A DNA stretch of 64,000 nt from Patiria pectinifera. Lineage: Eukaryota; Echinodermata; Asteroidea; Valvatida; Asterinidae. Positions 1 through 64,000 of the stretch are shown here, piece by piece (the stretch's first letter is position 1; each line of letters opens with the position of its first letter). Made by a program: the position numbers and the translations under genes. The stretch spans positions 9,512,863 to 9,576,862 of the forward strand of contig CM057135.1 of assembly GCA_029964075.1 (NCBI GenBank), in the 5' to 3' direction. The notes under the pieces are model-generated. The model was given only the letters and a program-made list of their open reading frames with translations. It did not search any database and was not told where the DNA came from.

Positions 1-235
1 TGCTGTTCAAGAACGATTTAATGCTGTCATTTTGGATACAATTTCACATTATGTAAACAAGTTTCATACAGATGGGGACGATTACATTCCATCCGTCCAG
101 TTTGCCTACCGATCCAGCCCGGCAGACAACAGCATCGGCTTCAGTCCATTCTTCCTCCTGTACGGCAGAGAGGCTGTTCTTCCGTTGAACGTTTCACTAC
201 TAAAATTGGAGGAGAAGGATAGGACTATCCGATAA
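1..235 (+). pseudogene. Ty3/gypsy integrase 3' fragment
   Basis: The frame is open from the window edge and reads a typical late integrase core: the ERFN-like segment after the catalytic Glu, then FAYRSSP, GFSPFFLLYGRE and a stop at about 233. In Ty3/gypsy integrases this block follows the DDE triad and precedes the C-terminal domain. Only this piece is present. The sequence after the stop is AT-rich non-coding DNA, so the copy is truncated at its 3' side and cut by the window at its 5' side. The closest relative in the window is the canonical-order gypsy element at 8.2-12.2 kb, but identity to it was not established. Confidence 0.8.
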
Positions 236-885
236 CATCTTCACCAACTCGTCAACCAGCTGGAGACGTGTGCGAATTATTAAATAATTGAATTAATTAT
301 GTTTTGAGAAACAATGTACATCAATTCGTCGGTAATTAAAAAAAAAAGAGGAAGAAGAGATCTAAGATTTAATTTTGCTATTATGACAAAATACACATAG
401 GCCTGTGTATACATGAATTTACTAGTATACATGTATTTGTTATTTTAGACGTGCCCGAAGTAAATCAATTATTTTAATTAAATATGTTTCGGCTTGATGA
501 GAAAATGTATCATGAATTTGATTTTAAGTGTTTTTGAATATGTACGACAAAATTTGTGTCCCATGACTTCATACAGTGGTCGATCTATCCATGAGTTATG
601 GTGTGAGAACTGAAACTTCTATAAAGCCCGGCCGGCAGTTTAACATCATAGTTAGAGGTTCTGGATTTACGCAAAACCTAAATGGGAATATCTTGTCTAT
701 GAATGAGAAAATAATCTTTAATGTTAAAACAAGTTTGAATCTTGTGCTTGTTATTTAATTTCATATTAACATCGCTGGAGTCGCTTTTCGAAGGGGGAGG
801 CATATATTGAGGAACTATTTTGTTACGCCATGCGGACTAACACTTTGCATATTAATTAGGGTTCAACGGACTACTGGGGAGCGGC
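236..885. other. AT-rich intergenic DNA, no gene seen
   Basis: No reading frame with recognisable content and no repeat structure was seen. Short open frames here lack motifs and are treated as chance. Confidence 0.5.
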
Positions 886-890
886 CGTTT

Positions 891-1275
891 AACCCTAAAG
901 GGGCCGGGGGCGGAATCCACCCCCCCCCCTCAACATTTTCCGTGATAGCCTCTAAAAAAATCATAAAAATCGGACCACGGGTTGCCGCGTAGCGAAAAAT
1001 TGTCCGGTGCTACGCGCCATGAAAACTGAATTTCCGCATATACGTCGTGTACACAGAGCAGAATTGCCATTCGTACATATGAATAATTAATTAGCCATAA
1101 TTCCAAAACCCTTTGACCTATAGTCATGAAACTTCCTGGGTATGTTTAGGAAGAGTTGCTTTATGCATGTGCCGAGTTTCAAAATTTTTCGTCACTCGAT
1201 GGCCGATATCTTGGGGGGGGGGGGCGGAATCCCCCGGCTGAGAGATGGTCAAAATAACCCGGTCCCTTTAGGGTT
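891..1275. mobile_element. Candidate TIR element (MITE-like) with CCCTAAAGGG ends
   Basis: An 18-base motif at 891-908 (AACCCTAAAGGGGCCGGG) recurs inverted at 1258-1275 with one mismatch. Just inside both ends lies the same G/C homopolymer context with GCGGAAT. The interval of about 385 bp carries no credible gene. The arrangement fits a small non-autonomous DNA transposon. No clear target-site duplication could be fixed, so the outer limits are approximate. Confidence 0.5.
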
Positions 1276-1279
1276 ACAA

Positions 1280-2480
1280 TCAGTGGCCGTCAGCCTGACC
1301 TGGGACGCATCTCACCATGCCTTCATTTTGTTGTGAGTTTTGTTCAATATTAAATTATGTTTGAGATGAGAATTAGTTTCCAGAGTTACTTTATTTTGAG
1401 TAGTCACTGTATCCCGGGGCAAAAGAGGCCCACATAACAGTATCTTCATGCAACTTTCAGGATTTATTTCCCATATAATGATCCAAGTATGTGCTAAAAG
1501 TCGTTGTGATATATTCCTTACTTTTCGTTAAAATTTAAAAAATAGGCCTCGCTACGTGCAATTTTAAAAATTGTAACACTGGCGTGCGCAATATCTATCA
1601 ATCTTTTCAAGCCTCATGAATATTAGTGAGGTTCCAGCCATTACGGTGAGCAGTAAATAATGGGATAAAAGCCTCCTTCAAGAGTTGTTAATTAACAAAT
1701 ATCACCCTTTTTGCCGGCCTCCATTGGTCGATACCGAGACCCAAACCATGTCACGCCGAGTGACGCTAATGAATATGCTAATATACCCGTCATTATTGTG
1801 TGCTGGGCCGAAACCAGTCAGCCATAGCGCCTACGGCGCTTTGCTGAACAATGCACATGGGTTGGGTTGCGAATTGAATTTTTTTGATCGTCTTCGAAAT
1901 TGTCCGTGGAGATGGTTTACGTTGCCACACTAGCGTCCGCAACAACAGATAAAGCTGAAATTTGGAATATACTTAGATGGTATTAATGTTTAACTACTCG
2001 TGAAATAACAACTGGGATAAATTCCTGGCAATTGGGATAAATACAAACATTTGGGGAAGTTTTCGACCGATTTCTTCCAGACTTTAAGGTCAGCTTTGAC
2101 AGTAACCAGTATTGATGTTTCGGCATCGATGACGGCGATATTTTCACTGACATGAAGTTTAGAATTTCTTCTTCAGTTAGAATGTAACATTTTAATCATA
2201 CAGGGCATACTTTCTGAGAAACACGACGTTCAAAGTGCCATGTTTTCGGGGTGCATGAATTTCACTGCTCCGTTATAGGGTTTCAGTACGTAATCGGATT
2301 AGCTTTGCCTAACAACGGCGACGCTTTGCGGTTGGCAACCATATGGCTGATATAGTCTGGAGTAGACGACGCGCCGTCAACGTCACCCTGAAACATTAGA
2401 TGTAGAGCTCTTATTTTAACGAGTTTACAAAACTCAAAACTGGTTAACACGATCGTATTTCTCTCCATTTATTATAAGTC
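1280..2480. other. Intergenic DNA, no gene seen
   Basis: About 1.2 kb without a supportable gene. Short frames at 1685-1933 (+) and 2283-2468 (-) have no recognisable motifs. No repeat or RNA gene was recognised. Confidence 0.5.
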
Positions 2481-2733
2481 TATATAATTTAGAGGGCGCT
2501 CTTCAAACGTGCTGCCTCACAATGTTCTGTCTCTCGTTTTACGTTAAATTTTTGTCGTTTTTAACTGTCCTTGCGAATTTAGTTCTACTCAGCGTGTTGG
2601 AGTTCACCCAGCGAATGATGAAGAACACACAGGTGACTTCAGTGGTCGTCATTACACAGCATTTTCAGAAGCAGAACGAACTGATGAATTCTGTGCCCGT
2701 AAGTATTGCACGAATCCTACCGCTGGCGCCATT

Positions 2734-4138
2734 ATGAACTTTGACCCTGATAGAGGTGTAGCACCACTTCCCGCGCTATCCTTCTGTGCACGTACTACAC
2801 GTACGTTAACTGTCTATAGTTGCTCGCGTGAATCTTCACTCAATACCTCAACACCCATTGAGTATTCCCGCAATGTACTACTTGCTCTTCGTGGGAGATA
2901 TAAACTACCCAGTGACACGATTGAACTCCTGAAGTTGCTTAATATATGCAAACGTCGTCGTGGCTGTAGAAGTGGCCGACATAAGAGACACAAGATCCCA
3001 GTTTTGATCACTTCAGCTCACATCACCAATGAATATTCCAGAACTGAATTTGACAGAGGGACTAATACTGCAAACCTGAGAAGCATACCGCAAGTCACCG
3101 ATCCTCACTCCCCAAGGCAACAATATCACTTCCCATCAGTGTTCCTATGCAACCCACGCTCCTTGAATGATAAAGTGGATGAGTATCGTTCGGTTGTTCT
3201 CGACAATTTGTTTGACATTTGTGCCATTTCCGAATCGTGGTTCATGCCTGACAGAGACACTGACTACTACCACATTGACGGCTACAATTTATTCTCTAAA
3301 CCTCGCTCCTCGCGGATTGGTGGAGGAGTTGCCCTGTATGTGAAGGAATGTCTACACGCCTCTACGATTCAAGTGGACACCCAAAATGACTTGGAAATAT
3401 TATGGATCAAACTTCGCCCAAGAAGACTTCCACGAGCAGCTTCTACCCTGATTTTTGCTGGTTTACTTTCCAGACAACACTATGGAAGACAACATGATAC
3501 ATCACATTCAAGATACATTGGATTCTATTAGAATTGATCATCTAGATGCTGGCTTCTGTATATTGGGAGACCTTAATCACCTTGATGTTTCCCCCCTCTG
3601 TAAGAATAACAAATTCAAACAGGTGGTTACTCAACATACTAGGGGAACTGCTACATTAGACCGAATTGTCACAAACTTGTTTGACTTCTACCAGACTCCT
3701 ACTATTGCCTCACCTATCGGAATGAGCGACCACTCATCAGTCATTTGGTCTCCAAAACAGGACTTTGAATCTGTTCAGCACCATACCACCATGAGAAAGG
3801 TACGGCCCATCAGAGACTCAGACATCCAAGAATTTGGTTACTGGATTACCCATCATGATTGGGAAGAAGTCACCAAACTTGACTCTGTTACCGATAAAAC
3901 AAATGAATTTTATAATACTCTTCACAACCGCATTGACCTCCACTTCCCTATGCGTGAGATCAAGATGCATACATCTGATAAACCTTGGATGACCCCAAAA
4001 ACAAAGACCCTCATTCGCAGACGTCAAGCATATTTGATCATACAAGACCACTTTTGTGGAAATTCTACCGCAATAAAGTTAGCCGAGCCATTAAAGCGGA
4101 TAAGCACGAATACTATCACAACAGAGTCCAGAGATTGA
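2734..4138 (+). pseudogene. LINE A leader and endonuclease domain
   Basis: The frame at 2734-3531 carries a basic stretch (CKRRRGCRSGRHKRHKIP) and then a classic LINE endonuclease start: N-x-RSLNDKVDE, DICAISESWF (catalytic Glu region) and a GGGVALYVK block. A frameshift near 3460-3530 moves the reading to 3455-4138, which holds ILGDLNHLD (the GDFN-equivalent) and the terminal SDHSSV motif of the exonuclease/endonuclease/phosphatase fold. Its role is target nicking for target-primed reverse transcription. The required motifs are visible but split between frames, so no functional protein is expected from this copy. Confidence 0.85.
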
Positions 4139-4332
4139 AAAAATCTAACCCCGCACAGTGGTACCGTCATATTCGCATCATGACAACTACAAACAGCAAA
4201 CAACCCACCATTTCAGCGCCACAAGACATCGACCCGGATAACTCTGCTGCAATAGCCGAATGAATCAATACACACTTCTCCTCCATTAGCAGTGAAATCA
4301 GACCTCTCTCCGTTTCAAATGTACCTGCATAC

Positions 4333-5712
4333 TTGCCTGCCCCCACACCAGCTCCATGCATTCACCCATGGCAAGTGTTTTCAAAACTTTCGAAAATCAG
4401 CAGTAGCAAGGCTAGTGGCCCTGATGGCATCCCAGCTAAGATAATACGAAAATTCGCCTGTGAACTAAGCACGCCCCTGACGGACATTCTCAATGCATCA
4501 CTCAAGCAATCAGTAGTTCCTTCTCAGTGGAAGAAAGCAGTCGTCGTTCCAGTACCTAAATCCAGCCCCCCTACATGGAACCAACTCAGACCTATTTCAT
4601 AAACTGATCATTTTGCCAAAGTCGCGGAGTCATTCATCATTGGATGGCTCATGAAAGACATTGAATCTCACATTGACCCCAATCAGTTCGGAGCCAGGAA
4701 AGGTCATTCTACTACCTGGTCAAACTCCTCAACAATGTAATTCAACATGCTGATAAACCAACATGCTGATCACGTGTAGTTGTCACTGACTTCAGCAAAG
4801 CTTTCGATCGTTTGGATCATAATATAGCCATTACCAAACTACTAGACATAGGTGCTCGACCATGTATAGTTCCATGGATCGCCGACTTTCTTTCGCACAG
4901 ACTTCAGTGCGTGAGATATTATGACTCCCTCTCAAGCTGGTCGGCACTCCAAGCTGGGTCCCTCAAGGAACTCTTACAGGCCCTGCAGTATTTCTCACTA
5001 TGATAAATGATGCTGCGGTGCCTACTGAGAGTCGTGATCCCACCCTGAAGTACGTGGATGACCTGACCATGATCGAGAACACAGATTTCAACAGCAATAG
5101 CAACACACAGCTTGTTCTTGACCGATTTGATCAATGGGCATCAGAAAATAATATGTTGATAAATCCAGCAAAGTGTTTTTCCATGGACATCACCTTTGCT
5201 AAGAATCCTGCACCCCTCGCTCCGTTTCAACTGTCAGGTCAACAACTTCAGTCTAGTGATGGCTTAAAATACTTGGCATTAAAGTGGCCAGTAATCTTAA
5301 ATGGGACATACACATTAATGACATAATACGTAAAGCCAGTGGACGATTATTCGTGTTAACCACCCTTAGACGATTCGGTCTAGCGATCACAGACCTCGTC
5401 ACCATTTATGTTGGTTTCATTCGACCACTGTTAGAATATGCCGTCCCAGTCTGGCACCCAAGTCTTACCATCAAGCAACACAACTCATTAGAACGCATAC
5501 AAAAGAGAGCCTGTAGGATTATTTTAGGAAACGATTATAGGTCCTACGACCATGCCCTAGAGACATGTACAATTCAAAACCTTAAGCAACGCCGACATGA
5601 TATTTGCCTTAAGTTTGCTAAATCCCTGATGTCCTGCAAAGAATTTCGAAACTGGCTTCCAAAAACTAGAGGAGAGAGTAACGGCCACCCCTACGCAACG
5701 CACATAATTTAA
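4333..5712 (+). pseudogene. LINE A reverse transcriptase and C-terminal domain
   Basis: Reverse-transcriptase landmarks appear in order across four frames: KASGPDGIPAKI near 4410, WKKAVVVPVPKSSPP near 4540, an NQFGARKGHST-like block near 4680, VVTDFSKAFDRLDH at about 4775-4820, and KYVDDL (catalytic YVDD) at about 5050. The frame at 5284-5712 gives the tail typical of this LINE group (FIRPLLEYAVPVWHPSLT, then RIQKRACRIILG). Stops at 4261 and about 4600 and several shifts make it a pseudogene. The same tail with the same spacing occurs at 35037-35417 on the minus strand. Confidence 0.85.
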
Positions 5713-5856
5713 CAACTCCAAAAGTATGTACCCAGGGGCATGCTAATAGTGCAATCCCTTACATGGTAAAACTACTGAACGAGAATCGTACTTAAATGTT
5801 TAATGAGTGAATAATTAATTGTCCAATAACAGCAACAATCAATAACGGATTTTACG

Positions 5857-6657
5857 GCATTGGTTAGTTAGTAAGTTTGTTTGTTTTTCTGTACCCCTAT
5901 ATTAACCTTATTCATGGCTTTTTTGTCTCTGGCTATCTTTTACGTACTGGGTTTGTTTTTTAAATGTTTTTAAACGTATTTTTAACAGTGTAATTCCATT
6001 CATGGTCCAACTACTGAAGAAATACTGTATAACAATTCATCACTCTACCTCTGTAAGTTTGTGCAAGAAGGTTTGTGCCCGGTGTATTTTGTCCATACTC
6101 CCCATTATTTTTTTTTTTAAACTCGTTGGAAATTTTGTCTTTGGCAACCTTTTTAATTCTTGTGTTCATGTGTAATATTTTTGAAATTGTGCAATGACTC
6201 TGTCCATGTTTAATCTATGTTAACTTTTTTTTTTTTAAAGCTCAACTTTTTTAGACTGCATTGATTAGTTAGTTAGTTTGGGTTTTTTTCTATACCTCCT
6301 ATATTAACCTTATTCATGACTTTGTTGTCTCTGGCTATCTTTTAAGTACTGGGTATGTCTTTTAACCGTATTTGTAACAGTGTAATCCCATTCATGGTCC
6401 AACTACTGAAGAAATACTCTCTATAATAATTCATTGCATGTTTTGTCTTTGGCAACCTTTTTAATTCTTGTGAACATGTATAATATTTTTGAAATTGTAC
6501 AATGACTCTGACCATGTTTAATCTATATTATTATTATTATTATTTTTTTTTTTAAAGAAGCTTTACTTTTTATTGTTAACTTTTTTTACTCATTGTGAAA
6601 TCAATGCAATTTTGCCTCGGCAACCAATTTAATTTTTTTTTTAATAAACCATGAATA
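5857..6657 (+). repeat. Duplicated ~400-bp block in LINE A 3' UTR
   Basis: Two diverged copies of one block lie in tandem, at about 5857-6255 and 6262-6550. Both contain CTATATTAACCTTATTCATG, a TCATGGTCCAACTACTGAAG segment and TTTGGCAACCTTTTTAATTC. A third partial echo (TTGCCTCGGCAACC) lies near 6612. The duplication is internal to the LINE tail and ends with the AATAAACCATGA terminus. Confidence 0.75.
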
Positions 6658-6658
6658 T

Positions 6659-6746
6659 TGTGACAAGTGTACATATAGTTTCTTTATAATTTTATCGAGT
6701 TTAAGATACCCCCTTTAATTTTTTTGTGTTGACATGTTACGCAACA
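6659..6746 (+). repeat. Putative 5' LTR start of canonical gypsy element
   Basis: Begins TGTGACAAGTGTACAT and matches 15392-15478 over about 88 bp with few differences, through GATACCCCCTTTAATT and TTGACATGTTACGCAACA. The downstream copy is preceded by a polypurine tract, which makes LTR starts the best reading. After about 6746 the two copies diverge or one is truncated, so the full LTR length is unknown. Confidence 0.6.
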
Positions 6747-8237
6747 AAGCTTTTGCGTAAAAACCTTCGGCGGTTTCGCCGTGTTATGTTATTTTCGCGG
6801 GCTTCGTCATCAACTTGTCATGCGAAGAACTGACGTATGTTTTTGTCTTCGTACTACATGTAATGACTGAATTATTTCCATTTCTTATTTAACTGTAATT
6901 TAGTAACTTACGTTTAGATATATCCTGATGATAAGCTTACTCTTAGAGGGATAGATATTTTGCTCGGAAGACAACGCTCCCTGTTGGGTCAATTCCAAAG
7001 CATTAAGTCCGACACCGTAAAATGTTGTAGTTTCAGATTATACTTTATTCCCTTTTCCTTTTAGCGTCTTATTTAATTAACTGTCAGTTTGATGTTCTGT
7101 AATTTGTTAAAACTATTTTACCGTTACTTTGGTTGATTCACTGGGGGCAAATGGAAGATGGCGGCTCCAAAAACAGTTTTGGCGGGAATTTCAAGTCTTG
7201 ATTTATATTCATATTATTTCCACCTGTTTGTTAATAGTGTAAATAACCTAATTCACATTACTAAATGATTTACCTAATATTTAATGTTTACTTGTTGATT
7301 TACTGCGACGTGACGTCATATTTTGGTGTTGATTGATGAGGCAATATCCTAGAATATGTTATTTTAGTAGAGTAGATATTTAACTTAAGAAACGTTTTAT
7401 TTAGATGTCAAACTATAACTAGTACGTGACGTACGTGAGGCACTTGACTACCCCACTGAGGTTATCACACCCAGGCCAGTACGACTGACACCCAGCCTGA
7501 CTGACTGCTCCGAGTGAGGCCCAGTACTAGCGCGGTGGACCGTAACGAACGGTGACGTCGACACCGGCTACTGTTTGCTGCGAGTCCAGGACTAAACGAA
7601 CGTTGGCTGAGGTGGGCTCGTTTTAAAACAAACGCATTCCATAAACGGAACTGATTATAACTGTGTCTGGCCGGACAAACTGTACAAAGAGCGATATTTA
7701 GTAGTTTATACTTCTGGGATAAAACTTTTTTCTTTTATCTAAAAACCTTGATAGGTTTAAGTAGAAGAGTTTTGTACGAACGTCATTCTTAGTCTTGTAG
7801 ATAGCGGATTTTGAAAGTTTCGTTTTGAGGTAGGATGTTATCCGCTGATTCATTAGTTAAGAATCTTGTTAAGAAGTTAAGAATTGTGTATTAAAAATAA
7901 ATGCAGTGCGCACTGGAAGTCTGGTTTATCCTTTGACCTTGACCATTACTTGGCTTTTATTAAACTTTCGAAGTGCAAGTCAGATTTTGAATTGTCTTCC
8001 TCTTCTCCACTTCACTTAGGTTTTGAGGACCACGTAAGCTTTCCCCCTTCCGTAAATTAATTCTTTTCGGAGTCATTCTGACAGTTCCCGACAATATTGT
8101 ACGAAACCTCGTAGGTGCCGCTCGCAAACTTTTTCGTAATTTGCCACCGCAGTTACAAACTACACAGAACGCCTGTGCAGAGTTAAAAGCCATCACAACA
8201 GCTCCGCACCAGATCACCAACAACTCATTGGGCCAAA
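6747..8237 (+). other. LTR body and leader of gypsy element, limits unclear
   Basis: About 1.5 kb with no gene lies between the LTR start and the protease. It should hold the rest of the 5' LTR, the primer-binding site and gag remains. No primer-binding site was recognised. A frame around 8090-8230 reads an ...ACAELKAITTAP... segment directly upstream of the protease and could be the gag/protease linker. Confidence 0.35.
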
Positions 8238-11200
8238 CAAAGAAGAAACTATGACCATAAACGGCGAGAACTATATTGCGCTCATTGATACTGGCTCTCA
8301 GGTGACTTCCATCACCGAAGACTTATAGAAATCTCACCCTCAACTTCAAAGTATTGAATAATCGTTAGCTACAGTCTACTGCGAAGGTGCTAGTGGTCAA
8401 AAAGTCCCATATCTGGGAGTTCTGGCAGTTTCTTTTCCCATCCTTGTTGTGACCTATGAAGATGTGCCGGTATTTGTTGTTCCAACTGACAGCTACAAGG
8501 TTAGAGTACCAGTTCTAGTCGGTACAAATGTCATCAGGGCATCACAGAGAGACCAACCAGAGACCAGCACTACTTAGATGAGATAAAAGCCGAGAGCACT
8601 GAATGACACGCAGCGTACACCAACACGACAGCTTCTGACCTAGGTGATCAGCAAGGGAGAATAGGCTACGCCAGATATGTTGGCAGATTCCCAAGAACGA
8701 TCCTACCAGGAGAGGAAGTCGAAGTACTCTGTGATGCACCACGATGTCAGGGAGGTCAAACCTATACAGCAGTCGTGGAGAGCTTTTCACAGAGTCCATC
8801 ATATCTCAAAGTTAAAAACCTAGTGACTGATGTTGGTTCAAACCGCCGTGTCTCAGTCCGTATGTGCAATATCTCTGCCAAACCCATAAAAATTACCCGT
8901 AACTGCAAGCTGGCCAAGGTGTCCTCCATCCTACATATGGACGAGATACTACCCAAGCCTACAACGACAACTACTATCCAAAGTGACCCAGGGGAACCTC
9001 CGTGTCGACCTGAACCTGATAATAGTCTACGGCGTAAATGTCTCCTTCAAACTCCACTGGTTAGCAAAGTCAGACACCAGCTTGCTGTTGAAGAGCCGAG
9101 CCCCATCACTCCGTCCTTGGACTTGACAAATGCTGCAATAAAGAATGATGAAAAAAGGGAAAACTTGACACTCTCCTTCATGAGTACGCAGATGTCTTCT
9201 CCGTTAGCTCCATAGATAATGGTCACACCTGCACTGTCAAACACATGATTCCGCTTATTGACAATCAACCCTTCCGTCTTCCACACAGACGTATACCACC
9301 CTCTCAATATCATGCCATCGGAGAACATCTCAAAGGAATGGGAGAGTTTTGAATCATCCGCAAAAGTTGTTCTCTCTACGCTTCAGCGATGGTCATTGTT
9401 TATAAGAAAGACGGCTCTCTCAGAATCTGCGTGGACTACAGACAGTTAAATAGCAAAACCGCGTTAGATGCTTTTCCTCTAGCCCGCATTGAGGAAGCCC
9501 TTGACGCACTCGGTAAGGTCAGGTTATTCACAACTCTAGATCTTACGTTGAGTTACAGGCAAGTTCAAGTCAAAGGGAGTGATAAAGCAAAAACAGCCTT
9601 TACCACCCCCATGGGACTTTATGAATGTAGCCGCATGCCATTCAGTCTTGAAAACGTCCCTGCCACCTTTCAGCGCTTGATGTTGACATGCCTAGGCGAC
9701 CAGAATTATTCGACAGTCCTTCTATACTTAGATGACATCATAGTCTTTTCATCGTCATTTGATGAGCATATAGAACGTCTGGGAAAGGTATTGTCATGTC
9801 TCCGTCAAGACGGACTAAAGCTCAAGTCATCAAAATGTCACTAACTACAGAAAGAAGTCAAGTATCTAGGTTACACAGTCTCTGAGTAGAGTATATCCCC
9901 AGATCCAGAGAAGACATCTCAAGTGAAGAGTTAGAATCCTACCAATCGAAAAGAGCTCCAGCAATTCTTGGGCTTCACCGGCTACTACAGGCGGTTTAAC
10001 AGGGGATATTCCAACATCATGGCACCAAAGTACAAACTGATTACCGGCGACCCCGTCGCAAGAAGAAAAGTCGAAAGAAGCCCCGTGTCCCTTTCACCCT
10101 CCTTCATCTTGACTGAAGGATGTCAGCAAGCGATGGATGTTTTGAAAGAGTACCTAACATCCGCTCCAATACTTTCTTACGCCGACTACACGGCTCCCTC
10201 TATCCTCCACACTGACGCGTCCGGTGTTGGACTCGGGGGGTACTCGGCCAAATACAAGACGGCAACGAGCGTGTGATAGCCTACGTGAGCAGATGTTTGA
10301 ATCCTGCAGAGTCCCAATACCCAGCTCATAAATTAGAGTTTCTCGCGCTAAAATGGGCAGTTACCGACAAACTATGAGACTACTTACTTGGAAACGAACT
10401 CATAGTCTTAACATACAACAATCCCCTCCTGTACGTGACTTCATCGGCCAAACTAGACGCCGCAGAACAAAGATGGGTCGCATTCTTGTCTCAGTTTGAC
10501 TTCAGCATCAGGAATAGACCCGGTAAGAGCAATGCTGCTGCAGATGCACTATCCAGGAAGTTCCATCAAGAAGCGACCAGGTCATCTTTAGAATTCAAGA
10601 AGGAGGCTATCACTATCCCTTCTGAAGTTGTGCAAGCAATCTGCGTGGGGCTTCCATCGTCTTAACAACCTTTTTATGGAAGCCCCATCTGCTTATTGTC
10701 AAGTTACAACTCGAAGCGAAACCAACGTAGCCGATCCACCTAAGCTTCAAGCGAATGACGATGGACTTCCGAGGGTATCCAAGCGAGAAATTGCTTCAGC
10801 GAGACCACCCGGTCATATCCCGCGTCATGTTCTATATCGAACAGAATACCAAACAGTAGAAAAAGAGCACGGGGACCAGCTGAATGTTCTGTCTTCTTTC
10901 GTCAGTGGGATAAATTGTGCCTGCGAGACAACATTTTGTATCGACAAAGAAGGACACCTGACGGTCATATGACGCAACAGTTGGTCCTACCGGTCGAGTA
11001 CAGAACAACCGCCCTGTCTGCTCTACACAACTACCTAGGTCATCTGGGTTTTGAAAGGATGCTGGACATGGTCAGGAGTCGATTCTATTGGCCCAAGATG
11101 TCGAAAGATATAAAGTTCTGGTGTGAACAGTGCAAACGATGCTGTCTTCGAAAGACCAGGCCATCTAAAACCAAAGTTCCACTTGTCAGTATCCAGTCCT

Positions 11201-12155
11201 CTGAGCCCCTGAAACTAGTATTTATTGACTCCTTGAAATTAGAAAAAAATCAAAAGGAGGCTACGAAAACGTACTCATCATCACCGAGACTAATCAGTAA
11301 AAGGATTGGAAAACTTATACAGGCACAATGACGCACGCATACAATTCTACCCAGCATTACTCCACTGGATATGCACCCTTCATCCTCATGTTTGAAAGAC
11401 ATCCCAATCTTCCAAAAGACCTCATGTTCGGCCGGAAGGAAGACGACGAAAGTTCACCTGTCTGACAAGACGAATACGTCGAAGAACTTCGAGACAAGCT
11501 CAAAACCTCCTACACAATAGCCAGTGAGCTTGCTGAAAAAGCAAAGAAGAGCCAGAAACGTCTGTATGACAGAGGTAGTCGTGAAGCACCCCTTCGTCTT
11601 GGTGACAGAGTCCTAGTACAACACAAGCATATTGTAGGAACTCAGAAACTCGCAGACAGATGGGAGCCTACACCACACATCGTTGTCTCCAAACAGCCAA
11701 ACATCCCCGTCTATGTGGCCAGCTCTCTTGAAACCGGCAAAGAAAGAACTCTGCATCGAAATGTCCTCACCCCATGCATGTTGCTGCCAATAGAACTAAA
11801 GGATGAGGCAGGATTAGTATCAGATTTGACCAATGACACAGAAATATCCGATGAGAACATAGAGGAAAATATCAACCTTGAACACAAGGAATCAGCTGTC
11901 CTCGCAGAGAAAACTAAAAAACACTACATTGAACATGATATCTCAAGTGATCTAGAAGCTGACATCGTCTTTGTCCCCATTGAACAAGACATCCCTAATC
12001 CGTCACAGGAGTCTGTTCCTCCAATCCTCAACCAAGACGAAACTGCGGGTATGATAAAATCTCCTGCACAAATCTCAACGCCAGCCACTGATGAACCAGC
12101 CTCATCTCAGCCGACCCAAAAGAATCCGAAAACCAGTGCAAAGGCTCACGTATGA
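8238..12155 (+). pseudogene. Canonical-order Ty3/gypsy pol (PR-RT-RH-IN), decayed
   Basis: Domains in order. The aspartic protease lies at about 8250-8545 (ALIDTGSQVTS, ending VPVLVGTNVI). A linker region covers 8640-9215. RT covers 9260-9844 (VYKKDGSLRICVDYRQLN and YLDDIIVFS, the catalytic YLDD). RNase H covers 9968-10600 (TGYYRRF, LHTDASGVG, NAAADALSRK). The integrase zinc domain covers 10980-11160 (H/H then CEQCKRC). A C-terminal tail reaches the stop at 12153-12155. The order is the usual Ty3/gypsy one, unlike the two Gmr1-type elements elsewhere in this window. Stops and frameshifts occur throughout. Most of the integrase catalytic core is missing between about 11270 and 11340, a further sign of inactivity. 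Confidence 0.85.
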
Positions 12156-12205
12156 CTTCCATGGTCAAACAAAACGACAAATAGTGACACAGGACTACGC
12201 AGTAA

Positions 12206-13099
12206 GGGGTCATTCAGAATTTTCAATGTTTTAAAATTTCGACTTTTGTTCCAAATTATTTTGACCCACCCACCAACCCACCCCTAATTTCGATTAATAA
12301 GAACTGATTTGTTACGCAGTATTAAAAAACAAAACATGTAAATGTACATCATTACATCCCACCGACGGGCCTGTGCAGGTTGCGTGTCCTTTCGGAAAAG
12401 AATTATATTGCTGCTGAGTGCTGGGCAGAGGCAAAAGCTGTCTCTTTGCAACTTTCCGACAACAAACATGACGCACAAACAAACCGTTCGTACGATGAAC
12501 ATGGGTTCTTCATCATCAGCTTTTGCTGTTTCCAGAAACTGCAAAGATCGGTAGGTATCTCGCATGTTGTGACGATACATGTTGATGTTGTGACATTCAT
12601 GGTGGCAGCCATGTTGTTTACAAACAAGTGGAAATGCCGCACTTGTACGTTAACGCATGCATGATGCATGCAGTATAGCGAGCGCAGGCTGCGGTCCTCG
12701 TAGTCTTGGAGTCCAGTAGTTGAATAGTCCAGTTTTTATAGCGATTGGTAATCGACGCCCGCGGCGTGTTAAAGAGCCGATCTAGTACACCTGGTACCCT
12801 GCTGCCTCTGCATGGCCTAACCGCTAAAAACGCCCGGCGTCCAAGTCTACTGGAAAACCACCTTCTCATGCCACAGTGGGTCTTTATACATACAGGCGCC
12901 AAAGTTGGAAAAGAAACACGCATCGCAATATCGGAACGCTTGCGCGTAGTTCAGGCAAGTCAAAAGATCTATTTTTATTTTTGCTCTTTTCTTCCCATGA
13001 AAAGTGAATTTTGATTTTCAATTATTTAGCTCGACCCACCTACCCACAATTTGGGAAAATGGTCGAAATTTTAAAACACTGAAAATTCTGAATGCCCCC
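12206..13099. mobile_element. Harbinger-like non-autonomous DNA transposon
   Basis: The left end GGGGTCATTCAGAATTTTCA (12206-12225) continues for about 38 bp. It recurs inverted at the right end (13061-13099, reading GAAAATTCTGAATGCCCCC) with two or three mismatches. The element is flanked by the triplet TAA on both sides (12203-12205 and 13100-13102). A 3-bp TWA-type target duplication with G-rich TIR ends is typical of PIF/Harbinger. No transposase is visible in the 894 bp; the overlapping short ORFs have no motifs. It lies just behind the gypsy pol stop. Confidence 0.75.
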
Positions 13100-13409
13100 T
13101 AAAAGAACTGTACAACAAAAAACTTCATTAGTAGTGAATTAGAGTAGAAGAACTATCTGTTTGTTTTTTTCATGCTGTAATGAAAATGATTACATGTACC
13201 TAATTTCTGTGGATTTGATCACGAACATTTTCTTGAACTACTTTAAGATATTTTCACTTGATGATTAATTATAATGCCAGGCGCCAGTTTATCAATTTTA
13301 TCTGAATAGACAACGTATTGTAATTGTAAGATGAAAAATAGAATTAGCTGTTGCAAACTGCTTACCAACCAAAAGGACCTATGGTATAAATGCAAAAAAA
13401 ATAGTTAGT

Positions 13410-13450
13410 GGCCTGACGTTTCGACCCTAGCAGACCCTAGTCCTAGTGGA
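13410..13450 (-). other. Penelope-like terminal motif with hammerhead half-core
   Basis: On the minus strand this reads GGGTCGAAACGTCAGGCCAC, the 3' half of the hammerhead-ribozyme motif known from Penelope-like element terminal repeats: GAAA, the self-complementary ACGT, the cleavage-type GTC, then AGGCC. The 5' CTGANGA half is corrupted here. It lies downstream, in the same orientation, of the minus-strand GIY-YIG fragment at 14.2-14.6 kb and may be that element's terminus. Confidence 0.5.
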
Positions 13451-13895
13451 GTGTGATGGCCTAGCGGTTAAGAACACCGGACTCACGTTCTGGTGTTTCG
13501 GAGGGGTGACTGCTCTATGTTCCGACACCCCTATGTTCCGACAACCTAGATTGTGTTACTCCCGGTTAGGGTTAGGGTTAGGAATAGAAATATGTGCAGT
13601 CGGAACATAGGGGTGTCGGAACATAGAGGTGTAACCTTCGGAGGCAACAGTGACGTGGGTTCGAGCCCGCCGGCGGACACTTGTGCTCTTAAGCAAGGCA
13701 CTTAACCATTATTGCTTCGTCCTTCGGATGGGACGTTAAGCCGTAGGTCCCGTGTGTTGTATAAATGCACGTAAAAGAACCCAGTAAACACTTATCGCTA
13801 AGAGAAGGGGTTTGCCCCGGTGTTTCTGGCCTCCTGTATAAACTCCCACGTGGAGTATTTAGGAGAAGAACCAACCAAGAACCAAGAACCAAGTC
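13451..13895 (+). mobile_element. tRNA-derived SINE
   Basis: It has an A-box-like GATGGCCTAGCGGTTAAGA (about 13455-13473) and a B-box GGTTCGAGCCC (about 13659-13669). These are followed by a body with GCAAGGCACTTAACC and GGGACGTTAAGCCGTAGGTC, and it ends in an ACCAAG-type simple repeat near 13890. A and B boxes are the internal RNA polymerase III promoter of tRNA-derived SINEs. The spacing is abnormally long because a 132-bp MITE sits between the boxes. A true tRNA gene is excluded because no cloverleaf closes. Confidence 0.8.
13505..13636. mobile_element. 132-bp MITE with 8-bp TSD inside the SINE
   Basis: The 8-bp sequence TTCGGAGG is duplicated exactly at 13497-13504 and 13637-13644. Between the copies, the ends are inverted repeats of about 26 bp sharing CTCTATGTTCCGACACCC, and CTATGTTCCGAC occurs twice in each arm. 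The centre holds GGTTAGGGTTAGGGTTAGG. An 8-bp duplication fits hAT or P superfamily non-autonomous elements. It separates the SINE A and B boxes, so it inserted after the SINE. Confidence 0.85.
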
Positions 13896-14015
13896 TTTCT
13901 CGAAGGCTAAATGACAAGACTATAAACATAAACAGGTACATGTATACATTACTGATGTAACAAAAGCAATCAAGTGGAAATAGATGATACAGAGGAAAAT
14001 ACACAGAGAAAGCAG

Positions 14016-14498
14016 GTGGCTGAACAGAAAGGAGGGTAACAAAAAGGAGGGGGATTGGGGCAAGGGGATGGTTGACCACAAGAGGTGGGGAACACAAAGG
14101 ACAAAGTCAATGAAAGGTAGTTAATTGGTGAATGAGGCAGACTGGAGGGGGGGGGGCTTATCTGTGGTGAAAAGGAGAAGGCAAAGACAAACAGTTTTAG
14201 TCATTTCCTTCTTGGATGTTCAGACCATGGGGTTGAATGGTCTTGAGACGTCTTATCCATTATTTCTCTCTACTCAGACGAACAATCTCTCTGTGGTTTC
14301 CTAGTGCCTCAATGCCCTGTAAAATCTTGTCAGAAATTGAGTGATTAGGAAGATTGAAATGATGTCCTACGGGTGTATCCAGCTTATGGGTGTTGACTGT
14401 GGATCTGTGGACGTAGAAACGTCTCTTGAGTGTAGTTCTCGTTTCACCTATATATTGAACACCGCAGACTTTGCAAGATATTAAATAGATTAGATTAG
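14016..14498 (-). repeat. Left arm of inverted Penelope 3' end duplication
   Basis: Matches 14737-15228 in inverted orientation over nearly 490 bp. The match includes the coding end, the G(10)/C(13) homopolymer and the 3' UTR down to the GGCTGAACAGAAAGGAGGGT segment. The two copies differ by scattered substitutions and are separated by a spacer of about 240 bp. Confidence 0.85.
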
Positions 14499-14604
14499 TG
14501 GTGGTGCATGGCCCATAGTTGCCTACAGACGGCCACCCAGTCTCAGCTAGGGATCTCATTGTCCGGGCAGAAGTCCCCCCTTTAATGATAATGTTAACCC
14601 CCAT
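14218..14604 (-). pseudogene. Penelope-like element GIY-YIG endonuclease (copy 1)
   Basis: The minus-strand frame reads NLIYLISCKVCGVQYIGET, then LKRRFYVHRS, DTPVGHHFN and, at the end, a segment whose plus-strand counterpart reads IQPHGLN. This is the GIY-YIG endonuclease of Penelope-like retroelements, with the CxxC insertion and the QYIGET strand typical of that group. The upstream RT is not present, so only the 3' end of the element is retained. The frame breaks just before the C-terminus relative to copy 2. Its function in intact elements is DNA nicking for target-primed integration. Confidence 0.85.
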
Positions 14605-14736
14605 TTGCCACAGGGAACTTTCAGGTGTCCCAACACCTCCAATGTGTTGTCTGTAGACAACACATCAGAGAATCGGACTCCTTCACCAGCCATACCGGTG
14701 GTACCACCCATATGACAAGGGGTCATGTCACTTGCT

Positions 14737-15228
14737 CACCACTAATCGAATCTATTTAATATCTTGCAAAGTTTGTGGTGTTCAATGTATAGGTGAAACG
14801 AGAACTACACTCAAGAGACGTTTCTACGCCCACAGATCCACAGTCAACACCCATAAGCTGGATACACCCGTATGACATCATTTCAATCTTCCTAATCACT
14901 CAATTTCTGACATGATTTTACAGTGCATTGAGGCATTAGAAAACCACAGAGAGATTGTTCGTCTGAGTAGAGGGAAATTATGGATAAGACGTCTCCAGAC
15001 CATTCAACCCCATGGTCTGAACATCCAAGAAGGAAATGACTAATAACCGTTTGTCTTTGCCTTCTCCTTTTCACCACAGATAAGCCCCCCCCCCCCCACA
15101 GTCTGCCTCATTCACCAATTAACTACCTTTCATTGACTTTGTCCTTTGTGTTCCCCACCTCTTGTGGTCAACCATCCCCTTCCCCCAATCCCCCTCCCTT
15201 TTGTTACCCTCCTTTCTGTTCAGCCAAG
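14737..15228 (+). repeat. Right arm of inverted Penelope 3' end duplication
   Basis: Inverted counterpart of 14016-14498. Beyond the arm the plus copy runs into CCAAGTCAGGCCAGGCCACT at about 15224-15243. This resembles the tail of the hammerhead-type terminus seen on the minus strand at 13410, followed by the same ACTATTTTTTT tract. Confidence 0.85.
14739..15043 (+). pseudogene. Penelope-like element GIY-YIG endonuclease (copy 2)
   Basis: The plus-strand frame reads IYLISCKVCGVQCIGET, LKRRFYAHRS, DTPV, a stop (TGA near 14873), then HHFNLPNHSIS, LWIRRLQTIQPHGLN and a terminal stop near 15042. It is about 90 percent similar to copy 1 by eye. The YIG tyrosine is replaced by Cys and there is an internal stop, so it is inactive. 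Confidence 0.85.
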
Positions 15229-15370
15229 TCAGGCCAGGCCACTTACTATTTTTTTGTAATTATAAGATATGACAGTAGGAGATCACCCAATCCAAGAAAT
15301 GTGATATTGCTTGTTGTAAATACTGTATAAATAACTTGTCCATTATCGTATATGTCGAGGACGACAAGTT

Positions 15371-15478
15371 TTTTCCCAAAAGGGGGAAGAATGTGACCAG
15401 TGTACATAAAGTTCCTTTAAATGTAATCGAGTTTAAGATACCCCCTTTAATTCTTTTGTGTTGACATGTTACGCAACA
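15371..15478 (+). repeat. Polypurine tract and putative 3' LTR start of gypsy element
   Basis: The purine run AAAAGGGGGAAGAA (about 15378-15391) is followed directly by TGTGACCAGTGTACAT. It matches the 6659 repeat for about 87 bp. A polypurine tract next to TG is the signature of a 3' LTR boundary. The sequence after 15478 does not match the 5' copy and runs into satellite-like DNA, so this LTR is truncated or recombined. Confidence 0.6.
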
Positions 15479-15569
15479 GTCTCTAGTTGGTGCGGTTCGT
15501 ATAATGTTATCTCGTTGCGCACAACTCGTGGCCATTGTATATTGTAGGTTACTGTATATAAAGCAAGAC

Positions 15570-16000
15570 ATTCAGATTCTCCGACCCAAAAACCCCTATA
15601 AATGACTAACTCGTTTAGTTTTATACTGTGATTGACCTCTAACCTGGCTGCCGGCCATACTGGATTTTTCCAATATGGCGGCCTCGTGTGGCCTCCGTCT
15701 TCCATCAAATCATTAAAATAACATCAGATTCAGATTTTCTTCGACACCAAAAACCCCTCCAAAGCTGTATTAATTACGATTCTAGCTAGTTTAGTTTTTC
15801 AACTGCGATATTGCCTCAAATCGTGAAAAAAGTTTCAGATTTTCGACCCCGAAAATACCTGAAAGGATGTATTATTTATTATTCTAGCTCGTTTAGTTCG
15901 ATTGACCTCTGACCCAGGTGGCGGCCATATTAGATTTTGCCAATATGGCGGCACCGTGGGGATGCCGTCTTGGCGCCCGTCAAAAATCAAAATAGTATGA
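15570..16000 (+). repeat. Imperfect tandem repeat, three units
   Basis: Three diverged units each start TCAGATT(T)TC...GACCCC/AAAAACC and run through a CTCGTTTAGTT-type segment into CCAATATGGCGGC. Starts are near 15572, 15722 and 15833. The uneven spacing suggests an old satellite with deletions. Confidence 0.6.
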
Positions 16001-16090
16001 TATGGACGACATCTGGGCCAAATTCGGTGCTTTTGGAAGAATCTGAATCAAACAGCCCCTGTAATGCCCTAACATCCCTTTTACTTCAAT

Positions 16091-16743
16091 CACCGGCCGA
16101 TATAAGTACAGGCCAGCCGGTAGCTCGGCCGGTTAGTTTACTCCTCTTAAAACCGGCAGAGCAACCGGCCAGACTCTGGCTGAGGCACCCACCCACTATA
16201 GGCGATATATTGTGCTCATGCTTGATAATTGCAGGTCCAGCATCTGGGACCCAACAATGAGGGATATTTAATCCGCTTAATCTTCCACGGGCAACAAAAG
16301 GCCTTAAATGGGCGACTGCTATCAATAAACCGACCACTTTCCTTGGGAGTCAGTTACAGGTGAACGGTTATTACGAATAATTCGGGGTTTTCTGCTTTAT
16401 TTTCAAACATATTGTAATGTGTGCAGTGTTCCACGGAAACCAAACTGTTAGGTAATACACTATAACGAAATGTAACAAATAAATATATGCCAGCCACCCA
16501 TCTATGGAAAGGTAGAGTCTGGAAGCTTGTTTACACCATGTTTACACGATAGACACTAATCCGCTTAGAACCCTTTGTTCAACTCTGCAGGCTGAATAGG
16601 TTGTGGGCTGAGTGACTTTGAAGTGCCGACGAGATACTAGAGCAAGACCGGCCTTGTACCGAGAGGGACAAAAATACCGGCTAAGGATCATACCGGCCTC
16701 AAAGGGGCCGGCCTAGGCTGGCCGGTACTTAAACCGGCCGGTG
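16091..16743. mobile_element. CCGG-rich TIR element
   Basis: The left end CACCGGCCGATATAAGTACA recurs inverted at the right end (reading inwards CACCGGCCGGTTTAAGTACC), followed by GGCCAGCC on both sides. ACCGGC motifs are scattered inside both subterminal regions, as in elements with repeated transposase-binding sites. The interior has no transposase. The flanking AT dinucleotides give at most a 2-bp duplication, so the superfamily is unassigned. Confidence 0.65.
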
Positions 16744-17046
16744 ATGGAAGCTAAGCCATGTAGAGGGTTACTGTTTTGGATATATCAAGCTTCAATCTTC
16801 TGCAAAAGAGCTAAAAATTTGAGATAACAAGTTGTGAGAACTCCAGTAAGTAAACGGACTCGGCTAGTGTCTAGTGTCAAAATATACACATTTATTTAAA
16901 CACTCCCAAGGTTCACTAATTTACATTAAATCTCTCTTTAAAATACTTGTCGATATAAATTCTTTATGTTACAATTCGTTACCAAGTGTTCAAAAGACTT
17001 TAAACGTGAACCAGATATAAAATCGACAACACACCAAAATAGCCAA

Positions 17047-17136
17047 ATGAAATCCAACTACACCAATAATAAACCACTAATATCCAAGTACACCAATAAT
17101 AAACCAATGAAATCCAAATACACCAATTATAAACCA
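17047..17136 (+). repeat. ~30-bp tandem repeat (3 units)
   Basis: The unit is ATGAAATCCAA.TACACCAAT followed by AATAAACCA, repeated three times with small changes. It makes the local ORF look repetitive (NKP, KYTN); that ORF is not considered a gene. Confidence 0.75.
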
Positions 17137-17382
17137 ATATACCGGTATCAACCTAGGAGCTCAAAGTACAAATACAACATGTTATTAACTAACTCCAATG
17201 AAATCCAATTTGCAAAATACACCAAAACTTACACCAAACAATTACAGAAAATTACATGTAACTCACTCTGCCACCAAGGCTGAACTACTTGGCCACCAAG
17301 GCACAATTCAACTACTAGCCACCAAGGCAAAATCCATCATATCAATATGCCACCAAGGCACTCTCTGCAATGCGCAACCAAG

Positions 17383-17515
17383 GCAATTTTACGCCGTTAA
17401 GGCAACTTTACGCCCTTAAGGCAACTTTATGCCCTTAAGACAACTTTACGCCACCAAGGCAACTTTACGCTCTTAAGGCAACTTTATGCCGTTAAGACAA
17501 TTTTACGCCACCAAG
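17383..17515 (+). repeat. 19-bp minisatellite, 7 units
   Basis: Seven consecutive 19-bp units of the form GCAACTTTACGCCCTTAAG start at 17383 and step exactly 19 bp. Half-units GCCACCAAGGC extend upstream to about 17272. Confidence 0.85.
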
Positions 17516-18360
17516 GCCAAATACGCAAGATTCGATAGAAATTACTCAATATCAATTCAAATACAGTAACAAAATTGCAAAGTAAACTTAAACCCTCCAC
17601 CAAATGTTCAATTCATTATCTTGCGTCCACTCTTCATTCCGTGTCCACGTCAGATGCGTAGAACCACGCAGAGTAGCCTCGCTCATGAACAGGGTAGCCA
17701 CGCCCACAAGCAGGGTAGCCACGCCCACATCAGACTCTAGTCAATCACGCCAGATTACAGTCGTCTTCACCCTCTACGTACTGTACTGAGACGACACATC
17801 TAGTAGTAACCTCTCGGTAGATAACCGCCACATATAAAGGGCCCTATATTTGTGGCCTCCGTCGTTGCCTGCAGTCCGTCACCAGTCCCAAAGTCAAACG
17901 GGGAAGTCTAGCTGTTACTCCCATATGAAGAACACTTGTCGAGCAAACTCGGGATACACAATTAGGCAAAACCCGAAGAGCAAAAAGCTCTGCTGACAAT
18001 CATGTAGAAAAACTTGCTACATTTGACAGAGCTTGACCACTGGTGAATTGCAGTGCAATGTAGGCAGCAAGACAACTGACCATGGGTAGATGTAGAAGGC
18101 ACACTTATATACATCCATCTACACACCACCGCCTCACACTTCAATGCACATAACTAAAAGACCCCACAAAAAAAGGTAAGTGCAACAAACTTTTGTGACA
18201 ACAAACAAAACTGGGGAAAATAATTACACATCTTATTCTATGTACAATTCGATCTGGTTCAACTCTGACATTTTACCTCCTCCTAAAAAAATGTTTTTGA
18301 AACATTTCCAGTTTTGTGATCGAGATTATTCCAACTTCTTGGCAAACAAAATATGGAAAT
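17516..18360. other. Non-coding DNA beyond the 3' end of the minus-strand Gmr1-like element
   Basis: It should contain the 3' UTR and perhaps the LTR of the minus-strand element, but no TG...CA boundary or polypurine tract could be fixed. A short repeat CAGGGTAGCCACGCCCAC occurs about 2.5 times near 17690-17730. Confidence 0.35.
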
Positions 18361-19890
18361 TCACTCACCTTGCTCTTCACTCCGGCTAAGAAAATCTGCG
18401 CCAACGTGTTCCGACCCTTTGATACTTTCTACTCGAAATCTGTATGGTTGTAATGCCAAGGCCCATCGCATGACTCTTGCATTAGTCAATTTGGCTTTGT
18501 GAAGATACTGCAGTAACTGATGATCTGTCTGAAGCAGAAATTCACGAGCATAGAGATGGCGCTGAAACTTTTGAATTCCCCAGACAATGGCTAACCCTTC
18601 CTTTTCCACAGTGGCATACGCCCTTTCCCTAAGCAACAATTTCCGACTTGCATAGGCAACCGGGAAAAGCTTTCCCGTCTCTTCCTGTTCTTGGAGCAAC
18701 ACTGCACCCACACCAGTATTGGAAGCATCGGTTCTGAGAAGGAACTGCTTGGAACAGTCTGGTAGCTGAAGAATTGGACTCGACGACAGCTTGGACTTCA
18801 AGGTGGTGAAGGCAATTTCTTGACTCTCACCCCATTTGATGTTGTTTGGTAACTTCGCTTTCGTCAGATCTGTAAGTGGAACTGCCACCGCTGCGAAATC
18901 GGGTATAAACCGACGATAGTAGCCTGCCAGGCCCAAGAAAGATCGAAGCTGTTTTTTCGTCTTAGGTTGCTTGGCTTCTTTGATGCTCTTCATCTTTTCT
19001 ATCTGTGGTTGTAACATCCCTTGACCGACAGCATGCCCAAAACAACTATTGACTTTGCACCAACTACACACTCGGTTTTGCAGTTAGATTGGCAGACCGT
19101 AGACGCTCTAGTACCTCTTGAAGAATGACAAGATGATCTTCCCAATTTCTGGTATGGACCAAGATATCATCGATGTAATTGTCTGTACATCGGAGACCCT
19201 CCAGAACCCGTCTCATGAGCCGACTGAATGTAGCGGGAGCGTTTACAAGCCCAAATGGCATTGTACAAAACTGTTAAAGACCTTCAGGTGTACGGAATGC
19301 TGTTGCTGATCTGGATTCCCTTTGGACCGGAACCTGCCAGTAACCTTTGGTTAGGTCCAACTTGCTGAAAAACTTATCATGAGACAGAGACACAAAAATT
19401 TCATCTGGATTTGGGATGGGTTCGGCATCAAAAACTGTAATTCTGTTGAGACCCCTATAATCAATGCAAAATCCTTTTGTACCATCCTTTTCTCCCACCA
19501 GAACTATCGGTGAAGCATAAGGTGATTCTGACGGCTCAATTACTTTCAGTTTCAGCATGTTGACAATTTCCTCCTGGACTGTTTCCCTAAGAGCAAATGG
19601 TATGGGATATGGCTTGCAACGAATAGGCTCATCCGTGGTAAGTTTGATATCGTGTTCTACAACAGTAGTTTGACCAGGCAGATCTGTAAACACATCATCA
19701 AATTCACGCAACAATTGACTAATCTGGGTTTTCGTCTGATGAGGTAAGTCAGGATCGATTTTTACATCACTCACCGACTCCACTGCTTTCAAAACTGGAG
19801 ACTGAAGAAGTTCTTGTATCTCGTTGTCACCTTCACCATCTTCGTGACCAATCACTCCGTGACCAATCACTCCAACACACACCTGAACTT
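18361..19890 (-). pseudogene. Gmr1-like reverse transcriptase and RNase H
   Basis: RT starts near 19640 (RCKPYPIPFALRETVQEEI) and runs through KGFCIDYRGLN to a stop/shift near 19274. It continues at 19064-19261 with MPFGLVNAPATFSRLM and YIDDILVHT (catalytic YIDD). RNase H lies in 18361-19071 (LGLAGYYRRFIPDF, LRTDASNTGVGAVL, TVEKEGLAIVW, ADFLSR). Frame breaks at about 19270 and 19065 inactivate it. Confidence 0.9.
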
Positions 19891-19899
19891 GCCCTTCGT

Positions 19900-21255
19900 C
19901 AGTCTGGTCAGATTCTTCTCTGTGAACATAACCTTTAAAAAGATTAGCATGGAAAGTTGTCACTGTACCATTTATGTCTATCTGATAATCCCAATTACTC
20001 TGTTTGTTTACAACTTGATATGGCCCCTTCCACTGAAGAAGCAGTTTGTTGTTGTCTGTGGGAAGAAGCGACAAAACATAATCCCCTACCTTGAAGCATC
20101 TCGGCTTGCTCTTCTTGTCGTTATATTTCTTCTGGTAGTTATGAGCTTTCTTGAGGTTATCACGAGCTAGTTGACAAGTTTCCAGAAGCCTGTTCTTGAG
20201 ATCGAGCACATATTCATAGGTCGTCCTCACCTATGGTTCTTCGACCTCGCCTGTCCAGAGTTCTTTTAGGATAGACATAGGCCTTTGATGGTCCTCCCAT
20301 CAAGCAACTCAAAAGGAGAAAATCCCAAACTTGCTCGAGGCACCTCCCGATATGCGAACAACAAGGCTGTAATGTACCTGTCCCAGTCTCTAGGTCTCTC
20401 TGCACTCGTATTCCGTAACATCTGCTTTAGTGTGCCGTTGAACCTTTCAACTAAGCCGTTACAGGCCGGATGATATGGGGTGGTTGTCATCTGTTTAACT
20501 GAGAGAAGCCGACTGATTTCTCGCATCAAACCTGACATGAACTGAGTGCCTTGATCACTTAAGATTTTTCTAGGAACCCCTACCCGGGAAAACACATCAA
20601 TTAATGTTTCGGCAACTGAGGTAGTTTCTATGTTGCGGAGGGGGACAGCCTCCGGGTACCTGGTAGCGTAGTCGACAATGGTTAGAATGAACCTGTTACC
20701 TCTTTCAGTAGGTGGATGTATATGATATCGACTGCAATGCGCTGGAATGGAGTTTCGATCAGAGGGAGACTTCCTTACGGTAACCTCTTGACCTTCCCCT
20801 TCGGAAACGTCCTTTGGCAGATGTCACATGACTGGACAAACCGTCTGATGGTTGACTGAATTCCTGGCCAGAAGAAGTTTGTCATTACTCTGTCGCTGGT
20901 CCTCTTAGAACCCAAGTGTCCACCCAACAGAGATTCATGAGCGAGCCTCATCACCTGTTTCCTGTACTTGGAGGGAACAACAATCTGAAAAAAACACGTT
21001 ATGATCAACCTTTGGTGATTGGAATTCTCGGTACAAAATGCCCTTATGCCAAATGAAATGAGAAGCATGATCATCCTTATTACCCAGCTGAGTCTTCTCT
21101 TCGAGCTCCCTACAACGCCGTAGTGTTGGATCTGTTTCTTGTTCTACTTTCAAGTTTTCTGCTGTAACAACATCTGAAAGGAACTTGGGAACCTTCAAAC
21201 TTTTTACTGGTCGACTTTCAGCAAGCTTTTGTAAAAGCTCGAGTTTGTACAGCAC
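19900..21255 (-). pseudogene. Gmr1-like integrase, upstream of RT
   Basis: A pre-integrase segment lies at 20935-21255. The H2C2 zinc domain is at 20775-20960 (H-E-S-LLGGHLG, CDICQRTF). Between 20600 and 20775 the core is partly degraded. The frame at 20266-20595 carries the second catalytic Asp (ILSDQGTQF) and the Glu block (NGLVERFNGTLKQML). The C-terminal domain with KGPYQV (GPY/F-type) is at about 19950-20230. This is followed directly by the RT domain in the frame starting at 20230, which proves the integrase-first order. Confidence 0.85.
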
Positions 21256-21352
21256 CGGTCACTACAAGATCACTTTTCTGAAGTGGCAATTCGGGAACCC
21301 TAATATTTGGTGACACAGGACTACACCAATCAGGATCTAGATCGGATGGACC

Positions 21353-22384
21353 TCATACCTCAGGAATATTCCCTACAATAATGTCATAACCTGGTCGCTC
21401 CATACACAATGCTTTAACTAAGCCCTGGTAAAATGGGGTGTCAATAACAACGCTGGCAACTGGTACCCTCCTAATGGTTCCATCAATCAGTACACAAACC
21501 CTTTCTTCACCAGTAAGGGAGTCATCAGGAACTAGATCTCTACGTACTACAACTCCGCTGCATCCACTATCCCTTAGCACTGAAACTTTCTGTCTCCCAA
21601 TCAAACCCTTTTGAACCGGCATTCTTGACAACTTGTGGTCCCTGCAGGCAGCACTCATAATAGGCAATTGGTGCCCACATCTCAGTGTAACATGATTATC
21701 TTCACGACAACAATTTTCCAAACTGCGGGTGACCATGAACGCTACTGTTTCTTTTGACCCAGATTTATGACATGTACAATCACAAGATTCTGCATAAGAT
21801 GTACATGTAGACTGTCTGGACTCACCGGACTCATTCACTGTTGGTGATGAAGATGCAACCTCAGCTTGCACGACCATACTTGATGCCTTTACAGGTGGTT
21901 TGGCTCGCTGATAACAATTTCGTGCGATGTGCCCCTTCTTGTGACAGATGTAACACGTCTTCACTTGCAGAGGCTGTGTTGGAGTCGGTCGCTCCTTGTC
22001 AGTTGCTGACTTTGGAGAATCAGGCTTGCGAACGGGTGGTTGTTTGAAGCCTCGGTCCGACTGTATGAATTGGCCGAATGTCATGTCTCTTGCCTCGATG
22101 AACTTCTCGGCGAGTTTTGCCATACTTTCCAAGTCTTCCGGGGTGCGCTCCTTAAAAAATACAGAAAGATCTGGGCCACAACCCTTAATGAATTGTTCAC
22201 GAAGCATGAGATTCTTAAGACCAGAAAATGTCTTGTCTACTCTTGCCAAGTCAACCCAACGATCAAAGTTATGTTCAAGCCGAACGGCATACTGGAGAGG
22301 ACTTTCTATTTTGTCGGGACGACACTGCCTAAATTTTGTTCGAAACCCATCTTCTGTCAAATGTGTGAGACATGTGAGATGCAT
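21353..22384 (-). pseudogene. Gmr1-like gag (SCAN-like) and protease
   Basis: The 343-residue open frame starts in a capsid C-terminal region (SPLQYAVRLEHNFDRWV, LMLREQFIKGCGPDL, LAEKFIEAR). This resembles the vertebrate SCAN domain, which is held to derive from Gmr1-like gag. A CCHC zinc knuckle follows (CYICHKKGHIARNC), then a second Cys/His stretch, and a retropepsin with catalytic DSG (VLRDSGCSGVVV) and a distal YDIIVGNIP. The frame ends at 21353 before integrase. The N-terminal matrix part is missing. Confidence 0.85.
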
Positions 22385-22727
22385 TTTTTTTTTACAATTT
22401 ATGCCTTATTGTTAACCTCAGTTTGGATTTGATAAGTTAATTATTGTTACTACCGGTACTCTAAATTTTTACAATTTGATTTCAAACATTGAATTTAGAG
22501 TTCAATTAAAAGCAACACCTAAAAATTGAAAGTTTTTTTAAGCATAATGATTCTGATGAAATCAGGTCTACCGGTAGATGTGTTTAACTTAAATGTAGGC
22601 TGGTCACCCCAACCCTTTCGGTAAACCACTGGACCTATTATTAAAAGCTGTTGGTGAACACCAACAGCGAGGGCGTTCTATCGTGGTGCGGTGAATGGAC
22701 CATTAGCGGGCGCTGTAAGTAAGAGCA

Positions 22728-22768
22728 TGCGCATGCGCGTAAGCACTACTCGACAGCAAGATGGCGGC
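22728..22768 (+). promoter_or_regulatory. NRF1-like and YY1-like promoter motifs
   Basis: A perfect TGCGCATGCGC palindrome (NRF1-type) lies at 22728-22738. AAGATGGCGGC (YY1-type, overlapping the start codon) lies at 22758-22768. This pair, without a TATA box, is typical of housekeeping-type core promoters in animals, where YY1 sites lie just downstream of the transcription start and overlap the ATG. It supports a real transcription unit starting here rather than a transposon ORF. Confidence 0.6.
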
Positions 22769-24845
22769 CGCAATGAGCTCCTCGGATGACGGCGAATCGG
22801 ACGAAAAGAAGTGCATTATGCATGTTTCGAATGCCGAATAGAGCGTTTTATCGTTCTCCGAGACAAGCTGGAAAAAATTACTTGCTTGTGCTGGTAGTCC
22901 GAAGAATGTGGGGTGATCGACACACGCAGAAATCGTGGAAAAAACGGAGAAGTTCATCGGCATGCACGTGCACTGACCAGCTGACATGACTGATGCAGCA
23001 CTCTCGTGGAAGGAGATGTGTACCGGAATCATCGGCCTACGTTCGTATTATTATTCTTGCCTTGAACCTAATTGTAAGAAGCCGTTGGATTCGGAATATT
23101 TTGGAATATTTTTTTCTACAACCTAGATTCATATGATGTGTGATTTGTTTAGTAAAACATGTTACTAGTCATGCTAGTAGACCATCTGACCGTCCATTGT
23201 TATCATCATGATCATGGGACATGGCAAGTTAGAAAAAGCCACAGATCACAGATTTTTTCCCCCCTCACTCAGATGTAGGATTTTAAGACAAGGAAGAGAC
23301 TCTTACATTGCACAACGGAACATTTTATATTGAGTAGGCTTATGTTTCCTGAATGTGGCGACTGTGTATAGAACGGCCGGTTCCCTTGATTTAAAATAAG
23401 GAGAACAACATCCACTTTGACTTTATATTTGGCATCATTGGGGATTGTGTAGTATGTTGTGGGTCTTCCATTCAATTTGAGCCACAATTTGCTCAGTAAT
23501 AATTTATAATTATCTAAGTACGAAGTCGTTAAAACCAACATTTTGCCATTCTTTAAGCTGGCAGCTTATAGCGTCCTCATTTCAACTGTACTTTTATTTC
23601 CTTGCTTTTTTTTTCTAGATAGTATAATATAATCAAAAAATAATGAGAACCTGCCCACTTCTCTAAATGTCAAGCCCTCACCGTCAATATATCTAGATTT
23701 TAGATTTTCACTTTTTTTTCCATTTTTTTTTCTTTTTCCCCTGATCATTCATGTGAAAAATAGTATACAAATAATAAAATGTTTGTACATGAAGGTGCCA
23801 TGGTGTAAATATTTTCCTAAGTTAGATGATAGAATGTTCCATTCTACGAGGTGAAGCTGAGTTGAATGGAACATTTCTCATTGACCCATAATCCTCCAAT
23901 CAACTGACAAAGATTTACATTGTGAAATAATTGAAATGAGAGTAATGAGTGATATTTTAAAAACATTTTCTCAATTACAGGCATTTGGATACCATCAACA
24001 CATTCAGCAGTGCTACAAACGTATCTGTCATGTTTCCAGGATAGACCGTGCAGAAAGACTTGCAAAGAAACAACAACATGAAAGTCAAGGTATGTTTGCC
24101 TTTTTTCCTATGGAGTCACACGAGCACACTCACTTGAAAAATATAACATGTCTAAAGCAGGGGCTGGTTGGAGATAGAGCCTTCCTCTACAAAATTTTAG
24201 TTTGATCTAAAAATTAATGTGGCCTGACGTTGCGAACTTAGCAAGTTCTTCTTCAGAGGCTAAAACAGAAACTTTAGTATGAGTCAAGGTTTCATAATTT
24301 CGTAGCTAAATCAAATTGGAAATACTTGCAAACATATACAAGCCCTACTTTAGAATTGACAATCTCTAGGAGTTTGTTTCCCGTACAGTTTTACAAAAAC
24401 ATTCCATTCATTGCTAATGTTTATTTCTCAAGTTAAAACATGCAGTGCCTGTTGCACGATAAGACAATGCAATTTGCAATTAAAAATTGTTCATTGAAGA
24501 AAGAAATTTTTCTCGTAATTTGACAACTTGCAGATACAGCATGTTCCAGATGGGAAATGTGATGGAGTCAATGATGCCGCCAAACAAGGATGCCAAGTGC
24601 TGTCTCTACACAGAAGAGGTTGGAAAGTCATCAGCGATGACATCAGTATCCACTGGATGGATCTTCCCCCTGCCCCAGACAGTGTCATGGAATTTGCCCA
24701 AAGTCAATGCACAAAAGGCCAGTGTAGCTGTTTTGAAAAAAAACTGCCATGCACAGACTTGTGCAAGTGCACCAACTGTGAAAACATTCCAAGTGAAGGG
24801 CAGCGCACTTCACCCAAAAGTGATGATTCAGATATCGAGGATTAA
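22761..24845 (+). pseudogene. Decayed multi-exon gene with CXC-like C-terminus
   Basis: Three exon-like blocks were recognised. Exon 1 starts at ATG 22761 (MAAAMSSSDDGESDEKKC) and runs about 250 bp in one frame but with three in-frame stops (TAG, TGA, TGA). Exon 2 is 23981-24089, with AG acceptor and GTATGT donor; it encodes GYHQHIQQCYKR, like the GYHxxCYxxF segment of uncharacterised invertebrate proteins. Exon 3 is 24534-24845, preceded by TTGCAG. It encodes a Trp-rich segment and then a Cys cluster C-x4-C-x-C-x6-C-x3-C-x-C-x2-C (CXC-like) and an acidic tail with stop. Exon 2 (ends in phase 1) and exon 3 (opens in phase 0) do not join in frame, so intervening exons are missing. Function unknown. 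Confidence 0.55.
24221..24260 (-). ncRNA. Hammerhead-ribozyme-like motif (Penelope terminal repeat)
   Basis: On the minus strand, GCCT (24260-24257) is followed by CTGAAGA (24256-24250, the CUGANGA core). A 6-bp stem II GAACTT/AAGTTC with a GCT loop follows, then GCAA (core GAAA with one change), the self-complementary ACGT, GTC and AGGC. The final AGGC pairs perfectly with the starting GCCT as stem I. This matches the minimal hammerheads of Penelope-like elements, which act as dimers through the ACGT stem III. The A-to-C change in the core probably disables this copy. It lies in the intron between exons 2 and 3 of the decayed gene. Confidence 0.6.
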
Positions 24846-26886
24846 CTAATGTAAAATCTGACCATCACGTCCATGTACATGTATGTCTATCTAAATAAGG
24901 AATAAGATCGTCACTTCAGAAAGTTTAAATCACACAGTCTGCTTCTCATCCACTTTAATATTTTAAAATATGAATCAACAGGACTTATGTTTTATTAATT
25001 ATATATTTTTTATGGATGTACACAACTAAAAAACACCAAATTTCAGTCTTACGGTTGAAATGGACACCGTTGACTTTGTTGCGGGGTTTTTCCACTTGCA
25101 GTTTCAGCAAGGGGATGGGAAATAATCTTACCATGTGTTTTCCTCTTTGACAATCCTTTTTTTTTTAAGCGCTGACCGTGAAGCCAAAGAAGTTTTTTGT
25201 GGTCATTTGTAAGGGCTTAAAAACAGTTTATTCCTCTTCAGTAATGTTCATGCTTACAGTCTTATTTGTTGTTGATCAAATAGACTCTATAAAGACATCC
25301 TTGAGAGCTTTTTGTTACTGTAATTCCTAATTTGGGGGGGGGGTGCAGAAGATTGTCCTCCAAGACGCTTTGCAAAAGGCCCAAAAGGCTCTAGGTTGAT
25401 GCCTTCGTGCAAAGAGAAATGTTTCACATTTTATATTAGAGGTATTCACCAATCCTTTTATACATTGTACCATGTTCTCAACAGCAGTTATGGTTTTTGA
25501 AGGTTGGTGACATGTTTCGTGTTCTCCTTCGACCCTTCAAATGATTTGAAATTTAGACAACGGAACTCGCTGTAGATGTTCGGATGTAGTTTCCAGATGC
25601 CATTGGATTCGCCATTGAAAGATTCATGTCTGTTCACCATTTTTGCAATGACTAACCTTTGTTGAGATGATATGAAGAAAAAAAGGGGGCAGGTTGCAAC
25701 AGTCTTTCCCGGAACATGTTTAATATGTAAGACAGTTGAACAATTAAAAGTACATATTGGCTCCACCAGAGACGCAAACCGCAAACACTGTATTACAATT
25801 TTTGCCAATCACAGTAATTATTTCTCGAGTCTTTTTATATCTACTGTTTACCGTTTTGTTTTTTGAATGAATAAATATCGTCAAAGGCTGAAGTTATAAA
25901 GCCCTGTGGTCATGTTTATTTTTTCATTCAGACTAAACTCATTCGTATTTGTGTCGGACACTTTGTTGAATGTATTACATCATGAATCAGAAGTACTTTG
26001 TAGTTTTAACCAAAAAGAAAATTAAAATTTAATAATCAATAATACCCTTTAAAGAAGTTCAGAAAAGAGCAATACATGTATTCTAAATGAAAAACAAAAA
26101 GAGGAAACATTTGCACTGAGGCTGGGAAAGGGCTTGTAAAATCTTCCTTGATTTACAATGGGATGGAAAATTTGATATTTAAATTAATTATTGGAGCATT
26201 AAAAGTCACCCTAGGTTCCTTTTTATTGAGTCTGGGCTCTGTAGAGACGCTTTTAGCAAGCAACAACAATAAAACAATCTTTCCCATAGAAAATGTTCAC
26301 AGTTTTCCAATCCTGGTCAATAGAGGGCGCCCTGTTTTGAACTGCTGATTAAAATGCCAATATTTAAATGATTGGTAACTTTGGGATTGTGGATTTTAGT
26401 TTTTGGTGATCCATATGGTCTCAGCTAATAACCTCCAAACCTGCAATTCACTTAGTTCTGAGAGGTGCACCAAGAAAATCACTTTCTGAGCACATTTTGC
26501 AGCCATGCCCCGTGCTCTATATTGTGTCCAACACGGTCTGCTCGCACACGAGCTGCCACCCACTGTGTCCATAACACGAACGGTTACGCTGTTGAGGTGC
26601 ATCATGTACATGTACATGTACATTGGCGTGTAATTTTTGCGGAGAACACAAAAAGGGCATATGGGCGTCCTAGGATTTCTTTCTAGAAGGGGCAATACGC
26701 ACATTTCCGTTGGTCTCCTCCATACTGTCTAGTTAGATGTTCAGCGGGGACATTTTAATTGCCGACCCCACCCTGTCCCATTGACACTCCTGTATTATGT
26801 AGATGCCCATGTTGTTCAATGTGCATTAAATTAACTCGATTTAGCCCAGGTCTTTTTGTCTTTTTCCCCCTTTCCCCTCCCCATCT
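24846..26886. other. Intergenic or 3' UTR DNA, no gene seen
   Basis: Follows the stop of the CXC-like gene. Frames at 25488-25808 (-) and 26396-26704 (-) carry no motif and look like chance. A 24-base run of ACATGT/CATGTA palindromes lies near 26602-26626. An AATAAATA signal near 25868-25876 could polyadenylate a transcript. Confidence 0.4.
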
Positions 26887-27130
26887 ATGACGTCCCCGGG
26901 GCATATGGCAGCGGCCCTAAATTTTGTAGGGAGGGCAATTAATGTGCTGCCAAATACTGATAATAAAGTACACAACCTTTTCCCGCAGCAGTGCGTACAT
27001 TATCTTCTTGTAAACTGTGACGATCTGATAATTCCGGATGATCAGCAGGCAAGTCTGTCTGCTGCGTGTCTGTTCTTCGATTATCTCCAAAACGGGCGCT
27101 TAACGAGGCTGCAAATTGGTATGTATCGCT
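26887..27130 (+). other. Possible single coding exon, unrecognised
   Basis: The open frame from ATG 26887 has ordinary-looking composition (VLPNTDNKVHNLFPQQ, ACLFFDYLQNGRL) and reaches a donor-like ATTG/GTATGTAT at about 27117-27123. No family was recognised and no partner exon was found. The frame continues only 50 codons more to a stop. It could be a first exon of a gene extending right, or chance. Confidence 0.25.
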
Positions 27131-27429
27131 CAGGACCCAAAATGTTCAGTGTCAAGTTTAAAGTTGTTTAGATCAGCTGTTCTTAAAAAAACCTGCAAAA
27201 AAGTACATGTATCAAAACCGGAGGATTATACCATACAAATAAGCGCGCGCCAGGTGCGCACTGCTGATGCAGTAGCTCGTCTTAACCCACTCAACGGGCA
27301 CATTTTGAAAGGGCACTGCACTAGTACAGTTTTTAAACACGTAGAGAACTCAAGCATGGGTAGTTCGCCGTACCGTCCGACCGACCCGACATCGGTACTT
27401 TTAAGAAATTCGCCTTTATAGAAAGACGT

Positions 27430-28059
27430 CATCTCCTTTTTTCATATATAGAGCCCCCTCCTTCATTTGCCAGTGGGTTCCACCTGAATCGTGAAATTAT
27501 TTAAATATTTTCCTCGTTTGTTAGTTCTAAAATAGTTTCGTGTACTTTAACATGGATTTCTACTCGCCTTTCCTGACTTTAAAATGACGATGTGTTTTTC
27601 CCAAGCGCCAGTGCCTCCAAGAAAATGCAAACAACACTCACTTTATACGGAAGTCCGGTGAAAAGGTCCACCTAGGAGACCAACAATGACAGAGCGGCGA
27701 GGGTTATTCGACCCTCAGATGTCAGCTATATATATCAGGGGCTCACCGTGCACGTTGTTGCCATCTGGCTATGGTATTAAAAGCTGACCTTTACTTAGCC
27801 TAGGCATTTCTAACAATAGTAAGCCAACTTTTGGTTAAACTCGAGGCCATGTGGTCTTATAATGATGCATACTCGTCTCGGATTTTCAAGGCCCTAAACA
27901 CACTTTCGCCACTGAGGCTGGTATGGGCCTAATGGATGACGGGTTGATGAATGCACGACAGGTGCCATGTCTGAGAAGGGCGCGTGATCTCAGCATGGTC
28001 TGTCTAGGCCATGAAACATAAATTACCCACAACTCTTCCTAGTCAGGCAGCTTAGTGAA
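27430..28059. other. Intergenic DNA, no gene seen
   Basis: No ORF, repeat or RNA gene supported. Confidence 0.4.
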
Positions 28060-28330
28060 TGGATGTGGACATTCCGGACAAAAGCGCCAAATGTTCCATA
28101 GATGCTCCTCAATGCCTTAGCTTTCAATTTTTGATAGGAACCAACTTATCCAATGACATTTTGGCGGCCATCTTGGATTTTAAAGAAGGCTGCCATTGAA
28201 AACCTATTTTTACCCATATCTCATCTTCTAAGCCACTAACGATAAAAGTTTTGGTGTCTAAACAAAAATGTTGAGGGTCAAGGTTTGCAACTGTACCATT
28301 TGGGATCGTGTCAAATGGTCAGTTTTCCAG
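28060..28330 (-). repeat. Dispersed satellite unit (inverted relative to 45.15-45.45 kb)
   Basis: The segment containing ATGTGGACATTC, CAAAAGCGCCAAATGTTCCATA and GGCGGCCATCTTGGATTTTAAA is the reverse complement of about 45150-45440. It marks the left flank of the long-inverted-repeat element that starts at about 28335. Confidence 0.7.
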
Positions 28331-28334
28331 ATAC

Positions 28335-31300
28335 TTAAGAGTTATTTCGTGTAAATACTTCATGTAAGTGTCCACGCTCAAAAAATCGATTTTTTTTTTT
28401 TTTTTTTTTTTAAACTTTGTGGGATGAAAGGACTTAGGGAGCAAGTAACCAAAATAGACTATTTAAACTTTTATTTTGCCCGTTGCCATGGTTACGGGCC
28501 ATTATGTGTTTAAGCCATTTTTCGGCAATTTTGAGGCTGCAAAAAAAAAATCATTTTTCGCGTTATTTTCAAAGGTCATCCAGCCAAACTGCAAAGTAAT
28601 GTCACAAAAGTAACTTGATCATGGCAAAGTATCATCCTTACCCTTACAAGAAAAAAATAAAAACACTTCTGAAAAATCTCCTTTATACTATTTTTACACC
28701 CTATAATACAGCATGTTTTTACAACTAGCAAAACTGCATTTTTACCCCATTTTTATCCCTCCAAAATGGCACTTTCCAGGGCACTCAGAATAATTTCCCT
28801 TCGGTTATGGTTAGTTCAGACATTGGTCTTTTCATATCTGGTGAGAAAATTTTGGGTTATTGTATAGCTTTTGTGCAGTAGCGCTCCAAAAATGGTAAAT
28901 TTCACAAAAACGTTAAAAGTGAATGTTCAGTGTTTTCCTTTGTTTTGAGTAATAACTTGTATAATTGGTATTGTTCATGAATCTAGCACATTTTTACAAA
29001 CAGAATAGACTGTTTATCATTTTTAGACCATTGGATGAATGGGAGGTCGTGTACTTCCCCCCTCCCCACACCTGGCTAGGCCCCGCCCACTCCCCCTGTG
29101 CCACCGAATTTTGAACTTGTATGTTGCATAACAAAACAAATGTAAATATGCAACTGAACACTTTAGAAATAACATAGAGTTCCTTTTCACAGCCTCACCT
29201 TCCCCCACCCCGGGGACATTGCTTGGGGTTGAGGGTAGGGTGTGACCACCCACCAATAACTTGGCATTGTCGGTACAATCATTGTCACATGGGCAAAACT
29301 CATGTGTTTGCAAGCCTCAATGAATAATTGCCATATCAATTGTTATCTGATTGAAGTGCACCACCATTCCAATGATGTCCAGTCCCCCCTCCCAGCTAGG
29401 CCCCGCCCCTTCCCTTGCCACCAAATTCAGATTTTGATTTCTGCATGTATTTGCCTAAATTAATATTGTAAAGAGATGTCAATTTGCAAGTGAAGCTTTC
29501 ATCATCTACACCAACAGGGGTACCCGTCTCACAGCCCATCCCCTGCCATTCCTTTTCCTACTCCAGTGCTCATTATGAGCAACTACCCCTCCCCTCCCCA
29601 AGAATTGTGCAGAATATGTATTATTGTTAAGGTTACATATTGCCTTGCGGAAAGTCCACATATTTACATACACTATGTAGGTTTCGCTATTTTTTGTCAA
29701 CGTGGGAGTGGTTTGGAATATCTGGAAAGCCCGGGGGGGGGGGGTGTAATATGGATACATGTACATAATGCTGAATTTTTTTTTAACACGATTGCATTTA
29801 TTTTATTATTTTCAATACAGAGAAGTGATATGGCGATTACGAGAGCAAATAACTCATATTTTTATATTAAAATACATGTACTTTAAAACAACTATCACTC
29901 CAGTGAAAACTCAAAATGGCCTCTATATTGATTGATTGAATTTAATGTGTAAATATGGTCAGATCAAGCACATATAAAATCGAATATAGTACCGTTATGG
30001 GTGCTGCTATGCCCTCCAAAATCGTAATTTCGTAATCAGCATGACATTTTGAGTCTCTTCCAAACTGTCATCAGCAGTCAACATGGCCACACTTCTGTGT
30101 TGTATCCATTGTTACATGGCAAGCAATCTAAATGTATTGGTGTTTATAAATTACAGGGTTTTTTGTATACAAGCAGGGAATGTTTTGTTAATGTGTTAAT
30201 TAAAAAAACAAACCAACTTCCCCACCGAACCACAAGTGCTTACAGATTTTATCCCTTTCTGGCGGGTATTTGGGGTTTTTTTCTAAAAGGGAGGGGTACA
30301 GCACACTGTGATCCCATGTTGATTTGCATATACTTTGACCAATTTTCGTCGGCCGATTTGGCAGGAAAATACTGGTTGACCATTACTCTGTATAATATGA
30401 CATTCTTGGTTGTATTGCTGTTACCACTAGAGGTGTTTTTTATATATTTTTCCAAACTCTTGTCTAGATAACATTTTGGGCATAATTTCTGTATTTCTGT
30501 GTAAACATTCATCCCAGTCAAGCAATTGTATGCATCCATTGTCACTGTCATAGGGACTTATAATTACTGATTTTATTCCAAAAGTGTGTGGGTTTTCAAC
30601 CCGAATTGGCAAAACTGAAGTAAATATACACAATTGTGGTGATGTTATTTAATGCTCTGCAATTGATTCATGTAATAACTAAAAGAAACGTATACATTAA
30701 AACAAACAAAATGGTACAGATTGAGAGGTGAAAATTACATGCGCTTCTCGCACTAATGGCGGCCAGGCTACATACTGAGCATGTATTGTTGTTAATTACA
30801 TAGCCATGAATTTCAGTCATAGGATAATAAATCCTTGATAGGCTTTCAAAACGGAAGTATTTTTGACTTTAGTTTATGAGCACCGATGTCTTTACAACGG
30901 TTGCCATGGTAATAATAAGCACAATACAGAAGTGTATTTGGTGCCACAAAACTTGATGTTGATTAGGCAAATACAAATTTGGAGGACACTTCCACTAAAA
31001 AAATACTTCAGACCCTAACTACATATATATAGCCGAGTCAAGTCAGAGTGAAATTCATGCAATCAAATTGATGCTGTGTTCTCTCGGAGTTTTCACTGGA
31101 GTGATCGTTGTTTTAAAGTACATGTATTTCAATATAAACAGATAAGAGTTACTGTTAGTTGCTCTCTAAATCGACAGATCTTTTCCGTTTTGAAAATAAT
31201 AAAATAAACGTCATTTTGTTCACCACACCTTTTACTGTAATTCCAAAGTAGCTTGCAATATAAACAAATGTGTACAGCGTACGTGCGTGATCACCCTTCC

Positions 31301-32679
31301 CACCCACCCCGCGACATACACGCCCCTTCTCCTCCTCACTTTTCGGATATTTCAAGCTGCCCCGTGTTGTAAAAAAGCCACCTTACATAATTCAGACTTT
31401 TCCCAAGGCCATATGCATGTAAGTAATCTCAACAAAATTGTACTTGTTGACTTATTGGGGAGGGCTTGGTTATCTTTGAGCTTTGGGAGTGGGGGTGGCA
31501 GGGCAAAGGGGCTATCTGTGAGACGGCTGTTGGTGTATATCGTAAAAGGTTCACTTTCAAATTGATATCTAGTATTTACAATTTAATTTAGGCAAAAACA
31601 TGCAGAAATCAAAATCTGAATTTGGTGGCAAAGGAAGGATCGGGGCCTAGCTGGGAGGGGAGGACTGGACATCATTTGAATAATGGTGCACTTCAATCAG
31701 AGGACAATGGATATGGCCATTATTATTCATTGCGGCTTGCAATCACATGAGTTTTGCCCATGTGACAATGATTGTACCGACAATGCTAAGTTATTGGTGG
31801 GTGGTCACACCCCGCCCTCAACCCCAAGCAATGCCCCGGGGGTGGGGGAAGGAGAGGCTGTGAAAAGGAACTCTGTTATTTCTAAAGTGTTCACTTGTAT
31901 ATTATTTATTTACATTTGTTTCGTTATGCAACATACACATTCAAAATTCGGTGGCACAGGGGAGTGGGCGGGGCCTAGCCAGGCGTGGGGAAAGTACACT
32001 ACCTACTATTCATCCAATGGTCTAAAAATGATAAACAGTCTGATTCTGTTTGTGAATATGTGCTAGATTAATGAACAATACCAATTATACAAGTTTAATA
32101 CCAAAAACCAAGGAAAACACAGAAAATACACTTTTTAAGGATTTGTGAAATTTACCATTTTTGGAGCGCTGCTGCACAAAGGCTAAACAATAACCCAAAA
32201 TTTTCTCACCAGATATGAAAAGACAAATGTCTGAACTAACTATAGCCGAAGGGAAATTATTCTGAGTGCCCTGGCAAGTGCCATTTTGGAGGGATAGAAA
32301 TGGGGTAAAAATGCAATTTTGCTAGTTGTAAAAGCATGCTGTATTATAGGGCCTAAAAATAATATAAAGGAAATTTTTCAGAAGTGTTTTTATTTTTTTC
32401 TTGTAAGGGTAAGGATGATATAGTTACTTTTGTGACATTACTTTGTAGTTTGGCTTGATGAACTTTGAAAATAACGCAAAAAATGAATTTTTGCAGCCTC
32501 AAAAATGCCGAAAAATGACCGAAACACATAATGGCCCGTAACCATGGCAACGGGCAAAATATCGGATTAAAAAGTCTATTTTGGTTACTTGCTCCTAAAG
32601 TCCTTTCATCCCACATGGTATAAAAAGATTTTTTTGAGCGTGGACACTTATATAAAGTATTTACACGAAATGACTCTTC
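28335..32679. mobile_element. 4.3-kb element with ~1.58-kb inverted arms
   Basis: The left arm 28337-29912 is mirrored by the right arm 31087-32678. Both carry the same landmarks in inverted order: ATTTCGTGTAAATACTT, GTGTCCACGCTCAAAAAA, CCGTAACCATGGCAACGGGC, CACCTGGCTAGGCCCCGCCC (with changes) and ACTCCAGTGAAAACTC. The central spacer (29913-31086) is unmatched and its ORFs have no recognisable motif. ATAC occurs on both sides (28331-28334, 32680-32683) and may be a 4-bp target duplication. It could be a fold-back or long-TIR DNA transposon lacking a visible transposase. Confidence 0.7.
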
Positions 32680-32694
32680 ATACGGTGGCCGTAT

Positions 32695-33180
32695 GGTTTG
32701 CCGTAAAAGGACCAACACTGGCCCGATTCAGGCTATGTGCCTTTTTTTGCCATTATGGTTCGACTTAAAAGGGCCGGCACCGGTCCCATTCAGGTTGTGT
32801 ACCGTCTTGCCATTATAGTTTCCCATAAAAGGACCAACAAAGGCCCGATACAGGCCTTTTACCGTCTTTTCATCATGGTTTATCGTAAGAAAACCTGCAA
32901 TGGCCCGGTTCAGGCTGTGCGCCGTCTTGCTGTTTGTTTGCCTTAAAAAGACCAGCGCTTGTCCGATGCAGGCTCTGAACGGTGTTACCATTACCGTTTG
33001 CCACTTAATAGGGCGAATACTGGACCAATTCCGACTCTGCGGTGTCTGTACCGTCAACACGGAACCATTTTGGCGCAATCGAGCCAGCATTAGCCCGCTT
33101 CTGGTCATGTACCGTTTAAACTGTATTAGACTGTAACAAACCCATAATTAGCTGGTATCGGCCCAATACCGTCCTGTTTA
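32695..33180. repeat. ~60-bp tandem array, about eight units
   Basis: The unit is about 60 bp: CCGTAAAAGGACCAACACTGG, CCCGATTCAGGCTGTG, then CCGTCTTGCCATTATGGTTT (written in pieces). Because 60 is divisible by three, long frames stay open on both strands. The minus frame 32728-33108 repeats a 20-residue motif (GKTVHNLNGTGAGPF-like). Units diverge towards 33180. Most probably a satellite rather than a repetitive protein gene, but the coding reading is not excluded. Confidence 0.75.
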
Positions 33181-33229
33181 CTGGGTCAATGCCATCCTTG
33201 AATCTAGGCAGGTAGAAATCGCTGGCACT

Positions 33230-34051
33230 ACAGGATGTGATACAACTCTTCCTCTCCACAACTACATGTAACTGAACCACTTTTGTAGCTCCATTGGATT
33301 AAGGCGGGTCTGTGATCGGCTAGTCCTGGTTCTGAAGTGGCTGATAGTTTTCCATTGAACCCATGTCGATGTAGCACCTGTTGGGAGGTTTTCCGTCATT
33401 GTTATAGTATAACCATGACAATTGGTGGGCGTTTGCTATCAGTCTTTGCTTCCAGTGTTGGAGTCTTGCCACCTCCTTGGATGTTGTGAAGGAGTGGACA
33501 TGGCTGAGGAAGCTTTTCTTGACTTCAGCCTTTTGTGCCCAAGCTTGCCGTCCCTGGAGTAGGCGACACTCGTCATTTATCAATATTTGGACATCTTAGC
33601 TCGGCTGGCTACTTCCCTTCGGAAATCCGTAGAAGAAATGCCAGCAAGGAGGTGCAAATTACTTCTGTTGGTGGGTTTTAAGCACCCAGTGATCAAACTG
33701 CATGTTGTTTAAGGCTGGGTCAGGTTTCATGGTATGGACTGATCTCTCCCAGACTGGGCACGCATACTCTGCTGAAGAATGGCACGGAGCCAAAACGGTT
33801 CATCCTATAGGTTGTGTGGTTTGGCTCCCTGCCGGAGGTTGTTCCATTTCTTTATGATGTTGTTACGGGGAACTGAATTTGGATAACTTGAATGACAGGA
33901 TGCGATGGAGGGTAACCCTAAGGTAGACGGGATGGCTACAAGGGGTCAATGGTGTCCCGGACCATTTGATGCTAAGGGGTCGGTTGGCTTCGCGGCTAAC
34001 GTTCCTGAGATGGAACGAGCAGACTTGGGTGAGGTGGTTGCGCTCATAGTA
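33230..34051 (-). pseudogene. LINE C, 3' part of reverse transcriptase
   Basis: On the minus strand from 34051 downwards the frame reads YERNHLTQVC-type sequence, then a PVYLRVTLHR block (the LGV.LDR motif that follows LINE RT catalytic domains), then a tail to 33320. It is the continuation of an RT whose catalytic part lies at 43.8-44.4 kb, separated by two later insertions. Several stops. Clade not assigned. Confidence 0.65.
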
Positions 34052-34622
34052 TACACTCTAAAAAAGAAGTGTAAATTTATGTTGTGTAAAACTGTTGTGT
34101 AAAAAAATTGTGTCATTTCTGCTCAATATTGAGTAAAATGAAAATTTCGCTTGTACCTCCTACTTGTGTCAAATGTGTTACACATGAAAAGGTAAAATAA
34201 TACCCAACATTGACTACAAGTCCGAGCAGCACAGGCAAAAAGTTAAAATCATGGTATAGGTTTTCCCGGCTATTTTAACACTTTTATCACACGAATTCCC
34301 TGTACCAATACTTTAATTTCGTCCCCGATCATCGCCAAGCTCACTTCTCAATTTGAATTTCAAAAAGCCACCACTAGATTTCATTTAAGGTTCAGTATAA
34401 TTCAAATTGTTAGCATTTCGATTCGTCCAAAATCTTTGAATTTCGTCTCGTGAAGCAATCGGCGTTGAAATGACAAAGCAAATTCGTTATTTGTCAGTCA
34501 TTTTCATGTTGTTGTCATTACATTTCGTTTCTGGTGACTTAAAGTGCACACGAATAAAAAATGCGCCCAATCTTTAGACTTATTTGAAGAATTGTGCGCA
34601 TTAAAACAATGACAATTTCAAC

Positions 34623-35810
34623 ATTATTATTATTATTATTAAATCATGGTTTATTAAAAAAAACCATCACATCGCAGCCTCGCGGCCGAATTGAACAATG
34701 TTTTACATGATATACAAATATTGTTAAAAGACAATGCTTACATACAAATAAGAAACACGAAACTATGACACATAACAGTAAAAAAAAAACCACTTATTAA
34801 GTATTACATTTAAGGGGAAAAAGTACATAATCAGCCCTTGAGCTAAAATTATAAACTTCTTTGATAAAATTCAATTTAAAGAATCAGTTTTGTAATAACC
34901 CATAAATATAAAGTGAAAAAGTAAAAGAGTTGTGTTGGAACATGACATATACATTAAAAATGTAAAAGTTATACAGTGATACAAGAGACTGAGACCGGTC
35001 AATTAATAAGCTGTTGCTACTCAATAGAGATAGATATTACTTCGCATTATAAAGTCTTATCAAAGATGGTATTGGGCTGTTTCTCATTCTTGTTGTTCTA
35101 CAGCGAGGCTCTGGAATTTTTTTAGTATGTCTTAACTGTTTTGCGTTTTCCGCAGATGGAAGAAAATTCTGAAACTGTTTTGAATGGGTTATTGTCTTTT
35201 GCATGAACAAAGTACACAATGATACTCGCCTTTCTTCTAAGTTTTCCATACCTAGCACATTTTTTGAGTTCTCATAACTTATTAAACGTCTGCCAAGAAT
35301 GATTTGAAAAGCTAGTTTTTGGATTGACTCAAGAGCTAAGCACTGCTTGTTGGTGAGACCACTACTCCAGACTGGAGCCCCATATTCCAAGATGGGGCGA
35401 ATATAAGAACAGTTCAACAGTACACTGTCAACAAGTCATTGTCGGGCAGACGATGTCGTTTGAGGACACGTAGCATATGTAATTTTCTATTTGCTCTCTT
35501 AACAAGATCAACTACGTGTGATTTCTATTTCAGGTCATTTTGAATTAGAATGCCGAGTAATTTAAGTACATGAACACACTGCAACGTATGGCCACTAATG
35601 CTAATTTCATTCATTACTGCAAGATTCCGTGAAAAATTAATTTTCATTACACAACATTTAGCAGGATTCACTTTCATGTTATTGTCACTCGACCACTTTA
35701 CAATATGTGTAACCGCATCCGGGTTTCAATTAGCTTCATGTCATCAACGTATTTATATGCTTTGATACCGTCTAGTGCACATGCATCGTTTATCATTGCG
35801 AGAAAACATA
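34623..35810 (-). mobile_element. 5'-truncated LINE, same family as LINE A
   Basis: On the minus strand an RT catalytic block KYVDDMKLIET lies at about 35730-35760, an NPAKCCVMKI block near 35660, a degraded stretch with one stop follows, and the frame at 35037-35417 reads YIRPILEYGAPVWSSGLT and AFQIILGRR. The 3' UTR ends in AATAAACCATGATTTAATAA with an (AAT)n tail at 34623-34640. All landmarks match LINE A at 4.9-6.66 kb. It sits inside the fold-back transposon and so is younger than it. Confidence 0.85.
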
Positions 35811-36530
35811 CCTTATTATGTATTAATAAAAGTCGTTAGCTGTATAAGATATGAATTTTTACTTCTGTGTTTCACAATTAACATTAGAGTCATGAATTGA
35901 CATTTCACAATAAGACATGGACACTAAGCATTAAGGTCAAACACCTTCTTAATGTTGCTCTTTGATAGACTTATCTTATTTCTGTTGTTCTATTCATAAA
36001 CATATGTCAAAGAGAACGTGTTTGATGTCAATGCTTAATTTCCATATGCTAAACAATGAGCATATTGTGAAAGTTCCATTTCTGATTGTAATGTTAATTG
36101 TCAAAGAAAAATCAAAACTTACAGGTAACTTCTTTCATTTATAAGGAATTATTTGTTAAAAATTGAAAATTAATTAACAATTCTTTAAATAAGTCCAAAG
36201 ATTGGGCACATATTTAATCGTAACGTTTTAAGTCACCAGAAACGAAATGTAATGATATCAACATAAAAATGACTGACAAAAAACGAATTTGCTTTGTCAA
36301 TTCAACGCCGATTGCTTCACGAGACGAATTTCAGAGATTTTGGACGAATCGGTATGTTAAAAATTTGAAATACACTGAACATTAAATGAAATCTAGTGGT
36401 GACTTTTTGAAATTCAAATTGAAATGTGAGCTGGGCGATGATCGGGGACGAAATTAAAGTAGCGATATGGGGAATTCGTGTGATACAAGTGTTAAAATAG
36501 CCGGGAAAACCTATATTATTACCCAGTGAT

Positions 36531-37139
36531 GGGTTAAAGAACCTGGATTTACCCCACAACTGTGTAACAATTCTTTCATTGAACACGTCGAAGAGTAGAA
36601 TTCACCACGTCATTAGTAAAATGTTACCACGGTACGGGGTAAACTGACGCACGTGACATCGTTTGCCCAATATTGTGCACGAGTATCACTTATGTACAAA
36701 ATGGCCGCCGCCTGTGAGACCTTTAACAATTTGGGGATTTTGAAGACGTGATTTCTTTGTTCCAGGTAAGTCAGTGAAATGAATTTCAGTGATGTTTCCT
36801 CCAAATGCGATGCTGATGTATGAGTATTAATATCGGTGACATTGGAGAAGTGACATGCTTATTAGTTAGACATATTTGCAACTTGGACGTCACGGCTCTA
36901 CCAACCACGTTTCCATGCACATGATGCATGCGTTTCATGTACCGTATAGCGAGTGTTCTCAGATCTAGAAACACGCAGTAAAGTGACCGACATTTGGGGA
37001 ATTGTTTTCAAATGGGTTGACTTTCCAACCCAGGACTCAGTTATTGAAATCCTCGCGATTGCTGTCTCTAGCATGCAATTCACGTTGCAGAGTTCAAAGT
37101 TGAATAAAACCGCAAGGATCAATAACAAAGGTACACAAC
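36531..37139. other. Unmatched stretch in the right part of the fold-back transposon
   Basis: No counterpart in the left arm and no gene. AATGGCCGCC and GATGCATGC motifs occur, but nothing supports a function. Confidence 0.35.
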
Positions 37140-37502
37140 AACTAATTTAAAAACAACCCAAGGGGTGGATAAATTTAGAACCCAACAGTTCAGGGACAAA
37201 ATTAGAACCCAATATCTGGGTAAGAAACTGACTAACACTTGGGTAAAAGGGGAGTTGGGTAAATTTTACCCAATAATTGAGTAAAAAAGGAACATGGTTG
37301 TTACATGGGTAAACATTCTTACCCAACTTTGTTGTGCAAACACGTAACACAATTATGGGTAAACGTTACACTGAAATGGGTACTTCTCTACACTTTAGCT
37401 GTTGTGTAAAAAAAACTACACAAGTTGACGACCATGTTCCCTTTTTACCCTCGAAAAGTTAGTAATTTTATCCAATATTGAGCAACTATTTTTTAGAGTG
37501 TA

Positions 37503-37544
37503 GAGACGGCTAAGTGCTGAGGTAGGTTTTGCTTTCATGCATTC
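37503..37544 (-). pseudogene. LINE C, middle splinter between two insertions
   Basis: A 42-bp remnant, minus strand, reading MKAKPTSALSRL. It joins in frame to the RT piece above 43829 on one side and to 34051 on the other, once the two inserted elements and their target duplications are removed. Confidence 0.7.
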
Positions 37545-38351
37545 TGTTACGAACCCACTTAATCTGTAATCCTTTAGTACGGTTGCTCCCGCACTAGAAT
37601 TTTCGGTATTTAATAAATGTTTGTTATGGTGGCTACGCGCGGGTAAATACCCTTTATAAGCACTGACTGGCTTTTATTCGCTCTCAGTTGGTGCCCATGT
37701 ACAACCATTATGTGCGATTTTCATTAGCGCGTCGTTGAGCCAGCATCTCCCGCCGTCCTACCGATCTACGTACCCCTCATCGCTGGATCGTGGCCGAGGC
37801 TGACGGTACTACCGGACGGAGACCTGGACTGTCGTGGCCTGCTTGATGTGGCTGACTTCCCGGTACTCAACGCTGACTTACCTGTGGCTTGGCTGATCTA
37901 CGGCTGGGTGCGGAGATGCTTGGTTCGACGGCTGCGCTAATACCGTTGTGGGCACTGGCTGGGCGGGGCCTGTTCCTGCTACTGGTTCCTTATTGGTAAT
38001 TATATTCGGCCGAATACAATTTGCCTTTTTTGTGTGTTTTGCTTATTAACTCTATTTTTGCCGGCTTGTTCTTTACTGTATTTTGCCTGTTTGTATAAGT
38101 TGCTGCTTTGCTAATTTCTTTGTAATTTATTTTGCTTTGCCTGTGTCTAATGCTTTGGGGTTCTTGCATGACGTTTAAAGTTGAAGACTAACTGAGAATG
38201 TTTGTATCACACACTGACCTGTTGATTGATTTGGGAGAATTAATTAAATTTTGTTAATCATATATTGGTCTCTTTTTGCCTTTGATTCAAAAGTCATGAT
38301 TCCCGTTTTTATTACTTATTTCTTTCTGCCGTGCGTTCCCCGCACGTAACA
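37545..38351 (+). repeat. 5' LTR of young Gmr1-like element
   Basis: 807 bp, TG...CA bounded, inverted tips TGTTACG/CGTAACA. A possible TATA-like CCCTTTATAAGC lies about 115 bp in. Almost identical to 43018-43825. Confidence 0.95.
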
Positions 38352-38355
38352 GGAG

Positions 38356-38373
38356 TGGGGGCTTGTCCGGGAA
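38356..38373 (+). promoter_or_regulatory. Primer-binding site, tRNA-Pro type
   Basis: TGGGGGCTTGTCCGGGAA lies 4 bp behind the 5' LTR. It differs at two positions from the well-known proline-tRNA primer site TGGGGGCTCGTCCGGGAT, which pairs with the 3' end of tRNA-Pro. It primes minus-strand DNA synthesis. Confidence 0.85.
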
Positions 38374-38444
38374 TCGAGCAAAATTACAAGCTAAGAAATT
38401 GTCCGTAGTTTGGTTTATTATTACCCTTGTTTTTCACTTAGTCT

Positions 38445-39528
38445 TTGCATACTTTGCACTTGAAGCGAATCATGGCAAGCAAATTCGATCTTAGTGACTT
38501 TGTAGCTAACTTTGAAGACTCTTCCTCGGAGAGTAAACTGAATACTTTGAAGCGTACTGAATTGTTTGACGTTGCTAAGCATTATAGTGTTTCTGTACTG
38601 TCTAGTATGAAAAAAGCAGATTTAAAGGCTGTACTTGTAGAGTTCTTTGTAGATGAGGGTAATGGGTATGCTAGAGTCAGAAATTGCAGGGCCTAGTCAT
38701 CACTCAGAACAAGCTAATATTAAACTCAAAGAAGTGAGTTAGAAATTCAAATCGAGCAAAGGAAAAAGGCCGAGATTGAATTAGGATTAGCTAAGTTAAA
38801 GCAGACTACGTCACATACACATACTAGTGCGTTCGATCCCAGTAAACACATTTGTTTAGTTCCACCATTTAAGGACAAAGAAATTGACAAGTATTTCGGG
38901 CATTTTGAAAAGGTAGCAGATAGGCTTCAATGGTTTTCAGTTATGCGTACTTTGTTGCTGCAAAGTGTCTTAACTGGTAAAGCACAAGAGTTGTATTCAG
39001 CTCTCCCTGTTGAACAAAGTTAAGATAAGCTAATTAAGTCGGCTATTCTAAAAGCGTATGAGCAAGTACCTGAGGCATATCGGCAGAAATTCAGGAATTC
39101 AAAAAAGCAGGATAGGCAGAATTATATTGAGTTCTCACGTGAGAAAGAATTTTTCTTTTCATAGATGGTGTAACTCTTGTAGTGTAGGCAAGGATTTTGC
39201 TAAGTTACGGCAGGTTATGCTGTTGGAGGACTTTAAGAGTTGTGTCCCAGATAATGTCAAAACACATTTAGAGGAACAACAAGTTAAAGAGTTACATCAG
39301 GCAGCTGTATTAGCTGATGATTATGTGTTGACACATAAAACACATTTTGCTAAGAGTAATGACTACTCTAGTAAACGTCGGGCTCGTAACAGTCCTCCAC
39401 GTTATAAGTCAGTAGATACTGATAAACCCGACAGTGCAAATTCAGGGACTAGTGCAAAAAAGGAAACATCTAGTAGTAGGTCAACCGTGACTTGTTCTTT
39501 TTGTAAGAAAACAGGCCTTGCTCCTTAA
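38445..39528 (+). pseudogene. gag of young Gmr1-like element, broken
   Basis: The first frame (38445-38696; the ATG at 38472 starts MASKFDLSDFV) gives an N-terminal part. After a shift the capsid region reads VPPFKDKEIDKYFGHFEKVA and AYEQVPEAYRQKFRNSKKQD, strikingly like SCAN-domain sequence. A further frame (39058-39528) holds QVMLLEDFKSCVPDNVKTHL and VTCSFCKKTG, the first half of a zinc knuckle. At least two shifts and three stops (around 38750, 39020 and 39163) interrupt it. The knuckle breaks off after CSFCKKTG, and the sequence jumps into the distal protease, showing an internal deletion of the knuckle end and protease start. Confidence 0.85.
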
Positions 39529-42500
39529 AGGTGCAGTTCCCTTAACTGATCAATCTTATGCAGGAACTAATGTATTGGTAACTGGTGTTGGTAATGATTG
39601 CATTGATGTGCCTCTTCATCATGTTAACTTACAGTCAGACTTGGTTTCAGGGCCTGTGACAGTAGGGGTGGCCCCAAGCCTACCGAAGGGATTAGAAGGT
39701 ATAACCTTACTCCTAGGTAATGATGTTGCTGGTCGCAAAGTGGTTGTTGAACCAGTAATGGATACATTTGCGAGTAGTGAAAATCACACTACTCAGCTGG
39801 AGGAAGATTTTCCGGGTATCTTTCCTTCATGTGTGACCACTAGATCAATGACTAGTAAGGATAAACTAACTAGTACTGAGTTCTTAGGTCAATCAGATGG
39901 CATTGATTTATCTGACACATTCATGAATGAATCTTCTATGCCATTTCAGGAAAATTTCCCAGGTGTTCAGTCACATGTTTCTAGTGATCTTTTCATTAGT
40001 AAAGAGGATTTGATAGCTGAACAAGGGAAGGATCCTACATTGATTAGCATAAGTAAGACTGCTTTAAGTGAAACTGAAGCTTCTAAGGTGCCTGTGTGCT
40101 ATTTCATTAGTAATGGCGTACTTATGCGGAAGTGGAGACCACCATATGTCTCTGCTGATGAAGAGTGGAAAGTTGTCAAACAAGTTGTTGTTCCTAAAAC
40201 CTATCAGAGTCATATAATGAGTTTAGCACACGACATCCCTATGGCTGGACACTTAGGTGTGACAAAGACCTGTGATCGTATTTTGCAGCATTTTTATTGG
40301 CCTAACCTTAGACGATCTGTAGCCAATTACTGCAAAACTTGTCATACTTGTCAGGTAGTTGGTAAGCCTAATCAGGATCCACCTAAAGCTCCTTTAAGGC
40401 CAATACCCACTTTGCTTGAACCATTCAGCCGAGTCATTGTTGATTGCGTTGGGCCATTACCCAAAGCTAGATCAGGACACCAGTACCTACTTACTATCAT
40501 GTGCTCGTCCACTAGATATGTTGAGGCTGTACCTTTAAGGTCGATAAAGGCCAAACCAGTAAGTGAAGCACTTATCTCATTCTTTACTCGTTTTGGTCTT
40601 CCCAAGGTAGTGCAAAGTGACCAAGGAACAAACTTTACATCTAAATTGTTCCGAGATCAACTCAGTGCTTTAGGCATTGATATTGTAACATCTAGTGCAT
40701 ACCATCCTCAAAGTCAAGGTGCACTTGAGCGATTCCACCAGACTTTGAAGTCCATGATCAAAGCTTATTGTACAGAGCATGATAAGGATTGGAATGAAGG
40801 TCTCCCTTTACTCCTCTTTGCTATCCGTGAGGTACCAAATGAGTCCCTAGGCTTTAGCCCATTTGAGCTTGTTTTTGGGCGTAATGTCAGAGGTCCATTA
40901 GCTCTAGTGAAAGAAAAGTGGTTAGGAGATGATCAAACTACTGACAGCGTTCTGAGTTATGTTGTAAAACTTAAAGAGCGTTTACAGAATGCTTGTGAAC
41001 TTGCACACAAGCACCTTCAGGGAGTTCAAAAAGAAATGAAAACTTGGTATGATCGTAAAGCTCGAGATCGTAGTTTTGCACCAGGTGATCAAGTCCTTGT
41101 ACTGTTGCCATTATTAGGTCAACCACTTCAGGCCCGTTATAGTGGACCTTATGTAATCGAACGTAAAATAGGTGACCTAGATTACATAGTTAAGACTCCT
41201 GATAGGCGAAAGAAAAGACAGTTGTGCCATGTTAACATGCTTAAGAGCTACCGTGTCAGACCAGCAGAAACTAAAACTGAGCCAGTAGCTGTAAGTGCAG
41301 TAGATTCTGATAGCGTAGATGATGGTCAGGTGCCAGGTGACAACATCAAGTTGAATAACTCAGAGATTTTGGCAAATCTAGATGTGAAATTGGAACATCT
41401 TACTCCAGAGCAGAAGTCAGAAATGTCAAATTTGTTGACTGAGAATAAGCAATTATTTTCTGATGTGCCCACAAAAACTGATATTGCCGAACACGATGTG
41501 GATGTTGGAAATGCCACACCAATGAAGCAACATCCTTATAGATGTGGACCAGTTAAACAGTCGCTCATGCACAAAGAAATCCAGTACATGAAAGAAAATG
41601 GTATAATCGAAGAGAGTAATAGCTCCTGGTGCTCTCCATGTATCTTGGTTCCTAAGTCAGATGGGTCTATGCGGTTTTGTACCGATTTCAGAAAAGTTAA
41701 TTCTGTGACTAAACCCGACACTTACCCACTTCCAAGAGTTGATGATTACATTGATAAGATTGGTAGTGCTAAGTTTGTAAGTACATATGATCTGTTGAAG
41801 GGATATTGGCAGGTGCCATTAACAACTCGAGCAAAAGAGATTTCAGCCTTTGTAACCCCACAGGGTCTGTACCAGTACAAAGTACTCCCTTTTGGCATGA
41901 TGAACGCCCCTGCCACATTTCAGCGTATCATGAATCAAATTACTGCAGGCTTAGAAAACACTGAAGTGTATATTGATGACATTGTTATATACAGTGATAC
42001 ATGGGAACAACATGTGGAGCAAACCAAATCTTTGTTCGATCGACTCTCCCAAGCTAAACTAACAGTTAACCTGTCGAAGAGTCAGATTGGGAAAGGCAAG
42101 GTTACTTTTCTGGGCCATGAAATCGGCCAAGGAGAAGTTCGGCCAGTAAACGCTAAGGTAGAAGCCATTGTGAATTTTCCCGAACCAAAAACAAAGAAAG
42201 AATTGATGCGTTTCCTTGGCATGGCTGGGTATTACAGGAAGTTTTGCCGTAATTTTTCGGATGTTGTTTCCCCACTAACAAACCTGCTTGCCAAAAACAC
42301 AAAATTCATTTGGAACGATGAATGCAATCAGGCGTTTGGAAAGATAAAGACCATGCTCACGTCTGCACCAATTCTTTCTGCTCCAGACTTTGATAAACCG
42401 TTTACACTTGTAACTGATGCTAGTGATGTTGGAGTAGGTTCTGTACTTGTACAAGAAGATGAATGTGGTATTATGCATCCAGTATGTTACTTCTCAAAAA

Positions 42501-42775
42501 AGTTGAACCGTCATCAAATGAAATACTCCACTGTTGAAAAGGAAACGTTGGCATTAGTTTTGTCTCTGCAACATTTTGAGGTGTATGTAGATTCAGCAGT
42601 GAAACCGATTGTAGTATATACAGATCACAACCCCTTGACGTTTTTGAACAAGATGAAAAACAAACACCAGAGACTGTTAAGATGGAGTTTGGCTCTTCAG
42701 CAATTTGCCATTGAAATTCGTCATATTAAGGGCAAAGATAATGTAATAGCGGACACTTTGTCCAGGTGTTACTAA
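39518..42775 (+). CDS. Gmr1-like pol: integrase - RT - RNase H
   Basis: One open frame of 1085 codons. Residues 1-80 are a protease remnant (GITLLLGNDV) without DSG/DTG. The integrase zinc domain has H238, H245, C272 and C275. The integrase core triad is D309, D368 and E404 (D-x35-E). The C-terminal GPY motif is near 543-545. RT spans about 660-860 with YIDD at 818-821. RNase H spans about 900-1080 with D967, E1007/E1009 and D1036. Integrase precedes RT, the Gmr1-group order. All catalytic residues of these three enzymes are present, so they could be functional. There is no good start codon context because the frame is meant to be expressed as a gag-pol fusion; the first in-frame codon at 39518 is TTG. 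Confidence 0.95.
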   Translation: MLLKGAVPLTDQSYAGTNVLVTGVGNDCIDVPLHHVNLQSDLVSGPVTVGVAPSLPKGLEGITLLLGNDVAGRKVVVEPVMDTFASSENHTTQLEEDFPGIFPSCVTTRSMTSKDKLTSTEFLGQSDGIDLSDTFMNESSMPFQENFPGVQSHVSSDLFISKEDLIAEQGKDPTLISISKTALSETEASKVPVCYFISNGVLMRKWRPPYVSADEEWKVVKQVVVPKTYQSHIMSLAHDIPMAGHLGVTKTCDRILQHFYWPNLRRSVANYCKTCHTCQVVGKPNQDPPKAPLRPIPTLLEPFSRVIVDCVGPLPKARSGHQYLLTIMCSSTRYVEAVPLRSIKAKPVSEALISFFTRFGLPKVVQSDQGTNFTSKLFRDQLSALGIDIVTSSAYHPQSQGALERFHQTLKSMIKAYCTEHDKDWNEGLPLLLFAIREVPNESLGFSPFELVFGRNVRGPLALVKEKWLGDDQTTDSVLSYVVKLKERLQNACELAHKHLQGVQKEMKTWYDRKARDRSFAPGDQVLVLLPLLGQPLQARYSGPYVIERKIGDLDYIVKTPDRRKKRQLCHVNMLKSYRVRPAETKTEPVAVSAVDSDSVDDGQVPGDNIKLNNSEILANLDVKLEHLTPEQKSEMSNLLTENKQLFSDVPTKTDIAEHDVDVGNATPMKQHPYRCGPVKQSLMHKEIQYMKENGIIEESNSSWCSPCILVPKSDGSMRFCTDFRKVNSVTKPDTYPLPRVDDYIDKIGSAKFVSTYDLLKGYWQVPLTTRAKEISAFVTPQGLYQYKVLPFGMMNAPATFQRIMNQITAGLENTEVYIDDIVIYSDTWEQHVEQTKSLFDRLSQAKLTVNLSKSQIGKGKVTFLGHEIGQGEVRPVNAKVEAIVNFPEPKTKKELMRFLGMAGYYRKFCRNFSDVVSPLTNLLAKNTKFIWNDECNQAFGKIKTMLTSAPILSAPDFDKPFTLVTDASDVGVGSVLVQEDECGIMHPVCYFSKKLNRHQMKYSTVEKETLALVLSLQHFEVYVDSAVKPIVVYTDHNPLTFLNKMKNKHQRLLRWSLALQQFAIEIRHIKGKDNVIADTLSRCY

Positions 42776-43017
42776 CTTGATTTCGCTGTCTGCCAATTAA
42801 TAATCTGGATATCACTGTTTGCCATTTGAATAATTGGTTTAATTTCCAAGTAACATTATGTTAATTTTGTATTAAATTGGCATTAATAATTAATAATTAG
42901 TAATTATGTATAATGGAGTGTAAACTTTATGATAATTCTATAAGGGCTTTACTCGCGTGCCACATGTTTAAAAAGAAAGTTTCCCTGACGTTCAAACTTT
43001 TTTTATGGAGGGGAGTG

Positions 43018-43825
43018 TGTTACGAACCCACTTAATCTGTAATCCTTTAGTACGGTTGCTCCCGCACTAGAATTTTCGGTATTTAATGAATGTTTGTTAT
43101 GGTGGCTACGCGCGGGTAAATACCCTTTATAAGCACTGACTGGCTTTTATTCGCTCTCAGTTGGTGCCCATGTACAACCATTATGTGCGATTTTCATTAG
43201 CGCGTCGTTGAGCCAGCATCTCCCGCCGTCCTACCGATCTACGTACCCCTCATCGCTGGATCGTGGCCGAGGCTGACGGTACTACCGGACGGAGACCTGG
43301 ACTGTCGTGGCCTGCTTGATGTGGCTGACTTCCCGGTACTCAACGCTGACTTACCTGTGGCTTGGCTGATCTACGGCTGGGTGCGGAGATGCTTGGTTCG
43401 ACGGCTGCGCTAATACCGTTGTGGGCACTGGCTGGGCGGGGCCTGTTCCTGCTACTGGTTCCTTATTGGTAATTATATTCGGCCGAATACAATTTGCCTT
43501 TTTTGTGTGTTTTGCTTATTAACTCTATTTTTGCCGGCTTGTTCTTTACTGTATTTTGCCTGTTTGTATAAGTTGCTGCTTTGCTAATTTCTTTGTAATT
43601 TATTTTGCTTTGCCTGTGTCTAATGCTTTGGGGTTCTTGCATGACGTTTAAAGTTGAAGACTAACTGAGAATGTTTGTATCACACACTGACCTGTTGATT
43701 GATTTGGGAGAATTAATTAAATTTTGTTAATCATATATTGGTCTCTTTTTTGGCTTTGATTCAAAAGTCATGATTCCCGTTTTTATTACTTATTTCTTTC
43801 TGCCGTGCGTTCCCCGCACGTAACA
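43018..43825 (+). repeat. 3' LTR of young Gmr1-like element
   Basis: 808 bp, nearly identical to the 5' LTR. It is preceded by TTATGGAGGGGAGTG (43003-43017), whose purine run is the likely plus-strand primer. Confidence 0.95.
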
Positions 43826-43829
43826 ATTC

Positions 43830-44360
43830 GAACGAAATCTTTTGAGATGTAACACAAAGATCGTCTGCGTCTAGATGAAACGCTGTGTCCTGGTCTATTA
43901 AATTGTGATTTGTTTTGTGTAGACGTTATACAGCAACTAAGTGCCCTGATGCACAGTGCTGGCACAGAGCCCTGATGTAGGCCGTTTTCTTGCCGTCGAC
44001 AGCGTTTTTGTTTTGTTCAGAACAACAAAGAAGCATCTGTCTGTGTGAAGGGCTCCGATATGATCCGTAAATGTGAGGTATTGGGTCAACTCCAAGATCT
44101 TTTTTAGGAGGCGGCAGTGGTTTACAGTATTACATGTGACCGAAATATCCACAAAAAAAGCTCCACTTATTTGTCGTTTTGAAACCCATCCTCAGCTTGC
44201 TGTGCTGAAGAGTTGGCTTGTTGTTGACTTGCAATGTCACAATCCAGGTTGCTGAGGGATAAGGATGTTTCAGCAATGGGGACAAGCCTGTTGAGGATCA
44301 GGCACTCGAACATGAACAAAAACAGTAATGGGTTCCTGTCTGGACCATGTTACGTGGCCT
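43830..44360 (-). pseudogene. LINE C, reverse transcriptase catalytic part
   Basis: On the minus strand: a CLILNRLVPIAETSLS-like block (about 44310-44260), then FFVDISVTCNTVNHCRLLKK (about 44160-44090, the FVD..AFDTV motif). A QGT-LLYNVYT block (the PQGS.L.P.LFN.Y motif) follows near 43940, then DADDLCVTSQ (an ADD active site) near 43870. It continues across the Gmr1-like insertion into 37503-37544. One strand of RT is thus scattered over 11 kb by later insertions. Frameshifts are present. 5' truncated near 44360. Confidence 0.7.
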
Positions 44361-44689
44361 CCAAAGCCTGCAGTGAACTACTTAATGTGGCTTCAAGAAT
44401 CAAAGTGTATGCGGTGCAAGACATGCATGCAGCACCTTGCTCAGTGCAATAAACTCTGCGTTTGCAGCTGTGAAAATTAAGGCGAGCACTTTTAAACTGT
44501 AAAGTTTTGTGAGTGATGACATTTATTCTCACAACATGTTGTTTTACTTATACTTCATACAGTATTTTCGGTGACTGCAGTATACATCAACGGTATTCTG
44601 TTAGAGATTTTACCTTCAGTTTGATTATTTTGGGTGTATAACTGAAATCATCTTGGTCTCTTCTGAATAAAAGAGTTGTATTTCCTGAC

Positions 44690-45450
44690 CTTGAAAATGT
44701 ATGTTTTGACACCTAGACTGTGATTTGATAAGGGGAAGTAGCTGAGATATCAGTAAATGCAATTATTATCTGGCGGCCATCTTTAAAATCGAAGATTGCC
44801 AATTTTGACACTGTCATAAATGGTATAGATGCATTCCTTGACCCTGAAAATGTATGTTTGGACGCCAACATTTTAATCCTAAGTGGCTTAGAAGAACAGA
44901 TATTGATATATATAGGTTTTCAATGGCGGCCATCTTTAAAATCCAAGATGGCCACCGCAATGTATCTGGACAAATTAACCATTTAGCACTAATCCAAATG
45001 GTTCAGTTGCGTTCTTTGACCCTGAAAATATATGTTTTAGAAACTAAGATTTCAATGTTAAGTGCCTTAAAGATGCAATACATGTAGTTTTCAATGCCGG
45101 CAGCCATCTTCAAAAATAAGCTGGAAACAATACTGTATCTGGACAAATAAACCATTTGACACTATCCCAAATGGTACAGTTGCATCCCTTGAACCTGAAA
45201 ATGTATGTTTAGACACCAACACTTTAATCGTAAGTGGCTTAGAAGATGATATATGGGTAAAAATAGGTTTTCAATGGCAGCCATCTTTAAAATCCAAGAT
45301 GCAGCCATCTTTGAAATCCAAGATGGCCGCCATTATTGTTATTGGATAAGTGGGTTCCTTTCAAATATTGAAAGCTAAGGCAATAAGGAACATGTATGGA
45401 CAATTTGGCGCTTTTGTCCAGAATGTCCACATCCATTCCAAAAGCTGGCC
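44690..45450 (+). repeat. ~150-180-bp satellite, four units
   Basis: Units start at TGACC(T/C)TGAAAATGTATGTTT near 44688, 44838, 45017 and 45188. Each passes a GGCGGCCATCTTTAAAATC block and a TTGACACTGTC/ATCCCAAATGG block. The last unit extends into sequence that recurs inverted at 28060-28330. Confidence 0.75.
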
Positions 45451-45764
45451 TAGGCCATCAGCCTCGGTCGAAAATTTTGGCAACCGGTATCAAATGAGGG
45501 GAATAATCGTCATAGCGATTTTTGGCAAGGTAAACACCTCAAGAATCGGAAAAAAAGTGATAGCATTGCAGCAGTGACAGCTTTTTATGCCCTGATTTGA
45601 TACTGACCAAATCCCCAAGCTGATGGCCTTCTCCAGTCATACCCGCGGAGTTTGATTCAGATGTTCACATAAGAACGCCGGATAGAGATTTTATAGAGCG
45701 ACTGTTACCCGATATGCCCTAAGACTATTTATTTAAGGACGGAAATGTTAAAAAAAAAAAAAAA

Positions 45765-45992
45765 CACTATAAACGATCTAATATAAAAGCGTACGAAGAC
45801 GATAGACTAGAATCTGTTTTTAGAATCAAACAAAGAAAAAGAGCTCTTATGGTTAAACGCCGAGGGTTTATTTTAGCCGCCATGTCTTTAGAAATACCAA
45901 AAAGTGAATTAGAACTTAATACGCTTCATTATTTAATAAGAATATTATTTGTTAGTGAAAGAAAAATCTTTGAAGGGAGGAACTGGCTTTAA
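45765..45992 (+). pseudogene. Virus-like cassette ORF 1, unrecognised
   Basis: A frame entered behind a poly-A(14) run reads a basic, helical sequence (KRRGFILAAMSLEIPKSELE) and ends at 45990-45992. Upstream of the A-run another frame (45650-45712) reads DRDFIERLLPDMP and stops. The A-run may be the site of a frameshift joining the two parts of one gene. No family recognised. Confidence 0.35.
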
Positions 45993-46009
45993 AGTTTATT
46001 GAAGGAGAA

Positions 46010-46562
46010 ATGGGTACAAGCGAGTTGAGAGTAATAAGAGGAAGTATTATCGTTACGGGTGATGATTTAGATTTTATTCTTCCGAATCATTTCGAGCCGT
46101 CACCACTCGGAATCACCGGTTCGGTCATCATTCCACCAGGGTGGTACGAACAACGTCGATTGGTTCGACTTCATTTTGAATTCTATATCTGGGGTAAGTT
46201 TTCGAATATTTAGAGAATCTAAACAGGTGACGTTGGTGATTACCGACTTGAATCTCAAATTGCGTTTAAACAGAGAAGTATCTCGATTACTCAATTTACC
46301 CAAAGAAAGACATGTACCCAAAGTGGTATATACGGGGTCTTACGACGTTAATCCGTTTAAATTTTTGTTTAATCGCTGCCCACAATTATGTACGAGTGAA
46401 AACTTTGTTAATGGTCGTCCTTCCGACATCTTAAAAATCGTACCCGTGGGAACGCGCAAACCCGATTTTGAAAGAGCCGAGGGATTCAAAAAACTTAAAA
46501 ACGGTATAATTTACAAACTGACATTTTATATCAGCGGTGAAAAGGACAGATCATCAACATAA
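46010..46562 (+). pseudogene. Virus-like cassette ORF 2, frameshifted
   Basis: ATG 46010 opens MGTSELRVIRGSIIVTGDDL and runs to a stop at 46211-46213. The overlapping frame 46176-46562 continues with the same character (beta-rich, then LNLPKERHVPKVVYTG). The two overlap at 46176-46213, indicating one gene of about 180 codons with a single frameshift. No family was recognised. Beta-rich content, and position next to a membrane-type ORF, would fit a structural protein, but that is only a guess. Confidence 0.4.
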
Positions 46563-46625
46563 GGGTGAGGATATCTTTGTCGAGTTAGAGTTCTTTTAAT
46601 TTTAAAAGCGTTTTATATTAAAAAC

Positions 46626-47150
46626 ATGAGTTTAAAACCGAATATTTATCCTGATATTTCAAGCAACGAGACAAAAGTTTACAGACTTAAAAAGATCGAC
46701 AAGATTCAATCTCTAATCTTAAAAGAGAGAGACCACCGAGAGCGCATTTATAAAAAATTAAAGAGAATGATCGACACTATTTACTACGTAGAGATAGGAG
46801 TCGAAGGATTGGGGGCTATTGTGGGAGCTGTCAGTATTCCCACTCTCTTGGGAATCGTATCAGCCCCCGTTGGATTGGTGCTAGAAGGAACATTTATAGG
46901 TGCTTTTGGTATAGACAATTTGCTTAGATTCGCGTGTAAGCGATTATCCGCAAAGCTTAAAAAGCACGACCAGATTATAATATAAGCGGACTCCAAACTT
47001 CACACGATTGAAGAATACGTGTCTCAAGCCATCAGCGACGGAGATATATCGCACGAAGAGTTCTTATTGATTACGAGATAGCTCGAAAAATTTAACAAGC
47101 TTAGGCAGAAAATTAGAACAAAGACCAGCACAAAGCTTCAAAAATTAAAA
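46626..47150 (+). pseudogene. Virus-like cassette ORF 3, membrane-type protein
   Basis: ATG 46626 opens a 119-codon frame. A basic amphipathic N-terminus (KIDKIQSLILKERDHRER) precedes a long Gly/Val/Ile-rich hydrophobic stretch at about residues 57-100, probably two membrane passes. After the TAA at 46983-46985 the same frame continues with HTIEEYVSQAISDGDISHEE and, beyond a TAG near 47080, LEKFNKLRQKIRTKT. This organisation (membrane hairpin, then a short acidic EF-hand-like helix pair) recalls a family of uncharacterised proteins repeated in cnidarian and other invertebrate genomes; that is from memory, not verified. Two in-frame stops make this copy a pseudogene. Confidence 0.5.
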
Positions 47151-47344
47151 ATGATTTGGATTTAGATATAGAAGTAAAAAAAAAAAAACCAGGAGGACGA
47201 ACAATTGGCGAAAGCAAAAAAATCTCTAATCGAAAAACTTACAAGCTCGAATTCTCAGTAAATAAATATGAGGTAGACCCACCTACTTATAGTGCGGTAC
47301 CCTCGGCCCCACCTTTTATTGTAGCGATAGTCGTATCTTTTTAG

Positions 47345-47760
47345 AGATTGATCGTATTGATTTTGAGTCACTTTAAATAAATCTCTGACTAGTTTTTTGT
47401 CTGATCCAACGACGTGATAACAACACGCTGCTATTAAAGATCTTTTGACGCATCCGTTTCCCCCTCAATGTTTTGTAATTAACGAGCTCGTTTTTATCGT
47501 TTCTTGGACGTCTTCTGAGTCTTGCTCTGGAAACACGTCTTAAATCATTTAAGTCATTTCTTTATATTTGTCTTTTGATTCTTCTTTACATAGGAACAAT
47601 TGATATATAGTCCTTGCGCATTTTCTGCTAAAAAATCGAAGTAACGTGATATTATTTCGCCGCAGGTTTTGCAAATTAGGAACCCATTCTCGATGAAAAT
47701 TTGATGCTGGCACTGATCCCAAGGTTGCAGCGTCATAAAGTATTCCATCTATATAATAAA
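47345..47760 (-). pseudogene. Virus-like cassette ORF 4, zinc-ribbon (TFIIB-like?)
   Basis: On the minus strand ATG 47748 opens a 64-codon frame with a C-x-H ... NGFLICKTCGEIIS zinc-ribbon-like motif, similar in layout to the TFIIB N-terminal ribbon. Another frame from 47539 down reads CVKRSLIAACCYHVVG, similar in character to a cyclin-like repeat of TFIIB-type factors. The shift between them and one stop make the copy defective. TFIIB-like factors are encoded by several large DNA-virus groups. The assignment is tentative. Confidence 0.3.
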
Positions 47761-47789
47761 CTTTAAATAAAAATGATAGCATTTTTTAA

Positions 47790-48110
47790 ATAGCGACGCC
47801 CAATATCATAAAAATTAAATACCGCCGTCTGTTTTTATCTCGAAATTAACCTCCCTTATCATAGAAAAATAAACACCACCCTCTGTTTTTCCTCTTTATC
47901 ACAAAAATTAAATACCGCCCTCTTTTTTATTGAACAGCACCTATATCTTTATATAATTGACATCAGATACCCTTAGCGCCCATAAATAGCGCCCTCTGTT
48001 TTTATCGGTCAATTAACCTCCCTCATCATAAAAATTAAATACCGCCCTCTGTTTATAATTGGTATCCCTCACCACCCATAAATAGCGCCCTCTATTGATT
48101 TTTATTATAA
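47790..48110 (+). repeat. Interspersed ATAAAAATTAAATACCGCCC motif array
   Basis: AAATTAAATACCGCC(G/C)TCTG occurs at least three times with exact or near-exact copies. A CATAAATAGCGCCCTCT(G/A)T variant occurs twice, interleaved with TTAACCTCCCT(T/C)ATCAT. Non-coding, directly next to the virus-like ORFs. Confidence 0.7.
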
Positions 48111-48169
48111 TTGAACTTGAACTCGATAAAATGATCATTTATTATACGTTCTCTTTATTTGATATTCAT

Positions 48170-48600
48170 ATATTGTAATATATACGGTAAAAGGGTACTC
48201 CGAGTGGCTTTTTCGTTGTTATTCAAATTAGCTCATTTAAATAGCTTTGCTTACATCTTAATATACACAGTAAAAGGCTACTGCGGGTGGCTATCTCGTT
48301 ATTCAAATTAGCTCATTTAAATAGCTTTTCTTACTTTTTAATATAATTATACAGTAAAAGGGTATTCCGAGTGGCTTTTTCATTGTTATTCAAATTAGCT
48401 CATTCAAATAGCTTTTCTTACATCTTAATATATACAGTAAAAGGCTACTGCGAGTGGCTCTTTTGTTGTTATTCAAATTAGCTCATTTTAACAGCTTTTG
48501 TTACTTCTAAATATATACAGTAAAAGGCTACTGCGAGTGTTTTTTTTTGGTTGATATACAAATCAGCTCATTTAAATTGCTTTTTGGTATGTCATACATG
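48170..48600 (+). repeat. ~85-bp tandem array, five units
   Basis: Each unit contains ACAGTAAAAGGCTACTGCGA (or a close variant), GTGGCT, then TTATTCAAATTAGCTCATTT and a pyrimidine-rich TTACATCTTA end. Units start near 48180, 48264, 48350, 48430 and 48515. AT-rich, non-coding. Confidence 0.8.
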
Positions 48601-48745
48601 AAAAGGTTTTTATCTAAGGTCCACACTGGCCACAGTTGCATAGCACAGCACGTGTCCATTTTTATCCTACATCTAAATTACTTTTAAAATAGTTTAGAAT
48701 ATGCATAAAAAAGAGGGTAACAACAGTGAAGTAATTGTGAGTATT

Positions 48746-49583
48746 TCATTGTGAGTTTGTAAAAGTCTCTGAGTATTTTTGCCAAGTGTTGAAGTTCGGT
48801 GAAATAACCTTCCCCCTCTTCTTTTCCCGCCGAAAGGTTTTAAATGATATTTCCAACCAGTGTCCAAAATTAGCTGCATTCCTGAGAGCCCCAATTTCAG
48901 ACATGTTATAAATTTTAGTACAGGATTTTATACACCCCTCCAAATTGGATAAACTCCTTCCTATATCAACTGGGGTTACGCTAGGGATAACCGTATCATT
49001 ACTTCGCTGCTGCCTGTTATAAGTTTTTTTAATTTTATAATAAATTTCTTGTGGATCAACAGCCGTTTTTACTGTGTTGGTTTGATCCGCCTCCCTCTCG
49101 TCTTTGTCATCGATATACATTTTTAAAATAGGTAATAGATGCGGATTGTGATAAAACCCATTTAAGTTCATCAAGCCGTCCAGTATCCAAAGGTGCCTCT
49201 GCATTCTCCAATTGCTGAGTCAGCTCTTCTAATTTGACCACGATCCTTTCATCCGCAGTGTTGACCAAGCTGTTTGCCAAGCTGACGGAATCTTGCCCGT
49301 ATGTGTGACATCTACAAGTGTGTGCGCAGAGCGGCAGATGTAGCCGTCGGCTGTGAGGGCATCTGGCTTTATAGGATCTAAAATTAGCCAACCATTGTTT
49401 GCTTCTGACGTATGCCGACGTAGTAACACACCCTACATTCCTCTGACGTTTATTGACCATGCGTGGGACCATATAGAGTGATACTAGGATGATACCGTAA
49501 TTTGGGGGCACGTAACCTCCATCCACACACCGGCTGCCCGGATACAAGGTTATATTTAGATTGACCTGTGTTGTTGTTGACAC
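48746..49583 (-). pseudogene. Unrecognised two-part ORF on minus strand
   Basis: Frames 49107-49583, 49229-49429 and 48746-49204 overlap and read as parts of one protein. There is a middle segment (GWLILDPIKPDALTADGY), then VVKLEELTQQLENAEAPLD, then a charged segment and a C-terminal part ending GHWLEISFKTFRREKK and a TWQKYSETFTNSQ end. The frame changes at about 49300 and 49110 suggest decay. No family was recognised. The C-terminal W...F..F..K pattern resembles uncharacterised transposon-associated proteins, but this is weak. Confidence 0.3.
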
Positions 49584-50647
49584 GTGACCTATGCAAATGT
49601 GGCACTTGTTAACTCAATGTCCATTCACTCTTGAAACAAGTAAGTCCATAGTTTTAGGGGGTTTCTTCTACATTTTCTTATTATAATTGTATAAGAATGA
49701 CAATTATGTGTAAGTGGAAGTTCCTTTGAGTATATTATGTCATTTACGGGTTTAGTTAATCCGTAACAGCATTTTGTTGAGGGTGCAATAATATTTTAGA
49801 GACACTTGGTGATGTGTCCGCATCATGCGGGAGCGCGCGAAACAGGCACTGCTTGTCTTCCAACTTTTGGATGACAGTCACTTATTTTGTAGCCGGGAAT
49901 CTCTCGGTGAGAATCCACCTTTCCTTTGCTGTTTGCCAGCATAATCATGTACTGAGAGGGAAGGTGGGCGCCTCTGGAACCTGTGGTTAGTGTCCTTTTT
50001 ATCATAACTTTGCGGGAAACTTGCGTTTTTGTGACACTTTCACTCACGAACTTTTGCAGCGTCGTCGTCATAGCTACAGTCGTGCATATTCCCACACACA
50101 CCAACGTTGTACTTTTATGCACAGCGCACAGCCTATGAACTCGTGTTGTGTGTGTGTGTGTGTGACCTTTGACCGCTATTGTGTGTACACATTCACCATG
50201 TATTTTGCCGCAGTGTTGTCTTGTTTATTTTTCCGTTGAGCCATCTTTTGCAACCTGATCTTTGGCCTGGTGATCTGTCTTTGCATCGTGAGCGGTATCC
50301 ACACATAGCACATATACTGGGGAAGTTTTGGGATCAACATCCGTTTATTAACTGCAACTGATTAACTCATTGTTACTCTACTGATTTCCACTCTGATTTG
50401 CTGACGATTGGATAAATTCTCTATTAATCGCTGAAATTGAACTGAACTGGTGATTCCGTGTGATTCCATCTGGGGCAGCCTCCAACACACTTATCCTGAT
50501 TAAGTTTGGGATCGAACTTCCTTCATCATGCTGTGACACCGCAGTATTCAAATCACTTCAGTAACAAAACAATTCACGGCCCATTGAATTTCAATAATTT
50601 ACCCAAACTGCAGTGTCACCCAGAGTCACTTCATTGGCAAGTCAAGG
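49584..50647. other. Intergenic DNA with (TG)n
   Basis: No supportable gene. A (GT)10 microsatellite lies at about 50144-50163. Confidence 0.4.
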
Positions 50648-50654
50648 TTGAAGT

Positions 50655-51127
50655 TAGCCCCATATATAAATGTGGCCAATTTACTGGACTACCTCCGTAA
50701 ATAAAGGCTACACTTCCACCATGTACAAAAACATGTAGAACTTTGTCAAATTTAGATTTTCACATTAAGGCTTAGTTTGCAGTTTATTTGTGCTTGAGAA
50801 GCATACTCACCTCTATTATAGGCTAATCAGAAAGTGCTGCCTTTTTCATGTGTCTAATTTTCGTGAAATTTCCAGATTCGTTTGCACACGTTTGCATATT
50901 AAAATTTCAACATGAAATTTCACGAAAATTAGACATATGAAAAAGGCAGCACTTTCTGATTAGCCTATAGAGGATGAGTATGCTTCAAAAGCAAAAATAA
51001 ACTGCAAACTAAGCCTCAGTGTGAAAAACAAAATTTGACAAAGTTCGACATGTTTTTGTACATGGTGGAAGTGTGGCCTTTATTTACGGAGGTAGTCCAG
51101 TAAATTGGCCACATTTATGGGGCTTTG
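50655..51127. mobile_element. 473-bp palindromic fold-back element with 7-bp TSD
   Basis: The arms (50655-about 50879 and about 50910-51127) are near-perfect inverted copies sharing TAAATGTGGCCAATTTACTG, ACATGTTTTTGTACATGGTG-type and GGCAGCACTTTCTGATTAGC segments. They are separated by a spacer of only about 30 bp. TTGAAGT is repeated exactly at 50648-50654 and 51128-51134 as a target duplication. Length and TSD fit a fold-back MITE. Confidence 0.85.
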
Positions 51128-51472
51128 TTGAAGTAGACTTGTACGAGTCGTATTTATACAGATTTTTAAACACAAGATCAAAAATGAAAAAAAAAAACAT
51201 CTTAAAGAATAATGAGAGGCAAAAGCAAGACTGAGAGAGACATTGAGAGAAAAATTGGGGAATTTGGTCTGGTGCCGGCCCTCCTTTCTACTTCGTGTGT
51301 CACGCATTGTGTGTTACCCGGTGTTACGCCGGGCTGTGTGGTCGCATCGCGGTGTGGGCCGAGACATGGTTCGGACATGTCGGATAATCGGGTATTGAAT
51401 TGAGATAAAAAGCTGATTAAAAAATCAAATAATTTCCTAGCTTATAACGATTCTTACTAATTGTGATGGGTT

Positions 51473-52783
51473 TTGAAAATTATGAAGTGTTACAGTAATA
51501 CTGAAACTTGGCTAAATGAAAGCATACCAGATAATGTTATCCACATCCCCAATTTCGATGTTGAAAGAGGAGACCGAACGACAGAGTCAGGAAAAACGAG
51601 AGGAGGGGGAGTTTGTTTATACATAAACAGGAGATGGTGCAATAACTGGGTGGTCAAAGATGTCAAATGTTCCCCTGATATTGAATATATTACCGTGGGA
51701 TTGCGGCCATTTTACCTTCCACGGGAGTTCCCGCAGATTTTTGTGACCGTCTGTTACATATATCCTAGGGCAGACATAGCAGCAGCAAGCAGCCACCTTG
51801 CCAGCCACACGCATGCCATAGAAAGCCCATCCCAAGATGCCCCCATCTTCATTATCGGAGATTTCAACCAATGCCGGCTGAATGTGGAATTACCTAACTA
51901 TGAACAATACATTAACGTCGGAACAATAATAATAATAATGAACAGTTTTTATATAGCGCAAAATTACAATGAAGTCTCAAAGCGCTTGTGGAAAGTTAAA
52001 TAGTGAAACCAGGACTATAAAATACCCAAATTACAGAAAATACAGAAAGAACTACAAAATGCATACAATGAAAAAGAACAAGTTATTTAACAAAAAGATG
52101 TGTCTTCAAATTAGACTTTAACTGTTCTAGAGAGGAGCTTTCTTTTATACTATTAGGGAGTGAATTCCAGAGTTCAGGAGATGCAACCTGAAAAGCCCTT
52201 TGCCCGTAAGCTTTGGTGGTGGCTGGAAAAGGAGTGAGAAGATTTTGTGAGCCAGAACGAAGATTTCTAGTAGGGCAATAGTCGTGGATTAATTCTATGA
52301 GATATTGAGGAGCTATACCATGTTTGCATTTGTATGTCGTAACTAAGAGTTTGAAAATTATTCTCTGTTTAACTGGTAACCAATGTAAATTATGCAAGGG
52401 GTGAATCGATCCTAGATTTGTGCTACGGAAACATTCCTGAAGCCTATGTGAGCAAAACCTTTTACCAGCTGGGCAGTTCTGACCACAAGAACATTCATGT
52501 AATCCTTACCTACGAGCAGAAATTGAAGAGAATTAAGCCCGTTGTTAAGGGACGCTACGACTGGACGGATGATAATGTGGAGGTGCTACGCGCATGCCTA
52601 GATTGTACGGACTGGGAGCTGCCGTTGGACAATGCGACCTCACTGGACGAGCAAGTCGTTACAATCAGGAACTACATCAACTTCTGTGTTGAACTTACTT
52701 TACCTCGTAAAGTGATTCAGGTATTCCCTAACAACAAAACATGGGTTACAACTGAGTTAAGGAATTTAATTAAGCAAAAATGA
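51473..52783 (+). pseudogene. LINE D endonuclease, split by insertion
   Basis: The first part, 51473-51915, reads TETWLNESIPD (catalytic Glu region), GGGVCLYINR, VTVCYIYPRAD and FIIGDFNQC. The second part, 52418-52783, reads LDLCYGNIPEAYVSKTF, LGSSDHKNI (terminal SDH motif), then the linker ending NNKTWVTTELRNLIKQK. Between them lies an unrelated insertion in the opposite orientation. The N-terminal Asn-containing motif is missing. Confidence 0.85.
51920..52400 (-). mobile_element. Rex1-like LINE 3' fragment inserted in LINE D
   Basis: The minus frame 52083-52397 reads MHNLHWLPVKQRIIFKLL, APQYLIELI, RAFQVASPELWNSLPNSI and LKTHLFVK, the familiar C-terminus of Rex1/L2-type LINE polyproteins. 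The 3' UTR runs to AAGCGCTTTGAGAC and a GCGCTATATAAAAA terminus, with a (TTA)n tail at 51928-51942 (read on the minus strand). It is a heavily 5'-truncated copy, as is usual for target-primed insertion. Confidence 0.85.
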
Positions 52784-53197
52784 AATGCTGTGTCTCAAAG
52801 TAACGATGTAGTAAAGAGGGATCTGCAAAAGAAGATAAAGCAACAAATTGTACAAAGTAAGAAGGTTCAGAAACACAGAATTGAATAGGGTTTTCGAGCT
52901 AACGACAGTAGGTCAGCTTGGAAAACAATGCAAGACTTAACAGGATATAAAAGACCAATGAAAAGCCTAAAAATTGGGCAAACGAAAGACTTTGTTGAGG
53001 GATTAAATGATTTTTACTGCCGATTTGATGATTAAGATTTCAGACGTGAGAATGAAGATCTTGTCACAACACTACAGACTAAAGCACGAGAGAACAATGA
53101 GACCAAACCTTGCGTTACAGAGCATTATGTACGAAGAGTATTTGCTAGTCTTGCACTGAATAAAGCTGCAGGTCCTGACAGATTATGTAACAGAGTA

Positions 53198-54172
53198 TTG
53201 AGAGTTTGCAGAGACCAGCTTGGATGTGTTTACACACAATTATTTCAGAATTCGCTTGATCAAGGCATTGTACCAACTTCGTGGAAAACTTCAACAGTTG
53301 TTCCTGTACCAAAAAGTTGCAAATGTGTTGAGTACAAAGACTTTAGGCCAACGTGCAATGTTATGAAGTGCCTAGAAAAATTAGTGCTGAAACAGGTCAC
53401 GAGTCAGGTCGGGAACCATCTTGACCCACTGCAATTTGCCTACCGCAATAACAGAAGTGTAGATGATGCAGTGTTAACTTTTCTCCACGGAACTTATAAC
53501 CATTTGGATGTTAGTAAGAACTTTGTCAGGGCACTGTTTGTAGACTTTTCAAGTGCATTCAACACCATAATACCACACCTGCTTGCAAACAAATTCGTAG
53601 AAATGCAAGCTCACCCCCAAATTGTGTTATGGATTCATAACTTTCTGCTAGATAGACCTCAGGTAGTAAGAATGGGAGCCATTAAGTCTGGTACCAAAGT
53701 ACTTAGCACAGGTGCACCACAGGGGTGCGTTCTATCCCCCGCATTGTTTTCCCTGTACACAAGTGAATGCGTTAGTGAAAATGAATCATGCACTATCATC
53801 AAATATGCAGACGATACGGCAATTACTGGTTTCCTAACAACGGAGAAAACAAATGACTACATCGCAGCTGTGAGGAGATTCACTGAATGGTGTGATGCTC
53901 ATCACCTTCAGTTGAATGTATCCAAAACAAAAGAACTGATATTCGACTTTCGAAGGAAAGCAGAACGACATGAACCGCTCGTTCTGCATGACAAAGAGGT
54001 TGAACAGGTGGGAAAAAACAAATATCTGGGAAACACAATCACTAACACACTTGATTGGACGAAAAACACAGAAGCTCTTCACAAAAAAGGGAATCAAAGA
54101 TTGTACTTTTTGAGAACCCTGAATAATCTTCATGTAGACAGACAATTTTGGTCTTGTTCTATCGGGCCCTAA
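53198..54172 (+). pseudogene. LINE D reverse transcriptase
   Basis: RT landmarks: KAAGPDRLCNRVL just upstream (about 53163), PTSWKTSTVVPVPK, DPLQFAYRNNRSVDDAVL, ALFVDFSSAFNTIIPHLL, STGAPQGCVLSPALFSLYT, IIKYADDTAITG (catalytic YADD), LNVSKTKELIFDFR and KYLGNTI. The 324-codon frame ends at 54172. A further frame, 54245-54493, holds the short conserved tail (CVPGTNRARFLQSFVPNSIH) and stop. Only the last shift at about 54150-54250 and upstream stops (near 52780, 52887 and 53033) break it. Confidence 0.9.
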
Positions 54173-54609
54173 TCCAAAGTGTACTGACGTACAACCTAGC
54201 GTGTTACTATGGAAATGCGACGCAGGTAAACAGGGATCGCTTAGATGGTGTTAGACGGGTGGCACAGCGTGTCATTGGACAAGACTAGCCTCCTCTCAAG
54301 TTATTTGTTTGAACAAAGAGGCATGACTAAAATGGACAAAATCATTGGTGATCAAAGTCATGCACTCAATGAGCACTACACATTCAATCGTTCTGGCATC
54401 AGGTTGTGTGTGCCAGGCACAAACCGAGCACGCTTCCTTCAGTCATTTGTACCAAACTCCATCCATATGTTCAACCAACTTGTCAAGCGATAGCTCAACC
54501 CTTGGTTATAAATATTTCTCCATACCCCTTGTAACTGTTATCTTCAGCCGCATGCAGTCAGTCGTAGAATTAGAAATTATTTTGTGTATATTGTTATGGT
54601 TTATAGTAA

Positions 54610-55077
54610 AGTATAACATATAGATTAAATGATAGTGGTATTAATTCACTTCTATTGGTTACTCATATTGTTAATTGAAATTTTGTTAGTCATTAGTTCA
54701 AATTAGTGTTTGATATATTTGCAAATGGACAACATTGCAAATTGCTCTCTCTATATTTTAAATTTGTACTGCTGGTGGAAAGCAAATTTCCGCATGCTTA
54801 TTGTGGACAATAAATTATTATATCATCAAATATCATCTTGTAGATGCTATTTGACAAAAAAGTTTCCATTGAATTTTGCAACTTAAATTGTTATATTTTC
54901 AAAACGCAAGGTCGTATGAAAATGATTTTAACATTATTGATTTTGTAGTGTAATTTTCTTTCCTATCATACTAAATTTCCAGTTTTGTAAAAAAAAAATG
55001 AAAATTTGCTGTATGTGCTGAACCAGTCCTGTTGATTGTGCGTAAGGCAACCGCGCGCAGTAACATAATGAACAGTA
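54610..55077. other. AT-rich intergenic DNA
   Basis: No gene or repeat supported. Confidence 0.4.
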
Positions 55078-55235
55078 TTGAAGCCCGGTTCATTTGACGT
55101 CATTAAACATTCGGTGCAAAATTCGCCCGAGTTTAAATATGTTCAACTTTTACGAATTCGCAGCGCGAGTACTCCCCATGACGTCACAAATTCGCGTTCG
55201 CTTTCGCTTTCGCGCAGAGTATGAACCGGGCTTAA
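55078..55235. mobile_element. TTAA-type MITE with AAGCCCGGTTCAT ends
   Basis: The left end TTGAAGCCCGGTTCAT (55078-55093) and the inverted right end ATGAACCGGGCTTAA (55221-55235) bound 158 bp. The interior has a CG-rich GCGTTCGCTTTCGC segment. The terminal TTGA/TTAA tetramers fit a TTAA target duplication, as in piggyBac- or Kolobok-type elements. The same ends are common in MITEs of many marine invertebrates (from memory). Confidence 0.75.
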
Positions 55236-55669
55236 CACCATATAAAAAACTTGCGCGCATTTGCTCAACGGCACGCTGAACGTAGCCTTCAACACGCAAA
55301 ACGTCAGACAAATCCAGGCTGTTCCTCCAAACTTTACGCTGTTCACGAAAGGTGGTGGGTGGTTTTAACCCACCTCGCCCGGCATTTTAAACTTGAAACA
55401 ATTCCCTTTCAAGTGGTGATATTTGTCAAACCATTTATATCCTAGCCGATAGGGCTCTTTTCGATTAAAAAATTGGTTCAAAAGCCAAAAAAGTGTCTTT
55501 CCTATGGAGGTCAACACAAATTTCCCATTTTTTCCGCGGGTCGTCTCACTAAATCGAACAGCACAATCGTTTGAAGCCCCCTGCGGTTTCACCTCGCACG
55601 CAAGATTAAGCCTTATAGTATGTCCTTTCATTTGATATAACAATAGTTTCTATTGGTCGAGAGGACATT

Positions 55670-57575
55670 AGGGCTCTTTCAAGTCCAATCATTGTATCCC
55701 TCTCTAAAAAGTCGGCGACCTCTATAATTTATGCTAAGTGACCCATAGTCTGGTTGCTGAATTTTCTCATAATATGATTCTACGCGCGTTGCTGCAAACG
55801 GGAACTAGACTATCCACGCACGCCACGTTGTCGTTGAAGAATTCTCATCAGCTTGCTCCGGTTACATTGCCGCGATTTGTTCCATTTCTCGTTATTCTTA
55901 CCTCAAGAAACCATTCTTGAGTATGCTGATAGATAGTGAAGTTATATAGTCACTATTCAAGTTGTGTGTTTCTTTTCTTTTGAAGAGAAATTGGTCATAT
56001 TTTACGACAAACTAACGGAGTGGTTTTCTTCTTCTTGTTCGGATTATAACATTTGCTTTTGAGGGGTGTACGTCGTACGGCATGGTGTACGGGTGTACGG
56101 CCTGCATGGCGCGCCCATAATTTCTTACTTATAAGTAAGTATTCACATGGTTTTTATTGTAATTATTATTAACTAAAAACAATGTTACTGTCATTATTTA
56201 TTTTTTATTGAGTACTTCTGCTTTTGTATTTCTAGACAGGCACAGGTCTTCAATCTTGTCGACATGACAGTCACTGTCAAATGGTCAATTTTGTCATGAA
56301 ATTGTAAAAAACAAAAACAAGCTGTTTGTGACATATTGTTATCAGAACGTTTTAAGTAATAATAGTAATATTTATGCTAAATATAGAGTGTGCTTTACAT
56401 TGACTGAGACATGTTTAGTATACGTCAAAATGGCAGTACTATAAATGAAGTTTTTTTGGCAGATTGGTCACGTTAGGCCATGTAGGCTTTGTCTGTTTGA
56501 AGTGGATTTTAAAATCATGACAATCTCATTCATGTCATTTGTCCCAATATATCATGTTATTTATATTTTTGCTTTCACCACAGTTATGCTAAATGGCCAA
56601 TATTGACCAACCAACAAATTCAAGAAGAAGTGAGAGAGCCAGGAAGCCGATCGACTATAAACAACTGAACAACGGCCCAGATTTGCCCAAGGGACAAAAG
56701 GAAATAAAAACGTGGTCCACAACTAAACTGTACCCGTTGGTTATAGTGGACTCGAAAGACATTGACGGGAAGCTTTTTGTCAAGGTACACTATACCGACG
56801 AAGAGTGGAACTCAACAGTGTACGACACATGGAGAGAAGCATCAGAGATCATTGACGTGCCTGAATTTTATTTAACATATACACCAGAGCTGAAGGCTCT
56901 CTTTGTTGATCAACTGAAAACGTCAATTAAGGAACATTTGCACGGCCAACGTAAAGTTGACAGCGCCGTTAAGATTGACTTAAGCATCCCTAAGAACTTG
57001 TTCGAGGACATAGCCACCCTTGGATGTGAGAGTAGGGGTTCTTGCCTAACCCTTCAGTCAACTGCTGACTTTAACTGCTTACTCGGCGAAGACTGGCACT
57101 GGCGAATTTTCAATTCCATGGGAGATTTTGCCTTCGTCACACCCGGTACTGTCACATTTTGGATAAAAGAGAGGAGACCACTGGAGGAGTATTCACCAGA
57201 GGGAGTACTGATACTAAAGCACCGGGGGTTTCGTTTTCACTTTAGATTTGCCCGTGGTATCGGGAACAATTTTGATTTCCAAAATTTCTTTTAATATATT
57301 TGCTGTACTGCCATCACACAACACATGATTTCCATTTTTTATGTGCTTAGATAGATCTCTCTCATAGGACGCCATCTTCGTAGGAAATTTACAACTGCGT
57401 GTTCAACGCAATAGCTGGGTGTGCGCGCATTGTGCAAAAATGTTCTAAATGGCACATGTGTTGCTTGAAATTTATCCAAAACACGGCGCAGCCAGTGCAC
57501 GTCTTGAAAATTTGACGCCCAAAATTTGGATGCACCTGGCAATCTGTTAGAAGTGACTTCATTTGAGAGAGCCCT
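55670..57575. mobile_element. 1.9-kb TIR-bounded segment carrying ORF 56593-57294
   Basis: AGGGCTCTTTCAAGT at 55670-55684 recurs inverted at 57561-57575 (reads inward AGGGCTCTCTCAAAT, 13/15). ATT flanks both ends (55667-55669, 57576-57578), a candidate 3-bp target duplication. A second AGGGCTCTTTTC copy lies outside at 55450. The interval includes a complete 234-codon frame. The short TIR makes the call tentative, though the exact 3-bp flanks support it. Confidence 0.5.
56593..57294 (+). CDS. Intact 233-aa ORF, chromo/tudor-like domain candidate
   Basis: ATG 56593 to TAA 57292-57294, no interruption. A short basic N-terminus (SRRSERARKPIDYKQLNNG) resembles chromatin-protein linkers. Residues about 45-90 (YPLVIVDSKDIDGKLFVKV, then HYTDEEWNSTVYDTW) have the beta-barrel pattern of chromo-barrel or tudor-knot domains, with an aromatic near each expected cage position. 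The C-terminal half is unrecognised (GEDWHWRIF, FRFHFRFARG). A pyrimidine-rich CTTTCACCACAG lies just 5' of the ATG and could be a splice acceptor. It lies 0.5 kb upstream of the transposase-like ORF in the same orientation, so a functional pairing is possible. The function is inferred only. Confidence 0.65.
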   Translation: MANIDQPTNSRRSERARKPIDYKQLNNGPDLPKGQKEIKTWSTTKLYPLVIVDSKDIDGKLFVKVHYTDEEWNSTVYDTWREASEIIDVPEFYLTYTPELKALFVDQLKTSIKEHLHGQRKVDSAVKIDLSIPKNLFEDIATLGCESRGSCLTLQSTADFNCLLGEDWHWRIFNSMGDFAFVTPGTVTFWIKERRPLEEYSPEGVLILKHRGFRFHFRFARGIGNNFDFQNFF

Positions 57576-57798
57576 ATTGCTTTGTTTTTATTATGTTATG
57601 CATTTATTCTTGTGTTCATGCACACTGTATGTAGACATGTAGTGTAGTTTTATATTGTAAAGATGGGCATAACCAGCAGGTAATTTCCACAAATCTTAAT
57701 CAGAAATTTCAATTAATGTCTTTGTGATCTAGGACATACATTGTATTTAAACTGTTTTCACTCTTTTCCACTGGCCACCTTCCTCCAATTTGTTCAGA

Positions 57799-60021
57799 AT
57801 GGATAAGTTTGGAACTTTTCTTATTTTTGTTCTGGGATGCTTTTGCATGGCCCGTGCTGTTTATGCCACTCCTGAGGAAACTTCTCACATTGTCCAAATT
57901 GATGTCAGTGAGATTTTTTTGTTCAACTTGATTAAGGATGTCAGTGGCCACTTGACTCAAGAACATCTGAGCACTGTATGGATGCGTATTATGACTCGAC
58001 ACCACCTTTCCCCTGACAAATTTAGCTTGAATTGCCTGAAGGCATTGGAAAGTAAACTTGGCCGACTGTGGCGATTGTGGAAATCCAAAAAGGGCTCATG
58101 TAGTAGGGCCAATTTGTTGAATAAATTTGAAAAGTCAACATACGCACTGAATGTTAACCATAAAACTGGAAGTCCCAGAAAACGGAAATTAGAACAGGAA
58201 GTGGAAGATGAGAAATCCAAAAGAAGGAAGTTGGAAAACAGTTTAAATGAAATGGACCAAGAACTGAGCAGGTGTAAGGACGCGAAACATGAGGCTGAGC
58301 GAAAATTAGAAAGACTCTCGAACCCCCAAAAACGTAAAAGAGGTGAGCGGGGAAGAAGCAAAGGTAAAATTGAATACAGTAAGAGTCAAAAGCGCCGTCA
58401 CAAATCCAAAAAAATGGAGGAAGTCAAAACACTGTTTGGAAAAGAGTTTGTAAGTGTAGAATTCAAAAATGAAGATGGGCAGATTGTTAAAGTAGCCTTC
58501 AATGAGGACAACTGTGGCCCGGTTGAAGTCATTGACAATGGTGACATTGATGAAATGATTTATATTATGGATTCATTCTTTGTCACTGATAGTGGTTATC
58601 ATGAAATTGCCCAACGCTACCCTTCACTTCCTAGAACATGCAAAATAATTAAACGTCGACACGAACTGAATGATTCCTTTGAAATTTTTACATTGAACGG
58701 GGAATATGAGGGTGTATATAGGTCTCTGAGAACAAACTTAATTCAATTCTTGACTAATCCTCCCAATGCCCATTTCATACAAGAGGGAAAGGTTAGAATC
58801 AAATTCAGTGGTGACGGTACAAGAGCAGGAACCAAAAAGCATATGATCAATGTAAGTTATACAGTAATCGGTGAAGAGCACTGTGCTTCTGAACGTGGAA
58901 ATTACCTGCTGGCTATAGTTCAATGTCCAGAGACAGGAGATGGTATCCAGAAAGCCTTGGCAAAATTAATTGCAGAATTTAACGATTTGGAATCTGTTGA
59001 GATTGGTGACAAATTGATTTACATTGAGAAGTTCATTGGTGGTGACCTTAAATTTCTCAACCAAGTCACTGGCATAGGAGGCTTTGCATCAACATTCTCC
59101 TGTCTCTGGTGTAAGTGCCCAAAACAAGAAAGGGCAGATGTAACCAAAAACTGGTCCATGATCGACACGGATAAGGGTGCTCGAACAGTAACAGAAATAA
59201 CCGAATGCGCTAAAAAGAGCAAGAAAGACAAAACCAAGTTCAACTGTAATGCTGCACCAATTTTTTCATCTGTCCCCATTGCTAGAGTAATTCCAGACAC
59301 CCTTCACCTCTTTTTGCGGATCATGGATCAGTTGGTCTACCAAATTACATTTTTCCTTCAACATTGTGACAACTGTGTACGGCTCAATCCAAATCTCAAT
59401 CTAGATAAGTGTGGCAACCTCATGCGGTTTCAGGAATTTATAAAGAAAGTTGGAATTACTGATTGGAAATTTGTGATTAAGGAGTCCAAAATTGAAGCAC
59501 GATCGTTTACTGGTCCAGAACATAGGCGAATATTGAAAAACATCGACCTTGACACAATCATTCCCGATCACCCAAAACTTGAAAATATAAAAACACTATG
59601 GAACTCTTTTCAACAAATGGTTGACAAGTTAAATATGAACTTGGATTCTGAGGAGATTGACCAGTTTGAGTCTTCTGCCAAGAACTGGTTAGACTTGTAT
59701 CGCACTGTTTATCTGGCTAAGGATATTACTCCTTATATGCATGTACTAGCCTACCATGTACCCGAGGTTATGAGAATGTATGGGAACCCAACTTTTTTCT
59801 GTCAGCAAGGGCTAGAAAAATTAAATGACTTGGTAACCAAGTGGTACTTCCGTTCCACTAACTTCGGCAAAACTGCACTTAAACAAATCATGCAAAAGCA
59901 AAATCGTCTACGTTTACTGGAGGCCAAGTGTAAGCGATCTCTCAAGTGGCATGTCACATGCAGTATTTGCAAAAGACAAGATGGTCACAACAAAGCAAGA
60001 TGCCCTGAGCAGATCCGTTAA
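57799..60021 (+). CDS. Intact 740-aa RAG1/Transib-type transposase-like protein
   Basis: One uninterrupted frame. ATG 57799 is chosen over the in-frame TTG at 57790 because a pyrimidine-rich acceptor-like TTTGTTCAG ends two bases before it. Layout: hydrophobic/helical N-terminus (1-120), coiled coil (about 127-177), basic stretch (about 178-205), RNase-H-like core with FSGDGT (D339) and FIGGDLKFL (D416), then CLWC (C435, C438), PDTLHLFLR (499-507), H648-x4-H653-VPEV and QGLEKLND (E673). A terminal zinc knuckle has C721, C724, H730 and C735 (CSICKRQDGHNKARC). In RAG1 the known residues are D600, D708, C727, C730, H937, H942 and E962. Spacings from the second Asp are 19, 3, 210, 5, 20 here against 19, 3, 207, 5, 20. 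This supports a DDE transposase of that fold, active or domesticated. Absence of stops suggests recent activity or selection. Confidence 0.75.
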   Translation: MDKFGTFLIFVLGCFCMARAVYATPEETSHIVQIDVSEIFLFNLIKDVSGHLTQEHLSTVWMRIMTRHHLSPDKFSLNCLKALESKLGRLWRLWKSKKGSCSRANLLNKFEKSTYALNVNHKTGSPRKRKLEQEVEDEKSKRRKLENSLNEMDQELSRCKDAKHEAERKLERLSNPQKRKRGERGRSKGKIEYSKSQKRRHKSKKMEEVKTLFGKEFVSVEFKNEDGQIVKVAFNEDNCGPVEVIDNGDIDEMIYIMDSFFVTDSGYHEIAQRYPSLPRTCKIIKRRHELNDSFEIFTLNGEYEGVYRSLRTNLIQFLTNPPNAHFIQEGKVRIKFSGDGTRAGTKKHMINVSYTVIGEEHCASERGNYLLAIVQCPETGDGIQKALAKLIAEFNDLESVEIGDKLIYIEKFIGGDLKFLNQVTGIGGFASTFSCLWCKCPKQERADVTKNWSMIDTDKGARTVTEITECAKKSKKDKTKFNCNAAPIFSSVPIARVIPDTLHLFLRIMDQLVYQITFFLQHCDNCVRLNPNLNLDKCGNLMRFQEFIKKVGITDWKFVIKESKIEARSFTGPEHRRILKNIDLDTIIPDHPKLENIKTLWNSFQQMVDKLNMNLDSEEIDQFESSAKNWLDLYRTVYLAKDITPYMHVLAYHVPEVMRMYGNPTFFCQQGLEKLNDLVTKWYFRSTNFGKTALKQIMQKQNRLRLLEAKCKRSLKWHVTCSICKRQDGHNKARCPEQIR

Positions 60022-61045
60022 ATCAATCATTGATGAACCATTTCAGTTGAAATTTCAACCTTCAAACAGTGTATACTTATTTTATGTCTAAAAACAAGGC
60101 ATACATCCAGAAGTCAGTTTTTGTGTGTGTTCGTTTTCTTCATTCACCTACATAGAGAAACTTACCGAATGTAATGCTTCTCATTTTTAAGTGTTTGTAT
60201 TAAGAGGCTTTTGTATCTTTTTGAAAATTGTGATGTGCTGTGTTGTAGTTTAGTTTGTATATTGTATTAGTCAATGCCTATATTAATGATATACATGTAT
60301 TGTTATCACTTGGGTAACTTGCCATTCACTTCACTCAGGTGTTGTCTTGATGATTGAAGTTTTTAACCAAGCAGCTACATTTTTGTTGTTTTTAGTTTGA
60401 TTCAGACAAGTTTTGGATCATGAAGTGTGCTATTAACTTAAGTAGTGAGTTGATACAGTTAACATTTATTTTTTTAAATCTTTATGCAAGTACAACCTTG
60501 CAATTTAGTTATACTTGTAAACGTTCTTTCATGACATATGTTAATCACTCAGGTAACTTGCCATTCACTTCCCTCAAGTTTTGTCTTGATGGTTGAAGAT
60601 TTTTTATTTTTTTAACTAAGCAGCTAAATGGAGTTTTCAGTATGATTCATCCTGGTTTTGGATCACGAACAGTTGAATGCATTGTGCTTTTCATTTAAGT
60701 AATTAACGAAGTTTGGATTTTCTATTACATGTTTAAATATGCCAGTACCTTGTTTGCCAATTTATATGCCACTGTATGCGTTTCTTTTACTCAAGGAAAG
60801 TGTTAACGTTATTGTTTTCAATATTTAAGTTTACTGGAGAGTTTTATTTGGACTTTAAAATGTTTATTGGTACACAAATCCATTATCAATGCCCATGACT
60901 TGTTCTTCATTGAGAGAATAAAGACAACTCATGTTTCAGCCAAATTTCTAAATGAAGTATCTTTGATATAGTTTAATATTCATATTTTATGTCAGTTTTT
61001 CTCTATTCAACATGATGAAGAACATAAAGTGAATAAAACTTTGCT
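60022..61045 (+). other. 3' UTR of the transposase-like gene, with poly(A) signals
   Basis: AT-rich and non-coding. AATAAA hexamers lie at about 60917 and 61032; either could end the transcript. It contains the duplicated block described separately. Confidence 0.5.
60290..60710 (+). repeat. ~245-bp imperfect tandem duplication in 3' UTR
   Basis: GGGTAACTTGCCATTCACTT (about 60312) recurs as AGGTAACTTGCCATTCACTT (about 60551). Both are followed by TCTTGATG(A/G)TTGAAG, AAGCAGCTA and GTTTTGGATCA in the same order. Confidence 0.75.
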
Positions 61046-62870
61046 AATTTTGAAGTATAAAGTGTGTGTACATGTGTTTCCTGTACATGTGTGTACCTCT
61101 GCTGTTTCCTCTCCCCTATTGTGATAATGATGTAGTCCACTGACATGGTTGGTTGTTTATGTGCACAGAGGTCAGTGCATTCCTCTGTGATTGCATAATC
61201 CACACACACACACACGGGTCAAATCTTTTATGCTCAAAATCGGCTCAAAGTTTTCCATATGTAAATAAAATCGTGCATACACACACACAACTTGCCGCTC
61301 GAAAACCCACCGGCTACTTTCACAATTTATTTCAGAGAACATAATGTCCCAGACTTACCGTTCGTGTTTTTATGGCGACTGATGTCAAAAGTGGCTATAA
61401 TGTCCTTCATCAAAACTGTAAAATGCTCAGCTTCTTCAGAAATAACGAATTTCTGGGGTCATTTTTCCATGCAACTGTGGAAAGCAACAACAAGATGTCC
61501 GTTATGACGAGGCGTTCAAACTGTAGTCTTCCATTCAAATCGTTTATTACACGAGTTATTCTACCAGAAAAAGAGACATGACCTTTTAAGTGTGAATTTC
61601 CATAATAATACCCTACCAGCCAATCGAAAACCTGAATTTTGAGAGGGTGTGAAAATAACCAGGGGAAATTCAAGGTTTGGTATGCTCTGCTCTTCGTCAG
61701 GAGACAAAGGGATACCATCACCCCCAAGAACTGCTATGTAGGTTGACTGGGGCAGGGAATGCTACATGTAGCTTATTCATTGGAGTATCAGTGCAATGGA
61801 AGGAAGTTGTGAAAAAAAGTTGTCAAGGGTATACGAGACACATAGACTGACTAAGGTGTGGGGAACTAAGCTTTCCGAACGTATAGGTGACCCATTGGAT
61901 TGTCTGGAAGAGGATTAGGCACCAGATGTCCCTGATAGATGAACCAATTAATATATTGGGGAACCGTGTCATGGAATAGACATAGTGATTTTACTCAGAC
62001 TGTACAGTATTTCCAGGCAACTGTTGGTCTCTTGCATCCGATTGGGACAATTGGCGATCACTACAACTCTATGGTAGTCTTGGGCAACTGAGTACATGTA
62101 GTAGTAGAAGTGGGGAGGTCACTATAACAGCCTCGTCGATGTACACTTTGTTAACATTGGCATGGGATCTAAAGATTCCGAGTCTGAACGTTTGGTCGTG
62201 CTGATTCTTGTAAGATTGCAGCATATTGTGGTTTTCAGGGGTGCTTTATGTAAACTTTGATGCCGTGCTTCTGGTGTTCTGCCGTGATGATGGTGGTTTG
62301 CTCAACTGTTTTCATGAACATGTGACCCACCACCCCAAAACCAGGCCGATGTCGAAAAAATTTTTAAAATAAGATTTTTACACGTTTGGATTTCTCGTAT
62401 TGTAAGCTTTAAAATAAGTTATAGTTGACTGATATAGGTGGTATACTTTTGAAGTTATGACTTCTTAGAAATCGGGAGTCTTAAAGGAGGCTTTTAAGAA
62501 AATGAGCGTTAAAGTCAGAGTTAAAGTAAACCAATAACTCACTCACACAATGAACCACAACAATCACCTTAGCCACCACCTTCTTGTACTGCATGCAGAC
62601 TGTTTTACCTATGTAAAACTGTTCAATGGAACCAAACCAACTTTTAAAACTTTACATTAATATCATACATTTAATATTTTTTTAGTTATGACATTTTTAT
62701 GTCATACTGATTATACGTGAAATAACTAACGTCAGTCTGGAAAATTTTTTTCCACAAACACTGTTTTATGATTTACATGAAGTGATGTTGTTTCTTTATT
62801 TTTTTACACTTCACACACTGGTTTAATAAGTTAGGAATAAGAAGAAATTTACAACCCACCCTCCTGGTAT
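61046..62870. other. Intergenic DNA with (CA)n tracts, no gene seen
   Basis: Short CA repeats lie at 61200-61215 and 61280-61290. Overlapping short frames around 61290-61730 lack motifs. A GTGACCCACCACCCCAAAAC motif at about 62321 looks like a dispersed-repeat edge, but its partner was not found. Confidence 0.4.
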
Positions 62871-62879
62871 GGAAAAAAG

Positions 62880-63260
62880 ACTCCATCAAAGTCCGGGCAC
62901 CCCCCCCCCGACCCCCAACCATTTCCCGCCCCTTTATTTACACACGCATTACATTTACACTTCATTTAAGTGGTGGGTACCAAAATAGGCCAAGGGGTGG
63001 GGTTAATGACCAAAACACACCCCTTCAGCATCATATCCCCTATCACCTCCCCCCCCCCAAGTACGGATCCAGGGGGGCGGGGCATGCCCAGGCCCCCCTC
63101 TGAGGATTTTTTTTTTTTTTTTTTTTTTTGCTGAAGAAATTGGTTAGAGTGGTTAGATATGGCCTGAGATCGCACCACAGAGCATCTAAAATCAAAAATT
63201 TTCTGGACCCCATGCCGTTAGGGCTTTGTACATTATTTTCACGCCCTCCCCCCTTTTTGG
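62880..63260. repeat. Low-complexity C-rich and T(21) stretch
   Basis: C-runs at 62900-62910 and 63045-63060 and a T-run at 63108-63129. The frames across it are homopolymer artefacts. Confidence 0.6.
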
Positions 63261-63571
63261 AAAATCCTGGATCCGTTCCTGCCCCCCAACTTTTACACTT
63301 GACATTGTCCATGGTGATTGTGAATGCGATAAATCATAATCAGATGACCCGGCTTATTACGACGCAACCCCCATACCCAAAACATTATCCCACCCCAACC
63401 TTACCAGCACCCCACCCCTACCAACTCCAGCAGCATGCGTAAAGAGCATGTACATGTACATGCATGTCGGACTTTTGACTTTTGGTTGTGAAATCACAGT
63501 TGCAATTTGTCGATACATTCTGGGGCTGAACTAAATTTATCGGTCTATTGTGTACCCATTAATGGTGAATG

Positions 63572-64000
63572 CTAAACATCATCAGCTGGAGCAGGGCAGA
63601 CCAAGTCTTTGGTTTCCTTTGTGCAGAATGGTCGGATGTGTTCGTACAGATACTTTCGTCTGTCCCGATCCAAGCCAGCGGGCCGGATGACATTTGGCAT
63701 TCCAATAAGAATTTCCCGACACTGAAGAACGTCCTCTGTGGGTGGAGACTCTACGTACAACTTGCAAACAATGACACCAGGTCTGTCATTGGTAATTTTG
63801 AAGTGATGGTTGATCTTAACCCCTTTTATCTTCCGGTATGCTGGGGTGAGGAATGACACCCAGTCGTACGTTGGTACAAGGACAGTGCCATCTTCAAGGC
63901 CAACCAATTGGGGGATGTTGATTTTACGCTCTGTTGACTTGAAGACAACATCAGCTATTTCATTGAGCGATGATACTTTTGTCTTCCGGAAGAGACGTTT
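63572..64000 (-). CDS. C-terminus of conserved-looking ORF, runs off the window
   Basis: The minus-strand frame is open from the window end (64000) to the stop at 63572-63574, 142 codons. It reads KTKVSSLNEIADVVFKSTER, LVPTYDWVSFLTPAYRKIKG, INHHFKITNDRPGVI, VIRPAGLDRDRRKYLYEHIR and a final FC...DLVCPAP. It resembles the C-terminal region of uncharacterised, multi-copy invertebrate proteins in which a TYDW segment, an HHF segment and a CP.P end are shared (recalled, not searched). No catalytic motif lies in the visible part. An uninterrupted frame and balanced composition make it a likely real gene or a young transposon ORF. Confidence 0.6.
   Translation of the reverse strand, partial: KRLFRKTKVSSLNEIADVVFKSTERKINIPQLVGLEDGTVLVPTYDWVSFLTPAYRKIKGVKINHHFKITNDRPGVIVCKLYVESPPTEDVLQCREILIGMPNVIRPAGLDRDRRKYLYEHIRPFCTKETKDLVCPAPADDV

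Follow-up and report, generated by a model that had tools for sequence, protein, structure and literature searches.

The stretch of DNA analysed here (the window; 64,000 nucleotides, C7:9512863-9576862 of a 613.5-Mb genome) contains two genes on the same strand that belong to one element. The larger, ORF B (57799..60021, +), begins with an ATG at 57799, ends with a stop at 60021 and has no internal stops; its 740-residue product is a transposase with a predicted RAG1-core fold, and the uninterrupted frame is as an earlier note on this DNA had described it. Upstream lies ORF A (56593..57294, +), which encodes a chromo-barrel companion protein of 233 residues. The whole element spans about 6.0 kb (55239..61261, +), with a provisional left end, and the order and spacing of terminal repeat, ORF A, ORF B and terminal repeat are those of four families of relatives in the same genome (families A-D). 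The companion gene, the terminal repeats and a hydrophobic leader on ORF B were absent from the earlier note.

The right terminal repeat (CATATGGAAAACTTT..., read inwards; 61223..61261, -) is 87% identical over 38 bp to that of locus L020 and has one mismatch over 15 bases to the consensus of the other families. A candidate left repeat, CATATAAAAAACTTG (55239..55253, +), differs from the right one at 4 of 16 positions; position 54722, with 3 mismatches, is among other places that match the right repeat equally well or better, and sequence alone leaves the left end ambiguous. The end at 55239 is supported by its CATA start and by its distance to ORF A, which is 1.35 kb as against 1.1-1.2 kb in families B-D. 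Adjoining it is a short element-like stretch (55082-55236) with inverted ends, recognized by eye, of AAGCCCGGTTCAT and ATGAACCGGGCTT, while the 3' part of the element holds two 67-bp copies, 85% alike and 239 bp apart (60298-60603). Elsewhere, the longest open frame of the window (39518-42775; 1085 residues) served as a decoy in the hhalign comparisons below.

Conserved residues and domains of the transposase

Relatives of ORF B were collected by three protein searches, the third of which scored only the 7999 top word-sharing candidates, yielding 70 proteins (the window protein and 69 others, P0002-P0070). Those with names belong to echinoderms (Lytechinus, Patiria, Holothuria, Apostichopus) or, more distantly, to scallops, which makes an echinoderm the likeliest host. 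Alignment A4 comprises 43 rows, namely 39 of these proteins and four copies from the same genome; the other 31, many of them short or partial, were excluded. In one relative, P0020 of Holothuria leucospilota, named proline-rich transmembrane protein 1, most of the transposase is fused to a CD225 membrane domain, which is either a gene-model error or real.

The residues D339, D416, C435, C438, H648, H653 and E673, with gaps of 77, 19, 3, 210, 5 and 20, all stand where the earlier note had placed them, and the RAG1-type spacing that it read from them goes beyond chance: all seven are invariant among the A4 rows that have a residue there. D339, D416, D500 and H503 do not vary in any of the 43 rows, nor do C435, C438, H648, H653 and E673 in the 42 rows that have a residue at the site. 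D339 (58813..58815, +), the putative first catalytic Asp, sits in a strand of the model formed by residues 331-343. The second catalytic Asp, D416 (59044..59046, +), the ZnC2-like zinc site C435-x-x-C438 (59101..59112, +), the ZnH2-like site H648-x4-H653 (59740..59757, +) and the third catalytic residue, E673 (59815..59817, +), align with RAG1. H503, in a DTLH motif (59305..59307, +), aligns with the His of a RAG1L protein from the same genome; judging by this motif, it would be the equivalent of RAG1 H795, given as an active-site His in passages of PMC7204232.

These residues lie in a RAG1-core-like region (residues 244-715; 58528..59943, +). It is preceded by an alpha/beta domain (residues 30-121; 57886..58161, +; model pLDDT mostly >85), which is probably the DNA-binding part, and by a coiled coil, a helix in the model (residues 128-174; 58180..58320, +). 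It is followed by a zinc knuckle, CSICKRQDGHNKARC (residues 721-735; 59959..60003, +), whose motif occurs in 29 of the 43 A4 rows. The earlier note had counted coiled coil and knuckle as additions to RAG1; both are present, but the knuckle is not foreign to RAG1-type proteins, since invertebrate RAG1L has a Cx2Cx3GHx4C C-terminal tail (passages of PMC7204232) and the two knuckles align by hhalign.

A chromo-barrel companion

Of the 18 loci L009-L026, 17 contain a relative of ORF A (E 1e-4 or better); all of these loci had been picked for a transposase match, the match in L025 covers only 37 residues, and L026 has none. A nine-row profile of five distinct families (A5) matched the MRG15 chromo barrel (1.3e-6), ARID4A (3.5e-6) and L3MBTL3 (9.3e-6) in PDB, and single ORF A sequences stayed below the curated cut-offs of Pfam chromo families (best 3.4e-4). 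The chromo-barrel region is thus common to ORF A and the MRG15/EAF3-type proteins, whereas the C-terminal half of ORF A, which is likewise conserved, has no known match. V65, Y67, W72 and W80 are invariant in the nine rows. In chromo-type domains such residues form an aromatic cage, and the invariant positions are as would be expected of one. The PHD finger of RAG2 reads histones, and we propose, by analogy, that ORF A may be its functional parallel.

Young copies with few target-site duplications

Full copies with terminal repeats, for which the earlier note had suggested a search of related genomes, exist in the genome of the window itself (families A-D). A genome search gave at least 62 family matches (60 of 93 candidates scored), which form 39 loci when grouped within 15 kb. 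When 14 fetched loci and the window were compared by BLAST, near-identical blocks appeared at unlike sites: L017/L022 (99.6% over 5249 bp), L015/L016 (99.1%, 5268 bp), L011/L012 (98.1%, 4987 bp) and L009/L010 (97.7%, 4277 bp). The blocks end in inverted repeats (CATATG.../CATAACG...), which read CATATGGAGAAGTT in family A (L011, L012, L013), CATATGAATT in family B (L015, L016), CATATGGAAAAGTTT and CATATGAAAACGTTT in family C (L017, L022) and CATAACGAAAA in family D (L009, L010, L018, L019). An inverted-repeat scan of window positions 54000-64000 alone did not reveal the ends, which were found through these copies. CA..TG termini are present in all 11 sharply ended copies of families A-D, and the exact end pattern of family A occurs nine times in the genome, against none for the reversed control. 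Three of the pairs differ by only 0.37% (L009/L010), 0.58% (L015/L016) and 0.78% (L011/L012) in coding sequence and have therefore moved recently; dN/dS in young pairs is 0.61-0.87, on 8-17 changes.

Insertions of RAG and Transib are flanked by 5 bp target-site duplications. Here, an exact 5 bp duplication flanks one of the 11 sharply ended copies (L017, ATCAG on both sides) and an exact 2 bp match two more (L019, L022), with none exact in the other eight. L012 has GAAATC displaced by 3 bases, and the remaining copies have no duplication of 4 bp or more, shifts of up to 3 being allowed. Such scarcity is unexpected for copies so young; candidate causes are target deletion, junction filler and end-joining re-insertion.

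As to distribution, 23 of the 39 loci are on C7, which makes up 7.3% of the genome (binomial 9e-17, a figure overstated as the loci are partly local duplicates), and so are four of five matches to the RAG1 Pfam family. One may ask whether C7 is unusual as a chromosome or serves as a refuge for elements of this kind.

A hydrophobic leader in one clade

Residues 1-23 of ORF B (57799..57867, +) form a hydrophobic, signal-peptide-like leader, found by hydropathy scan and present across a clade. We judged leaders by mean hydropathy over 12 residues and by a crude (-3,-1) rule. The clade with the window copy has 18 rows and a support of 100/100; in the tree, the sister copy L022 stands for family C (L017) and the open frame for family D, and the placement of P0023, P0059, P0063 and family B (L015), all on long branches, is unsure. 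Seventeen clade proteins have a leader with a best mean hydropathy of 1.9-3.7 (at least 2.6 in 16 of them), every one with a site that fits the (-3,-1) rule, and hydrophobicity is kept while the letters change. Among copies in the same genome, L015 reaches 2.63 with a site and L022 reaches 2.77 without one. The leader of P0016 is short, and partial proteins lack the N-terminal end. Outside the clade no row exceeds 2.12, and family A (L011) has no leader.

A signal-peptide-like leader is at odds with a nuclear enzyme; it does not fit the RAG/Transib reading and was counted against it. Alternatively, the leader may go untranslated, as pyrimidine-rich sequence close to a splice site, with the real protein starting further on. 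A splice-acceptor-like pyrimidine tract ending in CAG, noted by eye (57775..57797, +), indeed stops a single base short of the ATG. In family D the leader frame has no ATG ahead of it and no fitting site, and the first Met falls just after the stretch. The hydrophobicity (1.9-3.7) and sites kept in all 17 clade proteins, against a maximum of 2.12 outside the clade, argue against this explanation, which we place a little below an even chance.

Relation to RAG1

The window protein alone gave no RAG1 match and nothing useful against Pfam and PDB, and a profile of 23 close relatives (A1) found only coiled coils in PDB and did not reach RAG1. With profiles A3 (16 rows) and A4, RAG1 and RAG1L were the top matches among all PDB sequences: A3 matched RAG1 of zebrafish (7.7e-5) and RAG1L of amphioxus (1.6e-4), and A4 matched RAG1 (8.4e-7) and RAG1L (1.7e-4). 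Single RAG1 stretches are weak (best 0.055, zebrafish, A4 search), the score being carried by two stretches summed. In these profile alignments with RAG1 sequences, D416, CxxC, HxxxxH and E673 align onto the RAG1 residues, and D339 is outside the reach of the alignments. In Pfam, RAG1 (PF12940) was matched by 9 of the 43 A4 members (E up to 10; best 8e-6), more than any other among the best 25 of 116 families, none of which is a CACTA, KDZ or hAT family; in an earlier 30-row set (A2) it was matched by two members (E up to 1; best 0.0016). Residues 275-373 of the L011 transposase match PF06918 (DUF1280) weakly (9.7e-5, just below cut-off), and that family may, from this similarity, be a relative.

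The same genome contains a true RAG1-like gene, L028 (C7:13017885-13019549, -; 246 bits, one stop). Near it, on the opposite strand, an ORF resembles by eye the PHD finger of RAG2L, and the locus is probably a RAGL transposon remnant. By hhalign, A4 matched the second piece of L028 (329 residues) with P 2.9e-10 (probability 96.8, query 411-737) and A3 matched it with 1.8e-8; the best of 30 shuffles gave 0.0067 and the best of four decoy ORFs 0.064. The register for D416, CxxC, HxxxxH and E673 was again the same. No match was obtained with the first piece, the one containing the first Asp (P 0.063). Only the half of L028 with the second Asp was thus matched, so that the support from sequence is for the second half of the core, and we infer a catalytic role for D339 from its conservation, the model and local context.

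In the fold comparison, RAG1 and Transib fit the ORF B model far better than hAT or P-type transposases; residues 1-243, folded only within the full model and the place to look for the nonamer-binding domain and N-terminal zinc fingers of RAG1/RAG1L, were outside nearly all matches. The predicted core, a DDE RNase H fold split by a zinc domain, has the D, D, E triad and zinc site, and together with the profiles, hhalign and A4 it supports the earlier note's reading of a RAG1/Transib-like branch of transposases.

Comparison with known systems

RAGL elements (RAG1L-RAG2L, ProtoRAG) have a convergent RAG2L gene with kelch repeats and mostly a PHD finger, whereas the partner here is a chromo-barrel gene on the same strand; their termini are of CACT type (RSS/Transib-like), whereas those of families A-D are CATATG/CATAACG; and their 5 bp duplication was exact here in one of 11 copies. 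ORF B also differs from RAG1 and RAG1L in its coiled coil and other N-terminus. The RAG1L domains and the RAGL ends (CACT... consensus) are those given in passages of PMC7204232. Transib has a single gene, as against two here, with the companion in 17 of 18 loci. Transib termini are of an RSS-like sequence type that the CATATG/CATAACG ends do not share. That known Transibs encode one protein is stated in PMC4411706, passages of which also treat the Transib terminus. The family lacks both the RAG2L gene and the type of terminus that mark RAGL, and it has more than the single gene of Transib; by these features it is neither.

Lineages of the CMCT clade (EnSpm/CACTA, Mirage, Chapaev, Plavaka, ESTA, Lanisha) have, according to passages of PMC12730594, C(2)C and H(3-4)H between the second D and the last E, CA..TG termini, a 2-5 bp duplication and similarity to RAG1. 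Our family shares the two zinc motifs (C435/C438 and H648/H653, 42 of 42 each) and the CA..TG termini (11 of 11 copies), a likeness by described features only; its exact duplications were of 5 bp in one copy and 2 bp in two, with none in eight. It could belong, in diverged form, to one of the named CMCT lineages (Chapaev, Mirage, EnSpm/CACTA, Lanisha or ESTA), maybe already in a transposon library, and share the signature of the whole clade with RAG1. We know of few or no solved structures for these lineages, so that their absence from the fold comparison is no evidence against this identity. The standing of RAG1 as the most-matched family for A4, with CACTA, KDZ and hAT missing from the best 25 of 116, does count against it, as does the lack of such an element in searches of open-licence PMC papers, and its probability falls appreciably short of even. 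We infer that the family works like a RAG/Transib transposase and fits the wider CMCT clade, set apart from RAGL and Transib by the described features.

The window copy itself is older than its recent relatives. Its nearest kin are fragments on C7 (L023, L024; 93-100% identical), followed by L020/L021 at about 69%, and a DNA search of the genome with its right flank found only itself. This intact frame in an old, single-copy context, with dN (0.19-0.37) well below dS (2.4 or saturated) against L020, would suit a domesticated host gene, as the earlier note had offered as an alternative. We do not favour this and consider it very improbable: the companion gene and right terminal repeat are still there, fragments of 94-98% identity lie elsewhere on C7, the family is multi-copy with recent movement, and purifying selection is also expected in transposase lineages.

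hAT transposases make 8 bp duplications, found in none of the 11 copies, and, although P element and hAT (Hermes) have an RNase H core with an insertion in common with ORF B, a hAT or P-type identity with RAG1 spacing by chance is scarcely credible and is refuted by the A4 profile search, hhalign and the far better fit of RAG1 and Transib.

A proposed mechanism

The frame at 57799-60021 encodes the protein of an animal transposon family with a predicted RAG1-core fold, a same-strand chromo-barrel partner and CA..TG termini in its recent relatives, and this protein presumably works by RAG/Transib-type cut-and-paste, a reading that we regard as very probable. Against this stand the lack of a RAG1 match for the window protein alone, the coiled coils of A1, the failure of the first-Asp piece, the single exact duplication among 11 copies, and the age, single-copy right flank and provisional left end of the window copy. 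In the proposed mechanism, a transposase dimer would bring the two inverted repeats together, using its N-terminal and pre-RNase H regions, and nick beside the CA end; D339, D416 and E673, aided by H503, would then cleave the second strand by RAG-style hairpin chemistry, and the freed ends would be joined to a new site. On the model of the PHD finger in RAG2, the chromo-barrel protein may be an accessory subunit: it would bind methylated histones and thereby guide where the element is active. Least certain of all, the leader might yield a membrane-routed or precursor form, with a shorter isoform doing the nuclear work.

Searches of open-licence PMC papers turned up neither an account of this family nor one of a DNA transposase with a leader. 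A bolder reading, which we hold tentatively and think rather unlikely, is of a new, recently active RAG1-fold lineage with its own histone-reader pairing (the chromo barrel), insertion mostly without duplication and, in one clade, a secretory-type leader, its activity possibly gated by routing.

Significance

RAG1/RAG2 is the textbook domesticated transposon, and RAG1 assembles antibody genes. The family described here would be a sister-type system, with intact, near-identical copies still present in a living animal and, as its partner, a chromatin reader with a different fold. With it, one can test whether RAG1-type enzymes have been joined to histone readers repeatedly or by a single accident. 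A leader conserved across a clade of DNA transposases would be surprising, if translated, and young insertions without target duplications are surprising in themselves. The family gives a new outgroup for RAG evolution, and a separate view of the origins of RAG-type systems may become possible.
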